A program made the translations under genes and the position numbers. Positions 1 through 64,000 of a stretch of DNA of 64,000 nucleotides are shown here, piece by piece. How positions within the stretch are numbered: the stretch's first letter is position 1; each line of letters opens with the position of its first letter. The notes beneath the pieces were generated by a model. That model was not told the DNA's origin. It worked only from the letters and a program-made list of their open reading frames with translations, and did not search any database. The stretch is taken from positions 62,001 through 126,000 of the forward strand of contig MVRC01000006.1 in the NCBI GenBank assembly GCA_002067865.1. The letters run 5' to 3'. This stretch comes from Methanomassiliicoccales archaeon PtaU1.Bin124. Its GTDB lineage: Archaea > Thermoplasmatota > Thermoplasmata > Methanomassiliicoccales > UBA472.

Positions 1-96
1 TTCTACCTGGCCGCAATGGCCTGTATAGTGCTCATCATCGTGTCCTACATATTCATGCTGGCCCTGCGTTATGTGACTAAAAGGAGGACCGACTGA
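1..96 (+). CDS. ABC transporter permease, C-terminal end (partial)
   Basis: Only the last 31 codons are in the window. They encode one strongly hydrophobic segment (roughly residues 1-23 of the fragment) followed by a basic tail, KRRTD, typical of the cytoplasmic end of an ABC importer permease. The TGA stop shares its last A with the ATG of the next gene, an ABC ATPase, so the two are translationally coupled. That it is the permease of this importer is inferred from this coupling, as the fragment carries no diagnostic EAA loop. The substrate cannot be read from it. Confidence 0.6.
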   Translation, partial: FYLAAMACIVLIIVSYIFMLALRYVTKRRTD

Positions 97-1187
97 TGCC
101 AACGATACGGTTGGAGAACGTGTCGAAGCACTATGGTCCGACCAAGGCGGCCGACAGGCTGAGCCTGGAGATCATGGATGGCGAGTACCTATGCATCCTC
201 GGGCCTACTGGGGCCGGGAAGACAACGTTGTTGCGCATCCTCAGCGGCCTGACCCTGCCCGATTCCGGAAAGGTATTTTTTGATGGGGCGGACAGGACCA
301 GGGCGGAACCGGAGGAAAGGGGAGCATCGATGCTCTCCCAGACATATTCCCTATTCCCTGCGCTGACGGTGTCGGAGAACATACTTTTCGGACCGGCCAT
401 CCGCGGCATGGGCGAGAAGGACAAGGACGACACCCTCAATTCCATGCTCGACCTAGTTCGATTGACAGAGAGGTCGGATGCATATCCGAAAGAGCTCAGC
501 GGGGGCATGATGCAGCGCACTGCACTGGCCAGGGCACTTGCGTCCGGTTGTGATACCTTGCTGCTCGATGAGCCGTTGCGTGCCCTCGATGCCCGCCTTC
601 GCATCTCCCTCCGTTACGAGATCAGGGACCTGGCGAAGTCGCTAGGCCTGACCACGATTCATGTCACGCATGATCAGGACGAGGCCTTGGTGATGGCCGA
701 CCGGATAGCCATCATCAGGCACGGCACGATCCTCCAGGTGGGGACGCCGAACGATGTGTTCGATCATCCCAATTCTCCCTTCGTGGCCAACTTCGTCGGC
801 CAATGCAATTTCTTCCGGGGCAAGGTGCTTTCTTCCGGCTCCATCACCCAGGTCCAATGCGCGGACGGCAGGTCGATCGAGGCCGGACCAAGCGAACTGA
901 AGGCAGGAGAGGAGGCGGTGGTCGCGGTCAAGCTGGGCAACACCGAGCTTACCAAGGAGGCCAAGGGCTACTTCTCGGGAACGGTCGAGCGGACCCTCTT
1001 CGAAGGCAAGTATATCCATGTAGATGTGAACGTCAAGGACGTCGGTACGATCTCGGCCAAGCTGCCTTCCTGGAGACTGAGCAAATTGGCCATCGGCGAC
1101 CAGGTGGACGTGCGTTGGAACGCGGCGAGGGCCAATGTCTTCCCCATGCCCGAAGGCGGGCTGGAACAGGAACTGAAGGTGGAATGA
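96..1187 (+). CDS. ABC importer ATP-binding protein, first of two tandem ATPases
   Basis: This 363-residue nucleotide-binding subunit powers an ABC importer at the inner face of the membrane. It shows Walker A GPTGAGKT near residue 36, the Q-loop (SQTYSLFP), a canonical signature LSGGMMQR, Walker B LLLDEP and the H-loop in HVTHDQDEA. About 120 C-terminal residues look like the TOBE-type regulatory region seen in molybdate/tungstate, sulfate, polyamine and sugar ATPases. The D-loop reads LRALD rather than the usual LSALD. It overlaps the permease stop by one base and is followed with overlap by a second, different ATPase. The substrate is unknown; the ModC/WtpC/PotA class is as far as the sequence goes. 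Confidence 0.88.
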   Translation: MPTIRLENVSKHYGPTKAADRLSLEIMDGEYLCILGPTGAGKTTLLRILSGLTLPDSGKVFFDGADRTRAEPEERGASMLSQTYSLFPALTVSENILFGPAIRGMGEKDKDDTLNSMLDLVRLTERSDAYPKELSGGMMQRTALARALASGCDTLLLDEPLRALDARLRISLRYEIRDLAKSLGLTTIHVTHDQDEALVMADRIAIIRHGTILQVGTPNDVFDHPNSPFVANFVGQCNFFRGKVLSSGSITQVQCADGRSIEAGPSELKAGEEAVVAVKLGNTELTKEAKGYFSGTVERTLFEGKYIHVDVNVKDVGTISAKLPSWRLSKLAIGDQVDVRWNAARANVFPMPEGGLEQELKVE

Positions 1188-2272
1188 TGCCAGAGGTCGT
1201 CCTGCGCGGGGTCAGCAAGAAATATGGAAAGGTCGTCGCAGTGGACGACATCTCCCTCACCATCAAGGACGGGGAGTACGTCACCATCCTCGGACCATCT
1301 GGATGCGGCAAGACCACGCTGATCCGCATGATCGCCGGCATCATCCAGCCGACCGAAGGCCAGGTATTCATCGGCGGCAAGGACATGAAGGGCGTGGAGA
1401 TCGAGGACAGGGACCTGGGATACGTCTTCCAGAACATCGCCCTGTTCCCCAATCTTAACGTGGCCGACAACGTGGCCTATAGTCCCAGGGTCAAGGACAG
1501 GCCGGCAGAGGAACAGGCAGCCACCGCCAAGAAATATCTGGAACTGGTCAAGCTGCTCGACAGGATGAGCATGCTGCCCGGCGAGCTATGCGGCGGGGAG
1601 CAGCAAAAGGTTTCGTTGGCCAGGGCGCTGGCGACGGGTTCAAAGCTCCTCCTGCTGGACGAGCCCCTCTCCGCATTGGACGCCAGGGTGAGGATGGACC
1701 TGCGCTACGACCTGAGGCGTTTGGTGAAGCAGCTGGGCATCACCACGGTGCACGTGACCCACGACCAGGAGGAGGCGATGTCGGTCTCCGACCGGATCGT
1801 GCTCATGCGCAAGGGGTCGGTGATGGAGATGGGCTCACCCGAGCAGCTGTACACGAAGCCGCAGAACATGTTCACGGCCAACTTCATCGGGGAGACCAAT
1901 TTCTTCGAAGGCTGGGTCAAGGAGCGGGCCGATGGCCTGAGCAAGATCGAGCTGCGCGACGGCTCGGAGATGAGCGTGGCCAACTGCCCCTTCGACAAGG
2001 GAACGGCCATCGTCGTTTCGGTCCGGCCGGAGTTCGTGTTCCCGTTCACCAGCGGGTTGCACGCCAAGATCACCAGCATCACATATATGGGCACGTACTG
2101 GCGCATTTCCACCGAGGCGGACAGCGAGGATGAGGTGGAATTGGACGTGCCAGTCGCGGACGGGTCATTGTATAAAATAGGTCAGGAGGTCTATCTCATG
2201 GTCAACAGGAAGGCGGCCATAGTCTTCCCACGGCCAAGAGAGGGGATTGCGGAGGCGATCAGTCTTGAGTGA
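1187..2272 (+). CDS. ABC importer ATP-binding protein, second of two tandem ATPases
   Basis: This is a 361-residue ATPase of the same CUT1/MOI-type family as its upstream neighbour. Walker A is GPSGCGKT, the Q-loop is VFQNIALFP, Walker B is LLLDEPLSALD and the H-loop is HVTHDQEEA, so the ATP site residues are present. The signature reads CGGEQQ instead of LSGGQ, with Cys at the serine position. A TOBE-like C-terminal region follows. Two ATGs overlap the preceding stop (1184 and 1187); 1187 is chosen because the GGTGG at 1178-1182 is better spaced for it and it repeats the TGATG junction of the gene before. The open frame extends far upstream inside the first ATPase, but that stretch resembles nothing. 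Two unlike ATPases suggest a heterodimeric motor. Confidence 0.85.
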   Translation: MPEVVLRGVSKKYGKVVAVDDISLTIKDGEYVTILGPSGCGKTTLIRMIAGIIQPTEGQVFIGGKDMKGVEIEDRDLGYVFQNIALFPNLNVADNVAYSPRVKDRPAEEQAATAKKYLELVKLLDRMSMLPGELCGGEQQKVSLARALATGSKLLLLDEPLSALDARVRMDLRYDLRRLVKQLGITTVHVTHDQEEAMSVSDRIVLMRKGSVMEMGSPEQLYTKPQNMFTANFIGETNFFEGWVKERADGLSKIELRDGSEMSVANCPFDKGTAIVVSVRPEFVFPFTSGLHAKITSITYMGTYWRISTEADSEDEVELDVPVADGSLYKIGQEVYLMVNRKAAIVFPRPREGIAEAISLE

Positions 2273-2960
2273 GAAAGTATCGTTGATGGAGTGGTTCGGA
2301 AAGAGGCGCGAGTCCGTCGTGACGAAGGGAATTAGGGAACACGCTGAGAAGGTAGGGGATGCCGTGGCCGAGTTGAACCGTGGCATGTCCGCCATGGTCA
2401 GGGGTGACCGCGACACCGCCCTCGACGCGCTGAAGAGGCTGGTCCTCTCGGAGAAGGAGGCCGACCGCATCCAGGAGGTTATATTCGAAGAGCTTTCCAA
2501 GGGCGACATGGAGGCCAAGGAGAGAGAGGACCTCATGCACCTGGTGCGCCGCCTCGATTATGTGGCCGACTGGGCCAAGGAAGCGGGCATCGAGCTGCAG
2601 CTGATCCTCGAGACCAAAGTCAACGTTCCCATCACACTTTGGAAGAGGTACGCCGACATGACCGCCGAGCTGGAAAAGGCGGCCAAGTCCCTCCGCATGA
2701 GCATCGACGCGCTGGGCGTAGATGCCGATGCCGTCATCAAGTACGAGCGTTCCGTGGAGGTATCCGAGCACGTCCTGGACGACATGTACTACTCCACCAA
2801 AAAGGAGATCCTCCTGGCCACCGAGCTGGACCCCAGGGCAATTTATTTGATGAGGGATTTGCTTCACGACGTCGAGAATTCTGCGGACAAATGCAAGGAT
2901 TCAGCAGACATCCTGCACATCCTGGTGGTCACGCAGAAGCACAAGACGAAGCAGGTTTGA
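2265..2960 (+). CDS. DUF47 / PhoU-like helical protein
   Basis: This is a 231-residue, almost entirely helical, charged cytosolic protein of the DUF47 (PhoU-related) family, whose members usually accompany phosphate permeases and are thought to regulate them, possibly by binding metal-phosphate clusters. Acidic repeats such as EKEADRIQ and the spacing VENSADKCKDSADI near the C-terminus match the family's paired bundles. The start chosen is TTG at 2265, preceded by GGAGG at 2251-2255 and overlapping the ATPase stop; ATG at 2286 (MEWFGKRRE) is a reasonable alternative. Its coupling to the ABC ATPases is unusual, since no Pit-type phosphate permease is nearby, and may hint that the importer handles an oxyanion. 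Confidence 0.82.
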   Translation: MSEKVSLMEWFGKRRESVVTKGIREHAEKVGDAVAELNRGMSAMVRGDRDTALDALKRLVLSEKEADRIQEVIFEELSKGDMEAKEREDLMHLVRRLDYVADWAKEAGIELQLILETKVNVPITLWKRYADMTAELEKAAKSLRMSIDALGVDADAVIKYERSVEVSEHVLDDMYYSTKKEILLATELDPRAIYLMRDLLHDVENSADKCKDSADILHILVVTQKHKTKQV

Positions 2961-2965
2961 TCCAT

Positions 2966-4333
2966 ATGGCAGAGAGGCTGTTCGGCACCAATGGTGTCAG
3001 GGGAGTGGTCAACGAGGAGATGACCGTGCAGATGGCCATGGAAGTAGGCCAGGCGATCGGTACGTTCATGACCGGCAAGGTGGCTCTGGCGACCGATTCC
3101 CGTACCTCGGCGGACATGCTCCGCTGCGCCGTCTCCGCTGGCCTGATGGCCTCCGGGGCGGAGGTGCTGGACCTGGGCATGCTGCCGACACCAGCTTTGC
3201 AATATTACGTCAAGAACTCGGGAGTCAAGGGAGGGGTCATGATCACCGCCTCCCACAACCCTCCAGAGTTCAACGGCATCAAGTGCGTCGACCACGACGG
3301 CACGGAGATGCCGCGGAACAAGGAGGAGCAGATCGAGAAGTTCTATTTCACCAAGACCTTCGCGCACAAGACCTGGCGCAGCGTTGGCAGCATCAGGCCG
3401 GTCAACGGTGTGGGGCAGTCGTACGCTGGGGCGGTCAAGCGCCAGGTGGACTTCGCCATCATCCAGGACGCTAAGATGACGGTCGTCATGGACTGCGCCA
3501 ACGGGGCGGGCTCAGTCACATCTCCTTGGCTTCTGGACCAATTGGGGGTCAGGGCCATCACCCTGAACGCCAACCCACAGGGCACGTTCCCTGGTCACGA
3601 GTCCGAACCTACTCCAGAACATCTCAAGGACCTGGTCGCCACAGTGAAGGCGACCGGAGCCGACCTGGGCGTGGCGCACGATGGTGACGCCGATCGTACC
3701 ATCTTCGTCGACGACAAGGGAACCTACCTCTATGGAGACAAATCACTGGCGCTGGTCGCCTCTTACATCGTCAAGGAGGCGGGGGGCGGCAAGGTCGTCA
3801 CTCCGGTCAGCACATCCTCCTGCGTGGAGGACGTGGTGAAGAAGGCCGGCGGAGAGATCATCTACACCAAGGTCGGGTCCCCCATCGTGGCCCGCAAGAT
3901 GATGGAGGTCGGGGCCATTTTCGGCGGTGAGGAGAACGGCGGTCTCATCTTCCCGGAGCACCAGTATTGCCGGGACGGCGCCATGACCATGGCCAAGGTC
4001 ATCGAGATCGTGGCCAAGGAGGGCAAGCTGTCCAAGCTCATGGCCCAGGTGCCATCGTACGCCCTGGACAAGAGGAAGCTGGACTGCCGCAACGACATCA
4101 AGGAGGAGGTGCTGGAGGACCTGGTGGTCCGATTCCAGGACAGGCGGACCGACACCACCGACGGCGTAAAGGTCTTCTTCGATAACGGCTGGGCGCTGGT
4201 CCGGCCTTCCGGCACGGAGCCCATCTTCCGCGTCTACTCCGAAGGGATGACGAAGGACGCGGCCAAGAAGATCGGGGACACGTGCGAGAAGGAATTGCGC
4301 GAGGCCATCGCCGAGGCGATGGCCAGGAAGTAA
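2966..4333 (+). CDS. Phosphoglucosamine mutase / phosphomannomutase family
   Basis: This 455-residue enzyme of the alpha-D-phosphohexomutase family interconverts hexose-6- and hexose-1-phosphates, most likely glucosamine phosphates, for UDP-GlcNAc or glycan synthesis in the cytosol. All four family signatures are present: the catalytic phosphoserine loop TASHNP near residue 95, the Mg-binding loop DGDADR near 235, the sugar-binding GEENGG near 318, and the phosphate-binding loop RPSGTEP near 413. The N-terminus FGTNGVRG is typical of archaeal GlmM. The ATG lies 5 bases after the DUF47 stop, so it probably shares that transcript. A second family member lies at 32470-33783 beside a GlmU-like gene; which of the two is the true GlmM cannot be settled here. 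Confidence 0.9.
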   Translation: MAERLFGTNGVRGVVNEEMTVQMAMEVGQAIGTFMTGKVALATDSRTSADMLRCAVSAGLMASGAEVLDLGMLPTPALQYYVKNSGVKGGVMITASHNPPEFNGIKCVDHDGTEMPRNKEEQIEKFYFTKTFAHKTWRSVGSIRPVNGVGQSYAGAVKRQVDFAIIQDAKMTVVMDCANGAGSVTSPWLLDQLGVRAITLNANPQGTFPGHESEPTPEHLKDLVATVKATGADLGVAHDGDADRTIFVDDKGTYLYGDKSLALVASYIVKEAGGGKVVTPVSTSSCVEDVVKKAGGEIIYTKVGSPIVARKMMEVGAIFGGEENGGLIFPEHQYCRDGAMTMAKVIEIVAKEGKLSKLMAQVPSYALDKRKLDCRNDIKEEVLEDLVVRFQDRRTDTTDGVKVFFDNGWALVRPSGTEPIFRVYSEGMTKDAAKKIGDTCEKELREAIAEAMARK

Positions 4334-4427
4334 TCCTACCGAAAACCACGCGGTGCTCCCGCTGCACAACTTCCCCGATCCTTTCATTTCTTATCGGTTC
4401 GAGCGGAGCAGCTATGTGCTCGCCAAG

Positions 4428-4454
4428 GAGGACCGAGAAATATCGACGGTCCTC
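4428..4454 (+). repeat. 8-bp inverted repeat in the 4334-4656 gap
   Basis: GAGGACCG at 4428-4435 is exactly complementary to CGGTCCTC at 4447-4454, with an 11-base loop. It lies about 100 bases after the mutase stop and could form a stem in the 3' end of that transcript. There is no T-run directly after it, so a terminator role is uncertain. The rest of the 323-base gap (4334-4656) holds no convincing gene or RNA; only a TATA-like element near 4628-4636 before the helicase stands out. Confidence 0.45.
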
Positions 4455-4627
4455 AGGAATCTAGCATGACCATAGTCCTCGCCCTTTCCCTGGAACTCGT
4501 CCAGGCACCCACTCCGCCATTCTCATCTGTCATGAAGCCGCCCAATGACATATTATCATCCAGCCGCCCCGATTAAGTGCCTCCCATCGGAGAAGATCTG
4601 CCCCTTCCGGAATCCCCTCCAGATAGG

Positions 4628-4636
4628 ATTTATACC
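4628..4636 (+). promoter_or_regulatory. TATA box for the XPD-type helicase gene
   Basis: ATTTATACC sits about 25 bases upstream of the GTG start at 4657. That spacing would place the transcription start at or next to the start codon, so the gene is probably leaderless, a common arrangement in this archaeal group. Confidence 0.5.
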
Positions 4637-4656
4637 TGCTTCATCTAACGCCATCC

Positions 4657-6708
4657 GTGCCCTTCCCATTCTGCGATCGCTGCAAGACGCTGGTGGACCT
4701 GAGCACGGGGCGCTGCCCCAAGTGCCGTTCACAGCAGGCGATAGCGAAGCATGAGACCGAAAGGCCGAAAAAGCGCGCAACAGCTCATTCGGTCAGCCAA
4801 GGGCATGGAACCTTCCCCTACCCCTACCGCCCCTATCAAGAGCAGTTCGTCACCGAGGCCAAGGATGCATTGGCCGGAGGAAAGCACATCGTGATCGAGT
4901 CCGGGACAGGGACCGGAAAGACCATTTGCTCTCTGGTGGCATCGCTCGATCTGGCCAAGGAATCGGGAAGGAAGGTCGTTTACCTCAACCGAACAAACTC
5001 TCAGAGCGACCAGGTCATGCAGGAGCTGAGGACCATCGCCCGGAGGCGGAAGGTGGTCGGCCTGCCGCTTACCGGCCGGGCCAAGTCCTGCCTGTTCATG
5101 CGCGAGGCGGAGATGACCGGCAACATCCCTCCCAGCGCGCTGTCGAAGTTCTGCGAGGAAAAGAAGAAGCGGACGAAGGCAGGCAAGGAAGGCGGCTGCG
5201 GTTATTACGCCAACCTGATCAAGATGAGCGATGGGACCTTCGAGAACTACCTGGCCCAGGAACTGCCCTCCGCCCAGGAGTTCGATGATTATTGCGCCGA
5301 CGAGGGAGTATGTCCTTATGAGTGCCGCAAGCTGCTGGCGCCGAAGGCGGACGTGATCATCGCGCCCTACGTGCACGTTCTATCCGAAGACCTGAGAGAA
5401 CAGTTCCTGGACCGCATCGGGGTCGGTCTGGACGGCATCCTTCTGGTCGTGGACGAGGCGCACAATCTCATCGAGTCCGCGCGGGAGAGCGAGTCGTTCG
5501 GACTGGGCATGATGGAGCTGGATGCCGGAGATAAGGAGCTCAAGGCAAAGGCGGAGGAGGAGGTGGGCCACGGCATCACGCTGGGCGAGCTATCTTCCGC
5601 ACTGATCGATATCATAACCACGGCCGCCAATGAGCAGCTGCCATCAGGTCATTCGGAGGCCGAGCTGGGCAAGAGGTTCCTGGAAGGGGAGCTGGCCCGA
5701 CGCCTGGAGCTCAACGTGGAACAGGTCCGCACCCTGGGTGTGAACACCTTCAATCTGGGCCAGGCGATCGCCGAGGAGAAACTGGAAGAGGGGAACGATC
5801 CCACGTCCATCACCTTACTGATCGGGCGTTTCCTCACCAGCTGGTTCAGCGTCAACGACAAGGCATTCGTTAAGCTCGTCTCATCCCGCTCCGGCGGAAG
5901 CCTGGAGGCGGTGAACCTGGAACCCGAGGAGCTGGAGGTGTTCCTGGCCGCCTGTCCCGCTGCCCTCCATATGTCCGGCACATTGCAGCCATTGCAGCAG
6001 TACTCAGAGGTGGCCGGTCTTCCCGACGATCACGTCATGCGCACATATCCATCCCCGTTCCCGCCGGAGAACCGTCTGGTGCTTTACACCCCTGACCTGA
6101 ATCCAGCGTTCGAGGTGATGCGAAACGACCCGACCATGCAGGAACGTATCGGGGCGAGGATCATCGAGCTATGCTCCTCGGTCAATGTCAGCACCATGGT
6201 CTTCTTCCGTTCCTATGAACTGCTGCGACGCTTCCAGCCATCATTGCAGGAGGGCATCACACGGCGAAAATATTGGGACGTGGAACTGTCGGGCAACTCC
6301 TTCAACCGGGCAGTGCAGGATTTCAAGGACCGGCCGGGGGGCGTTTTCATGACGGTCATGGGCGGGAGGGTATCGGAGGGATTGGACTTCCCCGGAAAGC
6401 AATTGGAGATGGCGATCATGGTGGGCCTGCCCTATCCGCCACCCTCTCTGGCGAACAGGAAGCTGCAGGAGCTCTATGACCGTAAGTACGGAAGGGGCAA
6501 GGGGTGGGAGTATGCCCAGGAAGCTCCAGCGCTGCGTAAGGTGCAGCAGGCCATCGGTCGTTTGATCCGCACCGAGACCGACAGGGGCGCGGCCATCATA
6601 CTGGACTCGCGGGTATCGAAGTACGCAGAGCAGTTGGGCGCAAAGAAGGCCGTTGATCCGGTGGAAGTGGTCCAGGCATTTTTCAGCGTCCGGAATCGTC
6701 AATATTAG
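4657..6708 (+). CDS. XPD/Rad3-like DNA helicase with N-terminal zinc ribbon
   Basis: This is a 683-residue superfamily 2 5'-3' DNA helicase of the XPD/DinG class, expected to act in DNA repair. Walker A SGTGTGKT lies near residues 82-89 and the DEAH box at 266-269. Between them are cysteines C145, C166, C181 and C219 (the last in CPYE), the spacing of the XPD 4Fe-4S cluster. The C-terminal motif VI region reads QAIGRLIR. Unusually the protein begins with a compact zinc-ribbon-like CxxC...CxxC (C6, C9, C20, C23) joined by a basic linker to the helicase. The start is GTG, supported by the TATA spacing and by the zinc ribbon starting right there. The stop codon is TAG. DinG is a weaker alternative name. 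Confidence 0.88.
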   Translation: MPFPFCDRCKTLVDLSTGRCPKCRSQQAIAKHETERPKKRATAHSVSQGHGTFPYPYRPYQEQFVTEAKDALAGGKHIVIESGTGTGKTICSLVASLDLAKESGRKVVYLNRTNSQSDQVMQELRTIARRRKVVGLPLTGRAKSCLFMREAEMTGNIPPSALSKFCEEKKKRTKAGKEGGCGYYANLIKMSDGTFENYLAQELPSAQEFDDYCADEGVCPYECRKLLAPKADVIIAPYVHVLSEDLREQFLDRIGVGLDGILLVVDEAHNLIESARESESFGLGMMELDAGDKELKAKAEEEVGHGITLGELSSALIDIITTAANEQLPSGHSEAELGKRFLEGELARRLELNVEQVRTLGVNTFNLGQAIAEEKLEEGNDPTSITLLIGRFLTSWFSVNDKAFVKLVSSRSGGSLEAVNLEPEELEVFLAACPAALHMSGTLQPLQQYSEVAGLPDDHVMRTYPSPFPPENRLVLYTPDLNPAFEVMRNDPTMQERIGARIIELCSSVNVSTMVFFRSYELLRRFQPSLQEGITRRKYWDVELSGNSFNRAVQDFKDRPGGVFMTVMGGRVSEGLDFPGKQLEMAIMVGLPYPPPSLANRKLQELYDRKYGRGKGWEYAQEAPALRKVQQAIGRLIRTETDRGAAIILDSRVSKYAEQLGAKKAVDPVEVVQAFFSVRNRQY

Positions 6709-6809
6709 ATTTCACAGGGGAATAGAATATTTTATTATCCAGTCATCAATTTCATTGCTAAGATGTCTTAAGAAAAAGTCCGATTTGAATATTTTTTTCA
6801 ATCATGCTC

Positions 6810-6851
6810 TTATATTAACAATAGTTACACTCATTTCGCGGGCAAAGCCCG
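6810..6851 (+). promoter_or_regulatory. Promoter and 5'-end hairpin of the homocysteine operon
   Basis: The 6709-6855 gap is AT-rich. A T-run near 6789 may end the helicase transcript. A TATA element TTATATTA lies at 6810-6817, predicting transcription from about 6840. There the RNA would begin with a hairpin, CGGGC-AAA-GCCCG (6839-6851), only a few bases before the GTG start. It is either a stability element or a translational control element; this is inference. Confidence 0.5.
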
Positions 6852-6855
6852 AGAG

Positions 6856-8022
6856 GTGTTAGTAACGAAGAGCTATGAGGAGATCAACTCCAAGATCGAG
6901 AAAGGAGAGGCGGTCGTCCTGACCGCTGAAGAGGTCATCCACGTCGTGGAAGAGATGGGCGTGGAGAAGGCCGCCAAAGAGATCGACGTGGTCACCACCG
7001 GTACCTTTGGCGCCATGTGCTCCTCCGGCGCCTTCATCAACTTCGGCCATTCCGAGCCGCCGATCAAGATGCAGAAGGTCTGGCTGAACGATGTCCCTGC
7101 CTACACTGGCCTGGCCGCTGTGGACGCCTACATCGGTGCCACGGAAGTGAGGGAATATGGCGGCATCAGTTACGGCGGGGCCCATGTCATCGAGGACCTC
7201 GTGGCAGGAAAGGACGTCGCCCTGCGGGCCAAGGCCTACGGCACTGACTGTTATCCGCTGAAGGACATACAGACATCCATCAACCTGACGAACGTGAACC
7301 AGGCCTATCTCTACAATCCGCGCAACATGTACCAGAACTACGCAGTGGCCACGAACTCCTCGGAGAAGACCCTGCATACATACATGGGAAAGCTGCTGCC
7401 CCGCAACGGCAACGCCACATATTGCAGCGCTGGCCAGCTCTCCCCCTTGCTGAACGACCCTCAGCTGCGCACCATCGGCCTCGGGACGAAGATATTCCTG
7501 GGTGGAGGGGTCGGCTATGTCACATGGGAAGGGACGCAGTATAAGACCAACGTGAAGACCGTGAACGATGTCCCGGCAGGGGCCGCCAGATGTCTGGCAG
7601 TGTCGGGAGACCTGAGGGGGATGGACCCCGAGTTCGTCAAGGCGCTGTACTTCCCGCAATATGGCACATCGCTTGGTCTGGGCATTGGAGTACCGATCCC
7701 CATACTGGACGAGCAGGTGCTGAAGGCCACGTGCATCAGGGACGATCAGATATTCGCGCCGGTCCTGGACTATGCAGAGCAATCGAGGGCCAGGAAGCCC
7801 GTCAAACTCGTGAACTACCAGGAGCTGCGCTCCGGAGCCATCGATATCAATGGCAAGGAGGTGAGAACGTCCGGGCTGTCCAGCTATAGCAAGGCCAGGA
7901 CCATCGCCGGTAAACTGAAGTCGTGGATCGAGAAGGGCGAGTTCGGTCTGACCAAACCGGTGGCCTGCTTCCCCGCCGAGCAGGTGCAGAAGACGCTGGA
8001 GATCAGGGAGGTGAAGAAATGA
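6856..8022 (+). CDS. L-aspartate semialdehyde sulfurtransferase (DUF39, homocysteine synthesis)
   Basis: This 388-residue DUF39 enzyme matches the methanogen protein MA1821, which inserts sulfur into L-aspartate semialdehyde to make homocysteine. The two cysteines shown to matter in that family correspond here to C55 (GAMCSSGAF) and C132 (GTDCYPL). The glycine-rich core LGTKIFLGGGVGYV is also conserved. MA1821 and many relatives carry C-terminal CBS domains; this protein ends after DUF39, so it is the short form. The only start in reach is GTG 6856, almost without leader. It overlaps the next gene, its ferredoxin partner, by ATGA. Functional assignment is by family knowledge plus the pairing. 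Confidence 0.88.
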   Translation: MLVTKSYEEINSKIEKGEAVVLTAEEVIHVVEEMGVEKAAKEIDVVTTGTFGAMCSSGAFINFGHSEPPIKMQKVWLNDVPAYTGLAAVDAYIGATEVREYGGISYGGAHVIEDLVAGKDVALRAKAYGTDCYPLKDIQTSINLTNVNQAYLYNPRNMYQNYAVATNSSEKTLHTYMGKLLPRNGNATYCSAGQLSPLLNDPQLRTIGLGTKIFLGGGVGYVTWEGTQYKTNVKTVNDVPAGAARCLAVSGDLRGMDPEFVKALYFPQYGTSLGLGIGVPIPILDEQVLKATCIRDDQIFAPVLDYAEQSRARKPVKLVNYQELRSGAIDINGKEVRTSGLSSYSKARTIAGKLKSWIEKGEFGLTKPVACFPAEQVQKTLEIREVKK

Positions 8023-8429
8023 CAGTGAAGGAGTGCAAGGTCCAGCTGGAATACACCCCGGACCTGGTCAGTGTGCCGATCACCTACCGTCTGGCCCGGG
8101 ACCTGGGTCTGGAGATCAACATACTCAAGGCCGCCATCGATGAGAACGGGGGGAAGATGATCCTCTTCCTCAAGGGGGAAGAGAGGATAGTCGCCGAAGG
8201 GCTGAGATCGCTGGAAAAGGCAAGGGTCCGCGTCAAGCCATTGGGGGACTACGTGGTCAAGGACGATGCCAGATGCATCGATTGCGGTGGCTGCGTCTCC
8301 CTCTGCCCCATGTCCGCCTACGTGATGTCCCTGGACGATTACAAAGTCAGGCTGGACCAGAGCAAATGCGTGGCCTGCGGGATGTGCATCGATTCCTGCC
8401 CCAGAGGAGCGATCGCCTTGAACCAGTAG
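8019..8429 (+). CDS. NIL-domain ferredoxin, partner of the homocysteine enzyme
   Basis: This 136-residue protein has an N-terminal NIL domain (about residues 1-75, the fold found beside methionine ABC ATPases) and a C-terminal two-cluster ferredoxin. Two CxxCxxCxxxCP sets, CIDCGGCVSLCP and CVACGMCIDSCP, would hold two 4Fe-4S clusters. It corresponds to MA1822, the electron-transfer partner of the DUF39 enzyme in sulfur insertion. The start ATG overlaps the DUF39 stop and is preceded by GGGAGGTG. The stop codon is TAG. Confidence 0.9.
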   Translation: MTVKECKVQLEYTPDLVSVPITYRLARDLGLEINILKAAIDENGGKMILFLKGEERIVAEGLRSLEKARVRVKPLGDYVVKDDARCIDCGGCVSLCPMSAYVMSLDDYKVRLDQSKCVACGMCIDSCPRGAIALNQ

Positions 8430-8474
8430 GGGCGGAAGAAACCTTTTTCACAATATTATTAAAAAAAAATGGTC

Positions 8475-8505
8475 TTCGGGCCTGGCCTCGGAGGCCCGGC
8501 CCGAA
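8475..8505. terminator. Strong stem between convergent genes
   Basis: A 15-bp stem with one mismatch (TTCGGGCC... against ...GGCCCGAA) and almost no loop lies between the ferredoxin and aIF5A genes, which converge here. An A-run of ten bases precedes it on the plus strand (8461-8469), which is a T-run for minus-strand transcription coming from aIF5A. It probably separates the two transcripts. Confidence 0.6.
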
Positions 8506-8526
8506 TAAGAACTTGATGTCAGGACC

Positions 8527-8913
8527 TTAGACCTTGGTGATCATGCGGCGCTCCATGGCGACGAGGTACATGACCTCCTCACCGGCGTGGAGCTGGCCCT
8601 CGAACTCCTCCGGGATCTCCAGGGAGAAGTTCTCGAAGGTCTCGAGGTCCATCAACTGGACCTCCTTGCCCTGCAGGGCCAGGATCTGGGCCTTGCGCTT
8701 GTCGATCATGGGCACCTGAACTCTGTGCTTAACCGGGAAGACGACGCTGCGCTTCTTCTTGTCGAAGATGCCGACCGCATCGATATTGGCCTTGGCCTCA
8801 CCATGCTTCCCAGGCTTGGAGGTGGAGATCGAGATGATCTTGCAAGGCTCTTCGTCGATGAGCATGTAGCGGCCTTCCTTGAGTTCACGCACTTCAGATT
8901 GTGTCCATGACAT
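8527..8913 (-). CDS. Translation factor aIF5A
   Basis: This 128-residue protein is archaeal IF5A, which helps ribosomes through difficult peptide bonds. The hypusination loop STSKPGKHGEAK near residues 30-41 carries the lysine that would be modified, and the C-terminal OB fold (about 70-128) is complete. Length is normal for archaea. It starts with MSWTQSEVRELKEG, typical of the family, and lies just downstream of nop5 on the same strand, 13 bases after that gene's stop, so they are probably co-transcribed. Confidence 0.96.
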   Translation of the reverse strand: MSWTQSEVRELKEGRYMLIDEEPCKIISISTSKPGKHGEAKANIDAVGIFDKKKRSVVFPVKHRVQVPMIDKRKAQILALQGKEVQLMDLETFENFSLEIPEEFEGQLHAGEEVMYLVAMERRMITKV

Positions 8914-8926
8914 GATAATCGCTCCG

Positions 8927-10012
8927 TCAATTATGCTTCGATTTATAAACCTTGCCCCTCGGACCGCCCCTTTCGGGCCTTTCGAATCTGGCCTGGCTCT
9001 TCCTCGGAGGGTCGGGATATTTGCGTTTTATCTCTTCCACTCTGGCCTCCATGTCGGCCACGAGCTTGTCCCCCATGAACTCACCCTTGTAGAAATCGAC
9101 CTTTGCTGCGATGCTGGCCTTGGCGCCCAGGCTGCGCGCCACCTTGCCGCGCTGCCAGTAAGGCGCCCGGTTTACCATCTGGTGCTGGAAGATGATGCCG
9201 TGCTTGGGCGGTCTCTTGCCGGTCTTAAGATGAAGGAATAGCGCCTTCTCCGCGCCCAGCAACTGCACGGTGCTGGCAGGCAGCTTGGCCAATCGGCCCA
9301 GGCCGCCGCTCAGAGAGATCATCCTGGCCGCCAGGTTCGCCGACAGCAATGCGGTCAGGTTCGGCGCGACCTTCTGCATGGAGTCGAGGATGTACTTGTC
9401 CAGTTCCTCCTTGCGCTTGTAGAGGTCATACAGCGAGGAGCCGAACGCGCGGATGATCGCCAGGTCCTCGGGGTTCATCTCCGAGCCGACCGATTCCAGG
9501 TCGATCTGGAGCTTCTTCAGAACCTCTTCTCTCTCTCCCCCTTCCGACACGAGCTCGGCGTACTTCGCATCGAAAGCGTAGTCGGCCAGTTCCGGGAAGT
9601 GCAATCCATACCATTCGTGCAGGCGCTCGCTCATCAGGTTGATGGTCTCGATTAGGTCGTCCGTGGCCCTTATCGCCTGGGCCACGCACTTATCCTCGCT
9701 GAGCGGTTCTCTGGTCCGGATCTTGCCCAGCTCGACCATGACCTTCTGCATGAGGTCGGGCGCCAGGCCGTAATCCTGTGGCTTTATGAACGAGGAATCG
9801 AACAGCATTGGCTTGCCAAGCTTGGAAAGGCGCGGGTCGGAGACCTTAATCCTCTTCATGGCCAGGGATTTCTCCTCCGGCAGGATCTCTCCCTTCTGGA
9901 CCGCGGCCAGCTTCTTGGCCATTGCTTTGGGGTCCTTCTCGAAGAGGATGTGCCGTTTGACCGACGTCCCTTCGCAAAGGAACACTCCGAACCATTTGGT
10001 GACAAGTATCAT
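8927..10012 (-). CDS. Nop5 (NOP56/58 homologue), box C/D snoRNP core protein
   Basis: This 361-residue protein is the scaffold of archaeal box C/D ribonucleoproteins that 2'-O-methylate rRNA and tRNA, bridging L7Ae-bound guide RNA and fibrillarin. A coiled-coil region sits near residues 150-230. The signature GGLGRLAKLPASTVQLLGAE of the Nop domain follows at about 245-264. The tail is basic (RKSQARFERPERGG...). In most archaea nop5 directly precedes fibrillarin; here fibrillarin is 14 kb away (23741-24415), and nop5 is instead followed by aIF5A. The ATG start gives a normal N-terminus. Confidence 0.93.
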   Translation of the reverse strand: MILVTKWFGVFLCEGTSVKRHILFEKDPKAMAKKLAAVQKGEILPEEKSLAMKRIKVSDPRLSKLGKPMLFDSSFIKPQDYGLAPDLMQKVMVELGKIRTREPLSEDKCVAQAIRATDDLIETINLMSERLHEWYGLHFPELADYAFDAKYAELVSEGGEREEVLKKLQIDLESVGSEMNPEDLAIIRAFGSSLYDLYKRKEELDKYILDSMQKVAPNLTALLSANLAARMISLSGGLGRLAKLPASTVQLLGAEKALFLHLKTGKRPPKHGIIFQHQMVNRAPYWQRGKVARSLGAKASIAAKVDFYKGEFMGDKLVADMEARVEEIKRKYPDPPRKSQARFERPERGGPRGKVYKSKHN

Positions 10013-10038
10013 CTGAGCCCGCTCCAGTGATGATAAGG

Positions 10039-10677
10039 TTATTTCCCTTTCAATATTCGCTCGACCTCGGCCGGCTGCAGCGATCTGAATTTGTTGTGGA
10101 CGATCCCATGCTGGTCGGACTCTATGTGGTATTGGAGCTCGGCCATGTACTCCAGCGTTTCCATCCGGAAATATGCCTCTGCCAGGTCCTTACCCAGCGT
10201 GATCGCCCCATGCTTCTCCAGGAGGAAGGCGTTGGCCGAGGCCATGGAACCCTGGACCAGTGCCGCCAGGTCTTCGCTGCCCGGGGTGGCATATGACACC
10301 ATCGGAACGTCCTTTCCCAGGACCAGTAGGCCCTCTGGAGTGAGATTGGGGCGCACCTTGATGTTGCCGCAGGCGCACACGGTACAGAACATGGGGTGAC
10401 TGTGGACCACCGCCATGACGTCCGGTCGGTTGCGGTAGAACGCCAGATGGAAGGGCGTCTCCATCGATGGTCTTCCAGTTCCGATGACCTTGCCGTCGGC
10501 AATGGAGATCTCGACCATCTGGTCCGCCTCCAGGAGACCCTTGCACGAACCGGATGGTGTGATGAACATCGTCCCTTTCTCGGTCCTAGCGCTGATGTTG
10601 CCCGAGGCACCCGTGTTCAATTTCCGATCGTACATCATCTTGCCGTACTTGACGATCTCTTCGCGCGGGTCGCTCAT
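10039..10677 (-). CDS. Class II aldolase (fuculose-1-P / methylthioribulose-1-P aldolase type)
   Basis: This 212-residue zinc-dependent class II aldolase has the motifs GASGNIS (substrate-phosphate region), the metal-binding HSHP near residue 90, and EKHGAI with a further histidine near 150. The ATG at 10677 overlaps the stop of mtnA by 4 bases, so it is translated with the isomerase. In Methanocaldococcus the equivalent isomerase and fuculose-phosphate aldolase split 5-deoxyribulose-1-phosphate to DHAP and lactaldehyde; in bacteria the same pair degrades methylthioribulose-1-phosphate. Thus salvage of 5'-deoxyadenosine or methylthioadenosine is the likely job, rather than fucose use. MtnB dehydratase is a related alternative. 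Confidence 0.87.
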   Translation of the reverse strand: MSDPREEIVKYGKMMYDRKLNTGASGNISARTEKGTMFITPSGSCKGLLEADQMVEISIADGKVIGTGRPSMETPFHLAFYRNRPDVMAVVHSHPMFCTVCACGNIKVRPNLTPEGLLVLGKDVPMVSYATPGSEDLAALVQGSMASANAFLLEKHGAITLGKDLAEAYFRMETLEYMAELQYHIESDQHGIVHNKFRSLQPAEVERILKGK

Positions 10678-11684
10678 GATATCTTCGCCTCCTTGACCTT
10701 CCTGATGTCCTCTGGCTTGAGAATTCCTATCTCGGTGATGATCCCAGCGAGATACTTGTGAGGGGTGACATCGAACGAAGGGTTCAACGCCTGGCATCCC
10801 TCCGGGGCTATGCGCACGTCATCGATCATGGTGACCTCCGTTTCAGCCCTCCGCTCTATCGGGATGTCCTCACCGGATTCGATGGAGAAGTCGAAGGTGG
10901 AGATCGGCGCGGCGGTGTAGAACGGAACGCCCAGCTCCTTGGCCAGGACGGCCTTCTCGTATGTACCGATCTTGTTGGCGAAGTCACCGTTGGCGGCGAT
11001 GCGGTCCGCCCCCACTATGACTACGTCCACGCCCAGACGTAGGAAATGACCAGATGCTCCATCAGGGATGATGGCATGGGGAATGCCCTCGTTCAGCAGT
11101 TCGAACGCAGTGAGCTTCATCCCCTGCAGCCTGGGCCTCGTCTCTGAAACGTATACGAAGAAACCCTTTCCCTTGTTCCAGGCGGCCCTCATCGGTGCCA
11201 GCGCCGTGCCGTGATCGACCGTGGCCAGCGCTCCGGCATTGCAGTGGGTCATGACCCTGGCGTCCTGCTTGATCAGCGGTTCGCCGTGTACTCCGATGAG
11301 GCGGCATTTCTCCACGATGGACTCCACATACCCTTCAGCGGCTGCCACCGGTTCCCTGCCTTCCTCCAAGGCCTTTACCATGTGGTCGACGGCGAAGAAC
11401 AGGTCATGGGCGGTAGGCCGGGTGGACTTGAGAAGCTTGGCCGAGCCGGCGATATCGGCTCCCTGTTGCTTAGCCAGCAGCATGCCGTAGGCGGCCGCGG
11501 CCCCGATGGCCGGAGCGCCTCGGACGGTCATGTCCTTGATCGCCTCGGCCATTTGCTCAACGGTGGTGAGGTCCAGGACCTTAACCTGATGAGGCAATAT
11601 GCGCTGGTCGATCATGCGGACCTTGCCTTTCTCGTACCACAGCGCCCTGCGCTCCTCATACTTACCGTCTATTTTGATCCTCAT
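10674..11684 (-). CDS. mtnA: Methylthioribose-1-phosphate isomerase (eIF2B-like)
   Basis: This 336-residue enzyme isomerises 5-methylthioribose-1-phosphate (and probably 5-deoxyribose-1-phosphate) to the ribulose form. Family marks are TVRGAPAIGAAAAYG near residues 53-67, the catalytic-cysteine segment THCNAGALAT near 150, and the catalytic-aspartate segment VGADRIAANGDFANKIGTY near 230. These distinguish it from ribose-1,5-bisphosphate isomerase and the regulatory eIF2B subunits of the same superfamily. A GGTGAG site lies just before the ATG. It overlaps the downstream aldolase by ATGA, forming a two-step salvage operon, and is divergent from the MsvR-like regulator. Confidence 0.92.
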   Translation of the reverse strand: MRIKIDGKYEERRALWYEKGKVRMIDQRILPHQVKVLDLTTVEQMAEAIKDMTVRGAPAIGAAAAYGMLLAKQQGADIAGSAKLLKSTRPTAHDLFFAVDHMVKALEEGREPVAAAEGYVESIVEKCRLIGVHGEPLIKQDARVMTHCNAGALATVDHGTALAPMRAAWNKGKGFFVYVSETRPRLQGMKLTAFELLNEGIPHAIIPDGASGHFLRLGVDVVIVGADRIAANGDFANKIGTYEKAVLAKELGVPFYTAAPISTFDFSIESGEDIPIERRAETEVTMIDDVRIAPEGCQALNPSFDVTPHKYLAGIITEIGILKPEDIRKVKEAKIS

Positions 11685-11734
11685 CTTCTCACCGTCCCAT
11701 AGCGGTCACGTAAAAAATCATTTGCCCTTGATGG

Positions 11735-11780
11735 CTCGTACGGATTGCGAAATATCGTCGTTCGGAATAAGTATTATAAA
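11735..11780 (+). promoter_or_regulatory. Promoter region of the MsvR-like gene with possible operator
   Basis: GTATTATAAA at 11771-11780 is a clear TATA element 32 bases before the ATG at 11812. Just upstream, CTCGTA-5 bases-TGCGAA (11735-11751) resembles the TTCGTA...TACGAA type of box reported for MsvR regulators, though with two mismatches and a spacer one base longer. Autoregulation is therefore possible but unproven. The same segment also lies upstream of mtnA on the other strand. Confidence 0.4.
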
Positions 11781-11811
11781 TGAGAGTCATTATGTAATTT
11801 TCCGAAGACAA

Positions 11812-12558
11812 ATGGCAAAGAAGGCAGCGGATTTTGACGTCTACTCGACCAGCAGCGGCCTGAGACAGATCTCCAATCCCGTGCGGCAGAAGATCCTGTC
11901 GGAGCTGCAGAGGCGGGACCTGAGCCTGAGCGAGATCGCCCAGCTTACGGGAAAGGCGCAATCCACGTTATCGGTCCACCTCGATAAGATGGTCGCCGAA
12001 GGCCTGATCGGTTACCGCGACGACCCGCAAGACAACCGCCGCAAGATCTTCTACATCATATCCAGACCGATCGGTTCCTCGGTCGTGCCCCGCGAGGACC
12101 TGAAGAAATCCGTGAGCAACACCATCGCCCGCAGCATCGGCATGCCCAGCACTTTCCTGAAGGGAATGATCCGCTCCATCGTGATCGGCATGGAGGCCAT
12201 CGGCTTCAACATGGACCCCGTGCTGAAGGACATCGGCAGGCAGATCGGCCAAGAGGTCTCCAAGCGGTTCAAGTCGGAGAACGTGGAAGGGCTGATCCAG
12301 GAGGTCAAGGACTTCTACAAGGAGCACGAGCTGGGAGAGGTCGTGGTCTACTCCATACACCCGGTGACGCTCATCATCAAGGACGAGTATGACTGCTCCA
12401 AGGCGCCTGATGTGGGCAAGACCCTGTGCCTGCTGAACGAGGGCATGCTGGAAGCGATATTCGAGGCCAAGCTGAACATGCCGCTGCGCGTGGTCGAGAA
12501 GGAGACGTTCGGCACGAACTTCAACATGTGCAAGTACGTCATCGAGCCGTCGCTCTGA
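11812..12558 (+). CDS. MsvR-like transcription regulator (HTH plus V4R domain)
   Basis: This 248-residue protein has an ArsR-type winged helix at about residues 15-75 (NPVRQKILSELQRRDLSLSEIAQLTG...) and a C-terminal V4R domain (about 95-245), the combination of methanogen MsvR redox regulators. The V4R part holds cysteines in EYDCSKAPD, TLCLLNEG and NMCKYVIEP, arranged as expected for metal or redox sensing. The ATG at 11812 is supported by the TATA box; the frame is open further upstream but runs antisense into mtnA. Its stop directly abuts the stop of the convergent CutA gene. Confidence 0.85.
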   Translation: MAKKAADFDVYSTSSGLRQISNPVRQKILSELQRRDLSLSEIAQLTGKAQSTLSVHLDKMVAEGLIGYRDDPQDNRRKIFYIISRPIGSSVVPREDLKKSVSNTIARSIGMPSTFLKGMIRSIVIGMEAIGFNMDPVLKDIGRQIGQEVSKRFKSENVEGLIQEVKDFYKEHELGEVVVYSIHPVTLIIKDEYDCSKAPDVGKTLCLLNEGMLEAIFEAKLNMPLRVVEKETFGTNFNMCKYVIEPSL

Positions 12559-12897
12559 TCAGCGTTCGGTCGAATCGAGCACCCAATCCAGATAGGGCCT
12601 GTTTCCCAGTGCGATGTCATAGCAGACGATGCATGGCACCTCATATGGATGCAGCCTGTCGATCTCAACCTCGATCAGGGTGAAATCATCTTTCCTGGCC
12701 TTCAGGACGACCATCACTTCCTCGGCCTCCTCGATTTTGCTCTGCCACCAGTACATGGATGAGATCTCGATCATGTTGGCGCAGGCAATTAACTTTTTGT
12801 CCAGCAGCAGTTTCACTATCGTTCTGGCATTGGCCATGCTGTCTATCGTGAACATGACCGTGACCAAATTCGGAGATGGGGGTTCTCCCATAAGCAT
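12559..12897 (-). CDS. cutA: CutA1-family divalent cation tolerance protein
   Basis: This 112-residue protein is a CutA1 homologue, a small trimeric ferredoxin-like protein linked to divalent metal tolerance, with an unclear molecular role. The conserved core ANMIEISSMYWWQSKIEEAEEV and the C-terminal HPYEVPCIV are diagnostic. Length is normal. Starts at 12897 or 12891 are both possible. It converges on the MsvR-like gene with no spacer. Confidence 0.92.
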   Translation of the reverse strand: MLMGEPPSPNLVTVMFTIDSMANARTIVKLLLDKKLIACANMIEISSMYWWQSKIEEAEEVMVVLKARKDDFTLIEVEIDRLHPYEVPCIVCYDIALGNRPYLDWVLDSTER

Positions 12898-12956
12898 GTT
12901 CTAGGCCATCCGCGCACCATATCTTTTTGCCAATGCGATAGGATTAATTACGACCG

Positions 12957-13439
12957 GTGCATGTGAAGCGCATGGCGATACGTCGCAACAAGCCCTATGA
13001 TCTTCTCCTGCTCATGGCCGTGGAGTTCCTGGTCACGGTGCTGGTGTTCTATACAGCGGTCATAATGCTGGCCCAGGTGTACGGTTCCACCAAGGACGTG
13101 ATCCTTCAGAACATAGGTCCCGGAGCATTCCAGATCGTCTATGACGACCCGGTGTTCGCGCTGACCGTGATGGGTTGGTTGTTCGGGATACTGGCGCCCG
13201 CCACTGTCCTGGAGATATGGGGGCTTTACAAGGCCAAGCGCTTCTCCTTCTACCTGGGTCTGATGGTATCGCTCATGACCACCGTGGTGAGCATCATCGC
13301 GCTCTTGCTGTTCGGTTTCGAGAACCTGCAGCAGACCTTCCGCTTCGCCCTCAGCGCGGCCCTGCCGTTGGTGGCCATCTATTACCTGATCAAGGCGCCG
13401 ATCCAGGATTATCTGATGCCCTCCGGAAGGAAGGGTTGA
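12957..13439 (+). CDS. Four-helix membrane protein of unknown function
   Basis: I do not recognise the family. The 160-residue product has four predicted membrane helices at about residues 15-40, 68-86, 95-120 and 128-145, a short polar N-terminus and a basic C-terminus (SGRKG). The second loop carries LQNIGPGAFQIVYDDP. GTG 12957, GTG 12963 and ATG 12972 (MAIRRNKPYD) are all possible starts; ATG would give a conventional positive-inside N-terminus. It converges on the TrmB-like regulator with 3 bases between stops. No function is suggested by context. Confidence 0.7.
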   Translation: MHVKRMAIRRNKPYDLLLLMAVEFLVTVLVFYTAVIMLAQVYGSTKDVILQNIGPGAFQIVYDDPVFALTVMGWLFGILAPATVLEIWGLYKAKRFSFYLGLMVSLMTTVVSIIALLLFGFENLQQTFRFALSAALPLVAIYYLIKAPIQDYLMPSGRKG

Positions 13440-13442
13440 TCT

Positions 13443-14225
13443 CTAACCGTCGGTGTTCCTGGCGCTCTTGATCACGCCTTCCACCACGGAATGGATGAAG
13501 ACACCGACGATCGAGCCTTCGACCACCAGTGCTTTACGTTTTTCATCTTCTTTGTAAATGAGCAGGGCGTTGGTGCCGGAGAACATTACCATTTCGAACT
13601 TGGTCTTGGTGGTCCAGTCCTCATAGGGAAAGCCTATGCCCGCCAGCCAGTCCAACGAGGTCGTGCTCAGGTCGGGCATGCTCAGGAGCTTGGTCTTGCC
13701 GAGCAGCCCTTTGAAACCTTCCAGGTCGTCCTCCATGACCAGGTTTATCTTCACGTTCTTGGAGCGCTCCGCGATGATCGGAGCATATCTAACGAGCAGT
13801 CCGTTGGAGATCACAATGATGCCGAGAACGTCCTGGGCGCGATTGATGAAGTCCTTCGCCTCGGTATCGATCCTGCGCTCTCCGAGGATGAACCAGAGGG
13901 GGCTGGAATGCTGCTCCGTGTTCTTCCTGAAGTCCTTGAAGCTGGCGTCCACCTCGTCCAGCGTCTTCTGGATGTGCGACCTGATGTTCTTTGTAACTAT
14001 CTGAGGGTCAACCGCCCTATAGCGTAGGGGCTTGGTCGCTCCGGTCTCAACGAATCCCTTGCCCGCCAACCTTTCCATGACATCGTAGACCCTCGACCTG
14101 GGTATGCCGCTGGCCTGGCTGATATCGTTTATGCCGCCCTCGCCGATGGTGACGATGGCCACGTACGCCTTTGCCTCATATTCTGTCAGGCCTACCTGGA
14201 TCAAACCATCCAATGGCATGCTCAT
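13443..14225 (-). CDS. TrmB-family transcription regulator
   Basis: This 260-residue protein begins with a TrmB-type winged helix (LIQVGLTEYEAKAYVAIVTIG..., residues 6-75, including GIPRSRVYDVMERLAGKGFV). A C-terminal sensor-like domain of about 170 residues follows, similar in layout to archaeal TrmB relatives that lack the sugar-binding tail. ATG 14225 (MSMPLDG) is chosen because an upstream frame would run into the divergent transporter gene. It is divergent from the MMPL exporter with only 76 bases between, so it probably controls that exporter. The stop is TAG. Confidence 0.85.
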   Translation of the reverse strand: MSMPLDGLIQVGLTEYEAKAYVAIVTIGEGGINDISQASGIPRSRVYDVMERLAGKGFVETGATKPLRYRAVDPQIVTKNIRSHIQKTLDEVDASFKDFRKNTEQHSSPLWFILGERRIDTEAKDFINRAQDVLGIIVISNGLLVRYAPIIAERSKNVKINLVMEDDLEGFKGLLGKTKLLSMPDLSTTSLDWLAGIGFPYEDWTTKTKFEMVMFSGTNALLIYKEDEKRKALVVEGSIVGVFIHSVVEGVIKSARNTDG

Positions 14226-14301
14226 GTTCCTACTAAAGTAACAATAAGATGATAAAGGTGTCCCACATCCTTGGAGGGAACAGTTCAATGAGGGTCGGCT
14301 G

Positions 14302-17232
14302 ATGGTATTCGACAAGCTAGCCAATACGATTACGAAACACTACAAGATGGTATTGATCCTGTGGGTCATCTTACTGGTGATTTCAGTCCCTGCGATCATG
14401 CAGGTCAATGAGGTCGTGAAGTACGAGAGCACAGGAGTCACGACTGGTGATTACGACTCCGTCAAAGCATCCAACATCATCACGGAAGAGTTCGGTTCGT
14501 CCGTCGCGAACGGAACCTTGATAATTCTTCTGCAATCGGACAACATGACCGACGCAGCGGCACGAAATTATGTGCTGGCTTTGCAAGATAAGATCGAGGC
14601 ATCGAACAAGCTCAAAGGCTTCGAGGGCATCGCCACGGCCTACTCCGTGGCCCAGATGGTGATGGACCAGACCGTCATTGTGCTGGGTCCCAATATGAAG
14701 ACGGTCGAATCTCAGGTGAACACCACCGCCTTCCTCATCTGGGGCCTGCCCGCATTGCACGCATCCAACTGGGCGATCACCCATTCCGATCCTGATACGT
14801 TCAACATGACCGAGGCCCAGATCCTCTATTACCTGCAACAGCAGGGGGCTAACCAGACCGAGGTCATGATGACGATGGGCTACTACCATGCGTTCACGGA
14901 CGCATGGAACGCCACCGCGATCAACCCTGCATTGGTGGCCGACCCATCGGCCAGGGCGACCTATTGCGTCGAACATGTCGCGCCGGTCTTCATCAACTCG
15001 TTACCATTGCCGGCCGAGCAGAAGTTGTTGATGGTCTCCATCGTCGGCTCCTTCAACCTCACCACCTTCAACAACCAGGTGGCGGTCCACAGTTTCACCC
15101 TCGGTGTCATAAGCGTGGCCTCCTCCATCACCAACATGACGTTCTTGGAGCAGGTCTACCAGCTGCCGTCATACTCCTATGGCGCAGTGCACAACTACAC
15201 CTCAGGGATCATCCGCAGCGGCACGCTGTACACCTATCCAGTGCAAGTACCGGCCGCCTACATGTCGAACCTGCTGTCCCCCAGCAACAAGACCATGCTG
15301 ATCAGCATGTCCTTCTCCTACGCGGCTGAATACGTGGCCCCCGACGGCGACAAGCCCATGATCGATAATGTCGGGTACATCAGGGACATCATCACCGAGA
15401 CCAAGACGGAGCAAGGATACAGACCGATCACCTACGTGACAGGCAGCGCTGCCATCTCCGCCGATACCCAAGAGAGCACGATGAAGGACCTGGAGCTCAT
15501 CGAGCCCATCACCATCGCCATCATCATCATTTTGATGGGCATACTGTTCCGCTCCGTCCTGGCGCAATGGCTTCCCCTGGGCGCGGTAGGTGTGGCATTG
15601 GGCATAAGCACGGCGCTGGTCTTCGTCATCGGTTCCACCGTGGCATCGATCGACTCGACCGTCCTGACGATGCTGTTCTCGATCCTGATGGGGGTCGGCA
15701 CCGATTACTCCATCTTCATCGTCACGAGATATCGTGAAGAACGCATCAAGGGGGCGACCAGGGAACAGGCGGTGCACACATCCATCACCTGGGCCGGCGA
15801 ATCCATCGTAACCAGCGGCGCCACCGTCATCATCGCTTTCTTCGCCATGGCGACAGCGAACTTCAGCATGGTCCAGACCATGGGCCTTACCCTCGGAATG
15901 GCCATCATCGTGGCATTGCTGGTCGCACTGACCCTCGTGCCGGCCATCCTGATGTTGGTCGGGAACCGCATCTTCTGGCCGAACACCGGCGAGAGGTGGA
16001 AGAAATACGCCACCGCGGTAATCGAAAGGAAGAAGGCGGGAAACCACGGCTACTTCCACAGGGCGGCTTCCTTCGCAGTGAAGCACGCAAAGATGATCGT
16101 GGCCATATCGATCATCATCTCCATACCGACGACGTACATCTATCTGACCGCTGAGCCCAGCTTCGACTTCATCTCGTCGATGGGACACTCTGAGAGCATC
16201 GATGGCATGAACGCCATGACCGACGATTTCGGTGCCGGGGCCATCATGCCCACCCAGATCATCGTCACCGGTGACACCTACGTCTATCAGAACGGTCAAT
16301 GGAACATCGCATATCTCAATGCGCTAGAGAATTTGACGGCCAATATAGATGATAATTCCATCGTTCAGTCCGTAACCAGCGTCACCCGGCCATATGGCAC
16401 GTTGGTCGATTACCGCAACCTGTCCTCGATGAACGCCGAGCTCAGGACGCAGGTCGAGACAGGAATGCTGGCATGCGTGGGCAACACCAACAGGACGGTC
16501 CTCATGACCGTCGTGCTGGTGGACCAGCCGGAAAGCGCGGCCTCGGTCGACTTTATCTCTCACCTGCGTGGGCAGATATCCGACTTCAAGGTCACCCAGC
16601 CCGACCTGGCATCCTCCACCGTGCTGGTGGGAGGAACCACCGCTTCGCTCTATGACCTGAGCACCAGCATCACGACCCAGTTCACCAACATCGAGATCAT
16701 CGTGGTCATCGGCATATTCATCGTGCTGATGATCGTGCTGGGCTCTTTGCTGCTGCCTTTGTTCGCGGTCGTCTCGATCGCCATGAGCATCAGCTGGGCC
16801 TTCGCATTGGTGTACCTGGTGTTCGGACAGTGGTTGGGCCAGCCGATCCTGTTCATCGTGCCGCTGATCCTCTTCATCATGCTGATGGGCATAGGAATGG
16901 ACTACAACGTGTTCATCCTGACCCGCATCAGGGAAGAGGTGCACAAGGGCAAGGAGAACGACCAGGCGGTCATCGACGCGGTCGACTGGACCGGCGGCAT
17001 CATCACCGCCCTGGCATTGATCATGGGCGGCGCGTTCGCCTCCATGATGTTGTCCAGCAACGCCATGCTGCTGCAGTTCGGCTTCGCCCTGGCGGTCGCG
17101 ATCCTGCTGGATGCGATGGTCGTCCGTACCTACATCGTGCCTGCGGCCATGTCCCTCATGGGTAAGTGGGCCTGGTGGGCCCCCGGCCGTCTGCAGCGCG
17201 AGGGTCGTGCCGACAAGGTCAAGAAGCAATAG
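14302..17232 (+). CDS. MMPL/RND-family exporter
   Basis: This 976-residue integral membrane protein of the RND superfamily (MMPL/HAE type) is expected to export lipids or hydrophobic compounds using an ion gradient. It is built as two halves, each with a membrane helix, a large extracytoplasmic domain (about residues 35-390 and 625-800) and a five- to six-helix bundle. The family signature appears twice: GTDYSIFIVTRYREE near 465 and GMDYNVFILTRIREE near 865, with the aspartates of the proton path. The ATG is preceded by GAGGGTCGG. The divergent TrmB-like regulator is its probable controller. The stop is TAG, followed by T-rich DNA that may end transcription. The substrate is unknown. Confidence 0.9.
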   Translation: MVFDKLANTITKHYKMVLILWVILLVISVPAIMQVNEVVKYESTGVTTGDYDSVKASNIITEEFGSSVANGTLIILLQSDNMTDAAARNYVLALQDKIEASNKLKGFEGIATAYSVAQMVMDQTVIVLGPNMKTVESQVNTTAFLIWGLPALHASNWAITHSDPDTFNMTEAQILYYLQQQGANQTEVMMTMGYYHAFTDAWNATAINPALVADPSARATYCVEHVAPVFINSLPLPAEQKLLMVSIVGSFNLTTFNNQVAVHSFTLGVISVASSITNMTFLEQVYQLPSYSYGAVHNYTSGIIRSGTLYTYPVQVPAAYMSNLLSPSNKTMLISMSFSYAAEYVAPDGDKPMIDNVGYIRDIITETKTEQGYRPITYVTGSAAISADTQESTMKDLELIEPITIAIIIILMGILFRSVLAQWLPLGAVGVALGISTALVFVIGSTVASIDSTVLTMLFSILMGVGTDYSIFIVTRYREERIKGATREQAVHTSITWAGESIVTSGATVIIAFFAMATANFSMVQTMGLTLGMAIIVALLVALTLVPAILMLVGNRIFWPNTGERWKKYATAVIERKKAGNHGYFHRAASFAVKHAKMIVAISIIISIPTTYIYLTAEPSFDFISSMGHSESIDGMNAMTDDFGAGAIMPTQIIVTGDTYVYQNGQWNIAYLNALENLTANIDDNSIVQSVTSVTRPYGTLVDYRNLSSMNAELRTQVETGMLACVGNTNRTVLMTVVLVDQPESAASVDFISHLRGQISDFKVTQPDLASSTVLVGGTTASLYDLSTSITTQFTNIEIIVVIGIFIVLMIVLGSLLLPLFAVVSIAMSISWAFALVYLVFGQWLGQPILFIVPLILFIMLMGIGMDYNVFILTRIREEVHKGKENDQAVIDAVDWTGGIITALALIMGGAFASMMLSSNAMLLQFGFALAVAILLDAMVVRTYIVPAAMSLMGKWAWWAPGRLQREGRADKVKKQ

Positions 17233-17290
17233 GCAAACCCCTTCCATATCCCATTTTTTTTCAGTTTTTCTTTACTCTTAGGCAACCGAA

Positions 17291-17341
17291 CATTTAATAG
17301 CCAACCGGCTCCCAATTTTTTTTCATCAGGGTTGCGGAGGT
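17291..17341 (+). promoter_or_regulatory. Promoter and ribosome binding site of cooS
   Basis: A TATA-like CATTTAATAG (17291-17300) lies 47 bases before the ATG. A strong GGAGGT (17336-17341) is spaced 6 bases from the ATG at 17348. The gene is thus led by a short untranslated leader, in contrast to the many leaderless genes around it. The T-tracts at about 17254-17275 lie between this promoter and the MMPL gene and probably end the upstream transcript. Confidence 0.55.
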
Positions 17342-17347
17342 AGTGAA

Positions 17348-19288
17348 ATGGCTGACGAGTTACCGGAGATAATCTCTGTCGAGTGCCTCAGGGTGCCACT
17401 TGCGAAAAAGACCAAGCCCGAGGAGATCGACCAGAAGGCGGAAGAGAGGGCTTTGGACCGGGCCACTAAAGAGGTCCTGAAGAAGACGATGAGGGAGGGG
17501 ACGGACACCGTCTGGGACCGTTACGAGCGGCAGCAGCCTCCCTGCAAGTACTGCAGTGAAGGGATATCATGCCAGAGGTGCGCTATGGGCCCCTGCAGGC
17601 TGATGGGCGGAGACAGAACTCGAGGGGTGTGCGGGGCAGATGCCGACCTCATGGTGGCCAGGAACCTGTTGGACACGATCGCCACTGGAGCAGCTTCTCA
17701 TTCAGACCATGGCCGCGAGGTGGTGGAGACATTGTTGAAGGCGGCCAGGGGAGAGGCGAAGGGCTACAGCGTCAAGGACGAGGAGAAGATGAGGCGCCTG
17801 GCCAAGGAATACGGCATCGACCCCGGCCTGTCCATCGACAAGGCCGCGGAGATGCTCGCTTTGGCCATGCTGGAGGAGTTCGGCACCATCAAGGGCGAGA
17901 TGCAGATGCCTAAGAGAGCGCCAGATACCAATATAGCTCTGTGGAAGTCCGCTGGAATCCTGCCGAGAAGCATCGATCGCGAGGTGGTCGAGGCGATGCA
18001 CCGGGTCCACATGGGAGTAGGTATGGACTACCATGGTTTCCTGGTGCATGGGGTGAAAACCTCCATGGCCGATGGCTGGGGCGGCTCGATGATGGGGACG
18101 GAGATATCGGACGTCATGTTCGGCACGCCCACCATACAGCGCTCCAAGGTGAACCTCGGGGTGCTGAAGCATGACGAGGTGAACATCTCGCTCCATGGCC
18201 ACAATCCGATCCTTTCAGAGATGATAGTGAAGGTGGCCGCCCTGCCGGAGATGGTCCAGGCGGCGAAGGACGTGGGGGCGAACGGAATCAACATCGTCGG
18301 TCTGTGCTGCACCGGCAACGAGCTGCTAATGAGGAAGGGGATACCCCAGGCCGGTAACCATCTCGACCAGGAGCTGGTCATCACCACTGGTGCGCTGGAG
18401 GCGATGATCGTCGATTACCAATGCATCTTCCCCACACTGTCCAACACGGCGGCTTGCTATCACACCAAGCTGTTCTCCACTTCCCCCAAGGCGGTCATCA
18501 CCGGCGGGTACTACATGGAGATCACACCGGAGAACGCGTTCGAGCAGTCCAGGCGCATGGTCCAGGCGGCCATCGACAACTACCCCAACCGCATGAAGGA
18601 GAGGGTGCTGATACCAGACCGGCCGGTCGAGGCCATGGTCGGGTTCTCGGTGGAAGCGATCAAGAATGCGCTGGGGGGCAGCCTGAAGCCATTGTTGGAT
18701 GCCGTCCTGTCGGGTAAGATCAGGGGCTGCGCCGGCATCGTGGGCTGCAACAACCCGCACATCAAGCATGACTATGGACATGTGACGTTGGCCAAGGAGC
18801 TGATCAAGCGGGATGTGCTGTGCGTGGAGACGGGCTGCTCATCCATCGCCTGCGCCAAGGCGGGGCTGCTCCAGCCTGAGGCGATCGACCAGGCAGGCAA
18901 GGGTCTGAAGGAGGTCTGCGGGTCGCTGGGGATACCGCCGGTGTTGCACATGGGCTCCTGCGTGGACAACTCCAGGATACTGAACCTGGTGGCCGAACTG
19001 GCCCGATTGGCGAACGTGAGGATCGACCAGCTGCCAGTGGTCGGGGCGGCGCCGGAATGGTACTCCCCCAAGGCCGTGGCGATCGGAAGCTACTTCGTCG
19101 GCAGCGGCGTGAGCGTGTGCCTGGGTCCGATGCCCCACATCGGCGGAAGTGCCAATGTCGTCAAGATGCTGACGGACGATCTGGAGGGAGCTATCAACGC
19201 CAAGTTCTGGGTCGAGGCGAACCCAAAGAACGCTGTCGCCTTGATGTACGACCATATCGAAACGAAGAGAAAGGCGCTGGGAATCTGA
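17348..19288 (+). CDS. cooS: Anaerobic carbon monoxide dehydrogenase catalytic subunit
   Basis: This 646-residue Ni-Fe-S enzyme interconverts CO and CO2 in the cytosol. Cysteines for the D and B clusters are in the N-terminal CKYCSEGISCQRC...GPCRL...VCGAD. C-cluster ligands are recognisable as the histidine of SLHGHNP, then GLCCTGNE, the cysteine of DYQCIF, GIVGCNNP, ETGCSSIAC and MGSCVDNSRI. All match CooS rather than hydroxylamine reductase, and length is normal. It is monocistronic: no CooF ferredoxin, CooC maturation ATPase, acetyl-CoA synthase subunit or hydrogenase gene is adjacent, so the electron partner must be elsewhere. Roles in CO oxidation, CO2 reduction or redox balance cannot be told apart from sequence. 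Confidence 0.95.
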   Translation: MADELPEIISVECLRVPLAKKTKPEEIDQKAEERALDRATKEVLKKTMREGTDTVWDRYERQQPPCKYCSEGISCQRCAMGPCRLMGGDRTRGVCGADADLMVARNLLDTIATGAASHSDHGREVVETLLKAARGEAKGYSVKDEEKMRRLAKEYGIDPGLSIDKAAEMLALAMLEEFGTIKGEMQMPKRAPDTNIALWKSAGILPRSIDREVVEAMHRVHMGVGMDYHGFLVHGVKTSMADGWGGSMMGTEISDVMFGTPTIQRSKVNLGVLKHDEVNISLHGHNPILSEMIVKVAALPEMVQAAKDVGANGINIVGLCCTGNELLMRKGIPQAGNHLDQELVITTGALEAMIVDYQCIFPTLSNTAACYHTKLFSTSPKAVITGGYYMEITPENAFEQSRRMVQAAIDNYPNRMKERVLIPDRPVEAMVGFSVEAIKNALGGSLKPLLDAVLSGKIRGCAGIVGCNNPHIKHDYGHVTLAKELIKRDVLCVETGCSSIACAKAGLLQPEAIDQAGKGLKEVCGSLGIPPVLHMGSCVDNSRILNLVAELARLANVRIDQLPVVGAAPEWYSPKAVAIGSYFVGSGVSVCLGPMPHIGGSANVVKMLTDDLEGAINAKFWVEANPKNAVALMYDHIETKRKALGI

Positions 19289-19293
19289 ACAAA

Positions 19294-19306
19294 GGGGCGC
19301 TGCCCC
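19294..19306. terminator. Hairpin between cooS and the convergent acetyltransferase
   Basis: GGGGC-GCT-GCCCC is followed on the plus strand by a T-rich tract (ATTTTCCTACTTTTT), giving a terminator-like structure for cooS. The tract overlaps the 3' end of the convergent gene. Confidence 0.5.
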
Positions 19307-19312
19307 ATTTTC

Positions 19313-19810
19313 CTACTTTTTCTGGTTTTTCTTCTCGAGATAGACGAACGTCAGCGTCTGGCTGACCTTCTCCTCCTTGAACGGCAGATACCCCAGGCGT
19401 TGATAGAACGGTCTCGTTCTCCTATGGTCCGTTCGCGTGAAAAGCTCGAACCTATCGGCATCCTTGAACTCCAGCTCGACCGCATCCATCAGTGCTGTTC
19501 CGATCCCCTTGGACCAATGGTCAGGGTGGACGATCAGTCGATTGATGTAACAGGTGCCGTTCTCCGGATATGCCCGCACCGAACCGATGATCGTGCCATT
19601 CTCCTCATACTTCAGAATGACGGCCTTCCCGAACTCCTGCCTCAGGTCGTCCAAGGTCTGGGCCATCGGTTTTATGTTCATGTCACCGACGAACTCGGCC
19701 TCTTCCCGGAACGCCGCTCTTTGCAATGCCAGTATATTAGGAAGATCTTGCTCGGCCGCTCTATCGATCATCAGAGGTAGGAACGTTTCCAGGTTGATAA
19801 CATTGCTCAA
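19313..19810 (-). CDS. GNAT-family N-acetyltransferase
   Basis: This 165-residue protein is a GNAT acetyltransferase, transferring acetyl from acetyl-CoA to an unknown amine. The acetyl-CoA loop is visible as VHPDHWSKGIGTALM (Q/RxxGxG/A form) near residues 98-112. A later FYQRLGYLPF segment near 136 is the usual C-terminal motif B. The start at 19810 adds 13 residues (MSNVINLETFLPL) before MIDRAAEQ, which could be the true start. The stop is TAG. Neighbours give no clue to the substrate. Confidence 0.83.
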   Translation of the reverse strand: MSNVINLETFLPLMIDRAAEQDLPNILALQRAAFREEAEFVGDMNIKPMAQTLDDLRQEFGKAVILKYEENGTIIGSVRAYPENGTCYINRLIVHPDHWSKGIGTALMDAVELEFKDADRFELFTRTDHRRTRPFYQRLGYLPFKEEKVSQTLTFVYLEKKNQKK

Positions 19811-20004
19811 AGCACTAGATTACACGGTCGAAGAAGTGGGAAAAATTCCTCGGGTCCATTATTTGTGTTCCTAAGGGGATCCTCTACCCCGTTCCAGATA
19901 ATTTAAAACTGTCTAATTCTAATGGATGGTTCGAGCTTATTGATGCATAGGGATGGCAAATCGTTATCACATAACCCGATTCACAGTATTAGGTTGAAGA
20001 AAAG

Positions 20005-20077
20005 TGGGCTCAGCCGGATTCGAACCGGCGACCTTCTCCGTGTCAGGGAAACGTCATAGCCACTAGACCATGAGCCC
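20005..20077 (-). tRNA. tRNA-Val (anticodon GAC)
   Basis: The minus strand folds as a tRNA. The acceptor GGGCTCA pairs with TGAGCCC, the anticodon stem is TTTCC/GGAGA with loop CTGACAC (anticodon GAC), the variable loop is AGGTC, and the T arm is GCCGG-TTCGAAT-CCGGC. The discriminator is A and CCA is not encoded. There is no intron. CTATATGC at 20105-20112 is a TATA box 28-35 bases upstream. The rest of the 19811-20219 region shows no other gene. Confidence 0.95.
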
Positions 20078-20219
20078 GGTGTTTCCGCAGTAATGCGTCC
20101 TTGCCTATATGCCTTTCGTTGTGGACGTTCCCTAAACGCCATAAAAAATCGACAACTGACTGAGGGACCACCAACATGTTTTTTTACCCCCCATCAGCAT
20201 TGCCCCGGAAGGTTAGTAG

Positions 20220-20456
20220 ATGCCTGAAGTGTTGCTTTTCACCAAGCCTGACTGCCAGAAGTGCGAATATGTCAAAGAGCGCCTGCCCGCAGGCCTCAAG
20301 GTCAACGTCATCGACACTTCCACCGCTGAGGGACTGGCCGAGGCTGCCTACTACGAGCTGCTCAACAAGCACACGCCGATCCTGGTGGTCGATGACGAGC
20401 TGTTCGAGGGCTCCATCAACATCATGAACAAGCTGAAGTCCCTGGCCGGGCAATAA
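20220..20456 (+). CDS. Glutaredoxin-like thiol protein
   Basis: This 78-residue protein has a thioredoxin-fold core with the redox motif CQKC at residues 12-15 (after LLFTKPD) and the cis-proline loop THTPILVV-like (KHTPILVV near 50-57). Such small archaeal proteins act as disulfide reductants or in iron-sulfur handling. Length fits NrdH/glutaredoxin-like families. It lies 36 bases upstream of kae1 on the same strand, but kae1 has its own TATA-like element, so co-transcription is uncertain. Confidence 0.85.
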   Translation: MPEVLLFTKPDCQKCEYVKERLPAGLKVNVIDTSTAEGLAEAAYYELLNKHTPILVVDDELFEGSINIMNKLKSLAGQ

Positions 20457-20457
20457 T

Positions 20458-20493
20458 ATTTTTATTAGCAGGCCAACGTTGTCAGCGCTGACA
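20458..20493 (+). promoter_or_regulatory. TATA element and 14-bp palindrome before kae1
   Basis: A TATA-like TTTTTATTA (about 20458-20466) is followed by TGTCAGCGCTGACA (20480-20493), a perfect palindrome whose last A is the A of the kae1 ATG. It would lie on the transcription start. It may be an operator, or chance in a GC-rich genome. Confidence 0.4.
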
Positions 20494-21473
20494 TGATCGC
20501 ACTAGGGATCGAGGGGACGGCACATACTTGCGGCGTGGGCATCGTCGATGACCAGGGGAACATCCTGGCCAACGAGATCAAGATGTATAAGCCCGCCACC
20601 GGAGGCATCCATCCCCGCGAAGCGGCAAATCATCACGCGGAGAACCTCGTGCCCATGGTCAAGCAGGCCATGGAGAAGGCCGGCCTGAAGTACGATCAGA
20701 TCGACGTCGTTTGTTTCTCGCAAGGTCCTGGGCTCGGTCCCTGCCTGCGCACCGTCGCCACCGGCGCCCGCGCCCTCGCACTATCTCTCAAGGTACCGAT
20801 CGTCGGCGTGAACCACTGCATCTCCCACCTGGAGATCGGTCGCATCAAGACCCCCGCCAAGGACCCGGTGCTGCTGTACGCATCTGGCGGCAACACCCAG
20901 GTCATTGCATACGCCAATGGCAAGTACCGTATCTTCGGCGAAACATTGGACATCGGCATCGGCAACATGTTCGACAAGCTCGGCAGGGAGATCGGGCTGG
21001 GCTACTACGCCGGCCCCAAGATCGAGAAGGCCGCGCTGGAAGGCAACAAGCTGCTGGACCTGCCCTATTCCGTCAAGGGGATGGACATGGCGTTCTCCGG
21101 CATCATGACGGCGGCGCTCAACCACCGCAACAAGGGCGAAAGGCTGGAGGATATCTGCTTCAGCGTGCAGGAGACCTGTTTCGCCATGCTATGCGAAGTG
21201 ACCGAACGGGCCATGGCGCACGTGGAGAAGTCCGAGGTGCTGTTGGGCGGAGGGGTCGTGCAGAACAAGCGCCTGCAGATGATGGCCGAGCACATGGCCA
21301 AAGAACGTGGCGCCAAGATGTTCGTTCCCGACAGAACGTTATGCATGGACAACGGCGCCATGATCGCCTGGACCGGCCTGGTGATGCACCGTTCCGGCAT
21401 AAAGATGACAGTGAAGGACACGATGATCGACCAGCGGTTCCGCACCGACGAGGTCGATGTCACTTGGCGCTGA
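20493..21473 (+). CDS. kae1: Kae1/TsaD, tRNA threonylcarbamoyladenosine synthase subunit
   Basis: This 326-residue protein is the catalytic subunit of the KEOPS complex, transferring threonylcarbamoyl to A37 of ANN-decoding tRNAs. It has the ASKHA ATPase fold with the N-terminal GIEGTAHTCGVGIV, the metal-binding histidine region NHCISHLEIGR near residues 107-117, the phosphate loop YASGGNTQV, and the adenosine site LLGGGVVQNKRL near 250. The protein ends after Kae1; the kinase Bud32, fused in some archaea, is absent here and not next door. Its 3' end overlaps the convergent RecJ gene by 14 bases. Confidence 0.96.
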   Translation: MIALGIEGTAHTCGVGIVDDQGNILANEIKMYKPATGGIHPREAANHHAENLVPMVKQAMEKAGLKYDQIDVVCFSQGPGLGPCLRTVATGARALALSLKVPIVGVNHCISHLEIGRIKTPAKDPVLLYASGGNTQVIAYANGKYRIFGETLDIGIGNMFDKLGREIGLGYYAGPKIEKAALEGNKLLDLPYSVKGMDMAFSGIMTAALNHRNKGERLEDICFSVQETCFAMLCEVTERAMAHVEKSEVLLGGGVVQNKRLQMMAEHMAKERGAKMFVPDRTLCMDNGAMIAWTGLVMHRSGIKMTVKDTMIDQRFRTDEVDVTWR

Positions 21474-22830
21474 AATTCGCTTCCTTGAGCGCTTTCTGTT
21501 CCCCGATGATCCGGTCCAGCTCGCGGATGAACTCCTCTTCTTTTCCGAAGGGTATACGACCGCCGCTGGCCACGTTATGACCGCCGCCGTTGCCCCCGAC
21601 CTTTCCGGTGGCCGCCCTGAGCGCTGCGCCCAGGTCCACGCCCAGATCGTTGACGATGTGCTGGTTGGCGCGGGAGGATATCCGCACCTCGCCACCCTTG
21701 TGGGTGAGAGAGATGGTCGGCTTGTTCTGGTCGCCGACCCACTGCATCATGACCCCGCATGCTTCAGATGAAACATCCTGGCTGGGGCTGATGAAATATT
21801 GGATGTGCTGACCTTGTAGCAGCCCCTTGCGCTGCACCTCGAGGGAGGTCTTCAGCAGCTCCATGCCGAAGTCGTCCTTCATCTTCCAGGCGTTGTCCTT
21901 GGCGACCTTGTCGCCCATGAGCATCGCCAGGCCCAGTCCCTGCTTCTCTGACTTTCCGCAGGCGTTGAGCGCGTTGGCCAGGTCCTTGCAGAAGAGCTTC
22001 TTCTCCGGCGAATAGAAGCGGGGACAGAGCACTTCCTCCAGGTTGGCCATGGTGCATCCCTGCTGCAGCAGTTGCAGCGATATCAGGGAGTTCAGCTTCA
22101 TCTGGCGCCTCTCCTCCACCGATTCATATGGCAGGTTGTCCATGACCCCGGCGTCCGCCAGCAGTTGGGCGACTCCCTTCTGGTCGCCGCTCACTCCGAC
22201 GATGAACGGTTCGGTGCTCTGGTACAATGCTTCCTTCAGCGGTCCGTCGGTGATCAGCTGGGGCGGGCGCTCCTCGATCATCTTCCTCCTCTGCGCCTGC
22301 TGGAACAGATAGACGTTGATCCCGCTCAGGCCGCGCATGTGCTGCCTGTCGCCCACGATGCCGCCGAAGGCGACCCAGGCCAGGTCCCAATTGGCCTCGG
22401 AGATGACGGTCGCCAGGGCCAAAGCGACGGAGCTGGCGCATCCGGAGGTGGCACCATCGATGCCGACCAGGTGGGGATTGCAGTGGATGACCTTCTCCGA
22501 GTCCCTCTCTGGCTTGTGATGGTCCAGGACGATGACCGGTATCGGCAGCGACTCCAGCGCCATCAGGTTGTTCGAGCCCATGTCCGAGATGATCAGCAGA
22601 TCGTATGATTCGATGTTGTCCCGCACCAGCTTCTCATCGAAGCCCTTGGCCATGGTGCAGTGGAACTCCTTGCATGAGCGCTGTAGGAAAGAACAGATGA
22701 CGCCGGCGGATCCGAGCCCGTCGGCGTCGTTGTGGGAAATGACCCGGACCTTGGAGGCCTTGTCCACGGCCTCCGCGGCCTTTTTTAAACGGGATAAAAG
22801 GTTTGATGGAAGCTGGACGTTTTCGTCCAT
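21460..22830 (-). CDS. Archaeal RecJ/GAN-type DHH phosphoesterase
   Basis: This 456-residue DHH-family protein resembles archaeal RecJ homologues (GAN), single-strand exonucleases that associate with GINS at the fork and are relatives of Cdc45. Catalytic motifs are present: SHNDADGLGS near residue 32 (motif I), ISDMGSNN (II), the eponymous LDHHKPE near 115 (III), GIVGDRQ (IV), and the DHHA1 C-terminal GGNGGGHNVASGG near 415. Because all motifs are intact it should be active. It lies 6 bases after the S15 gene on the same strand, a pairing common in archaea. Confidence 0.9.
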   Translation of the reverse strand: MDENVQLPSNLLSRLKKAAEAVDKASKVRVISHNDADGLGSAGVICSFLQRSCKEFHCTMAKGFDEKLVRDNIESYDLLIISDMGSNNLMALESLPIPVIVLDHHKPERDSEKVIHCNPHLVGIDGATSGCASSVALALATVISEANWDLAWVAFGGIVGDRQHMRGLSGINVYLFQQAQRRKMIEERPPQLITDGPLKEALYQSTEPFIVGVSGDQKGVAQLLADAGVMDNLPYESVEERRQMKLNSLISLQLLQQGCTMANLEEVLCPRFYSPEKKLFCKDLANALNACGKSEKQGLGLAMLMGDKVAKDNAWKMKDDFGMELLKTSLEVQRKGLLQGQHIQYFISPSQDVSSEACGVMMQWVGDQNKPTISLTHKGGEVRISSRANQHIVNDLGVDLGAALRAATGKVGGNGGGHNVASGGRIPFGKEEEFIRELDRIIGEQKALKEANFSAK

Positions 22831-22836
22831 GCCCGC

Positions 22837-23292
22837 TTACTCGATGAGCAACTCCGCGTTCTTCAGAGAATACTCCCACTCAGCGGGAAGCGCGCCCTCG
22901 TTCTTGTAGTACTTCACGAGGCGGCGGATCTTGGCTTCGATGAGCTGCAGGCCCCTCTTGTTGGCCACGTCCTTGGGGTTCTCGACCACGTGGACGTTGA
23001 GCTCGATGGCTCTCTTCATCAAGGCCACCAGGTCCTCAGGGAGCTTGGGGGCGATGTTGTTCTCCTTCAGGTGCTGCAGGATGGTCTTGCCGGTCGCCAG
23101 CCTGACATCCGGTACCGCGAACTGGTCGCGTAGAATCATACCGATGCGGGCGGTAGGCATGCCTTCCTTGCCGTGCTTTACGATGATCTCAATGATCTCT
23201 TCGGGGGATAACGGGACCCACTCAGGGTTCTCGGTCACCATAGGCCTCTTCGAACCGGCCTTGCCCCTCCTTCTGGCGTGCATCTTTGCCAT
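22837..23292 (-). CDS. rps15: Ribosomal protein S15 (archaeal/eukaryotic type)
   Basis: This 151-residue small-subunit protein has the archaeal N-terminal extension (MAKMHARRRGKAGSKRP) and the conserved core (IEAKIRRLVKYYKNEGALPAEWEY). ATG 23292 is chosen because AGGTTGA lies at the right distance upstream; an in-frame TTG three codons earlier is less likely. A TATA-like TTTAAAAAAT precedes it. It leads a transcript with the RecJ-like gene. Confidence 0.96.
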   Translation of the reverse strand: MAKMHARRRGKAGSKRPMVTENPEWVPLSPEEIIEIIVKHGKEGMPTARIGMILRDQFAVPDVRLATGKTILQHLKENNIAPKLPEDLVALMKRAIELNVHVVENPKDVANKRGLQLIEAKIRRLVKYYKNEGALPAEWEYSLKNAELLIE

Positions 23293-23399
23293 AATCGTCA
23301 ACCTTTTTTAGTTATTTTTTAAAGCGTTTACACCTGTGGCGAATTGTCAGCCAATTTAACTACTGATATTTAAGTTTGATTCTGCGCCTGCCATTCGTA

Positions 23400-23744
23400 T
23401 CATTGAAGGCTCAATGCCGTCCTTGCCCAGGCGATCTGTTCCCTATATTCCCATTCTGGAAATGCCAGCTGTTCCGGGAGCTGTTCGAACAGTTCGAACC
23501 TCATCTCCCCATGCTTGCCAGTGTATCTGACCCTGCCGGCGAACACGGCCCCGTCATCCTGGACCACCCTGACGACCGGCTCGAACTCCTGCCCGGTCTC
23601 CTCGCGGAACTCCCGCTTGGCGGCGGTCTCGGCGCCCTCCCCCTGCTCGACATGACCGCCAGGCATCTCCCAGCCGCCTCTCTTCTTGTTGAAGACCATG
23701 AGGAACCTGTCGCCTTCTATAGCAATGGCATATACCCATCTCAT
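23400..23744 (-). CDS. Nudix hydrolase
   Basis: This 114-residue protein carries a complete Nudix box, starting at GGHVEQGEGAETA and ending REFREETGQ, at about residues 28-50, binding the metal that cleaves nucleoside-diphosphate-linked substrates. The N-terminal MRWVYAIAIEGDRFLMV is the typical first strand. The substrate is unknown; MutT-like pool cleaning is one possibility. Its ATG overlaps the fibrillarin stop (ATGA), so it is the second gene of that operon. Confidence 0.88.
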   Translation of the reverse strand: MRWVYAIAIEGDRFLMVFNKKRGGWEMPGGHVEQGEGAETAAKREFREETGQEFEPVVRVVQDDGAVFAGRVRYTGKHGEMRFELFEQLPEQLAFPEWEYREQIAWARTALSLQ

Positions 23745-24415
23745 GGCACGCGCACCGCCGCCATGGCATGGTCCTTCTCGAACGGTTCCAGGTCGACCAT
23801 CTCTTCCACCTCGCAGCCCGCCCTGCGCAGCTGCGATTCCACCTCACGGAAGATGTCGACGGGCTCCCTGGTCACATCCTCGGACCGGGCCTTTATGACC
23901 AGCAGCCCGACCTTGATCTGGAACGCCTTGAGGTTCTTCACGAAGATATTGGCCTGCCCCTTCTGGGCGATGTCCTGGTAGAGCACGTTCGGCGATTCCA
24001 CCGCGAACGCGTAGTCATCCGGGCGGGTGGCATCGGCCAGTATCGGCACCATGTTGGTGCGCCTCTCGCACACCCCCACCAGGTCGCGGAAGGAGCGCTG
24101 GGATATCTCCACGCAATATACGGTCCCCGCGGTGGCGATATCGGCGATGTGGCTGGAGGTGGTCCCGCTGGCCGCTCCGAGGTAGAGCACCCGGCTGTCC
24201 TCCCGGAACGGGAATTTCATGCCGCCTTTGCGCATATATGCCGCCAGCTTGCTCCGGCTGGGGACCCATTCCCTGTACTCCACGTCGTCCTGGGTGTACA
24301 GCCTCTCGCCGTACACGCGGTGGTGCGGCACCATGTTCTTTGTGAGCAACAGCTCTCCATCGGTGAAGACTCCGGGATACTGGGTGGCCGCGATCGCATT
24401 CCTTGAGGCGCTCAT
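23741..24415 (-). CDS. flpA: Fibrillarin, box C/D snoRNP 2'-O-methyltransferase
   Basis: This 224-residue SAM-dependent enzyme methylates the 2'-O of rRNA and tRNA as part of the box C/D complex with Nop5 and L7Ae. Archaeal fibrillarin marks are WVPSRSKLAAYMRKG near residue 50, the SAM-binding LYLGAASGTTSSHIAD near 78-93, and YQDIAQKGQANIFVKN near 145. Length is normal. It is not next to nop5, which lies 14 kb away; instead it is coupled to a Nudix gene. Confidence 0.95.
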   Translation of the reverse strand: MSASRNAIAATQYPGVFTDGELLLTKNMVPHHRVYGERLYTQDDVEYREWVPSRSKLAAYMRKGGMKFPFREDSRVLYLGAASGTTSSHIADIATAGTVYCVEISQRSFRDLVGVCERRTNMVPILADATRPDDYAFAVESPNVLYQDIAQKGQANIFVKNLKAFQIKVGLLVIKARSEDVTREPVDIFREVESQLRRAGCEVEEMVDLEPFEKDHAMAAVRVP

Positions 24416-24469
24416 CGCTCACATCATGGGACAAAATGTCTTAATCCTTTTCCAGGGTATGCAGGGGCT

Positions 24470-24928
24470 GTGTCCGAGGAAGGGGACCAGGGAAAGAAGA
24501 TCGATGAGCTGACCCAGAAGGTGGAGGATCTGGAGACGGCGCTGCGCGAGGTGGCCCGTCCCTACTCCGAACTGGCCGCCCAGCTCGCCCAGTTCCAGGA
24601 GACGGTACAGAAGTACTTCCGTCTCATGGACCTCTACCAGAGGTTCGGCTCGATCTCCATCGAATCGATCCTCCCCGAAGTCAAGGACCCCATCTCCAAG
24701 GACATCGTCAAGCTTCTTCTGGACAAGCCCAACCTGAACATCTCCGAGATCACCGAGGAGCTGCGCAACCGGCGCGGGTCCTCCTCCCGCCGCATCGTGC
24801 GGGACCGGCTCAACGAACTGGTGGAGATGAAGGTGGTCGTCGAGAAGACTGGCGCGAAGGAAAAGGACTACGAGCTGGCGGAGCACGTCATCCGCAAGTG
24901 GTCACAAGTGCTCGGTTTGACCAAGTAA
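24470..24928 (+). CDS. Coiled-coil winged-helix protein
   Basis: The family is not one I can name. The 152-residue product has a coiled coil at about residues 8-55 (KIDELTQKVEDLETALREV...) and a winged-helix-like C-terminus (about 78-150: DIVKLLLDKPNLNISEITEELRN..., then RIVRDRLNELVEMKVV), suggesting a DNA-binding dimer. The start is GTG 24470. A TTAATCC element about 30 bases upstream suggests a leaderless transcript. It is divergent from fibrillarin and is followed by two related small helical genes, which it may control. Confidence 0.72.
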   Translation: MSEEGDQGKKIDELTQKVEDLETALREVARPYSELAAQLAQFQETVQKYFRLMDLYQRFGSISIESILPEVKDPISKDIVKLLLDKPNLNISEITEELRNRRGSSSRRIVRDRLNELVEMKVVVEKTGAKEKDYELAEHVIRKWSQVLGLTK

Positions 24929-24990
24929 GGTGACCACATAATAACGATACGAGAAGCGAGAGGAAGGACAAGCAGAACGAGGTGTGAGAA

Positions 24991-25314
24991 ATGGCACAGG
25001 AAGGAAATCTCAGCAAGGACGTCGAGGACATGCGGCAGATATTCTCCATCCTATCGGAGCAGCTGCCGAGGTTGTTGGAATCGGTGACAAAGGTACTGTA
25101 CAACGCCCAGGAGGGTGAGAAGTTCGGTGCATCGGTGGCAGGCTTCTATAAGTCGCTGAAGGCGGCGGGCATGAGCAACCAGGAGGCCTTTGAGCTGACC
25201 AAGGAGTACATGTCCAGCTTGAGCCTGGGCGGCTTGTTGAAGATGGTGGCGGGAGGGAACCGCGTCGATGTCAACGAGCAAGGCGTGAAAGTGAGGGTGT
25301 GCAAGGAAGACTGA
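24991..25314 (+). CDS. Small helical protein, first of a diverged tandem pair
   Basis: I do not recognise this 107-residue acidic helical protein. The region FYKSLKAAGMSNQEAFELT...MSSLSLGGLLK matches, position for position, a segment of the next gene (FYHTLVSQGVPKDVARDLA...VVSLTFWIRQ), so the two probably arose by duplication. Its ATG is preceded by GAGGTGTGA, and a TATA-like CATAATAACG lies near 24937. No signal peptide or membrane helix is seen. The order winged-helix gene, then two small paralogues, suggests a functional unit of unknown role. Confidence 0.75.
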   Translation: MAQEGNLSKDVEDMRQIFSILSEQLPRLLESVTKVLYNAQEGEKFGASVAGFYKSLKAAGMSNQEAFELTKEYMSSLSLGGLLKMVAGGNRVDVNEQGVKVRVCKED

Positions 25315-25316
25315 CG

Positions 25317-25598
25317 ATGGACCAAGAAGACAAGAATGCCGTTCTATATCTCACTGCCAGCGTTCCGATGATGCTGCTCCACCTTGTGCGCTCCTTCCTG
25401 CGCATGAAGCGTCAGGCGGCGTTGGCGGAACGTTCGTTCTATCATACTCTCGTTTCACAGGGCGTGCCCAAGGACGTGGCGAGGGACCTGGCCTACGAGT
25501 TCACCGAGGTCGTCTCCCTGACGTTCTGGATCCGCCAGGCCTTGAAGGGCGAGAAGTTCAGGGCCGATGTCTCCTTCAGCACCGATGATTGGAATTGA
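25317..25598 (+). CDS. Small helical protein, second of a diverged tandem pair
   Basis: This 93-residue protein starts 2 bases after the preceding stop. Its N-terminus has a hydrophobic stretch (AVLYLTASVPMMLLHLVRSFL), which may be membrane-associated, followed by RMKRQAALAERSFYHTL and the segment shared with its neighbour, ending GEKFRADVSF (compare GGNRVDVNEQ). Function is unknown. It is translated with the first copy and ends before a bidirectional terminator. Confidence 0.72.
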   Translation: MDQEDKNAVLYLTASVPMMLLHLVRSFLRMKRQAALAERSFYHTLVSQGVPKDVARDLAYEFTEVVSLTFWIRQALKGEKFRADVSFSTDDWN

Positions 25599-25630
25599 GC
25601 CTTATCTGGCCTAAGAAAAAATGGAATTTT

Positions 25631-25648
25631 GCGGCCCAGACGGGCCGC
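25631..25648. terminator. Perfect 7-bp hairpin between convergent genes
   Basis: GCGGCCC-AGAC-GGGCCGC is a perfect stem. On the minus strand it is followed by AAAATTCCATTTTTT, and on the plus strand by AAAA, so it most likely ends transcription from the lipocalin-like gene and may also block read-through from the other side. Confidence 0.6.
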
Positions 25649-25664
25649 TGAAAAGGAAATGCGT

Positions 25665-26573
25665 TTACTTCCGGATGAGGTACTCGGCGATGCCGTACCC
25701 GACCTCGTCATCGATCTTGAACTTGGTCAGGGTCTCCCACATGATCGCCTGGTGCTTCTTGTCCTCGCCCTCGAACTTGAGCAGGGCCTTCTTCTTCGTG
25801 ACACCCTTGGTGCCGTAGACGTTACCGTCACTGTCGTAGAAGGCCATGAACAGCTCTGCAGGGCTGTCATCGGAATGCCTTTCGACCGCAATGTCGACCT
25901 TCACGATCGGCACCACGGCGCCATCCTGTAACAGGAAGCCCGCATCGATCTCGCCCTTGTCCATCTCCAGCTTGGTGATGTTGAAGGCGAAGCCGTCATT
26001 GAACTGGCAGGTGACCCAGAGCCAGAAGCGCGGCGCGGTCCAGTCCCTGGAGCCCCAGGAGTGGTCCCTCTCGCCCAGACCCTTCACGCTGTATTCCTTG
26101 TCCCCGACCTTGACGGTTCCGCTGAACTTTCCAGCCTGCTCGATGTGCTCGCTGGCCACCGCCTGGGACATCTTCTCCTTCTCGCCGCTGACGGACCTTC
26201 TGTAGTCGTAGGGCTCCATCAGCGTCTCGAAGCCAAGGTCGAAGCTGACCTGGACCGGCTTTGACTCGCCCTTGTCCATCATGGTCAGTTCTCCCTCGTA
26301 GCGGAGGGCCCACTTCTTGTCCGCCTCGATCTTCTCGAAGACGAGGTTCTTAGCCCTCAGCTCGTTGTCGGCCATTTCCACATTCTCCTTGGTCCCCACG
26401 AGGGAACCATCAGGCATCATGAGGAAACAGAACAGGGACTTCTCCTTCTTGTTCGGCATCAGACCGATGCGCATGAATCCGCAAAGGTCGTTGCCACGGT
26501 CGTAGAAGTTAAAGTAGAAACTCTCGTTCCAGTCCTTCTGTTCGCCGACCTCGTGCAAAACGTCGTATTCCAT
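25665..26573 (-). CDS. AttH/CrtC-like lipocalin-type protein
   Basis: This 302-residue protein is rich in beta strands and carries the motif GERDHSWGSRDW near residue 165, which I associate with the AttH / hydroxyneurosporene-synthase-like lipocalin superfamily found in mycobacterial and other uncharacterised proteins. There is no signal peptide. The ATG at 26573 begins one base after the stop of the PEP-synthase-like gene, so the two are translated together and likely work on the same substrate. The family hint rests on one motif and general composition; the enzymatic role, if any, is unknown. Confidence 0.65.
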   Translation of the reverse strand: MEYDVLHEVGEQKDWNESFYFNFYDRGNDLCGFMRIGLMPNKKEKSLFCFLMMPDGSLVGTKENVEMADNELRAKNLVFEKIEADKKWALRYEGELTMMDKGESKPVQVSFDLGFETLMEPYDYRRSVSGEKEKMSQAVASEHIEQAGKFSGTVKVGDKEYSVKGLGERDHSWGSRDWTAPRFWLWVTCQFNDGFAFNITKLEMDKGEIDAGFLLQDGAVVPIVKVDIAVERHSDDSPAELFMAFYDSDGNVYGTKGVTKKKALLKFEGEDKKHQAIMWETLTKFKIDDEVGYGIAEYLIRK

Positions 26574-26574
26574 C

Positions 26575-29184
26575 TCAATCAGACTCCGACACGTAAATCG
26601 TGCCTTCGTTGCCGTCAAGGGTTATCCGCTGCCCTGTCTTGAAGATTTTCGTTGCACCCTTGACCGCCGTGACCGCCGGAATGCCGTATTCCCTCGACAC
26701 CACGGCCCCGTGGGAGAGGATGCCTCCGGTCTCGGTGATGAGCCCCCCGATCTTGCTGAAGACGGCGGTCCATCCCGGGTCGGTGTTCGATGTCACCAGG
26801 ATCTCATCGTCCCCTACCTGGCCCAGCTGCTCGATGGTGTCCACCACCCTGACCAGCCCGGTGAATGTGCCGGGACTGGCAGAGGTGCCGGTGATCTTCA
26901 GCACATCCCCCTGCCACACGATGGTGTCGTCGAACTCCGCGTTGCCGCGCACGAACTTGGGGGGAAGCTTGTCCTTCCAGCGCTCGAAGTCCTTCTTCCT
27001 GGGTTCGATCTTCGCCTTCATATCTTCCTGCTTTCCGTTCTCTGCAGCGAAGATCTCCTCCTTGCTGAGGAAGAAGATGTCCATCTGGGAATCGACCCAT
27101 CCCCTCTCCTTGAACCGGCGGCCATACTCCATGAACAGCCGCCTCAGCCGGTACAGCTGGTGGTCCAGATAGAAACGCTGGTTCTCGCGGAACATGAGGT
27201 AGATCTGCGCGTAATGCAGGACGATCTTGAACGCCAGCTTCTTCGGGCCTCCGTACTCGAGGCGGCCGATCCGGTCCAGTATGTCCTTCTCCGCCTGCAG
27301 CCTTTCCTGCACCTTCTCCTGCTCCATCTTCTCCAGGTCCAGGTCGGGCGCGTCCATGAGCGCCTTGAGTATGTTGACCACCATGGTGGGGTCGTCCCTC
27401 CAGCGGGGGAAGTAGATCTCCCTGGTGTGCGAGCGCTGGCCATACACCTTGAGGAAGTCGTTGAAGGCCTTCTCGAAGTCCATCATGGCGCTCTCGTCCT
27501 TCATCTCCTTGAGGAAATGGGCCGGAGGGAGCGTTCGCAGCTTGTCCTGCACATAATGGTCCGCGTTCGCCTTCGCGGCCAGTTTTGCCAGCGCGATGTT
27601 CGTCTCGATGGTCTTGTTCCCCTTCAGTCCGGAGATGACCTTGGAATAGAGCTCTCCAGACCGATCGTCCAACCACGACTCCAGCCATCGCTTGATGATC
27701 AGGTTCATGCCGATGGAGTGGGTGACCATGCCGTATCGGATCAGGCGGTAGTGCTTCAGGAATGCCTGCTCCATCTTGCGGAACTCCTCATGCAGCTGGG
27801 CATCGCTGAGGCGGGTCAGGTCCATTGCGTCATACGGGGCCATCTCCTCCAGGAAGCTCTTGGCCCATCTGTCGTACGCCTTGTAGGTCCGGGTGATCAT
27901 CCCGTCGCGGTCCAGCACCGCGATGCGCACCTCCGCCACGACCCTTTTCATCAATTTGGTGTCGGCGTTGCCGATCCTCTCCTGGTCCTTCACCGGGAAG
28001 TAGTTCAGCAGCTCCTTGGTGCGGGAGAACTTGGGGTTGTAGGTGAAGACCTCCTCCAGCACCTCGCAGTTGAAGTAGATGTGTGCCTTGTGGACCATGA
28101 TCAGGTCCTTGCCAGTGAGGTCGTTGTAGCCCATGATGCGCGAGCCCTCCCGGTTCACATACTCGGTCAGGTACTCGCCCAACAGGGAGAAGAACAGGGG
28201 CGATGTGACATCGGCCCAGTACTCATCCCCGTACGCACGGGTCCACAGGGTACGGTCCTTGGTGAGGGTGGTTATGGGGCGGGACTGGAGCAGGAAGACC
28301 TTGCCGCCCTCCATGGCCCACTCCACGTCCTGGGGCGTACCGAAGTGCGTCTCCAGCCGCTTCCCCAGGGCGGCGATCCCCTCCGCCTCGTGATCGTTCA
28401 ATGCCGCGACGTTCTGCCTGGCCTCTTCCAGTTCCACCGGTTCCATCTTGTTCTCGGCCAGGAAGACGGCCTTCTGCTTACGGTTCACCTGGCGTTGCCT
28501 CACCTTGCCGTTCTCCCCGCAGACATAGCGGTCAGGGGTGACGATGCCGGAGGCGATGGCCTCCCCCAGGCCGAAGGACGCCTCGATGATCACTTCCTCC
28601 TTGCCGTCGACCGGGTCCCGGGTGAACATGATGCCGGACCGGTCCGCGGTGACCATCCGCTGCACCAGCACGGCGATGCCTGTCCTCAGCTGGGGCACCT
28701 GATTGTCGTGCCGGTAAGTTACCGCCCGTTCGTTCCAGTACGAGGCCCAGCAGCGCCTCACATGCTCCATTACAGAGTCCGGCCTGACGTTCAGGTAGGT
28801 GTCCTGCTGCCCTGCGAACGAAGCGTCGGCCAGGTCCTCGGCGATGGCGGAAGAGCGCACGGCCCACAGCCCCTTGCCAGAAGTGGACGACCCTATCTCC
28901 TTCGCCAGTTCGTCCCGGGCGGGATGGCCGACGATGCTCTCCCGGATCTGCCTGCAGGTCCTTTCCACGGCCGCAGGGTCCTCGAAATCAAGCTTTTCCA
29001 GCAAGGCCGAGATCTTGACGTCCAGGCCAGTATCCTTAATGAAACGGTCATACTCGGTGACAGGCACCACGAATCCCGGCGGCACGTCGAACCCGGACGC
29101 GATCATGTTTGCCAGGTTCCCTGCCTTGCCGCCGGTCAGACCAAGTTCCTGTTCTCCTACCTTCGAAAGTTCGAGAAGTATCAT
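26575..29184 (-). CDS. PEP-synthase-like / rifampin-phosphotransferase-like enzyme
   Basis: This 869-residue protein has an N-terminal ATP-grasp domain (about residues 1-315: GGKAGNLANMIASG..., WAVRSSAIAEDLADASFAGQQDTYLNV, PVDGKEEVIIEASFGLGEAIASG, WAMEGGKVFLLQSRPIT), a middle helical domain of about 450 residues, and a C-terminal phosphohistidine swivelling domain (TGGILSHGAVVSREYGIPAV). It lacks the C-terminal PEP-binding TIM barrel of true PEP synthase. The size and order match rifampin phosphotransferases, which split ATP and phosphorylate a small molecule through the swivelling histidine. The real acceptor is unknown; antibiotic modification should not be assumed in an archaeon. It is coupled to the lipocalin-like gene. 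Confidence 0.85.
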   Translation of the reverse strand: MILLELSKVGEQELGLTGGKAGNLANMIASGFDVPPGFVVPVTEYDRFIKDTGLDVKISALLEKLDFEDPAAVERTCRQIRESIVGHPARDELAKEIGSSTSGKGLWAVRSSAIAEDLADASFAGQQDTYLNVRPDSVMEHVRRCWASYWNERAVTYRHDNQVPQLRTGIAVLVQRMVTADRSGIMFTRDPVDGKEEVIIEASFGLGEAIASGIVTPDRYVCGENGKVRQRQVNRKQKAVFLAENKMEPVELEEARQNVAALNDHEAEGIAALGKRLETHFGTPQDVEWAMEGGKVFLLQSRPITTLTKDRTLWTRAYGDEYWADVTSPLFFSLLGEYLTEYVNREGSRIMGYNDLTGKDLIMVHKAHIYFNCEVLEEVFTYNPKFSRTKELLNYFPVKDQERIGNADTKLMKRVVAEVRIAVLDRDGMITRTYKAYDRWAKSFLEEMAPYDAMDLTRLSDAQLHEEFRKMEQAFLKHYRLIRYGMVTHSIGMNLIIKRWLESWLDDRSGELYSKVISGLKGNKTIETNIALAKLAAKANADHYVQDKLRTLPPAHFLKEMKDESAMMDFEKAFNDFLKVYGQRSHTREIYFPRWRDDPTMVVNILKALMDAPDLDLEKMEQEKVQERLQAEKDILDRIGRLEYGGPKKLAFKIVLHYAQIYLMFRENQRFYLDHQLYRLRRLFMEYGRRFKERGWVDSQMDIFFLSKEEIFAAENGKQEDMKAKIEPRKKDFERWKDKLPPKFVRGNAEFDDTIVWQGDVLKITGTSASPGTFTGLVRVVDTIEQLGQVGDDEILVTSNTDPGWTAVFSKIGGLITETGGILSHGAVVSREYGIPAVTAVKGATKIFKTGQRITLDGNEGTIYVSESD

Positions 29185-29253
29185 CTGTATCCGACCACTT
29201 AAATCGCAGGGCTGGCACAGAGATGGCCTGCATCGTCAAATAACTTGTTACCT

Positions 29254-30063
29254 GTGGAAAGCATTTCTACCAGCGACTACGTTGGCGACCTGATGTTGCA
29301 TCACCTTTCGAACATCGCCGACAGGGTGCAGAGGGTCGTGAAGGCCATGCCCTCCACCTGTGAGATGGGGGAGGAGCTGTGCATGGGAGCGGACGGCACC
29401 CCCACCCTCCGCATCGACCGCCTGGCCGAGGACGCCATCCTGGAGTATGTGAACCAGGAGAAGCTGAAGTGGAACATCCTCAGCGAAGAGGCGGGCTACA
29501 TCGACAACGGCGGGGACCGGACCCTGGTCATCGACCCAATCGACGGAACGTACAACGCCGTCATCGGCATCCCGTTCTACAGCGTTTCTTTGGCGCTGGG
29601 CTCGTCCACCATGTCCGACGTGGACATGGCATATGTGCGCAACGTCGTCACCGGAGACACCTATCAGGCGGTCAAGGGGGAGGGGGCGAAGCTCAACGGC
29701 AGGAAGATCCACACCCGGCCATTGGCCAAGGACATGGTGCTGCTGATCTACATGGGCTGCCACGCGTCGGATGACACCCTCCGCTGCATCAAGAAGGCCC
29801 GCCGCACCCGCTCGCTCGGTTGCTCATCGCTCGAGCTGGCATTGGTGGCGCAGGGCACTGCCGACGCCTTCTATTTGAAGAGCGGGCAGAGGGAGAGGGC
29901 CATCCGCGTGGTGGACATCGCCGCTTCAGCGCTGATATTGAGGGAGGCCGGAGGGGACCTGTGCGATCTCAGCGGTGAGACATTGGACATGCCGTTCGAC
30001 CTGAAGGTGAGGAGCAATTTCTTAGCATATGGAGACCAATCGGTCAAGGGAGTGCTGTTATGA
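29254..30063 (+). CDS. Inositol-monophosphatase/FBPase-family phosphatase (possible NADP phosphatase)
   Basis: This 269-residue Mg-dependent phosphatase of the SuhB/IMPase fold has the metal site SEEAG near residue 77 and IDPIDGTYNAVIGIPFYS near 93. Its archaeal relatives act on inositol phosphates, fructose-1,6-bisphosphate or NADP. It overlaps the NAD kinase gene by ATGA. In Methanocaldococcus the same two domains are fused in one protein (MJ0917) that both makes and dephosphorylates NADP, so an NADP phosphatase role is a good inference. GTG 29254 is chosen; TTG 29245 is possible. A TATA-like ACTTAAATC lies near 29197-29205. Confidence 0.85.
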   Translation: MESISTSDYVGDLMLHHLSNIADRVQRVVKAMPSTCEMGEELCMGADGTPTLRIDRLAEDAILEYVNQEKLKWNILSEEAGYIDNGGDRTLVIDPIDGTYNAVIGIPFYSVSLALGSSTMSDVDMAYVRNVVTGDTYQAVKGEGAKLNGRKIHTRPLAKDMVLLIYMGCHASDDTLRCIKKARRTRSLGCSSLELALVAQGTADAFYLKSGQRERAIRVVDIAASALILREAGGDLCDLSGETLDMPFDLKVRSNFLAYGDQSVKGVLL

Positions 30064-30869
30064 GGTTCGGTATCAGCGTCAACATGGACATTCCGGACGC
30101 CCCGCGTCTGGCCAAGAAGACGATCGACTGTCTGAAGGGCCACGAGGTGCTGCTCGAGACGGAAGTGGCGGCGAGGCTGAAGATGCCTGGCATGCCCATC
30201 GACGACATGGACGTGGACTTCATCATCACCGTCGGGGGCGATGGCACCATGCTGCGCGCATTGCATCACAACACAGCGCCCATCTTCGGAGTGAACGCCG
30301 GAGACCTCGGATTCCTAACAACGGTCTCGGAGGAAGAGCTGGAGGAGGGGATCGAGAACATACTTAACGGCGACTACAGCCTAGACTCCCGCTCCAAGCT
30401 CAAGACCACCATCAAGGGCAAGAGGCTCAAGGACGCCATGAACGAGGCGACCGTGCATACCGCCAACATCGCTAAGATCCGCCACTTCCAGGTCCATGTG
30501 GACGGGGAGCTGGCGGTGAACGTCCGCGCGGACGGCATAATCGTGGCCACCCCGACCGGTTCCACCTGCTATGCCATGAGCGTGGGCGCGCCCCTGATCG
30601 ATCCGAGGGTCGACGCGCTGGTCATCGCTCCGATGGCGCCGTTCAAGTTCGCCGCCAGGCCCGTCGTGGTGCCTTCCGACAGTCGCATCGAGCTGCGCCT
30701 GGTCAGGCCCAAGGAATGCCTCGTGGTGATCGATGGCCAGGAGGAGGAGCTCATGAACGGCAATGAGACGGTGGAGTTCACCGTTTCAGAGACCAAGGCC
30801 CGCTTCGTCACCTTCGGCAAGGGATTCTACACCCGCACCAGGGAGAAGCTGATGGGTTCGCTATGCTGA
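30060..30869 (+). CDS. NAD kinase
   Basis: This 269-residue enzyme makes NADP from NAD using ATP or polyphosphate. The diagnostic GGDGTMLRALH lies near residue 57, followed by GVNAGDLGFLTTV and the NAD-binding ATPTGSTCYAMSVGAP near 160. It overlaps the SuhB-like gene before it and the JAMM gene after it, giving a compact three-gene unit. A polyphosphate operon lies 7 kb away; whether this kinase uses polyphosphate cannot be told from the sequence. Confidence 0.95.
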   Translation: MRFGISVNMDIPDAPRLAKKTIDCLKGHEVLLETEVAARLKMPGMPIDDMDVDFIITVGGDGTMLRALHHNTAPIFGVNAGDLGFLTTVSEEELEEGIENILNGDYSLDSRSKLKTTIKGKRLKDAMNEATVHTANIAKIRHFQVHVDGELAVNVRADGIIVATPTGSTCYAMSVGAPLIDPRVDALVIAPMAPFKFAARPVVVPSDSRIELRLVRPKECLVVIDGQEEELMNGNETVEFTVSETKARFVTFGKGFYTRTREKLMGSLC

Positions 30870-31246
30870 AGAAGGTCAAGGGGATCCACCGTGACGTCCT
30901 CGACATGATCATCGAGGTGTCCAAGAACAGCTTTCCCAACGAGTTCGTGGCGCTGCTGCGGCATGAGGAGGGCATCATCACAGAGCTACACTTCATCCCC
31001 GGCTCGATAGCAGGGGAGGACAACGCCACCATCCCTCTATACATGCGGCCGATCGACCTGAACATCGTTGGTTCGGTGCATTGCCATCCGGGCTTCAGCA
31101 ACCATCCTTCCGAGGAGGACAAGTCCCTCTTCAGACGCTTCGGCCATACCCACATCATCATCGCGCTGCCCTATGATCATACCAGCTGGCAGGCGTATGA
31201 CATGGAGGGCAGGCCCATCGAGCTGCCAGTGGTCGACGATTTTTGA
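30863..31246 (+). CDS. JAMM/MPN-family metallopeptidase (desampylase-like)
   Basis: This 127-residue protein has a single JAB1/MPN domain. The zinc motif is seen as a glutamate in the first helix (NEFVALL, near residue 27), then HCHPG near 73-77 and the aspartate of PSEEDKS near 85, the HxHPx(n)D arrangement of archaeal JAMM peptidases that cleave ubiquitin-like SAMP modifications. Length is that of the minimal domain. It overlaps the NAD kinase by 7 bases; no SAMP or E1-like gene is nearby. Its stop abuts that of the convergent GlmU-like gene. Confidence 0.9.
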   Translation: MLKKVKGIHRDVLDMIIEVSKNSFPNEFVALLRHEEGIITELHFIPGSIAGEDNATIPLYMRPIDLNIVGSVHCHPGFSNHPSEEDKSLFRRFGHTHIIIALPYDHTSWQAYDMEGRPIELPVVDDF

Positions 31247-32473
31247 TCAGAACACGCGGGAGTTCGGCCCTATGCTGCCTCTGGCCACCGCGCCCATGCC
31301 GATCTGGCAGTTCTCCCAGATGACGGTACCCGGCTCGACCATGCTGTTGATGCCGGTCTTGACGTCATCGCCCATGATGACCCCCAGCTTTCTCAGCCCG
31401 GTGTCGATGACCTCGCCGCTCACGGTCACCTTTACTGGCATGTTGTCGAACCGCAGGTTCGCCACCTTCGTGCCGGCGCCGAAGTTACATCTTTCCCCGA
31501 CCACGCTATCGCCCACGTAATTGTGGTGGGGGACGTGGGTCTTGGCCATGATGATGGAGTTCTTGACCTCTACCGATGCGCCGATCTTCACGCCGACGCC
31601 CAGGCTGGTGGCTGGTCTGATATAGCAATTAGGGCCGATGTCGCAACCCTTGGATATGTAAACCGGCCCCTCGATGTACGAGCCGCTCCGCACGGTAGCG
31701 CCCTCTTCCACGATGACCTCGCCCTTCAGAGTGGCGCCTGGTTCGACCGTTCCGTCGATGCGCCCTTCGATGCGGGACATCAGGACCTCGTTGGCCTTAA
31801 GCAGGTCCCAGGGCCGGCCCACGTCCATCCAATAGTCCTCCACCTTGTGGAGATGGACGTCCTCCTGCTGCGCCAGCATGTTGAGAGTGTCGGTGATCTC
31901 GTACTCGCCCCGAGGAGATTTTCCAGTCTTGGCGATGAAATCGAATATTTGCGGGGTGAAGACGAAGGCCCCGGCATTGATCAGGTCGGAGGGCGGGTCC
32001 CTGGGCTTCTCGATGATGTGGACCATCTTCCCGTCCTTCTCCTCGATGACCCCGAACCTACCAGGGTCCTCGACCTTAACCGCCCCCATGACCGTGCCCT
32101 TGGAGCGGCGGTAGGTCTCGGCCAGTCCGGCCACGTCGCTGGGCGAGATGAGGACGTCCCCATTCACGCAGATGAAGTCGTCATCGAAGGACCGGGAGGC
32201 AGTGCCGATGGCATGGGCCGTGCCCAGTCTCTGCTTCTGCTCCAGGTAGGTGATCTTGAAATCGTACTTCGAGCCGTCACCGAAGTACTCCTTGATGCGG
32301 TTGGCCTTGAACCCGACCAACAGGGTGATCTCGTCCACCCCGGCCGAACGAAGGGCGGTGAACAGATGGGAGAGGTAGGGCTTTCCCGCGATCATCAGCA
32401 GCGGCTTGGGCGTGTTGGAGGTGAGAGGCCTCAGCCTGGTCCCCTCTCCCGCTGCCAGTACCAACGCCTTCAT
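31247..32473 (-). CDS. GlmU-like sugar-1-phosphate nucleotidylyltransferase/acetyltransferase
   Basis: This 408-residue bifunctional-type protein has an N-terminal nucleotidyltransferase (residues 1-235: LAAGEGTRLRPLTSNTPKPL, then NGDVLIS and NAGAFVF) and a C-terminal left-handed beta-helix of hexapeptide repeats (about 245-408: GATVRSGSYIEGPVYISKG...). This matches archaeal GlmU homologues such as Sulfolobus ST0452 that make UDP-GlcNAc and UDP-GalNAc. Start ATG 32473 overlaps the mutase stop by ATGA. With the mutase upstream it forms a pathway operon from hexosamine-6-phosphate to UDP-N-acetylhexosamine. Confidence 0.9.
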   Translation of the reverse strand: MKALVLAAGEGTRLRPLTSNTPKPLLMIAGKPYLSHLFTALRSAGVDEITLLVGFKANRIKEYFGDGSKYDFKITYLEQKQRLGTAHAIGTASRSFDDDFICVNGDVLISPSDVAGLAETYRRSKGTVMGAVKVEDPGRFGVIEEKDGKMVHIIEKPRDPPSDLINAGAFVFTPQIFDFIAKTGKSPRGEYEITDTLNMLAQQEDVHLHKVEDYWMDVGRPWDLLKANEVLMSRIEGRIDGTVEPGATLKGEVIVEEGATVRSGSYIEGPVYISKGCDIGPNCYIRPATSLGVGVKIGASVEVKNSIIMAKTHVPHHNYVGDSVVGERCNFGAGTKVANLRFDNMPVKVTVSGEVIDTGLRKLGVIMGDDVKTGINSMVEPGTVIWENCQIGMGAVARGSIGPNSRVF

Positions 32474-33783
32474 TTCAGGCACCTCTTCACGATGCTCCTT
32501 GCGATGTTCATCAGCCGGTCGACCTCATCCTTGCTTCTGGCCTCGACGGTCACACGCACCTTCGGCTCCGTTCCCGACAGCCTGATCAGGAACCATCCGT
32601 CCTCGAACTCGGCCCGGAAGCCATCCACGGTGATCAGCTTCTGGCACTTAACCAGGTTCATCTCTGCGGCGATCTTGCCGCGCACGATGTCCCTTTCCTG
32701 CGCGTTGAACATGAAGCTCTCCCTGGTGGAGGGGAAGGAGGGTAGAGAGTCCACCAGGTTGGACAGGTGGTTCTCCGATACGAACTTGCACAGGAGGGCG
32801 GCCGCGTAAACCCCGTCAGGGCAATATGTCTCCCTGGGGAAGATGAACGTTCCGGAGGGCTCGCCTCCGAACGGGAAGTTGTGCTTCTTCAACGCCTCCG
32901 CCACATAGACGTCGCCCACCCTGGTGCGCACCACGTTGCCGTCCACGATGTCATCGAGGACCATCGAAGCATCGATCGGCGCCACGATCCCGCCCGCTTC
33001 GGAGAGGGAAGCGAATAGGGCCAGCAGCTTGTCCCCATCCACGAACCGGCCCTTCTCGTCGACCGCCACCATGCGGTCGCCGTCACCATCGTGGGCGATC
33101 CCGAGGTCGGCGCCCTTGCCCATGACGATCCGGCGCAGGTCGAGCAGGGCATCCTCGGTGGGTTCGGGGGTCCTTCCCGGGAAATGACCGTCCGGCTGGG
33201 CGTTGATCGTGAACACGGAGCAGCCCATCTCCCTCAGCAGGAATGGAGTGATGCCGCAGGTGGCCCCGCAGCCACAGTCCACTACCACGTTCAGGTGGGC
33301 GTTACCGATGGATTTCATGATGCTTGTGATATGGTTCTGGGTGGCACCCTCGAAGCGGTGCATCGTTCCCACGTCCCTCCACGTGGGCAGCTTGAGCTTG
33401 GGATTGCCGATGTTGTTCTCTATGTCCTCCATCTGAGGTGTGTCGAACGCGCTCCCATCGGGGTTCCACATCTTCACGCCGTTGTATTCGGCGGGGTTAT
33501 GTGACGCGGTGACCATCAATCCGCAATCGTAATCGAACGCTGCCCTGGCAAGCGTCGGGGTCGATACCACGCCAGCGAAGTGCACCTCCGCGCCCAAGGC
33601 CATCGCCCCGGCCGCCAAAGCGTTCTCAACCATGTCTCCGCTCGTACGAGTATCCTTGCCGATGATGATTCGGTGATAGCGATTCCCGACGGCCTTGCCG
33701 ATGTTCACAGCCAAATCCACGGTGAACTCGCTTCCCACCAAGCCGCGAATTCCGGAGGACCCAAAAATTGACATCTTTTCCAT
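32470..33783 (-). CDS. Phosphoglucosamine mutase-type phosphohexomutase
   Basis: This 437-residue phosphohexomutase is the second in the window. It shows FGSSGIRGLVG at the N-terminus, the catalytic serine loop TASHNPAEYNG near residue 95, DGDGDRMVA near 230, GGEPSGTFIF near 310 and the phosphate loop RLSGTEPKVRV near 395. The coupled GlmU-like gene suggests it is the glucosamine-specific copy, with the 2966-4333 enzyme perhaps a phosphomannomutase. ATG 33783 fits a TATA element (TATAT, near 33802-33813) about 25 bases upstream, i.e. leaderless; ATG 33774 is an alternative. Confidence 0.9.
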   Translation of the reverse strand: MEKMSIFGSSGIRGLVGSEFTVDLAVNIGKAVGNRYHRIIIGKDTRTSGDMVENALAAGAMALGAEVHFAGVVSTPTLARAAFDYDCGLMVTASHNPAEYNGVKMWNPDGSAFDTPQMEDIENNIGNPKLKLPTWRDVGTMHRFEGATQNHITSIMKSIGNAHLNVVVDCGCGATCGITPFLLREMGCSVFTINAQPDGHFPGRTPEPTEDALLDLRRIVMGKGADLGIAHDGDGDRMVAVDEKGRFVDGDKLLALFASLSEAGGIVAPIDASMVLDDIVDGNVVRTRVGDVYVAEALKKHNFPFGGEPSGTFIFPRETYCPDGVYAAALLCKFVSENHLSNLVDSLPSFPSTRESFMFNAQERDIVRGKIAAEMNLVKCQKLITVDGFRAEFEDGWFLIRLSGTEPKVRVTVEARSKDEVDRLMNIARSIVKRCLK

Positions 33784-33965
33784 CCGACCTAATGACCTCA
33801 CCGCATATATTCTTAGCGAGGGAACCGCCAAAATACTGGGGAGGACTGGTCGTCATGCCAGCATCAATTTGTATATCGTATTTTCATAATAATAAAAAAC
33901 GATAGTTTAGGCCTTCCGAGCTGGGTAAAGAGACCGAAAAAAGAGTTTTATTTTTAAAGAAAATA

Positions 33966-34052
33966 CTCTCTGGGAAGAGAGCAATATCAGATAAATATTA
34001 TATATTAGACAGGGTTATTACTTTCTGGACAATAGGCCAGTAGTGGCCTATT
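33966..34052 (+). promoter_or_regulatory. AT-rich promoter with two inverted repeats before the small basic gene
   Basis: The 288-base region 33784-34071 is AT-rich. It contains CTCTC-6-GAGAG (33966-33981), a strong TATA tract ATTATATATTA (about 33996-34006), and then AATAGGCCA-GTAG-TGGCCTATT (34031-34052), a perfect 9-bp inverted repeat. With transcription expected near 34025-34030, the second repeat would be a hairpin at the very 5' end of the mRNA, 5 bases before the ribosome binding site. It may control translation or stability, or be an operator. Confidence 0.6.
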
Positions 34053-34071
34053 ACAAAGGATGGTGAAACGC

Positions 34072-34299
34072 ATGGTGATGGAGCAGATCAGCCTGGACAA
34101 GGCAAAGGACATTGCGAAGAAGAAGGGCCTGAAGCCCGGTCGCGTTAAGGGAACTAACGGTATTCAGTTCACAAAGGGAAACAACCCGAGGCTGGAGACC
34201 GTCTCTTGGGACGACTTCGAAAAGACCCTCGGCAAGAGGGGACTGGCCGTCTTCGAGTCCGGCGGCTGGATGAAGATCATGAAGAAGGCCAAGAAGTAA
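34072..34299 (+). CDS. Small basic archaeal protein of unknown function
   Basis: This 75-residue lysine-rich protein (MVMEQISLDKAKDIAKKKG...) ends GGWMKIMKKAKK, a tail I recall from uncharacterised archaeal proteins, but no function is known to me. It contains LKPGRVKGTNGIQFTKG, which could be a small nucleic-acid-binding fold, and WDDFEKTLGKRGLAVFESGG. The start is set at ATG 34072 because GGTGA lies 5 bases upstream; ATG 34060 is in frame and could add four residues. Its isolated position, strong promoter and hairpin leader suggest high or tightly controlled expression. Confidence 0.75.
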   Translation: MVMEQISLDKAKDIAKKKGLKPGRVKGTNGIQFTKGNNPRLETVSWDDFEKTLGKRGLAVFESGGWMKIMKKAKK

Positions 34300-34372
34300 T
34301 TACGCTTCTTTCTTCGCTCAAACCCTTTCCCAAATATCTTCGATTTTTCTAAAAATATGTTCGATGGCCGTT

Positions 34373-37300
34373 TCATTTTCCGTCGGTCGCATCCAATATG
34401 CGGTTAATTTCCTGCAACATCTCTGCGATCATGTAGGGCTTCTTGACCACGCCCTTGAAACCATACTCCCGAGGATGGGCCATGACCGGGTCATGCGAAT
34501 AACCGCTGGAGACGATGGCCTTCGCGGCAGGATCGATCTCCAGGATCCTCTTTATGGCGTCCTTCCCGCCCATCCCTCCCTTGATGGTCAGGTCCATGGT
34601 GAGCAGGTCGTAGATGCGGCCTGAGCCTACTGCGTCCTCATACATCTTGATCGCCTCCTCGCCGGTACGGGCGCATTCGACGCTATAACCGTACTCCTTG
34701 AGCAGCTCGGAGCCAACCTCCAATATACCCTCCTCGTCGTCCATGAGGAGTATGTGAGCGGCCATCGGGGTCTGAGCCAGATCCGGTCCGGTCACCTTGG
34801 GGCGGTCGGTAGCGGGGAGGAAGATGCTGAACTTAGATCCCACATGCACGGCCGATTCGACGGAGATGGTACCGTTATGGCGTTTTACGATCGAGAGCGC
34901 CGAGGACAGGCCCAGCCCTCCCCTTCCCTTGGTCGAGAAATAGGGGTCGAAGATATGGAGCAGCTTCTCCTTCGTGATACCATCACCATGATCGATGATG
35001 TCGGCCCTAACATATCTGCCAGGGGCGAGCTCCGATGCCCCCTCCCCTGTTTCTACCATCATGTTCGAGGCCATGACCTTGACAACGCCGCCCTTCGGCA
35101 TCGATTCAACCGCATTGATGAGCACACCGCGAACGGCCTGCAAAATCTGGGAGGGATCGGCATCCGCCCACAACAGATCATCTGGCAACGACATCTCGAT
35201 CCTGACATTGCTTCCTGCCGTGGCCGTCCCTGCCGCATCCCTGATGGTTTCAGCTAGGTCAACCGGCTGTTTGATCGGCTCTCCGCCGTCGGAGAAGGTG
35301 AGGATGTTGTCGGTGAGGCGCTTGGCATCATAGATCGACCGCTCCGTCACCTCCAGCCGCTTGTGCAATGGGTCGTCCGGGGTGACCATGTTCTTGGCCA
35401 ATGTGACGTTCCCCAGAACCTTGGTGAGCGTGTTGTTGAACTCATGGGCCATGCCGCCGGCCAATATCCCAAGGGACTCCAGTCGTTCGGAGCGGACCAT
35501 CTCCTCCTCCATGCGTTTCCGGTCCGTGATGTCCCTTCCGACCCCCTGGATCTCGGCCAAGGTGCCGTTCGAATCATAGATGAGACGATATGTCCATTGC
35601 TGCCACCGAACCTCCTCGTCCAGCAGGACACGGTATTCTGTCATTCCGACAGGTCGGTCCCGGTTGAGGGTGCTCAAGAAATTGGAATAGGAGTTCTGGT
35701 CCTCGTCCAAGATGTTGGGCGTGAACCTGCGGGCCTCTTCGGACCGGAGGTCGAGGTTGTAATAGCGAAGATATGCATTGTTAGCAAAACGGATCCTGCC
35801 ATCGGGGTACATTCTGGCGATGAGCTCGGTCTGGTCCTCCACCACGGCCTTATACTGGCTCTGGCTCTCCTGCAGGTCCAATTCCACTTTCCGCCGCTTC
35901 TCCACCTCTTTTGCCAGTGCATCGTTCGCGGCCAGGAGCTCCTGCGTCCTGTCCTGGACCATCTCTTCCAGTCTATCCCTGTAACGCCGAAGCTCTAGGT
36001 CGGCCTCACGCTGGGCGGTGATATCACCCGCCACCACCTGGAAATCCGATCCCGTGACATCTTCGAGGTCGATGATGCGGCTCACGGTCCATTGCTGCCA
36101 CCGTTTTTGACCTTCGGCGTTATGGCAGCGCAACTGCATGCATGCGCTTCCCCCATTCCCGAGGTTAATTCCATGCATGCCCTCATCGAACTGGTCCTTG
36201 CATTCCGGGTCCATGATGGAGAGCACGGTCCATTTCCCCAGGTCCTCGGGCTTCATTCCATAATATCTCAGGAAGGAATCATTGGCGAAGGTCAGTTGAC
36301 CGTCCTTTCCGAATCGGAAGATGAGATCGGTCTGGTCCTGAACGATGGCACGGTATCTGCGCTCGCTCTCGACCACGCTCCGCTGCGCTTCCTCGATGTT
36401 GCGCAACATGTCATTGATCGATGCTGCCAAGGTCGTGATCTCATCCGATCTTCCATCGACCTGGATGCGCCTCAGGATCCCTCGGCCATTGCTGATGTCG
36501 TCGACATCCTTGTCAAACTTGATGACCTTCCTGATGACGACCCTTTCCAGCATCATCATGAAGATGATGAGGATGATGAGGATCGTGAGCACGAAATAGA
36601 TCATGTAGTTGTGCAGGGTGTCGATGCGTTGGACGTTGATGCTTCTCTCATATGGTGATGACAGGACCAGGATGGGGTTGTCAAATGTATCGTATTCCAA
36701 CAAGTAAAGTGTCATGGCGCTGTCGTTCTCTGCGACGGAGGCCCGTCCGTCATTCAGCAGAGAATTGAATCGGTCATGGCCGAGCCTCTCTTCCAACGCC
36801 AGGCCGTTGAAGCCAGTGATATCGACGTCATATGTCGTGAGCTGGCCGATGCGGTCGATGTTCGCCTCGTTGATCCATCGCACGAAGGTCAGGATGGCGA
36901 CCGGCTCGCCACCTCCATCGCTCATGAATATTTCCCGGCAGGCGGTCCATCCAAGATAGCCTGAACTGACCGTATAGCCGTTCCATTCCTTCATCTCCGA
37001 CGTCCTCTGCAGCAGGTATCCGCCATCTCTCAAGTGGCTGAGGAACGCTTGATCGGTGGGATATGCGACCTTGTTCGTACTGTCGAAGGTCTTGCTGTAC
37101 ATGATGGTGCCGTTCAGGCCGGAGATCACTACGACGTCGATGTTCTGGGAGATGAACGTGGTATCGAGGAAGTTAGCATCCAGATATTCTTGATTATAAG
37201 AATATGAAAAGTCATAGGTGTCATTCCAGTCGGAATAATCCCTAACCAGCAGGCCGATGTCAGAGGACCTGATATGGAGCGCCTGGTGCAGCTGCGATAT

Positions 37301-37435
37301 GCGGTTATCGGCCTCTCTTTGCTCTAGCTGGTCATAACTGGAATCTATGATGAACCCGGAAACGAAGTTCATCATGATGACCAGGAGGAGGAGCATGACG
37401 ATGAGAACGGCGAATATCTTGTATCGTATGCTCAA
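34373..37435 (-). CDS. Hybrid sensor histidine kinase (CHASE4-HAMP-PAS-PAS-HisKA-HATPase-REC)
   Basis: This 1020-residue membrane kinase has an N-terminal helix (residues 5-28), an extracytoplasmic sensor of about 240 residues containing DIGLLVRDYSDWNDTYDF (CHASE4 type), a second helix near 276-298, and a HAMP linker. Two PAS domains follow (about 365-480 and 535-650, both with WQQWT segments), then HisKA with the phospho-acceptor in GGMAHEFNN, an ATPase domain (GRGGLGLSS), and a C-terminal receiver (MDDEE, acceptor in TMDLTIKGG, KPY). The start is TTG 37435, preceded 9 bases away by a full GGAGGTGA, the strongest ribosome site seen here. It faces the same way as the polyphosphate operon just upstream. 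The ligand is unknown. Confidence 0.92.
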   Translation of the reverse strand: MSIRYKIFAVLIVMLLLLVIMMNFVSGFIIDSSYDQLEQREADNRISQLHQALHIRSSDIGLLVRDYSDWNDTYDFSYSYNQEYLDANFLDTTFISQNIDVVVISGLNGTIMYSKTFDSTNKVAYPTDQAFLSHLRDGGYLLQRTSEMKEWNGYTVSSGYLGWTACREIFMSDGGGEPVAILTFVRWINEANIDRIGQLTTYDVDITGFNGLALEERLGHDRFNSLLNDGRASVAENDSAMTLYLLEYDTFDNPILVLSSPYERSINVQRIDTLHNYMIYFVLTILIILIIFMMMLERVVIRKVIKFDKDVDDISNGRGILRRIQVDGRSDEITTLAASINDMLRNIEEAQRSVVESERRYRAIVQDQTDLIFRFGKDGQLTFANDSFLRYYGMKPEDLGKWTVLSIMDPECKDQFDEGMHGINLGNGGSACMQLRCHNAEGQKRWQQWTVSRIIDLEDVTGSDFQVVAGDITAQREADLELRRYRDRLEEMVQDRTQELLAANDALAKEVEKRRKVELDLQESQSQYKAVVEDQTELIARMYPDGRIRFANNAYLRYYNLDLRSEEARRFTPNILDEDQNSYSNFLSTLNRDRPVGMTEYRVLLDEEVRWQQWTYRLIYDSNGTLAEIQGVGRDITDRKRMEEEMVRSERLESLGILAGGMAHEFNNTLTKVLGNVTLAKNMVTPDDPLHKRLEVTERSIYDAKRLTDNILTFSDGGEPIKQPVDLAETIRDAAGTATAGSNVRIEMSLPDDLLWADADPSQILQAVRGVLINAVESMPKGGVVKVMASNMMVETGEGASELAPGRYVRADIIDHGDGITKEKLLHIFDPYFSTKGRGGLGLSSALSIVKRHNGTISVESAVHVGSKFSIFLPATDRPKVTGPDLAQTPMAAHILLMDDEEGILEVGSELLKEYGYSVECARTGEEAIKMYEDAVGSGRIYDLLTMDLTIKGGMGGKDAIKRILEIDPAAKAIVSSGYSHDPVMAHPREYGFKGVVKKPYMIAEMLQEINRILDATDGK

Positions 37436-37532
37436 GCCTGCTCATCACCTCCGCTAAGTCTATCTGTTAGGTTACCACGCCGGGCGGGTTATTAATAGAA
37501 TAAAATCGAATTCTCATTTTTGATAATTGTGG

Positions 37533-39095
37533 TCAACGCCCCTTGGCACCTTCGACCACCAACTGGCGGCCGAAGGCCTTCTCGAATGCCCTCATATCCG
37601 ATTCAACCCCCCAGAACTCTAATTGACAATCCTCCTTTGACTCGATGCGCAGACCGACGCTGTGGCGGTCTACATAAACGAACCTGGCGGACGTCACCAG
37701 ACCAGTGTGGCTACGGTCCAGGCTCTCCGCCACCCGGAGTAGGGCGGACATGGTGATGACGACCCTTTTGGCCTGCTCGTCCAGACCGGCCAATTCTGGG
37801 TCCCCTCGCCGCGGCACGCGCTTGCGATGGAACTTGGCCATATTGGCCATGATGGCGATCTCCCGCTGATCGAACCCCAGGAGCTCCGCGTTGGAGATGA
37901 TGTAATGGGAATGAAGGTGGTGGTTGTTGAACGAGATGAAATCGCCGATGTCATGGAGATAGGAAGCATAGGATAGGAGCTCCCTCTCCCAATCCCCGAG
38001 CGTATGGACCTTCAGCATCTTGGCCGAATCGAACAGGGCCAGAACTATCTCTCTCACCCTCTCGGCATGCTCCTCATCGATGTTGCAGGAACGCCCCAGC
38101 TGGAGCACGCTCCTCGTCCTGACATCGATCTCCCCGCTGGGCGGGACCAGTCCATGCTGGGCGAGATACTCTACCAGCATGCCGTCTCTCAGACCCCTCT
38201 CGCTGATCAGGCACTCTTCGATGCCGAGCTCGTCCATCAAGGTCTCCAGCGTGGCGGCGCCCCCGATGATAATGTCCGCCCGTTCCGGGTTGATGCCTGG
38301 CACCTCCCTTCGTTTGTCCAGGGGAAGGGAGCACAGCAAGGCCGTCACCTTCTTGAGGTGGGAGCGGCGCAAGGTCAGCTGCTTGCCCGGGTCGAGGTTG
38401 AACATGCGGGAAGCGATCTGGGCCAGGTTCATGGCCGTGCCCGAGGATGCGATGGCCAGGTCAGGCCTCTTCTCCTTCACCCGGTTGCTGGTGCGGATGA
38501 TGGCCGTCTTCACGTGCTTGCGCATCTTGCCGTAGACGTCAGCCGGGACAGATCCCTTGTGACCCTCGGGCAGAAACAGCATGGTCATGCGGATGGCCCC
38601 GAGGTTCAGGCTATCCAGGTAGGAGTAGCCCTTCTGGTCCCCGATCATGATCTCGCAGCTTCCTCCGCCGATGTCGACGAACAGCGCCTCCTTCTTGCCG
38701 AGGTTCACGGCGCTCGAGACGCCCAGATAGATGAGCCTGGCCTCCTCCCTGCCGGAGATGACGCTGACATCCAATCGAGCCTCCTGTTCCATCCTCTCCA
38801 GCAGCTCCGCCTGGTTCTTGGCGTCGCGGGCGGCCGAGGTAGCCACGGCATAGATCTCGCTAGCCCCATACCGCCGCGAAAGGTCTGCGAACTTGCGGCA
38901 GACCAGCACCGTGCGGTCGATGGCCTCGGGAATGATGATGTTGTCGCGGAACTCCGCCTCGCCCAGGCGGACCATCTCCTTCTCCTGGCTAAGTACGGTG
39001 TAGGAACCGTTGGCATTGATGCGGACAACTAAAAGCCTGATCGAATTGGTGCCGATGTCGATGAAACCGACCACTTTGGGACTTGCGTCGTTCAT
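37533..39095 (-). CDS. ppx: Ppx/GppA exopolyphosphatase with C-terminal HD domain
   Basis: This 520-residue enzyme hydrolyses polyphosphate from its ends (and may act on pppGpp). The ASKHA N-terminal half has DIGTNSIRLLVV at residues 13-24, the catalytic-glutamate region ISGREEARLIYLG near 118-130, DIGGGSCEIMIG near 143-154 and SSGTAMN. The C-terminal half (about 310-520) is an HD-type helical domain with YLHDIGDF and later ALLRVAESLDRSHTG. The ATG overlaps the stop of the CHAD-phosphoesterase-HD gene by 4 bases, so the two are translated together. It is the last gene of the polyphosphate operon. Confidence 0.93.
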   Translation of the reverse strand: MNDASPKVVGFIDIGTNSIRLLVVRINANGSYTVLSQEKEMVRLGEAEFRDNIIIPEAIDRTVLVCRKFADLSRRYGASEIYAVATSAARDAKNQAELLERMEQEARLDVSVISGREEARLIYLGVSSAVNLGKKEALFVDIGGGSCEIMIGDQKGYSYLDSLNLGAIRMTMLFLPEGHKGSVPADVYGKMRKHVKTAIIRTSNRVKEKRPDLAIASSGTAMNLAQIASRMFNLDPGKQLTLRRSHLKKVTALLCSLPLDKRREVPGINPERADIIIGGAATLETLMDELGIEECLISERGLRDGMLVEYLAQHGLVPPSGEIDVRTRSVLQLGRSCNIDEEHAERVREIVLALFDSAKMLKVHTLGDWERELLSYASYLHDIGDFISFNNHHLHSHYIISNAELLGFDQREIAIMANMAKFHRKRVPRRGDPELAGLDEQAKRVVITMSALLRVAESLDRSHTGLVTSARFVYVDRHSVGLRIESKEDCQLEFWGVESDMRAFEKAFGRQLVVEGAKGR

Positions 39096-41290
39096 GCGAA
39101 CTCCAGCCTAAGACCAAGAACACGCTGGAAGATATCGGACTTTCGGAGCGACGCCTGGACCTCGGCGATGCATTGGGCCGGGTCCTTGAGGACGATGGTT
39201 ATCTTTTCCTCACCCTTCTTGATGGATCCGATCTCAGCCACCTGGCCATGCCCATAGTCGAGCCCGTCCGCCACCCTCAGCAAGGCGATGGACATCAACG
39301 TTCTTCGTGCATCTTCCTTCGGTAGCAGTTCGATGAGCCCGTGTCCCTTCTTCGGGCCAGATCCACGATGATACCGTGCCATGATGGCGGCCCTCAGCTT
39401 CAGTTCGCTGGGCATGGGCAGCCTCTCCATCGTTATCAGATCGAAGGAAGAACGATGATGGCCTTGGCCCCCCCAGGCCCAACCCACATCATGCATGGTG
39501 GCGGCACACTCCAGCACGAGCAGGTCCGTGTCATCCATGCCATGCAGGGACTCCAGTTTTTTGAAGAGGATGCGGCTCAGCTTTCGTACATGTTGCGAAT
39601 GGGCATCCCATTGACCATGCCGACCGGCGGCCGCCTCACATGCGGTCAGGCAGTCTTGCCGGTCCAGTTCCATGACCGGTTCTGTGACGCCGGAGGGAAG
39701 CGCGCTGACATGCGGCAAGACCATCTCCCTGGGCCATCCTTTCCCGGCCACCTCCTCCGCCAGTTCATGCAATCGGTATGGGACGCGGCGATTTTGCACG
39801 ATCCCCTCGGCCAAGTTCCATACTGTGTAGGAGGCCCTCGGGTCGCCATCGACCTGCCTTCCTACGCCCCCCGGATTGATGAAGCGGACCCCGTTGGCCT
39901 CCCTATCCATGAATGAATGGGAATGGCCGAAGATGACGATGTCAGCCTCCGCCATCGAGGCCAGTTCCTGCAAGCGCACTTCCGTCGTGGCATCGGTCAC
40001 CTTCTCTCCGGTGGTCCCGGGGCTGGCATGTGTGATCAACACCCTCCTGCCGGCTATGACCATTCTCCTTTCTTCCGGTAATGATCTCAGGTACGCCTCG
40101 GCATCTCCGTTCAGGTCCTTTGCCGCCAGGTGCACCGCCAATACCTTTCCTTCCTCGGGGGCCTTTGCGGGAATTCCCTCTGACCGGTATCTCAGCACGT
40201 CCCTGTCCACGTTGCCTTGGATACTGACCACTCTTCCAGCCCTCAAGGCCATCAGTGCCTCGTTGGTGAACGGCCCGAATCCGATGTTATCGCCTGCACT
40301 GAGGAACTCGGTGATCCCCTCCTCCCTGGCATCGGCCATAACGGCGTTCAATGCGGGAAGGTTGCCGTGCACATCGGAGATGATGCCGATCAGCGGTCCT
40401 TTGATGTCTTCGGCCAGCGGGACGTTGGAAATGGGGCGCATGGCCTTCTCCAGGTCATCCAGCACTTGTCTCATCTCGCCCCAGAGAAGTACGAACCTCT
40501 CATGCAGCTCGGCCCGGCGGGACATCCGGTCGTGCCTCAATTCCCCGATGTCGCCATCCGCCCCCTTCGAGAGCATCTCGATCCAGACATCACAGTCGTG
40601 CATCTCGCCCAGCACATCCTGCATCTCCTTCAGCCGCTTTATGAAGGGCTTGAGATCGTCATCATATGCCGGGGAGAATATCTCGGCGGTGTACCTCAAC
40701 CTCTTGCCAGCGATCCGCATCTGATGATGCTCGAGGATGGCCTCGGGCTTCGGCACAAATTTTTCCCACGACATGACCTCGGCGATCCGCTCCTGTGCCT
40801 GTCCGTGGCCCGCCATCTTGATCTCATGGATGTCGTCGGGCCGGTATTCCTCTTCGCTCAGGCCGTCCAGCATCTTCAAGGCAATATCGTCATCAGTGAA
40901 TCGCTCGATCGCGTTCACCACTCCCTTCTGTGCCTCCTTCCTCTTCGCCTTCAGGCCATCCAATAGGTCCTGTAGCTCGAGACTGGAGGGCCTAGGGGCG
41001 ATGTACTCCTGCAAGAAGATGATCTGGACATCGAGGTCCCTGGCGTTGCCGAAGGCCTTGGTGACGCGCTTGACGCCTTTGGTCCATTCCCCCGCCTTCT
41101 TCTTAGGGAAACAACCGTCGAAGATGACAAGTGCGGCCCTGAGCCTGCGAGACGCTACTCTGGAACGGTGCACGAACTCCACATCTTCGGCATCGGCCGC
41201 TCCTTCCAACTGGGAGGTCAGCTCGTGAACTAGCTCTTTGATCGCGTGAGAGGCGTATCGGGCCAGGGGTGACGGATCAGCCGTCGCCAT
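39092..41290 (-). CDS. CHAD - metallophosphoesterase - HD tri-domain fusion
   Basis: This 732-residue protein joins three modules. Residues 1-285 are a CHAD domain, a basic helical fold that binds polyphosphate, with the paired signatures VHRSRVASRRLRAAL (40-54) and HHQMRIAGKRLRYTAE (188-203). Residues 298-505 are a YfcE-like metallophosphoesterase with DVHGN (306-310), GDN (333-335), GNVD (359-362), the histidine of ITHASP and FGHSH (454-458). Residues 555-690 form an HD domain (MHDVG at 599-603; RVADGLDYGHG) resembling the C-terminal domain of the neighbouring Ppx. It overlaps ppk by 14 bases and ppx by 4. A regulator or accessory hydrolase of polyphosphate is inferred; I know of no described protein with this architecture. 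Confidence 0.88.
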   Translation of the reverse strand: MATADPSPLARYASHAIKELVHELTSQLEGAADAEDVEFVHRSRVASRRLRAALVIFDGCFPKKKAGEWTKGVKRVTKAFGNARDLDVQIIFLQEYIAPRPSSLELQDLLDGLKAKRKEAQKGVVNAIERFTDDDIALKMLDGLSEEEYRPDDIHEIKMAGHGQAQERIAEVMSWEKFVPKPEAILEHHQMRIAGKRLRYTAEIFSPAYDDDLKPFIKRLKEMQDVLGEMHDCDVWIEMLSKGADGDIGELRHDRMSRRAELHERFVLLWGEMRQVLDDLEKAMRPISNVPLAEDIKGPLIGIISDVHGNLPALNAVMADAREEGITEFLSAGDNIGFGPFTNEALMALRAGRVVSIQGNVDRDVLRYRSEGIPAKAPEEGKVLAVHLAAKDLNGDAEAYLRSLPEERRMVIAGRRVLITHASPGTTGEKVTDATTEVRLQELASMAEADIVIFGHSHSFMDREANGVRFINPGGVGRQVDGDPRASYTVWNLAEGIVQNRRVPYRLHELAEEVAGKGWPREMVLPHVSALPSGVTEPVMELDRQDCLTACEAAAGRHGQWDAHSQHVRKLSRILFKKLESLHGMDDTDLLVLECAATMHDVGWAWGGQGHHRSSFDLITMERLPMPSELKLRAAIMARYHRGSGPKKGHGLIELLPKEDARRTLMSIALLRVADGLDYGHGQVAEIGSIKKGEEKITIVLKDPAQCIAEVQASLRKSDIFQRVLGLRLEFA

Positions 41291-43451
41291 GCCACTTCCC
41301 CCGGTGCTTGATGAGCCAGAGCTGGGAGTTCATCTTCTTCTCCCCATCCTTGACCTTGACAGGGACGTAGGTGCCGTCGGCCAGCAGCTGGCGGGCCTTG
41401 ACGTTATCGGCCAGGTGCACTTCCAGCATGTTCTTGACGATCGACTGCTTAATCTTCTCGTCCATCACCGGGAATAGGTCCTCCACGCGGCGGTTCAGGT
41501 TCCGTGGCATCATGTCCGAGCTGCCCAGCAGCACTTCCTCCTTTCCGCCGTTGTAGAAGTAATAGATGCGCGCATGCTCCAAGAAGCGGCCCACGATGGA
41601 CCTGACCTGGATGTTATCGCTTACGCCCGGAATGCCCGGTCTGAGGCAACACAGCCCCCTGACGTTCAGATCGATCCTGACGCCGGCCTGAGATGCCCGG
41701 TACAGCGCCTTGATGATCTCCTTATCGACCAGGGCGTTGAGCTTCCAGGCGATGTGGCCGTCCTTCTTGTCCTTGTGGCGCTCGATCTCCCTCTCGATGC
41801 GCATCAGCATCTCCCGCCTCATGGAGTGAGGCGCGACTATCAGCTTGCGGTAATCCTCCTTTTGAGAGTAGCCGGTCAGGGCATTGAACAGGTCCTGCAC
41901 GTCCGCCGTGATCTCCGGGTCCGCCGTCAGATAGCCGATGTCCCCATAGGTGCGGGCGGTAGAGGAGTTATAGTTGCCAGAGGAAAGGTGGGCGATGCGC
42001 ACGATGCCGTGCTTCGCCCTCTTCACGATGAGGCAGAGCTTGGCGTGCACCTTCAGATCCACCAGGCCGTAGACGACATGGACGCCGGCCTCTTCCAGTG
42101 CGCGCGCCCAGATGATGTTGTTCTCCTCATCAAATCGGGCCTTGAGCTCGACCAGCGCTGCGACCGCCTTGTTGTTCTGCCTAGCCTCCATCAATGCGTC
42201 GATGACGGGGGACCTTTGGTCCACACGATACAGTGTGATCTTGATGGCCAGCACGTCCGGGTCGTGGGCGGCCTGGCGAAGCAGGTTGACCACGATGTTG
42301 AAGCTGTCGTAGGGATGGTACAGCACCTGGTCGCGATGCTCGATCACCGAGAGCATCTTGGACTCATCGGCCAGCGAGGAGGGGACGTGAGGCAGGAACG
42401 GAATGTCCTTCAGGTCGGGTCGGTTCAGAGAGACCAGCTGCCAGAAGTCGACGAAGCCCAAGGGGCATTCCTTCTCGAAGACCAGATAATGGGGCAGGCC
42501 GAGCTTGGTGGCGAACATGTCGCGCAGGGAGTCGGGCATCTGCTTCTCCACTTCCAGACGGCATGGTGCGCCAATCCTTCTGGCCTCGACGGAATCCTCT
42601 ACGGCCGTCAGAAGGTCCTCGGCCTCGTCCAGCTCGATCTCGATGTCCGCGTCTCGGGTGATGCGGAACGGGAAGCAGCCTAGCACATCCATTCCTGGGA
42701 AGAGGAGGTCCAGGTTCGCCTCCATGAGGTCCTCGACCAGCACGAAGTGCATGCTCTTGTCCCCGTCCCTGCTCTTCTCGTCGATGACCTCGTTGGGTAT
42801 CTGGATGAAGCGGTGGAACAGGCCGGTGGGCACCTTGATGCGGGCCAGCTTCTGCACTCCTGACTTGTTGCGCAGCGAGACCGCCAGATTGAGGCTGAGC
42901 CCCGAGATGAATGGGAATGGATGGGTGAGGTCCAGCGCCAGCGGCGTTAGGGCCGGGTAGATCGTTGACTCGAAGTAGCCGCGCAGGTATTCTTTGACGG
43001 ACGGAGCGAGGTCCTTCATCTCATGGATGCTGACCCCTTCCTCTGCCAGAGCGGGAAGAAGATCGTCGTACCAGATCTTGGCGTACGCCTCGATCATGGG
43101 CTGGATCTCCTTGTTGAGGTCCATGATCTGTTCCAGCGGCGTAAGTCCGTCTGGGGGCGCCTCCAATGCGCCTTTCAACAACTGGCGGCGCAAGCCGGAG
43201 ACACGCACCATGAAGAACTCATCAAGGTTGCTGCCGCAGATGGCTAGGAACTTGACCCTTTCCAGTAATGGGTGGTACTTGTCCTGCGCTTCCTCTAGGA
43301 TGCGCTTGTTGAACCTGACCCATGCGATCTCGCGGTTGATGTAAAGGCGGGCATCATCGAGGGGGTCTTCCGGAGCCTCCCTCTTCAGGTCGAACCTTTT
43401 CAGATCGATCTTCTTGCCTTCGCCCTTCTGCTTTTTGTCCTTTGGCGCCAT
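41277..43451 (-). CDS. ppk1: Polyphosphate kinase 1
   Basis: This 724-residue enzyme polymerises the terminal phosphate of ATP into polyphosphate. All four PPK1 domains are present: the N-terminal helical domain (YINREIAWVRFNKRILEEAQ near 37), the head domain with HPFPFISGLSLNLAV near 180, and two C-terminal phospholipase-D-like domains. The autophosphorylated histidine lies in LKVHAKLCLI and the second catalytic histidine in EHARIYYFYNGG. It is first in the operon with the CHAD fusion and ppx. A TATA-like element (near 43494-43504) lies upstream. The N-terminus has about 30 extra lysine-rich residues, possibly a docking tail. Confidence 0.96.
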   Translation of the reverse strand: MAPKDKKQKGEGKKIDLKRFDLKREAPEDPLDDARLYINREIAWVRFNKRILEEAQDKYHPLLERVKFLAICGSNLDEFFMVRVSGLRRQLLKGALEAPPDGLTPLEQIMDLNKEIQPMIEAYAKIWYDDLLPALAEEGVSIHEMKDLAPSVKEYLRGYFESTIYPALTPLALDLTHPFPFISGLSLNLAVSLRNKSGVQKLARIKVPTGLFHRFIQIPNEVIDEKSRDGDKSMHFVLVEDLMEANLDLLFPGMDVLGCFPFRITRDADIEIELDEAEDLLTAVEDSVEARRIGAPCRLEVEKQMPDSLRDMFATKLGLPHYLVFEKECPLGFVDFWQLVSLNRPDLKDIPFLPHVPSSLADESKMLSVIEHRDQVLYHPYDSFNIVVNLLRQAAHDPDVLAIKITLYRVDQRSPVIDALMEARQNNKAVAALVELKARFDEENNIIWARALEEAGVHVVYGLVDLKVHAKLCLIVKRAKHGIVRIAHLSSGNYNSSTARTYGDIGYLTADPEITADVQDLFNALTGYSQKEDYRKLIVAPHSMRREMLMRIEREIERHKDKKDGHIAWKLNALVDKEIIKALYRASQAGVRIDLNVRGLCCLRPGIPGVSDNIQVRSIVGRFLEHARIYYFYNGGKEEVLLGSSDMMPRNLNRRVEDLFPVMDEKIKQSIVKNMLEVHLADNVKARQLLADGTYVPVKVKDGEKKMNSQLWLIKHRGKWHGDG

Positions 43452-43613
43452 GCGTCAAACCTGCCGTAGCGCTTTCACCTAATGAGCAGCCCCTTAATAT
43501 TCCTATAGCCAGGGCTAGTATGGACATTCCTTACTTTGGCCCTGAACACGGCGAGAATCGAACGATCATTATGAAATTCCCGAGTTGGGGCAGCTTTCCC
43601 GCCTACCGGCAAG

Positions 43614-43626
43614 TTTTTAGTATAAT
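43614..43626 (+). promoter_or_regulatory. TATA box of tRNA-Leu
   Basis: TTTTTAGTATAAT lies 26-38 bases before the first base of the tRNA. The remaining 43452-43651 stretch shows only the ppk promoter and nothing else I can support. Confidence 0.55.
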
Positions 43627-43651
43627 GACCTCATTCTCGAATTCCTGACTT

Positions 43652-43738
43652 GGAGGGGTAGCCAAGCCTGGCCAACGGCGCTAGATTCAGGGTCTAGTCC
43701 TTAGTGGTCCAAGGGTTCAAATCCCTTCCCCTCCACCA
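43652..43738 (+). tRNA. tRNA-Leu (anticodon CAG)
   Basis: The sequence folds as a class II tRNA. Acceptor GGAGGGG pairs with CCCCTCC, the D arm is GCC...GGC, the anticodon stem CTAGA/TCTAG has loop TTCAGGG (anticodon CAG), there is a 13-base variable arm, and the T arm is AAGGG-TTCAAAT-CCCTT. The discriminator is A and the CCA end is encoded, unlike the tRNA-Val at 20005. There is no intron. Confidence 0.95.
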
Positions 43739-43784
43739 TCAATAAAATTCTGGGGCCTTTTGGATTTATTGATTAATGATCGCT

Positions 43785-44159
43785 CTACCACGTCTGGGTG
43801 ACCGTTTCGATCGTGATCGCCAAGGTGGCACGCAGCCAACTGAACTTCTTCTTCATGAATTCATAATCAGGGCCAGATGTCACGAACTTCGCCTTTCCCT
43901 TGATAAGGAACCCAGCACCTGCTCCGTGAAGCCCCTGGACCTTGCTGCTCCCTAGCGTTATCAGCACATTGGGATTGAAGGCTATGTTGGCCTCCGTTCT
44001 ATGCATATAACCCGCGGGAATGAAGAGGCGCCCATCTTCTGATATCCTCAGGTAGCTGTTCCAAGTGTTGACCATGTGAGGGCCATCAGGTCCCAAGGTG
44101 GCGATGGCGACCACTCCATCCTTATCCATTATTTCTTTGAGTTTATCTGGTATCATCAT
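43785..44159 (-). CDS. Pyridoxamine-5'-phosphate-oxidase-fold flavin-binding protein
   Basis: This 124-residue protein has the split-barrel flavin-binding fold: an N-terminal GVVAIATLGPDGPHMVNTWNSYL and a central RLFIPAGYMHRTEANIAFNPNVLITLGS typical of PNPOx-like proteins. Members bind FMN or F420 and reduce small molecules; the substrate cannot be guessed. It lies upstream of no obvious partner; a DUF1697 gene on the same strand ends 55 bases before its start... reading direction leaves it as the downstream member. The stop is TAG. Confidence 0.78.
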   Translation of the reverse strand: MMIPDKLKEIMDKDGVVAIATLGPDGPHMVNTWNSYLRISEDGRLFIPAGYMHRTEANIAFNPNVLITLGSSKVQGLHGAGAGFLIKGKAKFVTSGPDYEFMKKKFSWLRATLAITIETVTQTW

Positions 44160-44213
44160 GATCGCTCCTCTGTCGACTAAAAAATAATTTGATGAACCTG
44201 ATGATAATTCTAT

Positions 44214-44735
44214 CTACTCTAGGGCACTGGCCATCGTCTCAAGCTGATGAAGCGTTCTCCAATTACGCATCGTTCCGACCACACCTAGCTTGTCGACACC
44301 CTTGGCCAAGGGAGAGGCGTGAACACCATTTGGCAGGACCAGGACGATGTCACGTCCATCGATCTCAAAACGCTCTTCGTCGGAACGGTTACGGTCCAGA
44401 TACTCTGCAGTATCATCGTTCGGCTGTCCTACCAGTAGCATTGCATACAGTTGTTCTTCGGGTGCGATCTTTGATTCCAGCAGAATTTGCAGTTCAGGCA
44501 GGGTCCTCAATACGACCGGGGCATCGATCCCAAGTTTTGTCTTTAATGCCCGCTCGATCTTTTCGTCGAGGACCGCCTCGTCCTCCTCCGATCGAAACAC
44601 CGCATTACCGCTCTGAATGTACGTCTGGACATCTTCTAGACCCAGTTCTGTTAAAGTCTTGCGTAGATCGGTCATGCTGAGCCTGTTGTGACTGCCCACA
44701 TTGATGCCCCGAAGCATGGCGATGTACACTGTCAC
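44214..44735 (-). CDS. DUF1697 family protein
   Basis: This 173-residue protein is a typical DUF1697 member: it starts MTVYIAMLRGINVGSHNRLSM, continues LRKTLTELGLEDVQTYIQSGNAVF, and ends NWRTLHQLETMA, all conserved in the family. The function is unknown. It is 9 bases downstream of the P-type ATPase stop on the same strand and probably shares its transcript. The family is mostly bacterial, so transfer is possible. The stop is TAG. Confidence 0.88.
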   Translation of the reverse strand: MTVYIAMLRGINVGSHNRLSMTDLRKTLTELGLEDVQTYIQSGNAVFRSEEDEAVLDEKIERALKTKLGIDAPVVLRTLPELQILLESKIAPEEQLYAMLLVGQPNDDTAEYLDRNRSDEERFEIDGRDIVLVLPNGVHASPLAKGVDKLGVVGTMRNWRTLHQLETMASALE

Positions 44736-44744
44736 TCCGTCACC

Positions 44745-47333
44745 TCATGACCCATCTGTCTTGACCGACACCTTCCGCCTTCCTTTCAGCGCGATCTTCA
44801 TCGCCTCCATCCAGAAGGTCGCCACGAATGCTGCCGCCAGTGCCAAGGCCCATTGCCCCGCTGTCAACGATGTGAGGCGCAATGTGGCATGCAGGAACGG
44901 CAAAGGCACCGCTATCAAAAGGAACAGCAGCGCCGCCAGTCCCCACAGGAGCATGAGCTTGTTGCTGGTGAGCTTCATACTGATCAATGGCTCCTTCAGC
45001 GAGCGCATATTGAACGCCAGGAAGATATGCCCGAACAGCCAGGTGGTGAACGCCACGGTCTGAGCGGTCGCCAGATCGGCCCCACCATACCACACGTAAA
45101 GATAGGCGAAGCTGACAGCCGTGAACAGGCTGGCTGCACCGGCGATGATGGCATATTTCATCTCGTTGTCCATGAACTTGCGCTTTGGGTCGCGGGGAGG
45201 CCTGGACATGATGTCCGATTCAGCCCTTTCCGCCACGAAGGCAGCAGAAGCACCAAGGTCCATGAACAGCTCCAGCATGATGATCTGGATGGGCGAGAAC
45301 GGCAACGGGACGTCCAGTGCGATCGGCAATAGGAACGCGGCCACCAGTGCCATCTTGCAGGCCAGGTAGTACCTCACCCCCTTGGATAGGTTGTCGAACA
45401 TCTTCCTGCCCTCACCCACGGCCATCTGGATGGTGGAGAAGTTATCATCGGTCAGCACCATATCGGCGCTCTCCTTGGCAACATCTGTCGATTTTGTTCC
45501 CATGGCGATGCCGATATGCGCCTCTTTCAGAGCTGGAGCATCGTTGATGCCATCTCCGGTCACGGCCACGATCTCTCCCCGGCCCTTCAACAAACGGACC
45601 AGCCTGGCCTTATGTTCGGGCGTGGTCCTGGCAAAGACGGAGACCTGAGCGATCCGGTTAGCCAGAGCTTCATCATCCAGTTTATCTATCTCAGCTCCAG
45701 TGAGGATTTCTCCATCCTGGATGCCGACCGCCTTTGCCACCGCCTTGGCGGTCCTGGGGTGGTCCCCGGTGATCATCAGAACGCGGATGCCGGCCTGCCG
45801 GCAGCTCTCCACGGACCTTTTTGCAAATGGTCTGGGTGGGTCATAGAATCCGACCATCCCGATCAGTTCCATGTCCTCTTCTTGCTTGTCCTGTGGGTTT
45901 CGTATTGGGCGGCGTGCGAAGGCCAGAACACGTTGACCAGCATCCGCCATCTGGTCGGCCTGCTCCAGCAGATCTTTCATTCTCAAATCGGTCATTTCTT
46001 CCCCGGACCCGATCGAGGAGCACTTGGCCAGCACGACCTCAGGGGCGCCGGAGGAAAAGAGATGCTCACCCCCGCTGGTCTCATAGTCATAGGATGCCAT
46101 CTTGCGGACGTTGTCGAATGATATCTCATCTTTCAGTCTCCATCCGCTCAGATCTGGCGAAGAGACGCCTTCGGCCGTCAGGACCGCCTCGGCCATCGGA
46201 CCTCGCGACGCGGCTGGGTCCATTCCCCCTTCAACACCAAAGCAGAGCAAGACCTGGTCCAAGGCAGCCCTTTCACCTCGGAAATCACCAGTGATCTTCC
46301 GACCTCCGGTGTAAAGTGATTCCAGGCGCATCTTGTTCTCAGTCAGCGTGCCGGTCTTGTCGGTGGCAATGATCGTGACAGAACCAAGTGTCTCCGCTGC
46401 CTTCAGCTTTTTCACTAGTGCGTGCCTCTTGGACAGGGACAATGCGCCGAGTCCCAGCACCATGGTGATAATTATCGGTAGTTCCTCGGGGATGGTGGCA
46501 AAGGCCATGGAAAGTCCGGTGAGGATCATCTGTTCTAGGTTGCCGCCGCGCAACAGACCGAGCACCGGAACCAATATCGAGAAGAAGAGCGCCACCCAGA
46601 CCAGGGTCTTCGCCAGTGCTTTCATCTCAAGCTGAAGCGGGGTCTTCGGGTCTCTGGTGGCCTTTACGGCTTTGCCGATCCTCCCGATCTCCGATTCCAT
46701 GCCGGTGGAGACGATGACGGCCTTTCCGCTGCCCTTGGTGACGACCGTTCCGGAGAAGAGCATATTGTTACGCTCAGCCAGTTCCGCCGCGCCGATTATC
46801 TTCCCGATGGTCTTCCTTACTGGGAAAGATTCGCCCGTCAGGGCGGACTCGTCCGCTTCGATCCCTGATGAACGGAGGATCCTGGCATCGGCCGGGACCC
46901 TATCCCCCATCTTCACGTTCAATATGTCACCAGGCACCAGGTCCTCCGTCCTGACCGTGGTCACCTTCCCGTCCCTTACGACGGACGATTCCGGCGATGA
47001 GAGGTCCTTCAGCGATGCGATCGATCTTTTGGCGCGGTACTCATTGTTCACCTCGACCAGCACCAGCACGACGATGATGACGAAGATGGTGATGCTGTCC
47101 TCGATGCCGCCCCAGATGCTGTACATGATGCCAACGAACAGCAACAATAGGATCATCGGCTCGACGATCTCTTCCTTCAGGATGGCGGCGAATGTAACTT
47201 TGTAAGGCTCGTAGAACCGGTTGGGGCCTCGTTCCTTCAATATTCGCTGCGCCTCGTCGGACGACAATCCATTTTCCTTGCTCGTGCCCAGTTCCAGCAC
47301 GATGTCGTCATCATCCTTGAGGTGCCAATCCAT
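44745..47333 (-). CDS. P2-type cation-transporting ATPase (first of two)
   Basis: This 862-residue membrane pump uses ATP to move cations, probably Ca2+ or related. The phosphorylation site is DKTGTLTENKMRLE near residue 325, the actuator loop ALTGES near 168, and the hinge VTGDGINDAPALK near 595. The fourth membrane helix has PEELP, close to the PEGLP of Ca-ATPases but with a charged residue. Ten helices can be traced. It is about 80 residues shorter than the second ATPase (54399-57239). The first-helix region starts MDWHLKDDDDIVLELGTS. Ion choice is not certain; H+ or Na+ pumps share the layout. Confidence 0.92.
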   Translation of the reverse strand: MDWHLKDDDDIVLELGTSKENGLSSDEAQRILKERGPNRFYEPYKVTFAAILKEEIVEPMILLLLFVGIMYSIWGGIEDSITIFVIIVVLVLVEVNNEYRAKRSIASLKDLSSPESSVVRDGKVTTVRTEDLVPGDILNVKMGDRVPADARILRSSGIEADESALTGESFPVRKTIGKIIGAAELAERNNMLFSGTVVTKGSGKAVIVSTGMESEIGRIGKAVKATRDPKTPLQLEMKALAKTLVWVALFFSILVPVLGLLRGGNLEQMILTGLSMAFATIPEELPIIITMVLGLGALSLSKRHALVKKLKAAETLGSVTIIATDKTGTLTENKMRLESLYTGGRKITGDFRGERAALDQVLLCFGVEGGMDPAASRGPMAEAVLTAEGVSSPDLSGWRLKDEISFDNVRKMASYDYETSGGEHLFSSGAPEVVLAKCSSIGSGEEMTDLRMKDLLEQADQMADAGQRVLAFARRPIRNPQDKQEEDMELIGMVGFYDPPRPFAKRSVESCRQAGIRVLMITGDHPRTAKAVAKAVGIQDGEILTGAEIDKLDDEALANRIAQVSVFARTTPEHKARLVRLLKGRGEIVAVTGDGINDAPALKEAHIGIAMGTKSTDVAKESADMVLTDDNFSTIQMAVGEGRKMFDNLSKGVRYYLACKMALVAAFLLPIALDVPLPFSPIQIIMLELFMDLGASAAFVAERAESDIMSRPPRDPKRKFMDNEMKYAIIAGAASLFTAVSFAYLYVWYGGADLATAQTVAFTTWLFGHIFLAFNMRSLKEPLISMKLTSNKLMLLWGLAALLFLLIAVPLPFLHATLRLTSLTAGQWALALAAAFVATFWMEAMKIALKGRRKVSVKTDGS

Positions 47334-47436
47334 GAGACCACCGATCGAACACTAGTCAGGATAGTATCCGAACGGGTACCTATATGGGCCTTACGGATGA
47401 GCTGGTCGCTACGAGAACATACCCTACTGCCAGATG

Positions 47437-47476
47437 CTTGATGATTATCAAGTGGTAGGGAGGACATTATAATAAA
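47437..47476 (+). promoter_or_regulatory. Flavodoxin promoter with inverted repeat
   Basis: CTTGAT-GATT-ATCAAG (47437-47452) lies directly upstream of a TATA element ATTATAATAAA (47466-47476), which is 33 bases before the flavodoxin ATG. CCCTAC (47423-47428) and GTAGGG (47455-47460) flank it and are also complementary. A regulator site is plausible. Confidence 0.5.
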
Positions 47477-47508
47477 CCGACATTGAAATTCATCCCCTCA
47501 GGTCGTCG

Positions 47509-47964
47509 ATGAAAGCCATCGTATTCTACGAATCCAAGCACGGCAACACCGAGGCGATAGCAGAGGCCATCGTCCGCGGTATGAAGGACGGCGGGATCGA
47601 GGACGTCCTGCTCATGAAGCTCAAGACCGCCGACGAGGAGGACTTCAAGGACCGTCAGCTCTGGGTCGTCGGCAGCCCCACGCATTGGGGCTCCACCGGT
47701 TTCCGTTTGAAGACCCTGCTGGTGAACGCCCTAAAATATGAGGGGGAGGGCAAGAAGGCGGCCGTGTTCGATACCAGGTATCAGGATATGAACAGGGGCA
47801 GCGCCGACAAGCTGGTCCGCATCATGGCCAAGTGGAACGTGCCGGTCATCACCGAACCGGAACACTTCACCGTCCAGACGATCAGGGGTCCGCTGGTGGA
47901 AGGCGAGGAGAAGCGGGCCGAGGAATATGGCAGGAAGATCGCCAAGGCAGCGCTCTCAGCCTGA
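47509..47964 (+). CDS. Flavodoxin-family protein
   Basis: This 151-residue flavodoxin-like protein carries single-electron traffic using FMN. The phosphate-binding loop YESKHGNTEAIAEAI lies at residues 8-22, VVGSPTHWGSTGFRLKTLL near 53-71 is the ribityl/isoalloxazine loop, and a normal C-terminal helix is present. Length is standard. A short overlap (9 bases) with the convergent MFS gene is seen. It could serve the CooS or radical SAM proteins of this window; that is speculation. Confidence 0.9.
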   Translation: MKAIVFYESKHGNTEAIAEAIVRGMKDGGIEDVLLMKLKTADEEDFKDRQLWVVGSPTHWGSTGFRLKTLLVNALKYEGEGKKAAVFDTRYQDMNRGSADKLVRIMAKWNVPVITEPEHFTVQTIRGPLVEGEEKRAEEYGRKIAKAALSA

Positions 47965-49272
47965 TATCGCCTCTTCCTGTTCTTTGTCCACATCGGTCAG
48001 AAGCAGCAGCATCAGGGCCACGACGATGAACCCCGAGGCCATCAGGAACACCGCCTCATATCCATAGATGGCGGCCACGAAACCTCCTACCAGCGATCCG
48101 AATATCGTCGCCAGGCCCTGCACCGAGTTGTACATGCCCAGCGACTGGGTGCGATGCTCCTTGAACGCCAGCTTTCCTACGATTGAGTTTCCGGCCACGC
48201 TCAGCCCGGCCCAGCACAGTCCTGCGCCGGCATGGAGCAGCAGCAGGACGACGAACAGGGCCTCGAACGGCATGGCGATCAGCGTCACCATAAAGAACGC
48301 CGGGAAGATGACCACCCTGGCCCCGAAGCATATCATCTGTATGCGCTTGCCTCCCTGCTCTCCGATGCGCCTTCCCATCCAGCCGTAGGTGAGGGCGGAG
48401 GCGATGGAGCTGGCCAGGTAGACGATGAAGACCTCGGCGTTGCTCAGCATGACCTCCTTATAGAGGAAGATGGGCAGCGCCACATAAAAAGAGAGGAATC
48501 CGCAGAACGCCAGGAAGACGATGACATAGTAGCGCTTCAGCACCCCGGAGAAGTTGGCCAGACGCAAACTGCTGAAGCTTCCGTTGACCACATACATCAG
48601 TCGCTGTGGTAAGTACCTAGCCCGCTCAGCCAGGTTCAGATGGACGTTGTTGAAATCGGACGGGTCCACCTGGGAACGGTCTATCTTCTCCTTGGACTCC
48701 GGGACCCATTTAACGGCCAGGACCAACGCCACCAGGCACAGCACTGCTGACAGGAGGAACAACGCTCTCATCGCCAGCTCTTGCGAGTCGCCCTGGAAGA
48801 CCATGAGCCAGGCTATGCCGATGATCAGGCCCAGCACCCAGCCGATGCCGCCAACCTTGCTGAAGTCACCTAATCGTTTGCCCCATTCCGCCTTGGCGAA
48901 GCTCTCCAGCACCAGGACCGTGCCGACCGGCGCAACCGCCGCTGCCAGAAGGCCCATGAGAAAGTTGGCGATGTAATACTGAGGCAGGCTGGTGGCGATG
49001 CCCATCATGATGAGGGCCGCGGCCATCCCCGCAAATCCCAGAAGGATGAACGGCTTCCTTCTCTTCGTCATGTCCGAGAGGTTGCCCCAGAGGATGTTCG
49101 CCGGGACCGAGGCGGCCGAGGTGATGGCAGAAACAATGCCGACCTCGGCCACGCTGGCCTTGAGCGTCTGAGCCATGAAAAGGGGGATCAGATTGTTCGT
49201 ACCCCCTCCCGCTATGTTGTACGGCAGGAAGGTGTAATACCACTTCTCGTCGCTTGGCTGGCGCTCGCTCAT
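47956..49272 (-). CDS. MFS-type transporter
   Basis: This 438-residue membrane protein has twelve predicted helices and the major-facilitator loop motif WGNLSDMTKRRKPFILLG between helices 2 and 3. A second related loop (GWMGRRIGEQGGKR) appears in the second half, as in drug or metabolite exporters. Substrate is not known. The start ATG 49272 is followed by the polar SERQPSDEKWYY. It is 47 bases downstream of the DUF1634 gene on the same strand and may be co-transcribed with the exporter pair. Confidence 0.85.
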   Translation of the reverse strand: MSERQPSDEKWYYTFLPYNIAGGGTNNLIPLFMAQTLKASVAEVGIVSAITSAASVPANILWGNLSDMTKRRKPFILLGFAGMAAALIMMGIATSLPQYYIANFLMGLLAAAVAPVGTVLVLESFAKAEWGKRLGDFSKVGGIGWVLGLIIGIAWLMVFQGDSQELAMRALFLLSAVLCLVALVLAVKWVPESKEKIDRSQVDPSDFNNVHLNLAERARYLPQRLMYVVNGSFSSLRLANFSGVLKRYYVIVFLAFCGFLSFYVALPIFLYKEVMLSNAEVFIVYLASSIASALTYGWMGRRIGEQGGKRIQMICFGARVVIFPAFFMVTLIAMPFEALFVVLLLLHAGAGLCWAGLSVAGNSIVGKLAFKEHRTQSLGMYNSVQGLATIFGSLVGGFVAAIYGYEAVFLMASGFIVVALMLLLLTDVDKEQEEAISG

Positions 49273-49319
49273 CCCATCCCGTCGCAGCTAGCTACTCACC
49301 GGGATTTGAACTTTTCAAT

Positions 49320-49649
49320 CTACACCTTTATGAATATGCCCAGCAGCACTATGGCGATGACAACCAATGAAACAAGGACGAACTTGTATTGCTTGGAGTA
49401 GACGAACGCGGCCAAGGCCGTGAGCAGGCGCAGGAACGGCGTAGCGATGAGCACGAGAATTCCCAGCTCCAGCATTGCGATCGGGTTTCCATGGAACAGC
49501 TGGTCCAGCACTTTTTCGACCGGAATGACCTCGCTCGGGACAGGGTCCACGGCATACCATACCAGGCCGACGATCATGATGCCAAGGCTGAGCCACATGC
49601 CGAGACGAAGGACAAGCGATACGATCTTGTTCAGTTGCTCTGGTGTCAT
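49320..49649 (-). CDS. DUF1634 membrane protein
   Basis: This 109-residue protein has three predicted membrane helices (about 10-32, 54-80, 88-108) and matches the DUF1634 layout with LGMWLSLGIMIVGLVWY and GILVLIATPFLRLL. DUF1634 genes are commonly found beside TauE/SafE exporters, as here; the ATG overlaps the exporter stop by ATGA. It is likely an auxiliary subunit. The stop is TAG. Confidence 0.88.
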   Translation of the reverse strand: MTPEQLNKIVSLVLRLGMWLSLGIMIVGLVWYAVDPVPSEVIPVEKVLDQLFHGNPIAMLELGILVLIATPFLRLLTALAAFVYSKQYKFVLVSLVVIAIVLLGIFIKV

Positions 49650-50491
49650 AGCGCCTCCAGCATGCCGAACGCCTTCAGTATCATCAGGATAGCCACGGCG
49701 ATCAGAACGACGGCGAAGAGCTTGCGCAGTGACTTTCCTTGGACCTTATCGACCGTTCTGGTTCCGACCATAGCTCCGAAGATGACCCCGACAGCGACCA
49801 ACGCGCCGAGCACCGGGTCGATGTAACCATAACGGAAGTAGATGACCGCGCTGGCCAAAGCCGTCACGCCAATCATGAAGTTGCTGGTGGCCGTGGCGGC
49901 CTTCATGGGGACGCACATGAACGTGTTCATGACCGGCACCTTGATCACGCCCCCGCCGATGCCGAGCAGTCCCGACAGGCTGCCCGCCCCGAGGCTGGCC
50001 AGCATACCGGTGCGGATGCTCTTGACCCCATAACAGACCTGCATCCCGTTGATCGGGTCCACATACTGGCAGGAGAGGTCCAATAGCTCCCTCTCAGCCT
50101 CTGCAGAGTCCGGCGCGATCATCCTCTCCTTGTGCACCAGCATGTGCAGCGAGCTGTACACCAGGATGATCGAGAATGCCAGCAGAAGGAAGAACTGGTC
50201 GAGGTAGATGGCTATGAACGCCCCGATGATGGATCCGGCCGTTGTGGCAGTCTCCAGCAGCATCCCGAGCTTGATGTTGGCGTACCCCTCGTGAACGTAA
50301 CGGGACGCGGCGCCTGTGGACGAGGCGATCACCCCGACCAGGCTGGCGCCGATGGCCTCCTTGACCCCGAAGCCCAGGGCCAGGGTGAGAGCTGGGATGA
50401 CGATTATCCCGCCTCCCAGCCCGAACAGCGAGCCGAGCAATCCGGCCGCCAAGGCGATGAGCAGCACCGCCAGGACCATCAATAGCTCCAT
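49646..50491 (-). CDS. TauE/SafE family sulfite/organosulfur exporter
   Basis: This 281-residue membrane protein has about eight helices and the paired family signature GLLGSLFGLGGGIIVIPAL (residues 14-32) and GLLGIGGGVIKVPVM (second half). Members move sulfite, sulfoacetate or other small acids. ATG 50491 is chosen: it starts MELLMVLAVLL directly into the first helix; the frame is open much further upstream but runs antisense into the ThiI-like gene. It is translated with DUF1634. Confidence 0.9.
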   Translation of the reverse strand: MELLMVLAVLLIALAAGLLGSLFGLGGGIIVIPALTLALGFGVKEAIGASLVGVIASSTGAASRYVHEGYANIKLGMLLETATTAGSIIGAFIAIYLDQFFLLLAFSIILVYSSLHMLVHKERMIAPDSAEAERELLDLSCQYVDPINGMQVCYGVKSIRTGMLASLGAGSLSGLLGIGGGVIKVPVMNTFMCVPMKAATATSNFMIGVTALASAVIYFRYGYIDPVLGALVAVGVIFGAMVGTRTVDKVQGKSLRKLFAVVLIAVAILMILKAFGMLEAL

Positions 50492-50569
50492 CAAGAATGC
50501 AACAGTGCTCCCTAAGATAATCCTTCCCAGTCGGTAAGGATGAAATATCACCTCGCTCAATCGGCGTGC

Positions 50570-51451
50570 ATGGACCTCATCCTGGTTCGCTACGCGGAGG
50601 TAGGGCTCAAGTCCCGGGGGGTGCGGAAGCGCTTCGAGCGCATCCTCATGGACAACATGCTCTCCATTCTGGCGCATGACGGCGTGGAGGCGCTGGTGCG
50701 GAATGACCAGGGTAGGATATTCGTGCAATCGGCCGACATCGACAAGGCCGTTCGTTCGGTGCAGAAGGTCTTCGGCGTGGCATCGGTCAGCCCGGTCGTC
50801 AAGTGCGGCAGCAACATGGAGGAGATGAGGGCGAGGGTGGCCGAGCTCTCCCGCAACTGGCTGGAGGAGGGCTCCACCTTCAAGATCGAGGCGCGCAGGT
50901 CCGGTTCCCATTCCTATAACAGCATGCAGGCGGCCGCCTCGATCGGTGAAGCCGTCCTTTGGGCCAACGAGGACCGGGGCATCAAGGTCAACATCCACCA
51001 TCCCGACAAGGTCATCTACGTGGAGATCAGGGAGAACATGGCCTATGTCTTCAGCGATTACGTTCCAGGGCCAGGCGGTCTGCCGATGGGCAGCCAGGGA
51101 AAGGTGCTGGCCATGGTCAGGAACGACAGGGATGCGTTAGCGGCCTGGCTGATCATGAAGCGGGGATGCCGCTGCGTGGCCGTGGGAGAGGATGGCCCCT
51201 CCACCGACCTTTTGCGTTCCTGGGACCCCGATATGAAGCTCGTATCGCCTGGCGACATGGTCTCCCTGTCCTATCGGCACAGGGCGGCGGCGGTCGTCTT
51301 CGGCTCAAGCATCGCAGATGAAGATGAGCTGCTTCAGACGGAGATCCCCGTCCCGGTCTTCTACCCCATCGTGGGATGGAGCGAGGACGAGGTGGCCAAG
51401 GGCATCCGTGAGATCAAGGCCGGAAGGCCGGCCCATATCGGCCTCGTCTAG
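50570..51451 (+). CDS. ThiI-like THUMP protein with degenerate PP-loop
   Basis: This 293-residue protein aligns with ThiI, the 4-thiouridine/thiamine sulfur transferase. The N-terminal ferredoxin-like part (VRYAEVGLKSRGVRKRFE) and THUMP domain (about 60-165) are intact, as is the linker GLPMGSQGK near 170-178. The ATP PP-loop that should follow, SGGxDSPVAA, instead reads VRNDRDALAA (residues 183-192), losing every catalytic residue, and the remaining AANH domain is shortened (compare PVFYPIVGW). So it can bind RNA but not thiolate it in the known way. It should be an RNA-binding or regulatory relative. ATG 50570 fits AAATATC about 22 bases upstream; ATG 50540 is an alternative. The stop is TAG. 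Confidence 0.82.
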   Translation: MDLILVRYAEVGLKSRGVRKRFERILMDNMLSILAHDGVEALVRNDQGRIFVQSADIDKAVRSVQKVFGVASVSPVVKCGSNMEEMRARVAELSRNWLEEGSTFKIEARRSGSHSYNSMQAAASIGEAVLWANEDRGIKVNIHHPDKVIYVEIRENMAYVFSDYVPGPGGLPMGSQGKVLAMVRNDRDALAAWLIMKRGCRCVAVGEDGPSTDLLRSWDPDMKLVSPGDMVSLSYRHRAAAVVFGSSIADEDELLQTEIPVPVFYPIVGWSEDEVAKGIREIKAGRPAHIGLV

Positions 51452-51586
51452 AACATCGGATATTTTTAATCCATTTTGTCGCTGACCAGGAGGTCATCGG
51501 TTTTTTATCAAGGCCCGATCAGCGTGATCGCGATAAAATTTTTTAAAACGAAGGACTGGAAAAACAGGAAGAAAATAAACGATTTA

Positions 51587-51604
51587 GGCCGGGGGAACCC
51601 GGCC
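51587..51604. terminator. Hairpin after ribosomal protein L15e
   Basis: GGCCGGG-GGAA-CCCGGCC is a perfect 7-bp stem. In the minus-strand transcript it follows the L15e stop and is trailed by a T-rich stretch (TTTATTTTC), fitting a terminator. A T-run near 51506 on the plus strand may end the ThiI-like gene. Confidence 0.6.
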
Positions 51605-51618
51605 AATGAGTTTCAACC

Positions 51619-52251
51619 TTACTTGTTGTGGTGGTCGTGCGCGGCACCGGAGGGACGCATCTTCTCGGCGCCCTTGCCCTTCCAGCGCAGTCCGCGGGCC
51701 TTGTGACCGGCGGATGTCAGGCCACGGTAGGTGCGGCCCTTGTGCTTGTTGCTGCACATCCAGCCCAGCTGCTTGTCGTTGATGATGGCGGGGTGGTGCT
51801 TGTCGATCATGATGATCTCGAACCAGATCCTCTTGCCGTCCTCTCCGACCCAGTAGGAGTTGAGGACCTCCAGGTTGGTGTACTTCTTGGAGGCGCGCTC
51901 CTCGCAGATCCACTGGATGTTCTTTCCCATGGTCAGCTTGTTGATACCCTTCTGCTTGGCCTTCCTGCCCTTCCAGCGCATCTTACGGCGCTGCAGGGAG
52001 CCCTTACGGACATGGCCGCGAACGACCACGACGCCCTGCTTGGCCTTGTAGCCCAACGCACGGGCGCGGTCCAGGCGGGTGGGGCGTTCCACACGGCAGA
52101 AGTTCTCCTCGCGTCTCCACTGCATGAGGCGCTCGAACATCAGGTCATCCACATAAGAATCCTCAGGGCGGTTCCAGGCCTCGGCGATGTACTTGTACAT
52201 GCTCTTGCCGGACACCGGCCTCTTGACCTCATCGGTCGCTTGGTTCTCCAT
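51619..52251 (-). CDS. rpl15e: Ribosomal protein L15e
   Basis: This 210-residue large-subunit protein is archaeal/eukaryotic L15e, recognised by [30 protein letters not shown], the [15 protein letters not shown] segment, [13 protein letters not shown] and [18 protein letters not shown] histidine-rich tail (AAHDHHNK) ends it. ATG 52251 is chosen, with GTG 52260 in frame as a possible alternative. A long structured leader lies upstream. Confidence 0.96.
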
Positions 52252-52263
52252 TGTTATCACGCT

Positions 52264-52374
52264 CTGCCTCTATCGCATACGGCAGGGATTCACCCCCCGA
52301 AGAGGGGCACATTTCCTGCGAGACTCATCTCGCCATAGAGAGCGGCCTAGCAATTTTATGAGCGTATTTAAAAT
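52264..52374 (-). promoter_or_regulatory. Promoter and structured leader of L15e
   Basis: On the minus strand a TATA element ATTTTAAATA (52374-52365) predicts transcription from about 52342, giving a leader near 90 bases. It starts with CTCTAT (52340-52335), which can pair with ATAGAG (52273-52268) close to the start codon. Inside are GCGAGA-TGAG-TCTCGC (52333-52318) and CCCC-TCTTC-GGGG (52307-52295). CTGCC/GGCAG (52285-52281 with 52268-52264) would compete with the outer stem. Such alternative folds suggest autoregulation or a sensing RNA. The 52252-52518 gap has no other gene. Confidence 0.5.
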
Positions 52375-52518
52375 TTCGCTCACGGCGGGCATGCCACCGA
52401 AAAGCAGTAATCCCATGAGCAACATCAGTTATCCAGTATCTCATAGTTGTGGAGGCCCGTTCCATTTTTCTTGCGGTTCGGCCTGATTCGGCGCTGGGGT
52501 ACGAACAAGGTGATGGAT

Positions 52519-54384
52519 ATGAGAATGGAACAGAAGAGTGTGAGCGAGCGAGAGGAAGTAACACCGTTCTTCTACCTTGACCAGGGACAGAGGAACGGGA
52601 AACATCTTGTCAACAACTTCAAGGACCACCTGAGAAAGCTGGACCCGGAGCTTTACAAGGTCCTGGACCTGACGCGCGATTCCGTCTGGGCCAGGGAGAA
52701 GATCAGGTTTCTTTTGCATGAACGCGAATCCTATTTTCATTCTGTGTGGCAGCATGTGGACGACCTTGAGAGGGTCAACTCCCTGAACTGCATCCAGACG
52801 CTGAAGAACTTCATCAGCGAGAGGAACGAGGAACTGGCGGGATGCAGGGTATTGGATGGGCTTCAGGAGGTCTTCCAGTCCGACAATGAACCATCCCACA
52901 GCTATGCCTTCTATGTTGACTTCATCAATATTCTGAAGGGCACCCTTGGCGATTCCGGGATCTACCGGCAACAGGCCCCCGACTTCAAGGGGATAGACAA
53001 CCGCACAGCATCGACCCTCCGCTCCGATTATCTGGATGGGATGGCGCTGAGGTGCTGGGTCTGGATGCACAAATATCCTCATGGCCTGCAGCATAACGTC
53101 ATCAGACGGCGGGAAGAGAACAGGGGCCGCATCCTGGAACATTTCGATGCCGAGCCGGAGCAATGGGACGATTACCGCTGGCATAGGAAGAACACCATTC
53201 GTAGCGCAGAGGTCCTTGGGGATCTCATAGAACTAACTGAAGAAGAGCGGGAGGCCATTGACCTGGCGGTGAAGAACCGCATCCCCTTCGGTGTTACGCC
53301 TTACTATGTCTCTCTGATGGACCATGAACCATCACGGAAGTGGGACCATGCCATCCGGGCGCAGGTGATACCAAAGATCAGCTACGTCAAGCAGGTATTG
53401 AGCCTGGGCGAGGAAGCATCTTCCGAGATGGATTTCATGAAGGAAGGGCAGACCTCTCCGGTGCCGCTCGTCACTCGGCGATACCCCATGATCGCCATTC
53501 TAAAGCCATACAATTCCTGCGCTCAGATATGCGTCTATTGTCAACGCAACTGGGAGATCCAGGACGTGGAGGATTCGGCCCCGCGCTTCGTGCTGAACGA
53601 AGTGGAGGAGGCGATCAATTGGTTCGAGGAGCACCCCATGGTAAAAGAGGTGCTGATCACCGGCGGCGACCCTGGTCTGCTGCGTTCGGAGGCCTTGGGG
53701 AGGATAATGACGCGTCTCTCAAAAATGCGTCACATCACCCGCATCCGCATCGGCACTAGGTTGCCGGTCGTTCTACCCATGCGAATCCATGCCGACTTCG
53801 TACAGGCCCTGCTGAAAGGACATGACCCTCCCAGGCGGGAGGTGTGCGTGGTCACCCATATCGAGCACCCGTATGAGGTTACGCCGGAGCTGGTGGCGGC
53901 GGTTCAATCGATACGAAAAGCAGGCATGTCCGTGTACAACCAGCAGGTCTTCACTTACGAGAACAGCAGGCGGTTCGAGACCGCGCTGCTCCGGGACCTG
54001 GTGAAGCGATCCGGTGTCGATCCGTACTACACCTTCAACACCAAGGGGAAGGAGGAGACCAGCTGGTTCAGGGTGCCCATCGCGCGGATCCTGCAGGAGG
54101 TGAAGGAAGAGGCGCGTCTCCTTCCCGGGCTGACTCGAACGGACGAACCGGTGTTCAACATACCAGCCCTGGGTAAGAACCACCTTCGTGCCTGGCAGCA
54201 CCACGACCTGATATCCATCTCTCCGTCTGGAGAGAGGATCTATGAGTTCCACCCCTGGGAGAAGAACATCGCCCAGGCCCCCACGCACATCCATCGAGAT
54301 GTTCCGGTGATGGACTATATGGACAGGCTAAGTGGGTGGGGGGAGGACCTGAAGGACTATTGGAGCATCTGGTATTACTTCTGA
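52519..54384 (+). CDS. KamA-family radical SAM protein with N-terminal extension
   Basis: This 621-residue protein has a lysine-2,3-aminomutase-like core from about residue 205 (QWDDYRWHRKNTIR..., TPYYVSLMD). The radical SAM cluster cysteines are C334, C338 and C341 (CxxxCxxC), ITGGDP follows near 380, and the PLP lysine equivalent is K553 (PALGKNHL). The two aspartates that bind lysine in the true aminomutase are not there (FNTKGKEE and VFNIPALGK in place of CDxxxG and VVDAPGGGGK), so the substrate must differ. The first 200 residues match nothing I know. ATG 52519 is chosen from GGTGA 5 bases upstream. Monocistronic. Confidence 0.83.
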   Translation: MRMEQKSVSEREEVTPFFYLDQGQRNGKHLVNNFKDHLRKLDPELYKVLDLTRDSVWAREKIRFLLHERESYFHSVWQHVDDLERVNSLNCIQTLKNFISERNEELAGCRVLDGLQEVFQSDNEPSHSYAFYVDFINILKGTLGDSGIYRQQAPDFKGIDNRTASTLRSDYLDGMALRCWVWMHKYPHGLQHNVIRRREENRGRILEHFDAEPEQWDDYRWHRKNTIRSAEVLGDLIELTEEEREAIDLAVKNRIPFGVTPYYVSLMDHEPSRKWDHAIRAQVIPKISYVKQVLSLGEEASSEMDFMKEGQTSPVPLVTRRYPMIAILKPYNSCAQICVYCQRNWEIQDVEDSAPRFVLNEVEEAINWFEEHPMVKEVLITGGDPGLLRSEALGRIMTRLSKMRHITRIRIGTRLPVVLPMRIHADFVQALLKGHDPPRREVCVVTHIEHPYEVTPELVAAVQSIRKAGMSVYNQQVFTYENSRRFETALLRDLVKRSGVDPYYTFNTKGKEETSWFRVPIARILQEVKEEARLLPGLTRTDEPVFNIPALGKNHLRAWQHHDLISISPSGERIYEFHPWEKNIAQAPTHIHRDVPVMDYMDRLSGWGEDLKDYWSIWYYF

Positions 54385-54398
54385 GGTGCTCGTGGACG

Positions 54399-57239
54399 TC
54401 AATGCCCGGGAGGTCCGTCCCGGGCCAAACCTTTTCTCTCGCTCCTCCTGAGCAGCAGTTTGTACGTCTCCATGACCACGAGCAACGTCAGTGCCAGGCA
54501 CAGCAGCATTCCCCATTGCTCCAGGGTGACAGGTCCTATCTTCAGAACGTCCTGCAAGAGGGGTGTGTTCATGGCGATGATATGGATTGCCTGCGCCCCC
54601 ACGATCCCTGCCAGCAAGGGATAGTTGCGGCTTATGGGGATGTGGAACAACGAGTCCCTCTCAGAACGGCAGTTCAACACGTGGACGTTCTCCATGAAGA
54701 CCAGGAACAGCAAGGTCAAGTTCGATGCCTGGAAAGCGGAATAGCCGGCGATTTCACCCAGGTAGTAGTACACAAGGAAGGCCAGCATGCCCATGAACGC
54801 GCTGCTGAGGAGCACCTGCCTAATCATGATCTTGTCGAAGATGCCTTCCTTGGGATCACGCGGAGGCCGATTCATCACCGCCGGGTCTCCACCTTCCATT
54901 GCCAATGTGACATGCTGGATGCCGTTCGTAACCACATTGAGCCAAAGAAGCTGGACCGCCAGGAGCGGTATGATCAATTTTCCGGTCGCATCGTCGAATG
55001 CACCGAAGATGAGAGCGAGTATGAAGAGCATGATCTCAGCCATTCCAGTTGATACCAGGAGGTACGTGACCTTGCGCACGTTCTCATATGCGTATCTCCC
55101 CTCCTCCACCCCGGCCACGATGGATGCGAAGTTATCATCGGTCACGATGATCGAGGAGGCGTCCTTGGCCACATCGGTCCCCGAACCCATCGCCACCCCG
55201 ATGTTCGCCTTGCGCAAAGCCGGGGCATCGTTCACTCCATCCCCGGTGACGGCCACGAAGTTGTCCAGCTTGATGAGCGCTTCAACGATGTGGAGCTTCT
55301 GCAGGGGAGTGACCCGGGCGAAGACCTTGGTGCTCTCCACCTTTCTTAGGAACGCCTCGCCTCCGGTATCCCCCAAGGCTTCCAGTTCTTTCCCATTTGT
55401 CACATCTGCCTGGGTTGAAGCGATGCCCAGGTCCTTTGCGATCGCCAGGGCGGTGGAGGGGTGGTCCCCCGTGACCATGACCACCTTGATCCCTGCGCTG
55501 GTGCACTTTTGGATGGCCTCCTTGACCTCCAGGCGAGGGGGGTCGATCATGCCGATGATGCCTAGGAACGTCAGCCCTTTCAACGAGCTTTCGTTAAGCG
55601 GGCCACTACCATCGACCTCCCCTTCGGCCACGGCCAAGACTCGGTATCCATTTCCGGTCATGAGGGCCGACTCCCTTTCGATCATTTGCGCATCCAGGGG
55701 GCCCACTCCATCATGGCAGTTCATGGTAGAGCACAGCTCCATCACGGTCTCCACTGCGCCCTTCACAGCGACCTTCGTGACCCCATCTTCATGATAGAAC
55801 TTGGCCGCGTACCTCCTCTCCGACTCGAACGGCACATCGCCCCTGGAGCTGAGCGACCTCCTCACCGTCGGAACATCCAATCCTGTCTTGTAACCCAAGG
55901 CCAGGAGGGCAACGTCGACCGAGTCGCCCGTGTAGCTCCATCCGCCATCGGCGCTATCCAACGAGGCCTCATTGCAGATGACCGACGTCCTTGCCAGCGA
56001 GACCAATCTGTCCTTTAGGTCCGAGGTCAGTGGGGAACCATCTTCCATGGTGACCTCCCCCGCGCCGGAATATCCATCCCCCGATACGCTCAAGGTCTTT
56101 CCCGGGCCCAAGCAAACAAGCCTGACCGTTTGTCTATTGACCGTCAGCGTTCCGGTCTTGTCCGATGCGATGCAGGTGCATGACCCCAAGCTCTCCACAG
56201 CTGCCAGACGCCGAGTGAGTACGTTCCTCTTGGCCATCTTCGTGACCCGGATGGCCATGGCCACGGTGACCGCCACCGGCAAACCTTCCGGGATGGCGGA
56301 AACGGCCAGTGCCACCGCTAGGAAGAAGACGTCCATCAACGGCATGCCGCGCAGCAGCGCCAGAACTGCCATTCCAGCCGCCGCCAGCAAAATGATGTAT
56401 GATATCTGCTTGGAGAATCGCTCCAACCTGATCAGGAGGGGAGGCTTGGCATCCTCCACCATGGTCACGGCCTTGGCTATCCTGCCTATCTCAGTGCGAC
56501 CTCCGATCTCGACCACGGTCCCTATCGCCCTACCTGAGGAAACGGTGGAACCAGCGTAGGCCATGTTTTCCCGGTCGGCCATGTCTGTATCGATACCGAC
56601 CGCCATGTGGTCCTTGTCCACCCCCACGGATTCCCCGGTAAGGAGCGACTCATCCACCTTGAGGCCTTGCACCTCCAGCAGCCTCATGTCGGCCGGAACC
56701 CTGGTACCAGATTCTAGGAATACTATGTCTCCTGGGACCAGTTCCTCTGCAGGAACGATCTCCTCCTTACCCCCTCTGCGAACCCTGGCCGTGGTCCGCA
56801 TCAGTTTCTGCAGATCTCCCGCGCTCTTTTCAGCCTTGGCCTCCTGGACCGTTCCTATGATGGCGTTGATCAACAGCACGATGAAGATGAAAATCCCATC
56901 CTTGAGGTCCCCCATTGCCGCGGACACGACCCCCGCAGCGACCAGCACATAGATCAACGGGCTGAGGAACTGGCGGAAGAATAATGCCAGAATGGTGGGC
57001 GGCTTTTTAGAGGGAAGGAGATTGGGGCCATGCTCCTTCTGCCGCCTCTGCACCTCATCGGCCTTCAGTCCCTCCCGCGTGCTGCCGAGCTTGTCCAGGG
57101 TTTCTTGGGCACCATATGCATGCCAGAGTTCGCATTCGCCCTCCAGGCACACGTTCTCCTTCTTCTTACGGAACCAGCCTTCCCTGACATTGCCCCGCCC
57201 TTTTCGGTCCTCCTGCCCCATCTTGCCTTCCCCCATCAC
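54399..57239 (-). CDS. P2A-type Ca2+-transporting ATPase (second of two)
   Basis: This 946-residue pump resembles SERCA/PMR1-type Ca-ATPases: actuator loop LLTGES near residue 195, PEGLP in the fourth helix near 310, phosphorylation site DKTGTLTVN near 355, MVTGDHPSTA, and the hinge VTGDGVNDAPALRKA near 660. The N-terminus carries about 30 extra charged residues before the cation-ATPase N domain. The two ATPases of the window are of the same class but clearly diverged. The adjacent CBS gene on the same strand (57276) ends 36 bases upstream of its start, so the two may be co-transcribed. Confidence 0.93.
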   Translation of the reverse strand: MMGEGKMGQEDRKGRGNVREGWFRKKKENVCLEGECELWHAYGAQETLDKLGSTREGLKADEVQRRQKEHGPNLLPSKKPPTILALFFRQFLSPLIYVLVAAGVVSAAMGDLKDGIFIFIVLLINAIIGTVQEAKAEKSAGDLQKLMRTTARVRRGGKEEIVPAEELVPGDIVFLESGTRVPADMRLLEVQGLKVDESLLTGESVGVDKDHMAVGIDTDMADRENMAYAGSTVSSGRAIGTVVEIGGRTEIGRIAKAVTMVEDAKPPLLIRLERFSKQISYIILLAAAGMAVLALLRGMPLMDVFFLAVALAVSAIPEGLPVAVTVAMAIRVTKMAKRNVLTRRLAAVESLGSCTCIASDKTGTLTVNRQTVRLVCLGPGKTLSVSGDGYSGAGEVTMEDGSPLTSDLKDRLVSLARTSVICNEASLDSADGGWSYTGDSVDVALLALGYKTGLDVPTVRRSLSSRGDVPFESERRYAAKFYHEDGVTKVAVKGAVETVMELCSTMNCHDGVGPLDAQMIERESALMTGNGYRVLAVAEGEVDGSGPLNESSLKGLTFLGIIGMIDPPRLEVKEAIQKCTSAGIKVVMVTGDHPSTALAIAKDLGIASTQADVTNGKELEALGDTGGEAFLRKVESTKVFARVTPLQKLHIVEALIKLDNFVAVTGDGVNDAPALRKANIGVAMGSGTDVAKDASSIIVTDDNFASIVAGVEEGRYAYENVRKVTYLLVSTGMAEIMLFILALIFGAFDDATGKLIIPLLAVQLLWLNVVTNGIQHVTLAMEGGDPAVMNRPPRDPKEGIFDKIMIRQVLLSSAFMGMLAFLVYYYLGEIAGYSAFQASNLTLLFLVFMENVHVLNCRSERDSLFHIPISRNYPLLAGIVGAQAIHIIAMNTPLLQDVLKIGPVTLEQWGMLLCLALTLLVVMETYKLLLRRSERKGLARDGPPGH

Positions 57240-57275
57240 ATCTTGTTGGTTCGTTGACCTGATGTTCGGACCGGT

Positions 57276-57695
57276 TCAATTTTCCTCGATCACGTGCGGC
57301 ATGAGGTCGGACCGCGAGATGATGCCGACGAGCCGTTTTTCTTCCACCACCGGTATCGATCTCAGCCTGAACTCCACCATATAATCGGCCACGGTCATGA
57401 TGTCGTCCGTTGGCTTGACGGTAACGACAGCGCGATGCATTATCTCCTTCACCTTTTCTGCCCAGAGGTTCATGACGCCCCTGATGGTAGGGCTCCTTCC
57501 CGTCGTCAAGGTCTTCAGCAGGTCCAATTTGGTCACCATGCCCACCAGGATGCCAGAGCGGACCACCGGGAATGCGTTGAAGTCATATTTCTCGAAGAGA
57601 TCCCTCAACTCTCCGACCGTCACATTTTCCGTGACCGTCACCACTTCCCGCTTCATTATTTCCGATACCTTCAGGTCCTTCAGCGTTCTATTCAT
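57276..57695 (-). CDS. Two-CBS-domain protein
   Basis: This 139-residue protein is a tandem CBS pair (Bateman module): first repeat about 8-65 (VSEIMKREVVTVTENVTVGELRDLFEKYDFNAFPVV), second about 84-138 (VKEIMHRAVVTVKPTDDIMTVADYMVEFRLRSIPVV). Such modules bind adenine nucleotides or SAM and regulate partners, often transporters. Its closeness to the P-type ATPase on the same strand suggests a regulatory link, which is inference. Confidence 0.92.
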   Translation of the reverse strand: MNRTLKDLKVSEIMKREVVTVTENVTVGELRDLFEKYDFNAFPVVRSGILVGMVTKLDLLKTLTTGRSPTIRGVMNLWAEKVKEIMHRAVVTVKPTDDIMTVADYMVEFRLRSIPVVEEKRLVGIISRSDLMPHVIEEN

Positions 57696-57806
57696 TCAGA
57701 TCGGTCTTCTATTGTTACTTATGGTAAATAAAAAGTAGGGCTGGTCGTTCAAGACAGAGCACAAATCAGGAGAAATTTTACATCCCTAGTGTTCGTTTAC
57801 GGAACC

Positions 57807-58682
57807 ATGGCCCTGTCGGATCCGCTCATAGGCTCGCTGACCCTTTTGGACCTGATCGTCTTCATAATTTTCTTTGTCATCCTGGCGGTCATCTCCAAGG
57901 CCTCCTATTCCGCTGTCCGCTGGTACCTGGACAGGAGGGTGTCGAAGAAGGCGTCCAAGGGATTTGCCCGGTTGGTGCAATATTCCATCCTGGTCATGGG
58001 ATTATACATTGGCTTCGTGGTGCTGCTTGAGCAGGACATCTCTTCCCTCTTCGTTTCCTTGGGCATAATCAGCCTTGCCGTGGCCTTGGCATCCCAGCAG
58101 GTCCTGGGAAACGCGTTCGCCGGAATGCTCATCGCCGCCTCCAAGCCATACGAGCTGGAAGATTGGGTGGAGATCGGGGGATTGCCCATAACAGGTCTGG
58201 CAAAGGTGAGGGACATAGGCCTGATGTTCACCGAGTTCAGGGACCTGGACGGCAGGATAGTCGTCGTTCCCAACTCTTTCCTCCTGGCGAACAAGGTTAT
58301 CAATTACACCAAGGGTGGTTTCGTGTCCCTCAACGTGACCATGCATCTCTCCCCAGAATCCGACCTGGAAAAGGTGTTTAAGGTCGTATATAACGTGGCG
58401 GACATCGACGAGGACATCCTGCCTAATCTCAAGGGGGATGAAAGGACGGCGTTCATTCGGCAACTGGAACTACCAAACATCCGTTCTATACTTGGGGACA
58501 GGCCGGACCTCAAGATGTTCGATCCAAAGGTCAACGTGGTCTCTGTGGAAAAGAGCAGGGTCAAGGTCAACATACGTATCTGGATAAAGGACCCGCAAAG
58601 GAGGGAGACGATAACCTCGAAGTTCCTGTTGGAGCTGAGGAGCCGATTCGCGAGCGAGAACATCGAGATGGCGGACAGTTGA
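57807..58682 (+). CDS. MscS-type mechanosensitive channel
   Basis: This 291-residue membrane protein has three helices (about 14-35, 58-80, 85-110 of the chosen start) and the MscS core with the pore helix region (LAVALASQQVLGNAFAGMLIAASKPYELEDWVEIGG). A beta domain (VVVPNSFLLANKVINYTKG) and C-terminal alpha-beta domain follow. It relieves osmotic pressure. ATG 57807 fits the AT-rich element AAATTTTACA (near 57772-57780), giving a leaderless transcript; GTG 57789 is in frame. Confidence 0.9.
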   Translation: MALSDPLIGSLTLLDLIVFIIFFVILAVISKASYSAVRWYLDRRVSKKASKGFARLVQYSILVMGLYIGFVVLLEQDISSLFVSLGIISLAVALASQQVLGNAFAGMLIAASKPYELEDWVEIGGLPITGLAKVRDIGLMFTEFRDLDGRIVVVPNSFLLANKVINYTKGGFVSLNVTMHLSPESDLEKVFKVVYNVADIDEDILPNLKGDERTAFIRQLELPNIRSILGDRPDLKMFDPKVNVVSVEKSRVKVNIRIWIKDPQRRETITSKFLLELRSRFASENIEMADS

Positions 58683-58700
58683 TGGAGTAGGCCTCTGGCC

Positions 58701-61208
58701 TCACATGAAATCTTCCAGACTGAGCTTCTTCTGGGTCTTCTTGACCTCGGCCTTAGGGGCGGGCGGTTTCGGCCGGTCCTCCTCGCCCACGAACTGCTGG
58801 CTGAAGAGATTGGACTGGGTATTGCCGGCCACGAGGCTCTTCTCGTCCAGTCCCCACACCTCAGTGACCCTGGAGACCGTCTGCGCCACTCTTTCCGCAT
58901 AGTAGCGCCAGTCGGGCGTGGCGGTGAACTTCTGCCCCTCCACGTAGGGAATCACTTCCTGAGGGGTCTTGCGGGAGTTCGTCACGATCCAGGAGACCTT
59001 CATGCCTGGTACGAACTCGAACCCGCTGGCCATGAGCTTCCTTGCCGTCTGCACGGTCGGCTGCGAGTCAGGGTTGGCGTACATGTTGAAGGGTTTGCAT
59101 CCCTTGGAGATGACCAGCTTCTCCACCGGTACTTTCCCCTGCATGATCTCCTGCACGATGCGCTTCGCCTCCTTCATCGCCCCTTCCACATCGTCGTTCA
59201 TGATGTGCTCGAACACGGTCATGAGCGTCTCGGACTGCAGGTCGAAGGCATCGGTCCTCCTCGTCTCGTACCCGCGGATGACCAGCTCGTTCTTGGGCCA
59301 GACCATCTTGCCCACATATCTCTTCTTCTTCCCGTGGGAGAACAGCGGCTCCATGATCTTTTCGAACTCCAGCGAACCGCCCTCGCGGGAGAACCGCTCG
59401 GCCAGCTCCTGCCCGAACTTCTTCGAGCCGTCCAGTTCGGAGAATGGTGACTGCACGAATATCGAGTCGGTGTCGGAGTAGATTACGTGGTGGTTCTCGG
59501 ACTCCAGGCTGCGGATGATCCCCTTGGTCGTCTCCCTGGCGAACGCGGTGATGGACGACCCGATGTTCTTGTCGGTGAAGCGATAGAACGAGGAGGCGAA
59601 GACCCCGTAGAAGGAGTTCATCAGGATCTTGATGGCCCCCTGCAGACCGTCGTAGTAGAGCACCTCCTCCTTGGTCTGGGCCTGCCTCATCTTCTTCTTC
59701 GTGTCGTCCCTTTCCTTCATCAGGTTGACCAGTATGTGGGGCAGCAGTCCCTCCCTCTGCGTCTTGTCCAGGTAGTGGATGCCGTTCGGGCTGGCGATGG
59801 TGCCGTTCGGGTTCAGGGTGGTGAAGCAGATGTTACGGGCGATGATGATGGAGGGGTACATCGATTTGAAGTCCAGGACGCAGACCCAATGGTACAGACC
59901 AGGCTCGATCTCATGGACATAGCCTCCCTCGATCGCCTCCTCGTCGTCGCGGAAGTTGCGGGTGAGCGGCACGCCCACCTTGTGGCGGTCCGCCTCGCGG
60001 ATGAGGATGGAGTCGATCAGCAGGGAGGAGCGGTTCTTCATGACGTCCTCCAGCGGCAGCTTGGAGACGGTGCCGAGGTCCATGATCTTGCGCAGCCGCT
60101 CCAGCTTGTTCAGTATGCGCAGCGACAGCTCGGCGTCGCGCATGCAGTACTCGCACACCTTGTCGCAGTCCTTGGCCCATTCCTCGTCCATCTTACGGGC
60201 GTCCACGTCCAGCTTCTTCTCACCGCCCAGCAGCTGCATGGATACCGCGTTCAGCGTCTCCTGCTTGGGACGAAGGTCCATCTTCACGGCCCACCATGCG
60301 TCCACGATGAGGCGCCCGGACACCTCCCAGATGATCTTGCTGTACTTCTGGTCCCTCTTGCCGTAGAGGGTGGTGCTGTCCCGGCCCCAGGTCAGCGGCA
60401 CCTTGAGCTCGGTGGCCCGCTTCTCGATGACGCGCAGGTCGTAACCTTCGATGTTGTATCCGGAGATGACGTCGGGATCGCTCTCCCGGATGTAACCGGT
60501 GAAGTCCTCCAGGATCTTCCTCTCCCCGCCCCGGAACATCTTCCCCTCGACGATCTTGCCGCCCCTCTGCAGCACACAGCAGATGGTGAGAATGCGCTTG
60601 TTGTAGAAGTCCTCCGAGCCCACCTCCTCATCGCTCTCGATCTCATCGCCGATGAGGGTCTTTCCATTGATGTCCTTCAGGCTGTTCTCGATGTCGAAGG
60701 AGAGGACGCTCAGTTCCGGATTGAAGGCCTGGATCGGTTCCGGGTTCCAATGGTCCAGGTCGGCCACGATCTGGGTGGTGTAGTTCCCCTTGGTCTCCGT
60801 CCCCAACGCCCTGGCGCAGGAACCGAGGTCGTGGTCGTAGATGTACCTCAGGTAGAACGGTATGTCGCCGGCTAGGAACTCCCCCTTGATCCTGGTGTCC
60901 TCGCGCAGCATCTTGACATGCCTAGGCAATCGGACGGTGACGCGGAAGCATTTGCGCATGGCCCCGCGATGGAACCTCTCGTCGGTCATCACATCCCAGA
61001 CCAGGTCCTTGCGGTCGCGCAGGTAGTGCTCCAGCTCGGGGTCCTCGCTGACGATGTAGCAGTATGGCCGGTCCTCCGGTCTCTTGATGGTGTCCCTTAC
61101 GACGATGGACCTGCCGTCCTTGGTGTGGCCATACAGCTCCACCATGATGCCTTCGCCTGGTAGGGTCTTGTATGTGGCGCTGACCAGCCGGAGGTCCCAG
61201 GAATCCAT
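58701..61208 (-). CDS. polB: Family B DNA polymerase
   Basis: This 835-residue replicative/repair polymerase has the exonuclease motifs (LSFDIEN near residue 160; GYNIEGYD; YCMRDAEL) and polymerase motifs A (DFKSMYPSII near 458), B (KILMNSFYGVFASSFYR) and C (YSDTDSIF). So both synthesis and 3'-5' proofreading should be active. The C-terminus ends TQKKLSLEDFM, a PCNA-binding-like tail. ATG 61208 (MDSWDLRLVSATY) is chosen; the frame is open upstream but overlaps the YchF-like gene. Its start lies 5 bases after that gene's stop, so it is co-transcribed. Confidence 0.95.
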   Translation of the reverse strand: MDSWDLRLVSATYKTLPGEGIMVELYGHTKDGRSIVVRDTIKRPEDRPYCYIVSEDPELEHYLRDRKDLVWDVMTDERFHRGAMRKCFRVTVRLPRHVKMLREDTRIKGEFLAGDIPFYLRYIYDHDLGSCARALGTETKGNYTTQIVADLDHWNPEPIQAFNPELSVLSFDIENSLKDINGKTLIGDEIESDEEVGSEDFYNKRILTICCVLQRGGKIVEGKMFRGGERKILEDFTGYIRESDPDVISGYNIEGYDLRVIEKRATELKVPLTWGRDSTTLYGKRDQKYSKIIWEVSGRLIVDAWWAVKMDLRPKQETLNAVSMQLLGGEKKLDVDARKMDEEWAKDCDKVCEYCMRDAELSLRILNKLERLRKIMDLGTVSKLPLEDVMKNRSSLLIDSILIREADRHKVGVPLTRNFRDDEEAIEGGYVHEIEPGLYHWVCVLDFKSMYPSIIIARNICFTTLNPNGTIASPNGIHYLDKTQREGLLPHILVNLMKERDDTKKKMRQAQTKEEVLYYDGLQGAIKILMNSFYGVFASSFYRFTDKNIGSSITAFARETTKGIIRSLESENHHVIYSDTDSIFVQSPFSELDGSKKFGQELAERFSREGGSLEFEKIMEPLFSHGKKKRYVGKMVWPKNELVIRGYETRRTDAFDLQSETLMTVFEHIMNDDVEGAMKEAKRIVQEIMQGKVPVEKLVISKGCKPFNMYANPDSQPTVQTARKLMASGFEFVPGMKVSWIVTNSRKTPQEVIPYVEGQKFTATPDWRYYAERVAQTVSRVTEVWGLDEKSLVAGNTQSNLFSQQFVGEEDRPKPPAPKAEVKKTQKKLSLEDFM

Positions 61209-61213
61209 CTGCT

Positions 61214-62404
61214 TCACTTCTTCGTCACGATCGAGATGATGTCGCCGTCCTGCAGCACGTAGTCGTGTCCGACCACGCGCTTGGTGCGGGCGTTGATGCC
61301 GCGGATGAAATTGTCCCCCAGGTCGGTGTGGATCTTGTACGCCAGGTCCTTGGCGGTCGAACCGCGCTTTATCAGGAACGCATCCGGCAGGACATTGCCG
61401 TTGTGATCGGTCCACTTGGTCTCATCCTCGACCGGATAGACGACGATCAGGTCCAGCAGCTTGTACGCGGCGTTCTCCAGGCAGTTCTCCACTCCCGTTC
61501 CGCCCAGCCTCTGCATGTTCTGCGCCATGTAGTCCAGCGCCTTCTTCTGTCCGGCGTTCAGCTTCGACGGTTCCTTGACATCGAACTTCGATGCGCCAGG
61601 GCGGTAATCGATCAATCCTCCCTTGGCGGCCTTGCGCAATGCCAGCTCTGTCTCGGACATGGTCGGCACGGTGATGTAGCCAGGGACCGAGGACATCTTA
61701 TGCAGGAACTCCGGCGGGGTGATGTCCGCCTTGTTCAGTGCGATCATCATCGGCTTGGAATGCTTGCGGATATTGTCGCACAGGCGAAGCATGTCCTGCT
61801 CGCCCCATTGCATGGCGTTCTCGGGCATGTGCGACTCCCTCAAGGCGGAAAGGATGGCCGCCTCAGGGATGCCCAGGCCAGTGAGCTTGTTGTGGATCAT
61901 CTCGTGGATCTTGAGCCCCTCGAGGTGAGCCATGCGGGAGGACTTCTCCCAACCCTTGTCGATGATGCCCTTCATCCAGTAGGAGATCTCCTTCTCCAGG
62001 AAGCGCACGTCCTCCATGGGGTCGTGGCTGCACATCGGCACCGTCGCCCCTTCGCAATCGGTCGCCCCGGATGAATCGATGACATGGATGAACGCATCCG
62101 CCTGGCGCAGGTCGTCCAGGAACTGGTTGCCCAGACCCTTCCCCTGCCACGCGTCCGGGACCAGCCCGGCCACGTCCAGCAGCTCGACCGGAACGAGCCT
62201 AACGCCGTTCTCGCAGTGGGAGTTGCGGGGGTTGCACGGCACGCCCAGCTCCTCGTGAGGGCACTTGGCCCGGACATAGGCCACGCCCCGGTTGGGCTTG
62301 ATGGTGGTGAACGGGTAATTGGCTATCTCCGCTGGCGCCATGGTGGCCGCGGAGAAGAAGGTGGACTTCCCGACGTTCGGCTTTCCGACTATTCCGATCA
62401 ACAT
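61214..62404 (-). CDS. YchF/Obg-type GTPase with TGS domain (archaeal form)
   Basis: This 396-residue P-loop GTPase has G1 GKPNVGKST at residues 7-15, G3 DVAGL (about 78-82), G4 as NKAD near 224, and a C-terminal TGS domain (AFLIKRGSTAKDLAYKIHTDLGDNFIRGINAR). The layout and length match the archaeal YchF-type family, often found beside translation and replication genes, with a probable role at the ribosome. It heads the operon with DNA polymerase B. Confidence 0.93.
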   Translation of the reverse strand: MLIGIVGKPNVGKSTFFSAATMAPAEIANYPFTTIKPNRGVAYVRAKCPHEELGVPCNPRNSHCENGVRLVPVELLDVAGLVPDAWQGKGLGNQFLDDLRQADAFIHVIDSSGATDCEGATVPMCSHDPMEDVRFLEKEISYWMKGIIDKGWEKSSRMAHLEGLKIHEMIHNKLTGLGIPEAAILSALRESHMPENAMQWGEQDMLRLCDNIRKHSKPMMIALNKADITPPEFLHKMSSVPGYITVPTMSETELALRKAAKGGLIDYRPGASKFDVKEPSKLNAGQKKALDYMAQNMQRLGGTGVENCLENAAYKLLDLIVVYPVEDETKWTDHNGNVLPDAFLIKRGSTAKDLAYKIHTDLGDNFIRGINARTKRVVGHDYVLQDGDIISIVTKK

Positions 62405-62467
62405 AGCTCTCGCTTTGGTAATCTCCTTAGATTAGAAAAATGATTGCAATCATCATCCAGGAAGGGG

Positions 62468-64000
62468 TCAGGGACGGTACTCCTTGATGGCCTCCGCCAT
62501 CTGGTTCAGCCGGTCCTGGGCCTTGCGGTGCACCGTGCCTTCCGGGTATGTGCCGTTCTTGTCTTGCTCCCCTGCCGGCACTCCGGTCAGCACCTCGATG
62601 CCCTCATCGATGTCGGCGATGGGGTAGATGTGGAACTTACCAGCCTTTATCGCGTCCAGGACCTCATCCTTCAGCATGAGGTGGCGGACGTTGCTCTCCG
62701 GGATGAGGCAGCCCTGCTTGCCCGTCAGCCCTCTGGTCTTGCACACTTCGAAGTAACCCTCCACCTTCTGGTTGACGCCGCCGATGGCCTGGACATGTCC
62801 CATCTGGTTGACCGAGCCTGTCACGGCCAGTGATTGGTCGATGGGCAGGTCTGACAATGCGGAGAGTATGCCATAAAGTTCGGTGCTGGACGCGCTGTCG
62901 CCGTCCACTCCGGAATAGCTCTGTTCGAACACCAGCCTGGCGTTGAGGCTGAGCGGCCGGCCCTGGGCGTACTTGCGGTTCAGATAGCCCGCCAGGATGA
63001 GGACGCCCTTGGTATGTGTGGGCCCGCTCATCTGCGCCTGCCTCTCGATATCGACCACCCCATCCCTGCCGATGCCGACGCTGGCGGTGATGCGGCTCGG
63101 TCTTCCGAAGGCATAGTCGCCGGTCTGGTAGACGGCCAGGCCGTTCACCTGCCCGGCCACCGCCCCGTCCGTGTCGATCAGGATGGTGCCGTTCTGGATC
63201 ATCTCCCCTATCTTCTCCTTGATCATATTGGAGCGGTATTCCTTCGCTTCCAGCTGCTTCATGATATGCTCTTTCTTGATGGTCTGGCTCTTGTCCTCCA
63301 AGGCATAGAAGTTCGCCTCGCGGATAAGGTCCGCCACCGCGGCAAAGTGGGTGGACAGCTTGAACTTGTCCTCGGCCAGCCTGGAGCTGTGATCGATGAC
63401 CGCGGCCAGAGCCGGCGGCTCGAGATGGAGCAGCCCTTCCTTGGTGCAAAGGGTGCAGACGAAAGAGGCGTAGTTGCGCAGATTCTCATCGGTCCGCTCC
63501 ATCGTGGTATCGAAATCCCCTTTCACTTTGAACAGCTCGCGGAACTCTTGGTCCAGGCGGAAGAGGAGATCATAGATCTGGGGCGATCCGAGGAGCACGA
63601 TCTTGCAGTCGAACGGTATCGGCTCGGGCCTCAGGCTCTTGGTAACGATGAGGTCGAAGCGGGTGGCCGGGTCCTCGATGGCCAGCTTCTTCGACATGAT
63701 GGTCTGCTTCAGGGCCTGGTAGGCGAAGGGGTCGGCCAAAAGCCTCTCGGCCTCGATCACCAGGAAACCGCCGTTCGCCTTGTGGGCCGAGCCGGCGCGG
63801 ATCATGGTATAATCGGTGTACAGCGCTCCGAAGCGCACCTCCTTCTCGGTGAAACCGAACAGATGGTTGTGGGTGGGGTTCATCTCCACCTCTGCCGGGG
63901 CGCCTTTCATCTCGGTGTTGTCCACGATGAGGTTGACCCTGTAGCCTCTGGTCGGGTCCAGGACCGGTCCGGGCACCTGGCCCGGCTGAGGGGGCAGCAG
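62468..64000 (-). CDS. Lon-like ATP-dependent protease, partial (AAA plus S16 peptidase)
   Basis: The reading frame runs off the right edge without a start codon. The visible 510 residues include the end of the AAA module (HKANGGFLVIEAERLLADPFAYQALKQTI, then FDCKIVLLGSPQIYDLL) and the complete C-terminal Lon peptidase domain. The catalytic serine is in DGDSASSTE and the catalytic lysine in GGVNQKVEG. This fits the Lon-like AAA_32 family (LonB-like), which degrades unfolded proteins; membrane helices, found in the canonical archaeal LonB, are not visible in this part. The region upstream is cut, so the N-terminal domain is unknown. Confidence 0.9.
   Translation of the reverse strand: MLPPQPGQVPGPVLDPTRGYRVNLIVDNTEMKGAPAEVEMNPTHNHLFGFTEKEVRFGALYTDYTMIRAGSAHKANGGFLVIEAERLLADPFAYQALKQTIMSKKLAIEDPATRFDLIVTKSLRPEPIPFDCKIVLLGSPQIYDLLFRLDQEFRELFKVKGDFDTTMERTDENLRNYASFVCTLCTKEGLLHLEPPALAAVIDHSSRLAEDKFKLSTHFAAVADLIREANFYALEDKSQTIKKEHIMKQLEAKEYRSNMIKEKIGEMIQNGTILIDTDGAVAGQVNGLAVYQTGDYAFGRPSRITASVGIGRDGVVDIERQAQMSGPTHTKGVLILAGYLNRKYAQGRPLSLNARLVFEQSYSGVDGDSASSTELYGILSALSDLPIDQSLAVTGSVNQMGHVQAIGGVNQKVEGYFEVCKTRGLTGKQGCLIPESNVRHLMLKDEVLDAIKAGKFHIYPIADIDEGIEVLTGVPAGEQDKNGTYPEGTVHRKAQDRLNQMAEAIKEYRP

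Follow-up and report, generated by a model that had tools for sequence, protein, structure and literature searches.

The window, a stretch of 64,000 nucleotides from a Methanomassiliicoccales archaeon, encodes a 293-residue ThiI-like protein in which the tRNA-binding domains are retained and the ATP-binding PP-loop has been lost. We propose that it is the subunit that binds tRNA in a split ThiI, a tRNA U8 4-thiouridine synthase made up of two proteins, and we assign this reading a probability of roughly 0.8. The proposal draws on the domain make-up of the protein, the loss of its PP-loop and the conservation of that loss, the presence of a partner in the same genome, the co-occurrence of the two proteins across the class, their exclusion with a fused ThiI, and the adjacency of their genes in some relatives. 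A sequence-only reading of the gene had favored a new role, which is probably not the case, as the protein looks like one half of the s4U8 synthase with the catalytic half encoded on another contig.

Domain architecture of the window protein

The gene and its parts, in window coordinates, are:

50570..51451, + strand: THUMP subunit with a degenerate PP-loop domain, 293 aa; proposed tRNA-binding subunit of split ThiI
50579..50791, + strand: N-terminal ferredoxin-like domain, residues 4-74 (Pfam PF22025; conservation; contacts from PMC4041423)
50810..51058, + strand: THUMP domain, residues 81-163 (Pfam PF02926)
51068..51100, + strand: conserved linker GPGGLPMGSQG, residues 167-177 (alignment of 32 relatives)
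51116..51145, + strand: lost PP-loop site, where VRNDRDALAA (residues 183-192) replaces SGGIDSPVAA
51101..51448, + strand: pseudo-pyrophosphatase domain, residues 178-293 (hhalign against the catalytic-subunit alignment)

Translation from the methionine at 50570 agrees with the start sites of relatives. Pfam searches recovered the ThiI_fer domain (residues 4-74, E 1.5e-16) followed by the THUMP domain (residues 81-163, E 1.7e-15), the latter being the sole match to PF02926 in this genome, and the model of the ThiI catalytic domain, PF02568, aligned with residues 174-205 alone, below its cut-off. Likewise, TIGR00342 matched over profile positions 1-202 of 373 with 141.5 bits, so that the protein by itself lies below the curated full-length cut-off of 264.5 bits; it has the ferredoxin-like and THUMP domains that mark ThiI/TtuI and lacks the SGGxDS of the PP-loop. 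In a phmmer alignment with the ThiI proteins of B. anthracis and T. maritima, the SGGIDS column is occupied by VRNDRDA. The C-terminal domain comprises about 120 residues, as against about 195 in ThiI, and hhalign places the shortfall mainly in the center (about 45 residues). The same method identifies residues 172-293 as a remnant of the ThiI catalytic domain (probability 97.9%, E 3e-13), one devoid of the PP-loop, the catalytic cysteine and the Fe-S cysteines. An AlphaFold2 model (pLDDT 92.7) has PDB 1VBK as its closest structure (TM 0.82), followed by ThiI. Thus, the Pfam, TIGR00342 and phmmer results uphold the initial description of a ThiI-like protein without a PP-loop, including the retention of the THUMP part and the GLPMGSQGK linker, the replacement of SGGIDSPVAA by VRNDRDALAA, and the shortness of the remaining ATP-pyrophosphatase domain.

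Conservation of the PP-loop-less state

The altered loop is not a mutation of this copy alone: SGGxDS is absent from all 32 proteins in a class-wide alignment of relatives that are 32-47% identical to the window protein. When named genomes were scanned, 80 further loci were recovered, every one from Thermoplasmatota-type archaea, Methanomassiliicoccales among them, and at 79 of these the matched open reading frame is intact and without SGGxDS. At the remaining locus, L172, the THUMP subunit runs on in frame into a catalytic domain, and it is the latter that contains SGGxDS (L172:4001-5656); codon 38 of this reading frame is TAG. In this group of archaea UAG may be read as pyrrolysine. This apparent fusion is weak evidence, and an error is likely there, the contig being named with a coverage of 2.95. 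A separate THUMP subunit (L041:1642-2496, minus strand) reads SGGKDG at the PP-loop position, perhaps a vestige of SGGxDS.

Across the 32 aligned relatives, G170, P172 and G177 of the linker and W193, R198, G199, P266 and G269 of the C-terminal domain are invariant. Four basic residues, R7, K14, R19 and R49, are the counterparts of the RNA-contacting R10, K17, R21 and R46 of T. maritima ThiI; the first two are kept in 32/32, R19 in 30/32 and R49 in 29/32. The contacts of the THUMP CCA pocket are more loosely conserved, the equivalent of K104 being alanine in 26/32. Cys200 (window 51167-51169), directly after the KRG motif, is kept in 31 of the 32 THUMP subunits, and the aligned bacterial ThiI and PH1313 sequences have valine at this position; it might play a structural or sulfur-handling part.

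The missing active-site motif and the shortened domain could by themselves suggest an old ThiI gene deprived of its PP-loop in this lineage, through decay or a sequencing error. We consider this hardly credible, given that the same loss recurs with intact frames throughout the class-wide alignment, that C-terminal-domain residues are invariant, and that the gene is found in most genomes of the class. Decay and error were dismissed on the strength of this conservation, and the early judgment that the gene is functional stands. Most of the class has the PP-loop-less form.

A free-standing catalytic domain in the same genome

The host genome (2.2 Mb, 99.8% complete) was searched for a second, intact ThiI. 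No complete one was found in it, and a free-standing, THUMP-less ThiI catalytic domain of 217 residues was recovered at C11:4111-4764. This protein carries SGGIDS and a CVLC motif with a third cysteine, and has both the catalytic cysteine and the CxxC + C of the archaeal Fe-S subclass. It spans TIGR00342 positions 174-371 of 373, which, combined with positions 1-202 of the window protein, gives the two chains together the full ThiI/TtuI domain set. It is the sole full-length match to the ThiI catalytic domain in this genome, in which PF02568 has one other, weak match to what appears from its sequence to be a QueC-like protein. Its AlphaFold2 model (pLDDT 93.5) superimposes on 4KR7 with a TM of 0.90 and on ThiI catalytic domains in general with 0.84-0.90. 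The earlier suggestion of a subunit of another thiolation enzyme is plausible as to the subunit and probably fails as to "another", since the C11 partner points to the s4U8 synthase itself. The two genes lie on different contigs, the catalytic one having an exosome-type (ECR1_N/S1) gene on one side and a PIN-domain gene on the other.

CxxC is present in 27 of 36 aligned partner proteins. The free-standing catalytic subunits that lack it are a minority (L018-L028, L078 and L086-L090), and from these sequences the split form may exist both with and without an Fe-S cluster. The long catalytic open frames at L074-L081 were considered as fusions and rejected, the upstream part being merely open sequence with no second domain recognized.

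Distribution of the split and fused forms

One set of 120 genomes from the class was searched with a profile for each subunit, A1 for the THUMP protein and A2 for the catalytic protein, and with TIGR00342 for the fused form. Fused ThiI was detected in 14 of the 120 (families f14, f18 and f26), and in none of these 14 does the THUMP or the catalytic part also occur as a full-length gene of its own. Among the 106 non-fused genomes, 90 have both separate proteins, 7 the THUMP protein only, 6 the catalytic protein only and 3 neither. Both proteins are found in 33 of the 34 non-fused genomes that are at least 95% complete, the exception being G113. For this co-occurrence Fisher's test gives p ~1e-10, uncorrected for the relatedness of genomes that are not independent, and the number of lineages matters more than this value. 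The roughly 12% of non-fused genomes with one piece only are mostly incomplete MAGs; one-piece exceptions despite high completeness are G113 (97%) and G164 and G229 (93-94%). In family f29, seven genomes carry fused ThiI without any separate gene for the THUMP subunit, and one of the seven, G161, additionally has a partial catalytic piece; in g81, a sister genus in the same family, three genomes have the THUMP subunit and one of them a recognizable partner. The split form is also found in the wider phylum, in other families.

Gene neighborhoods

Two genes flank the THUMP gene in the window, given here as context only:

49646..50503, - strand: TauE/SafE-family transporter, divergent from the THUMP gene
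51619..52260, - strand: ribosomal protein L15e, convergent neighbor of the THUMP gene

L15e is kept convergent to the main THUMP locus across many families of the class, and this neighborhood is old and conserved. No L15e gene was found within the approximately 1.5 kb flanks of the fused ThiI genes, which suggests that the fused genes sit elsewhere. On the other side, the TauE-type divergent arrangement recurs in many Methanomassiliicoccales loci and is kept mainly within that order. The transporter is accompanied by a DUF1634 gene, the pair occupying window 49320-50503 on the minus strand, divergently upstream of the THUMP gene; a link of these neighbors to sulfur is possible.

Direct linkage of the two subunits is seen at four Methanomethylophilaceae-type MAG loci (L142, L154, L155 and L158), where the THUMP gene is followed on the same strand, after a gap of 4 nt, by the catalytic gene, and at L034, where the two genes adjoin divergently. 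Most genomes with a linked pair also hold a second THUMP-subunit locus, and the linked pairs are probably paralogous, existing besides the usual unlinked set. Such adjacency is known from one order only, mostly in these second copies.

A proposed two-chain synthase and its alternatives

In T. maritima ThiI, which dimerizes mainly via its catalytic domains, RNA bound to the ferredoxin-like/THUMP part of one chain reaches the active site of the other, as does Lys17 (PMC4041423), the counterpart of the invariant K14 of the window protein. Because the bacterial dimer acts in trans, the cis site of a tRNA-binding chain would be dispensable if an active partner were supplied in trans, as in Ncs6/Ncs2 (Ctu1/Ctu2). 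We propose that the ferredoxin-like and THUMP domains of the window protein would grip the acceptor stem and CCA end of the tRNA, and that its C-terminal pyrophosphatase fold, incapable of ATP binding or catalysis, would be kept as a docking or dimerization surface. By means of this dead but folded domain, the THUMP chain would dock the active domain in trans: the separate 217-residue partner would bring the PP-loop and, in most members, the CxxC + C that likely holds an Fe-S cluster, and would adenylate and sulfurate U8. All 30 tRNA genes checked have U8. The physical complex of the two chains, its stoichiometry, the Fe-S cluster and s4U8 as the product are inferred. Counting against a split ThiI are the location of the genes on different contigs in this genome, the restriction of adjacent genes to one order and mostly to second copies, the genomes with one piece and the looseness of the CCA-pocket contacts.

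An unlikely alternative gives the window protein a new role as an independent THUMP factor that binds tRNA, such as a chaperone or a partner of another thiolase (NcsA/TtuA, for instance) or of a methyltransferase, and has the free catalytic domain working alone. THUMP proteins can indeed partner other enzymes, as Tan1/THUMPD1 does with an acetyltransferase, and PH1313 has no assigned function in Pyrococcus, which has several ThiI homologs. However, the two separate genes co-occur, both are missing as separate genes where ThiI is fused, they form adjacent pairs in some relatives, and the pseudo domain derives specifically from the catalytic domain of ThiI. We find it quite improbable that the two proteins together thiolate tRNA elsewhere than at U8, or that they serve the thiazole of thiamine instead of tRNA. 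Although s4U9 is known from Thermoplasma acidophilum (PMC5372739), in T. maritima the conserved ferredoxin-like/THUMP module gauges the distance between U8 and the CCA end (PMC4041423); and although bacterial ThiI also serves thiamine synthesis, archaea appear to use another route and archaeal ThiI is taken as tRNA-only (PMC2948915).

If the split synthase is real, it would provide a function for two families that have none, the PH1313-type THUMP and the PRK08349-type PP-loop proteins, would explain how s4U could be formed in most of an archaeal class without a complete ThiI, and would allow the trans-dimer model of ThiI to be tested in a natural system, with tRNA-binding and catalytic roles on separate chains. 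No description of a split ThiI was found in the part of the literature covered by our search; annotation that seeks a complete ThiI would overlook or misname both halves.

Relationship to known systems

The closest solved structure by sequence is that of Pyrococcus horikoshii PH1313 (PDB 1VBK; E 5.5e-31), ahead of the ThiI proteins of B. anthracis and T. maritima. PH1313 has the same domain order in 307 residues, with SGGxDS absent and a shortened pyrophosphatase domain, and the window protein shares this PH1313-type combination of a THUMP domain and a shortened, PP-loop-less domain. It has been called ThiI-like, with its activity unconfirmed (PMC9957541). However, it does not clearly group with the Thermoplasmatota proteins. 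In a tree built from the ferredoxin-like and THUMP domains, all 32 split proteins fall together (79/58, without strong support), close to the family f18 fused ThiI, which from its length and the Thermoplasma literature would bear a rhodanese; PH1313 lies outside, and fused ThiI occupies at least two positions. A joint clade of PH1313 and the Thermoplasmatota split proteins, placed apart in the best tree, was not rejected (p-AU 0.057), and the degenerate state may have had one or several origins. Because a [4Fe-4S] ThiI/TtuI is reported from P. furiosus, the role of PH1313 in Thermococcales may differ from that of a split-ThiI subunit.

The C11 partner resembles NF006222/PRK08349, a free-standing ThiI-like PP-loop protein that NCBIfam names "hypothetical protein", with a score of 193 bits under the model cut-off of 251. 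Compared with ThiI/TtuI (T. maritima 4KR6/4KR7, B. anthracis 2C5S and M. maripaludis), the window protein shares the ferredoxin-like and THUMP domains and the linker, and the partner matches the catalytic domain; ThiI/TtuI is a single polypeptide, whereas the split form comprises two, the THUMP chain being without an ATP site.

Another counterpart is the eukaryotic Ncs6/Ncs2 (Ctu1/Ctu2), in which Ncs2/Ctu2 is a degenerate paralog of Ncs6. These proteins differ from ThiI in belonging to another family, in forming s2U at U34 and in having no THUMP domain. According to PMC10067955, this U34 thiolase is likewise a two-protein tRNA thiolase. It is probable that much of Thermoplasmatota has an obligate two-subunit tRNA 4-thiouridine synthase, in which a pseudo-enzyme binds the tRNA and a free Fe-S subunit carries out the catalysis; this synthase would parallel Ncs6/Ncs2, and PH1313 would represent an orphan structure of one half.
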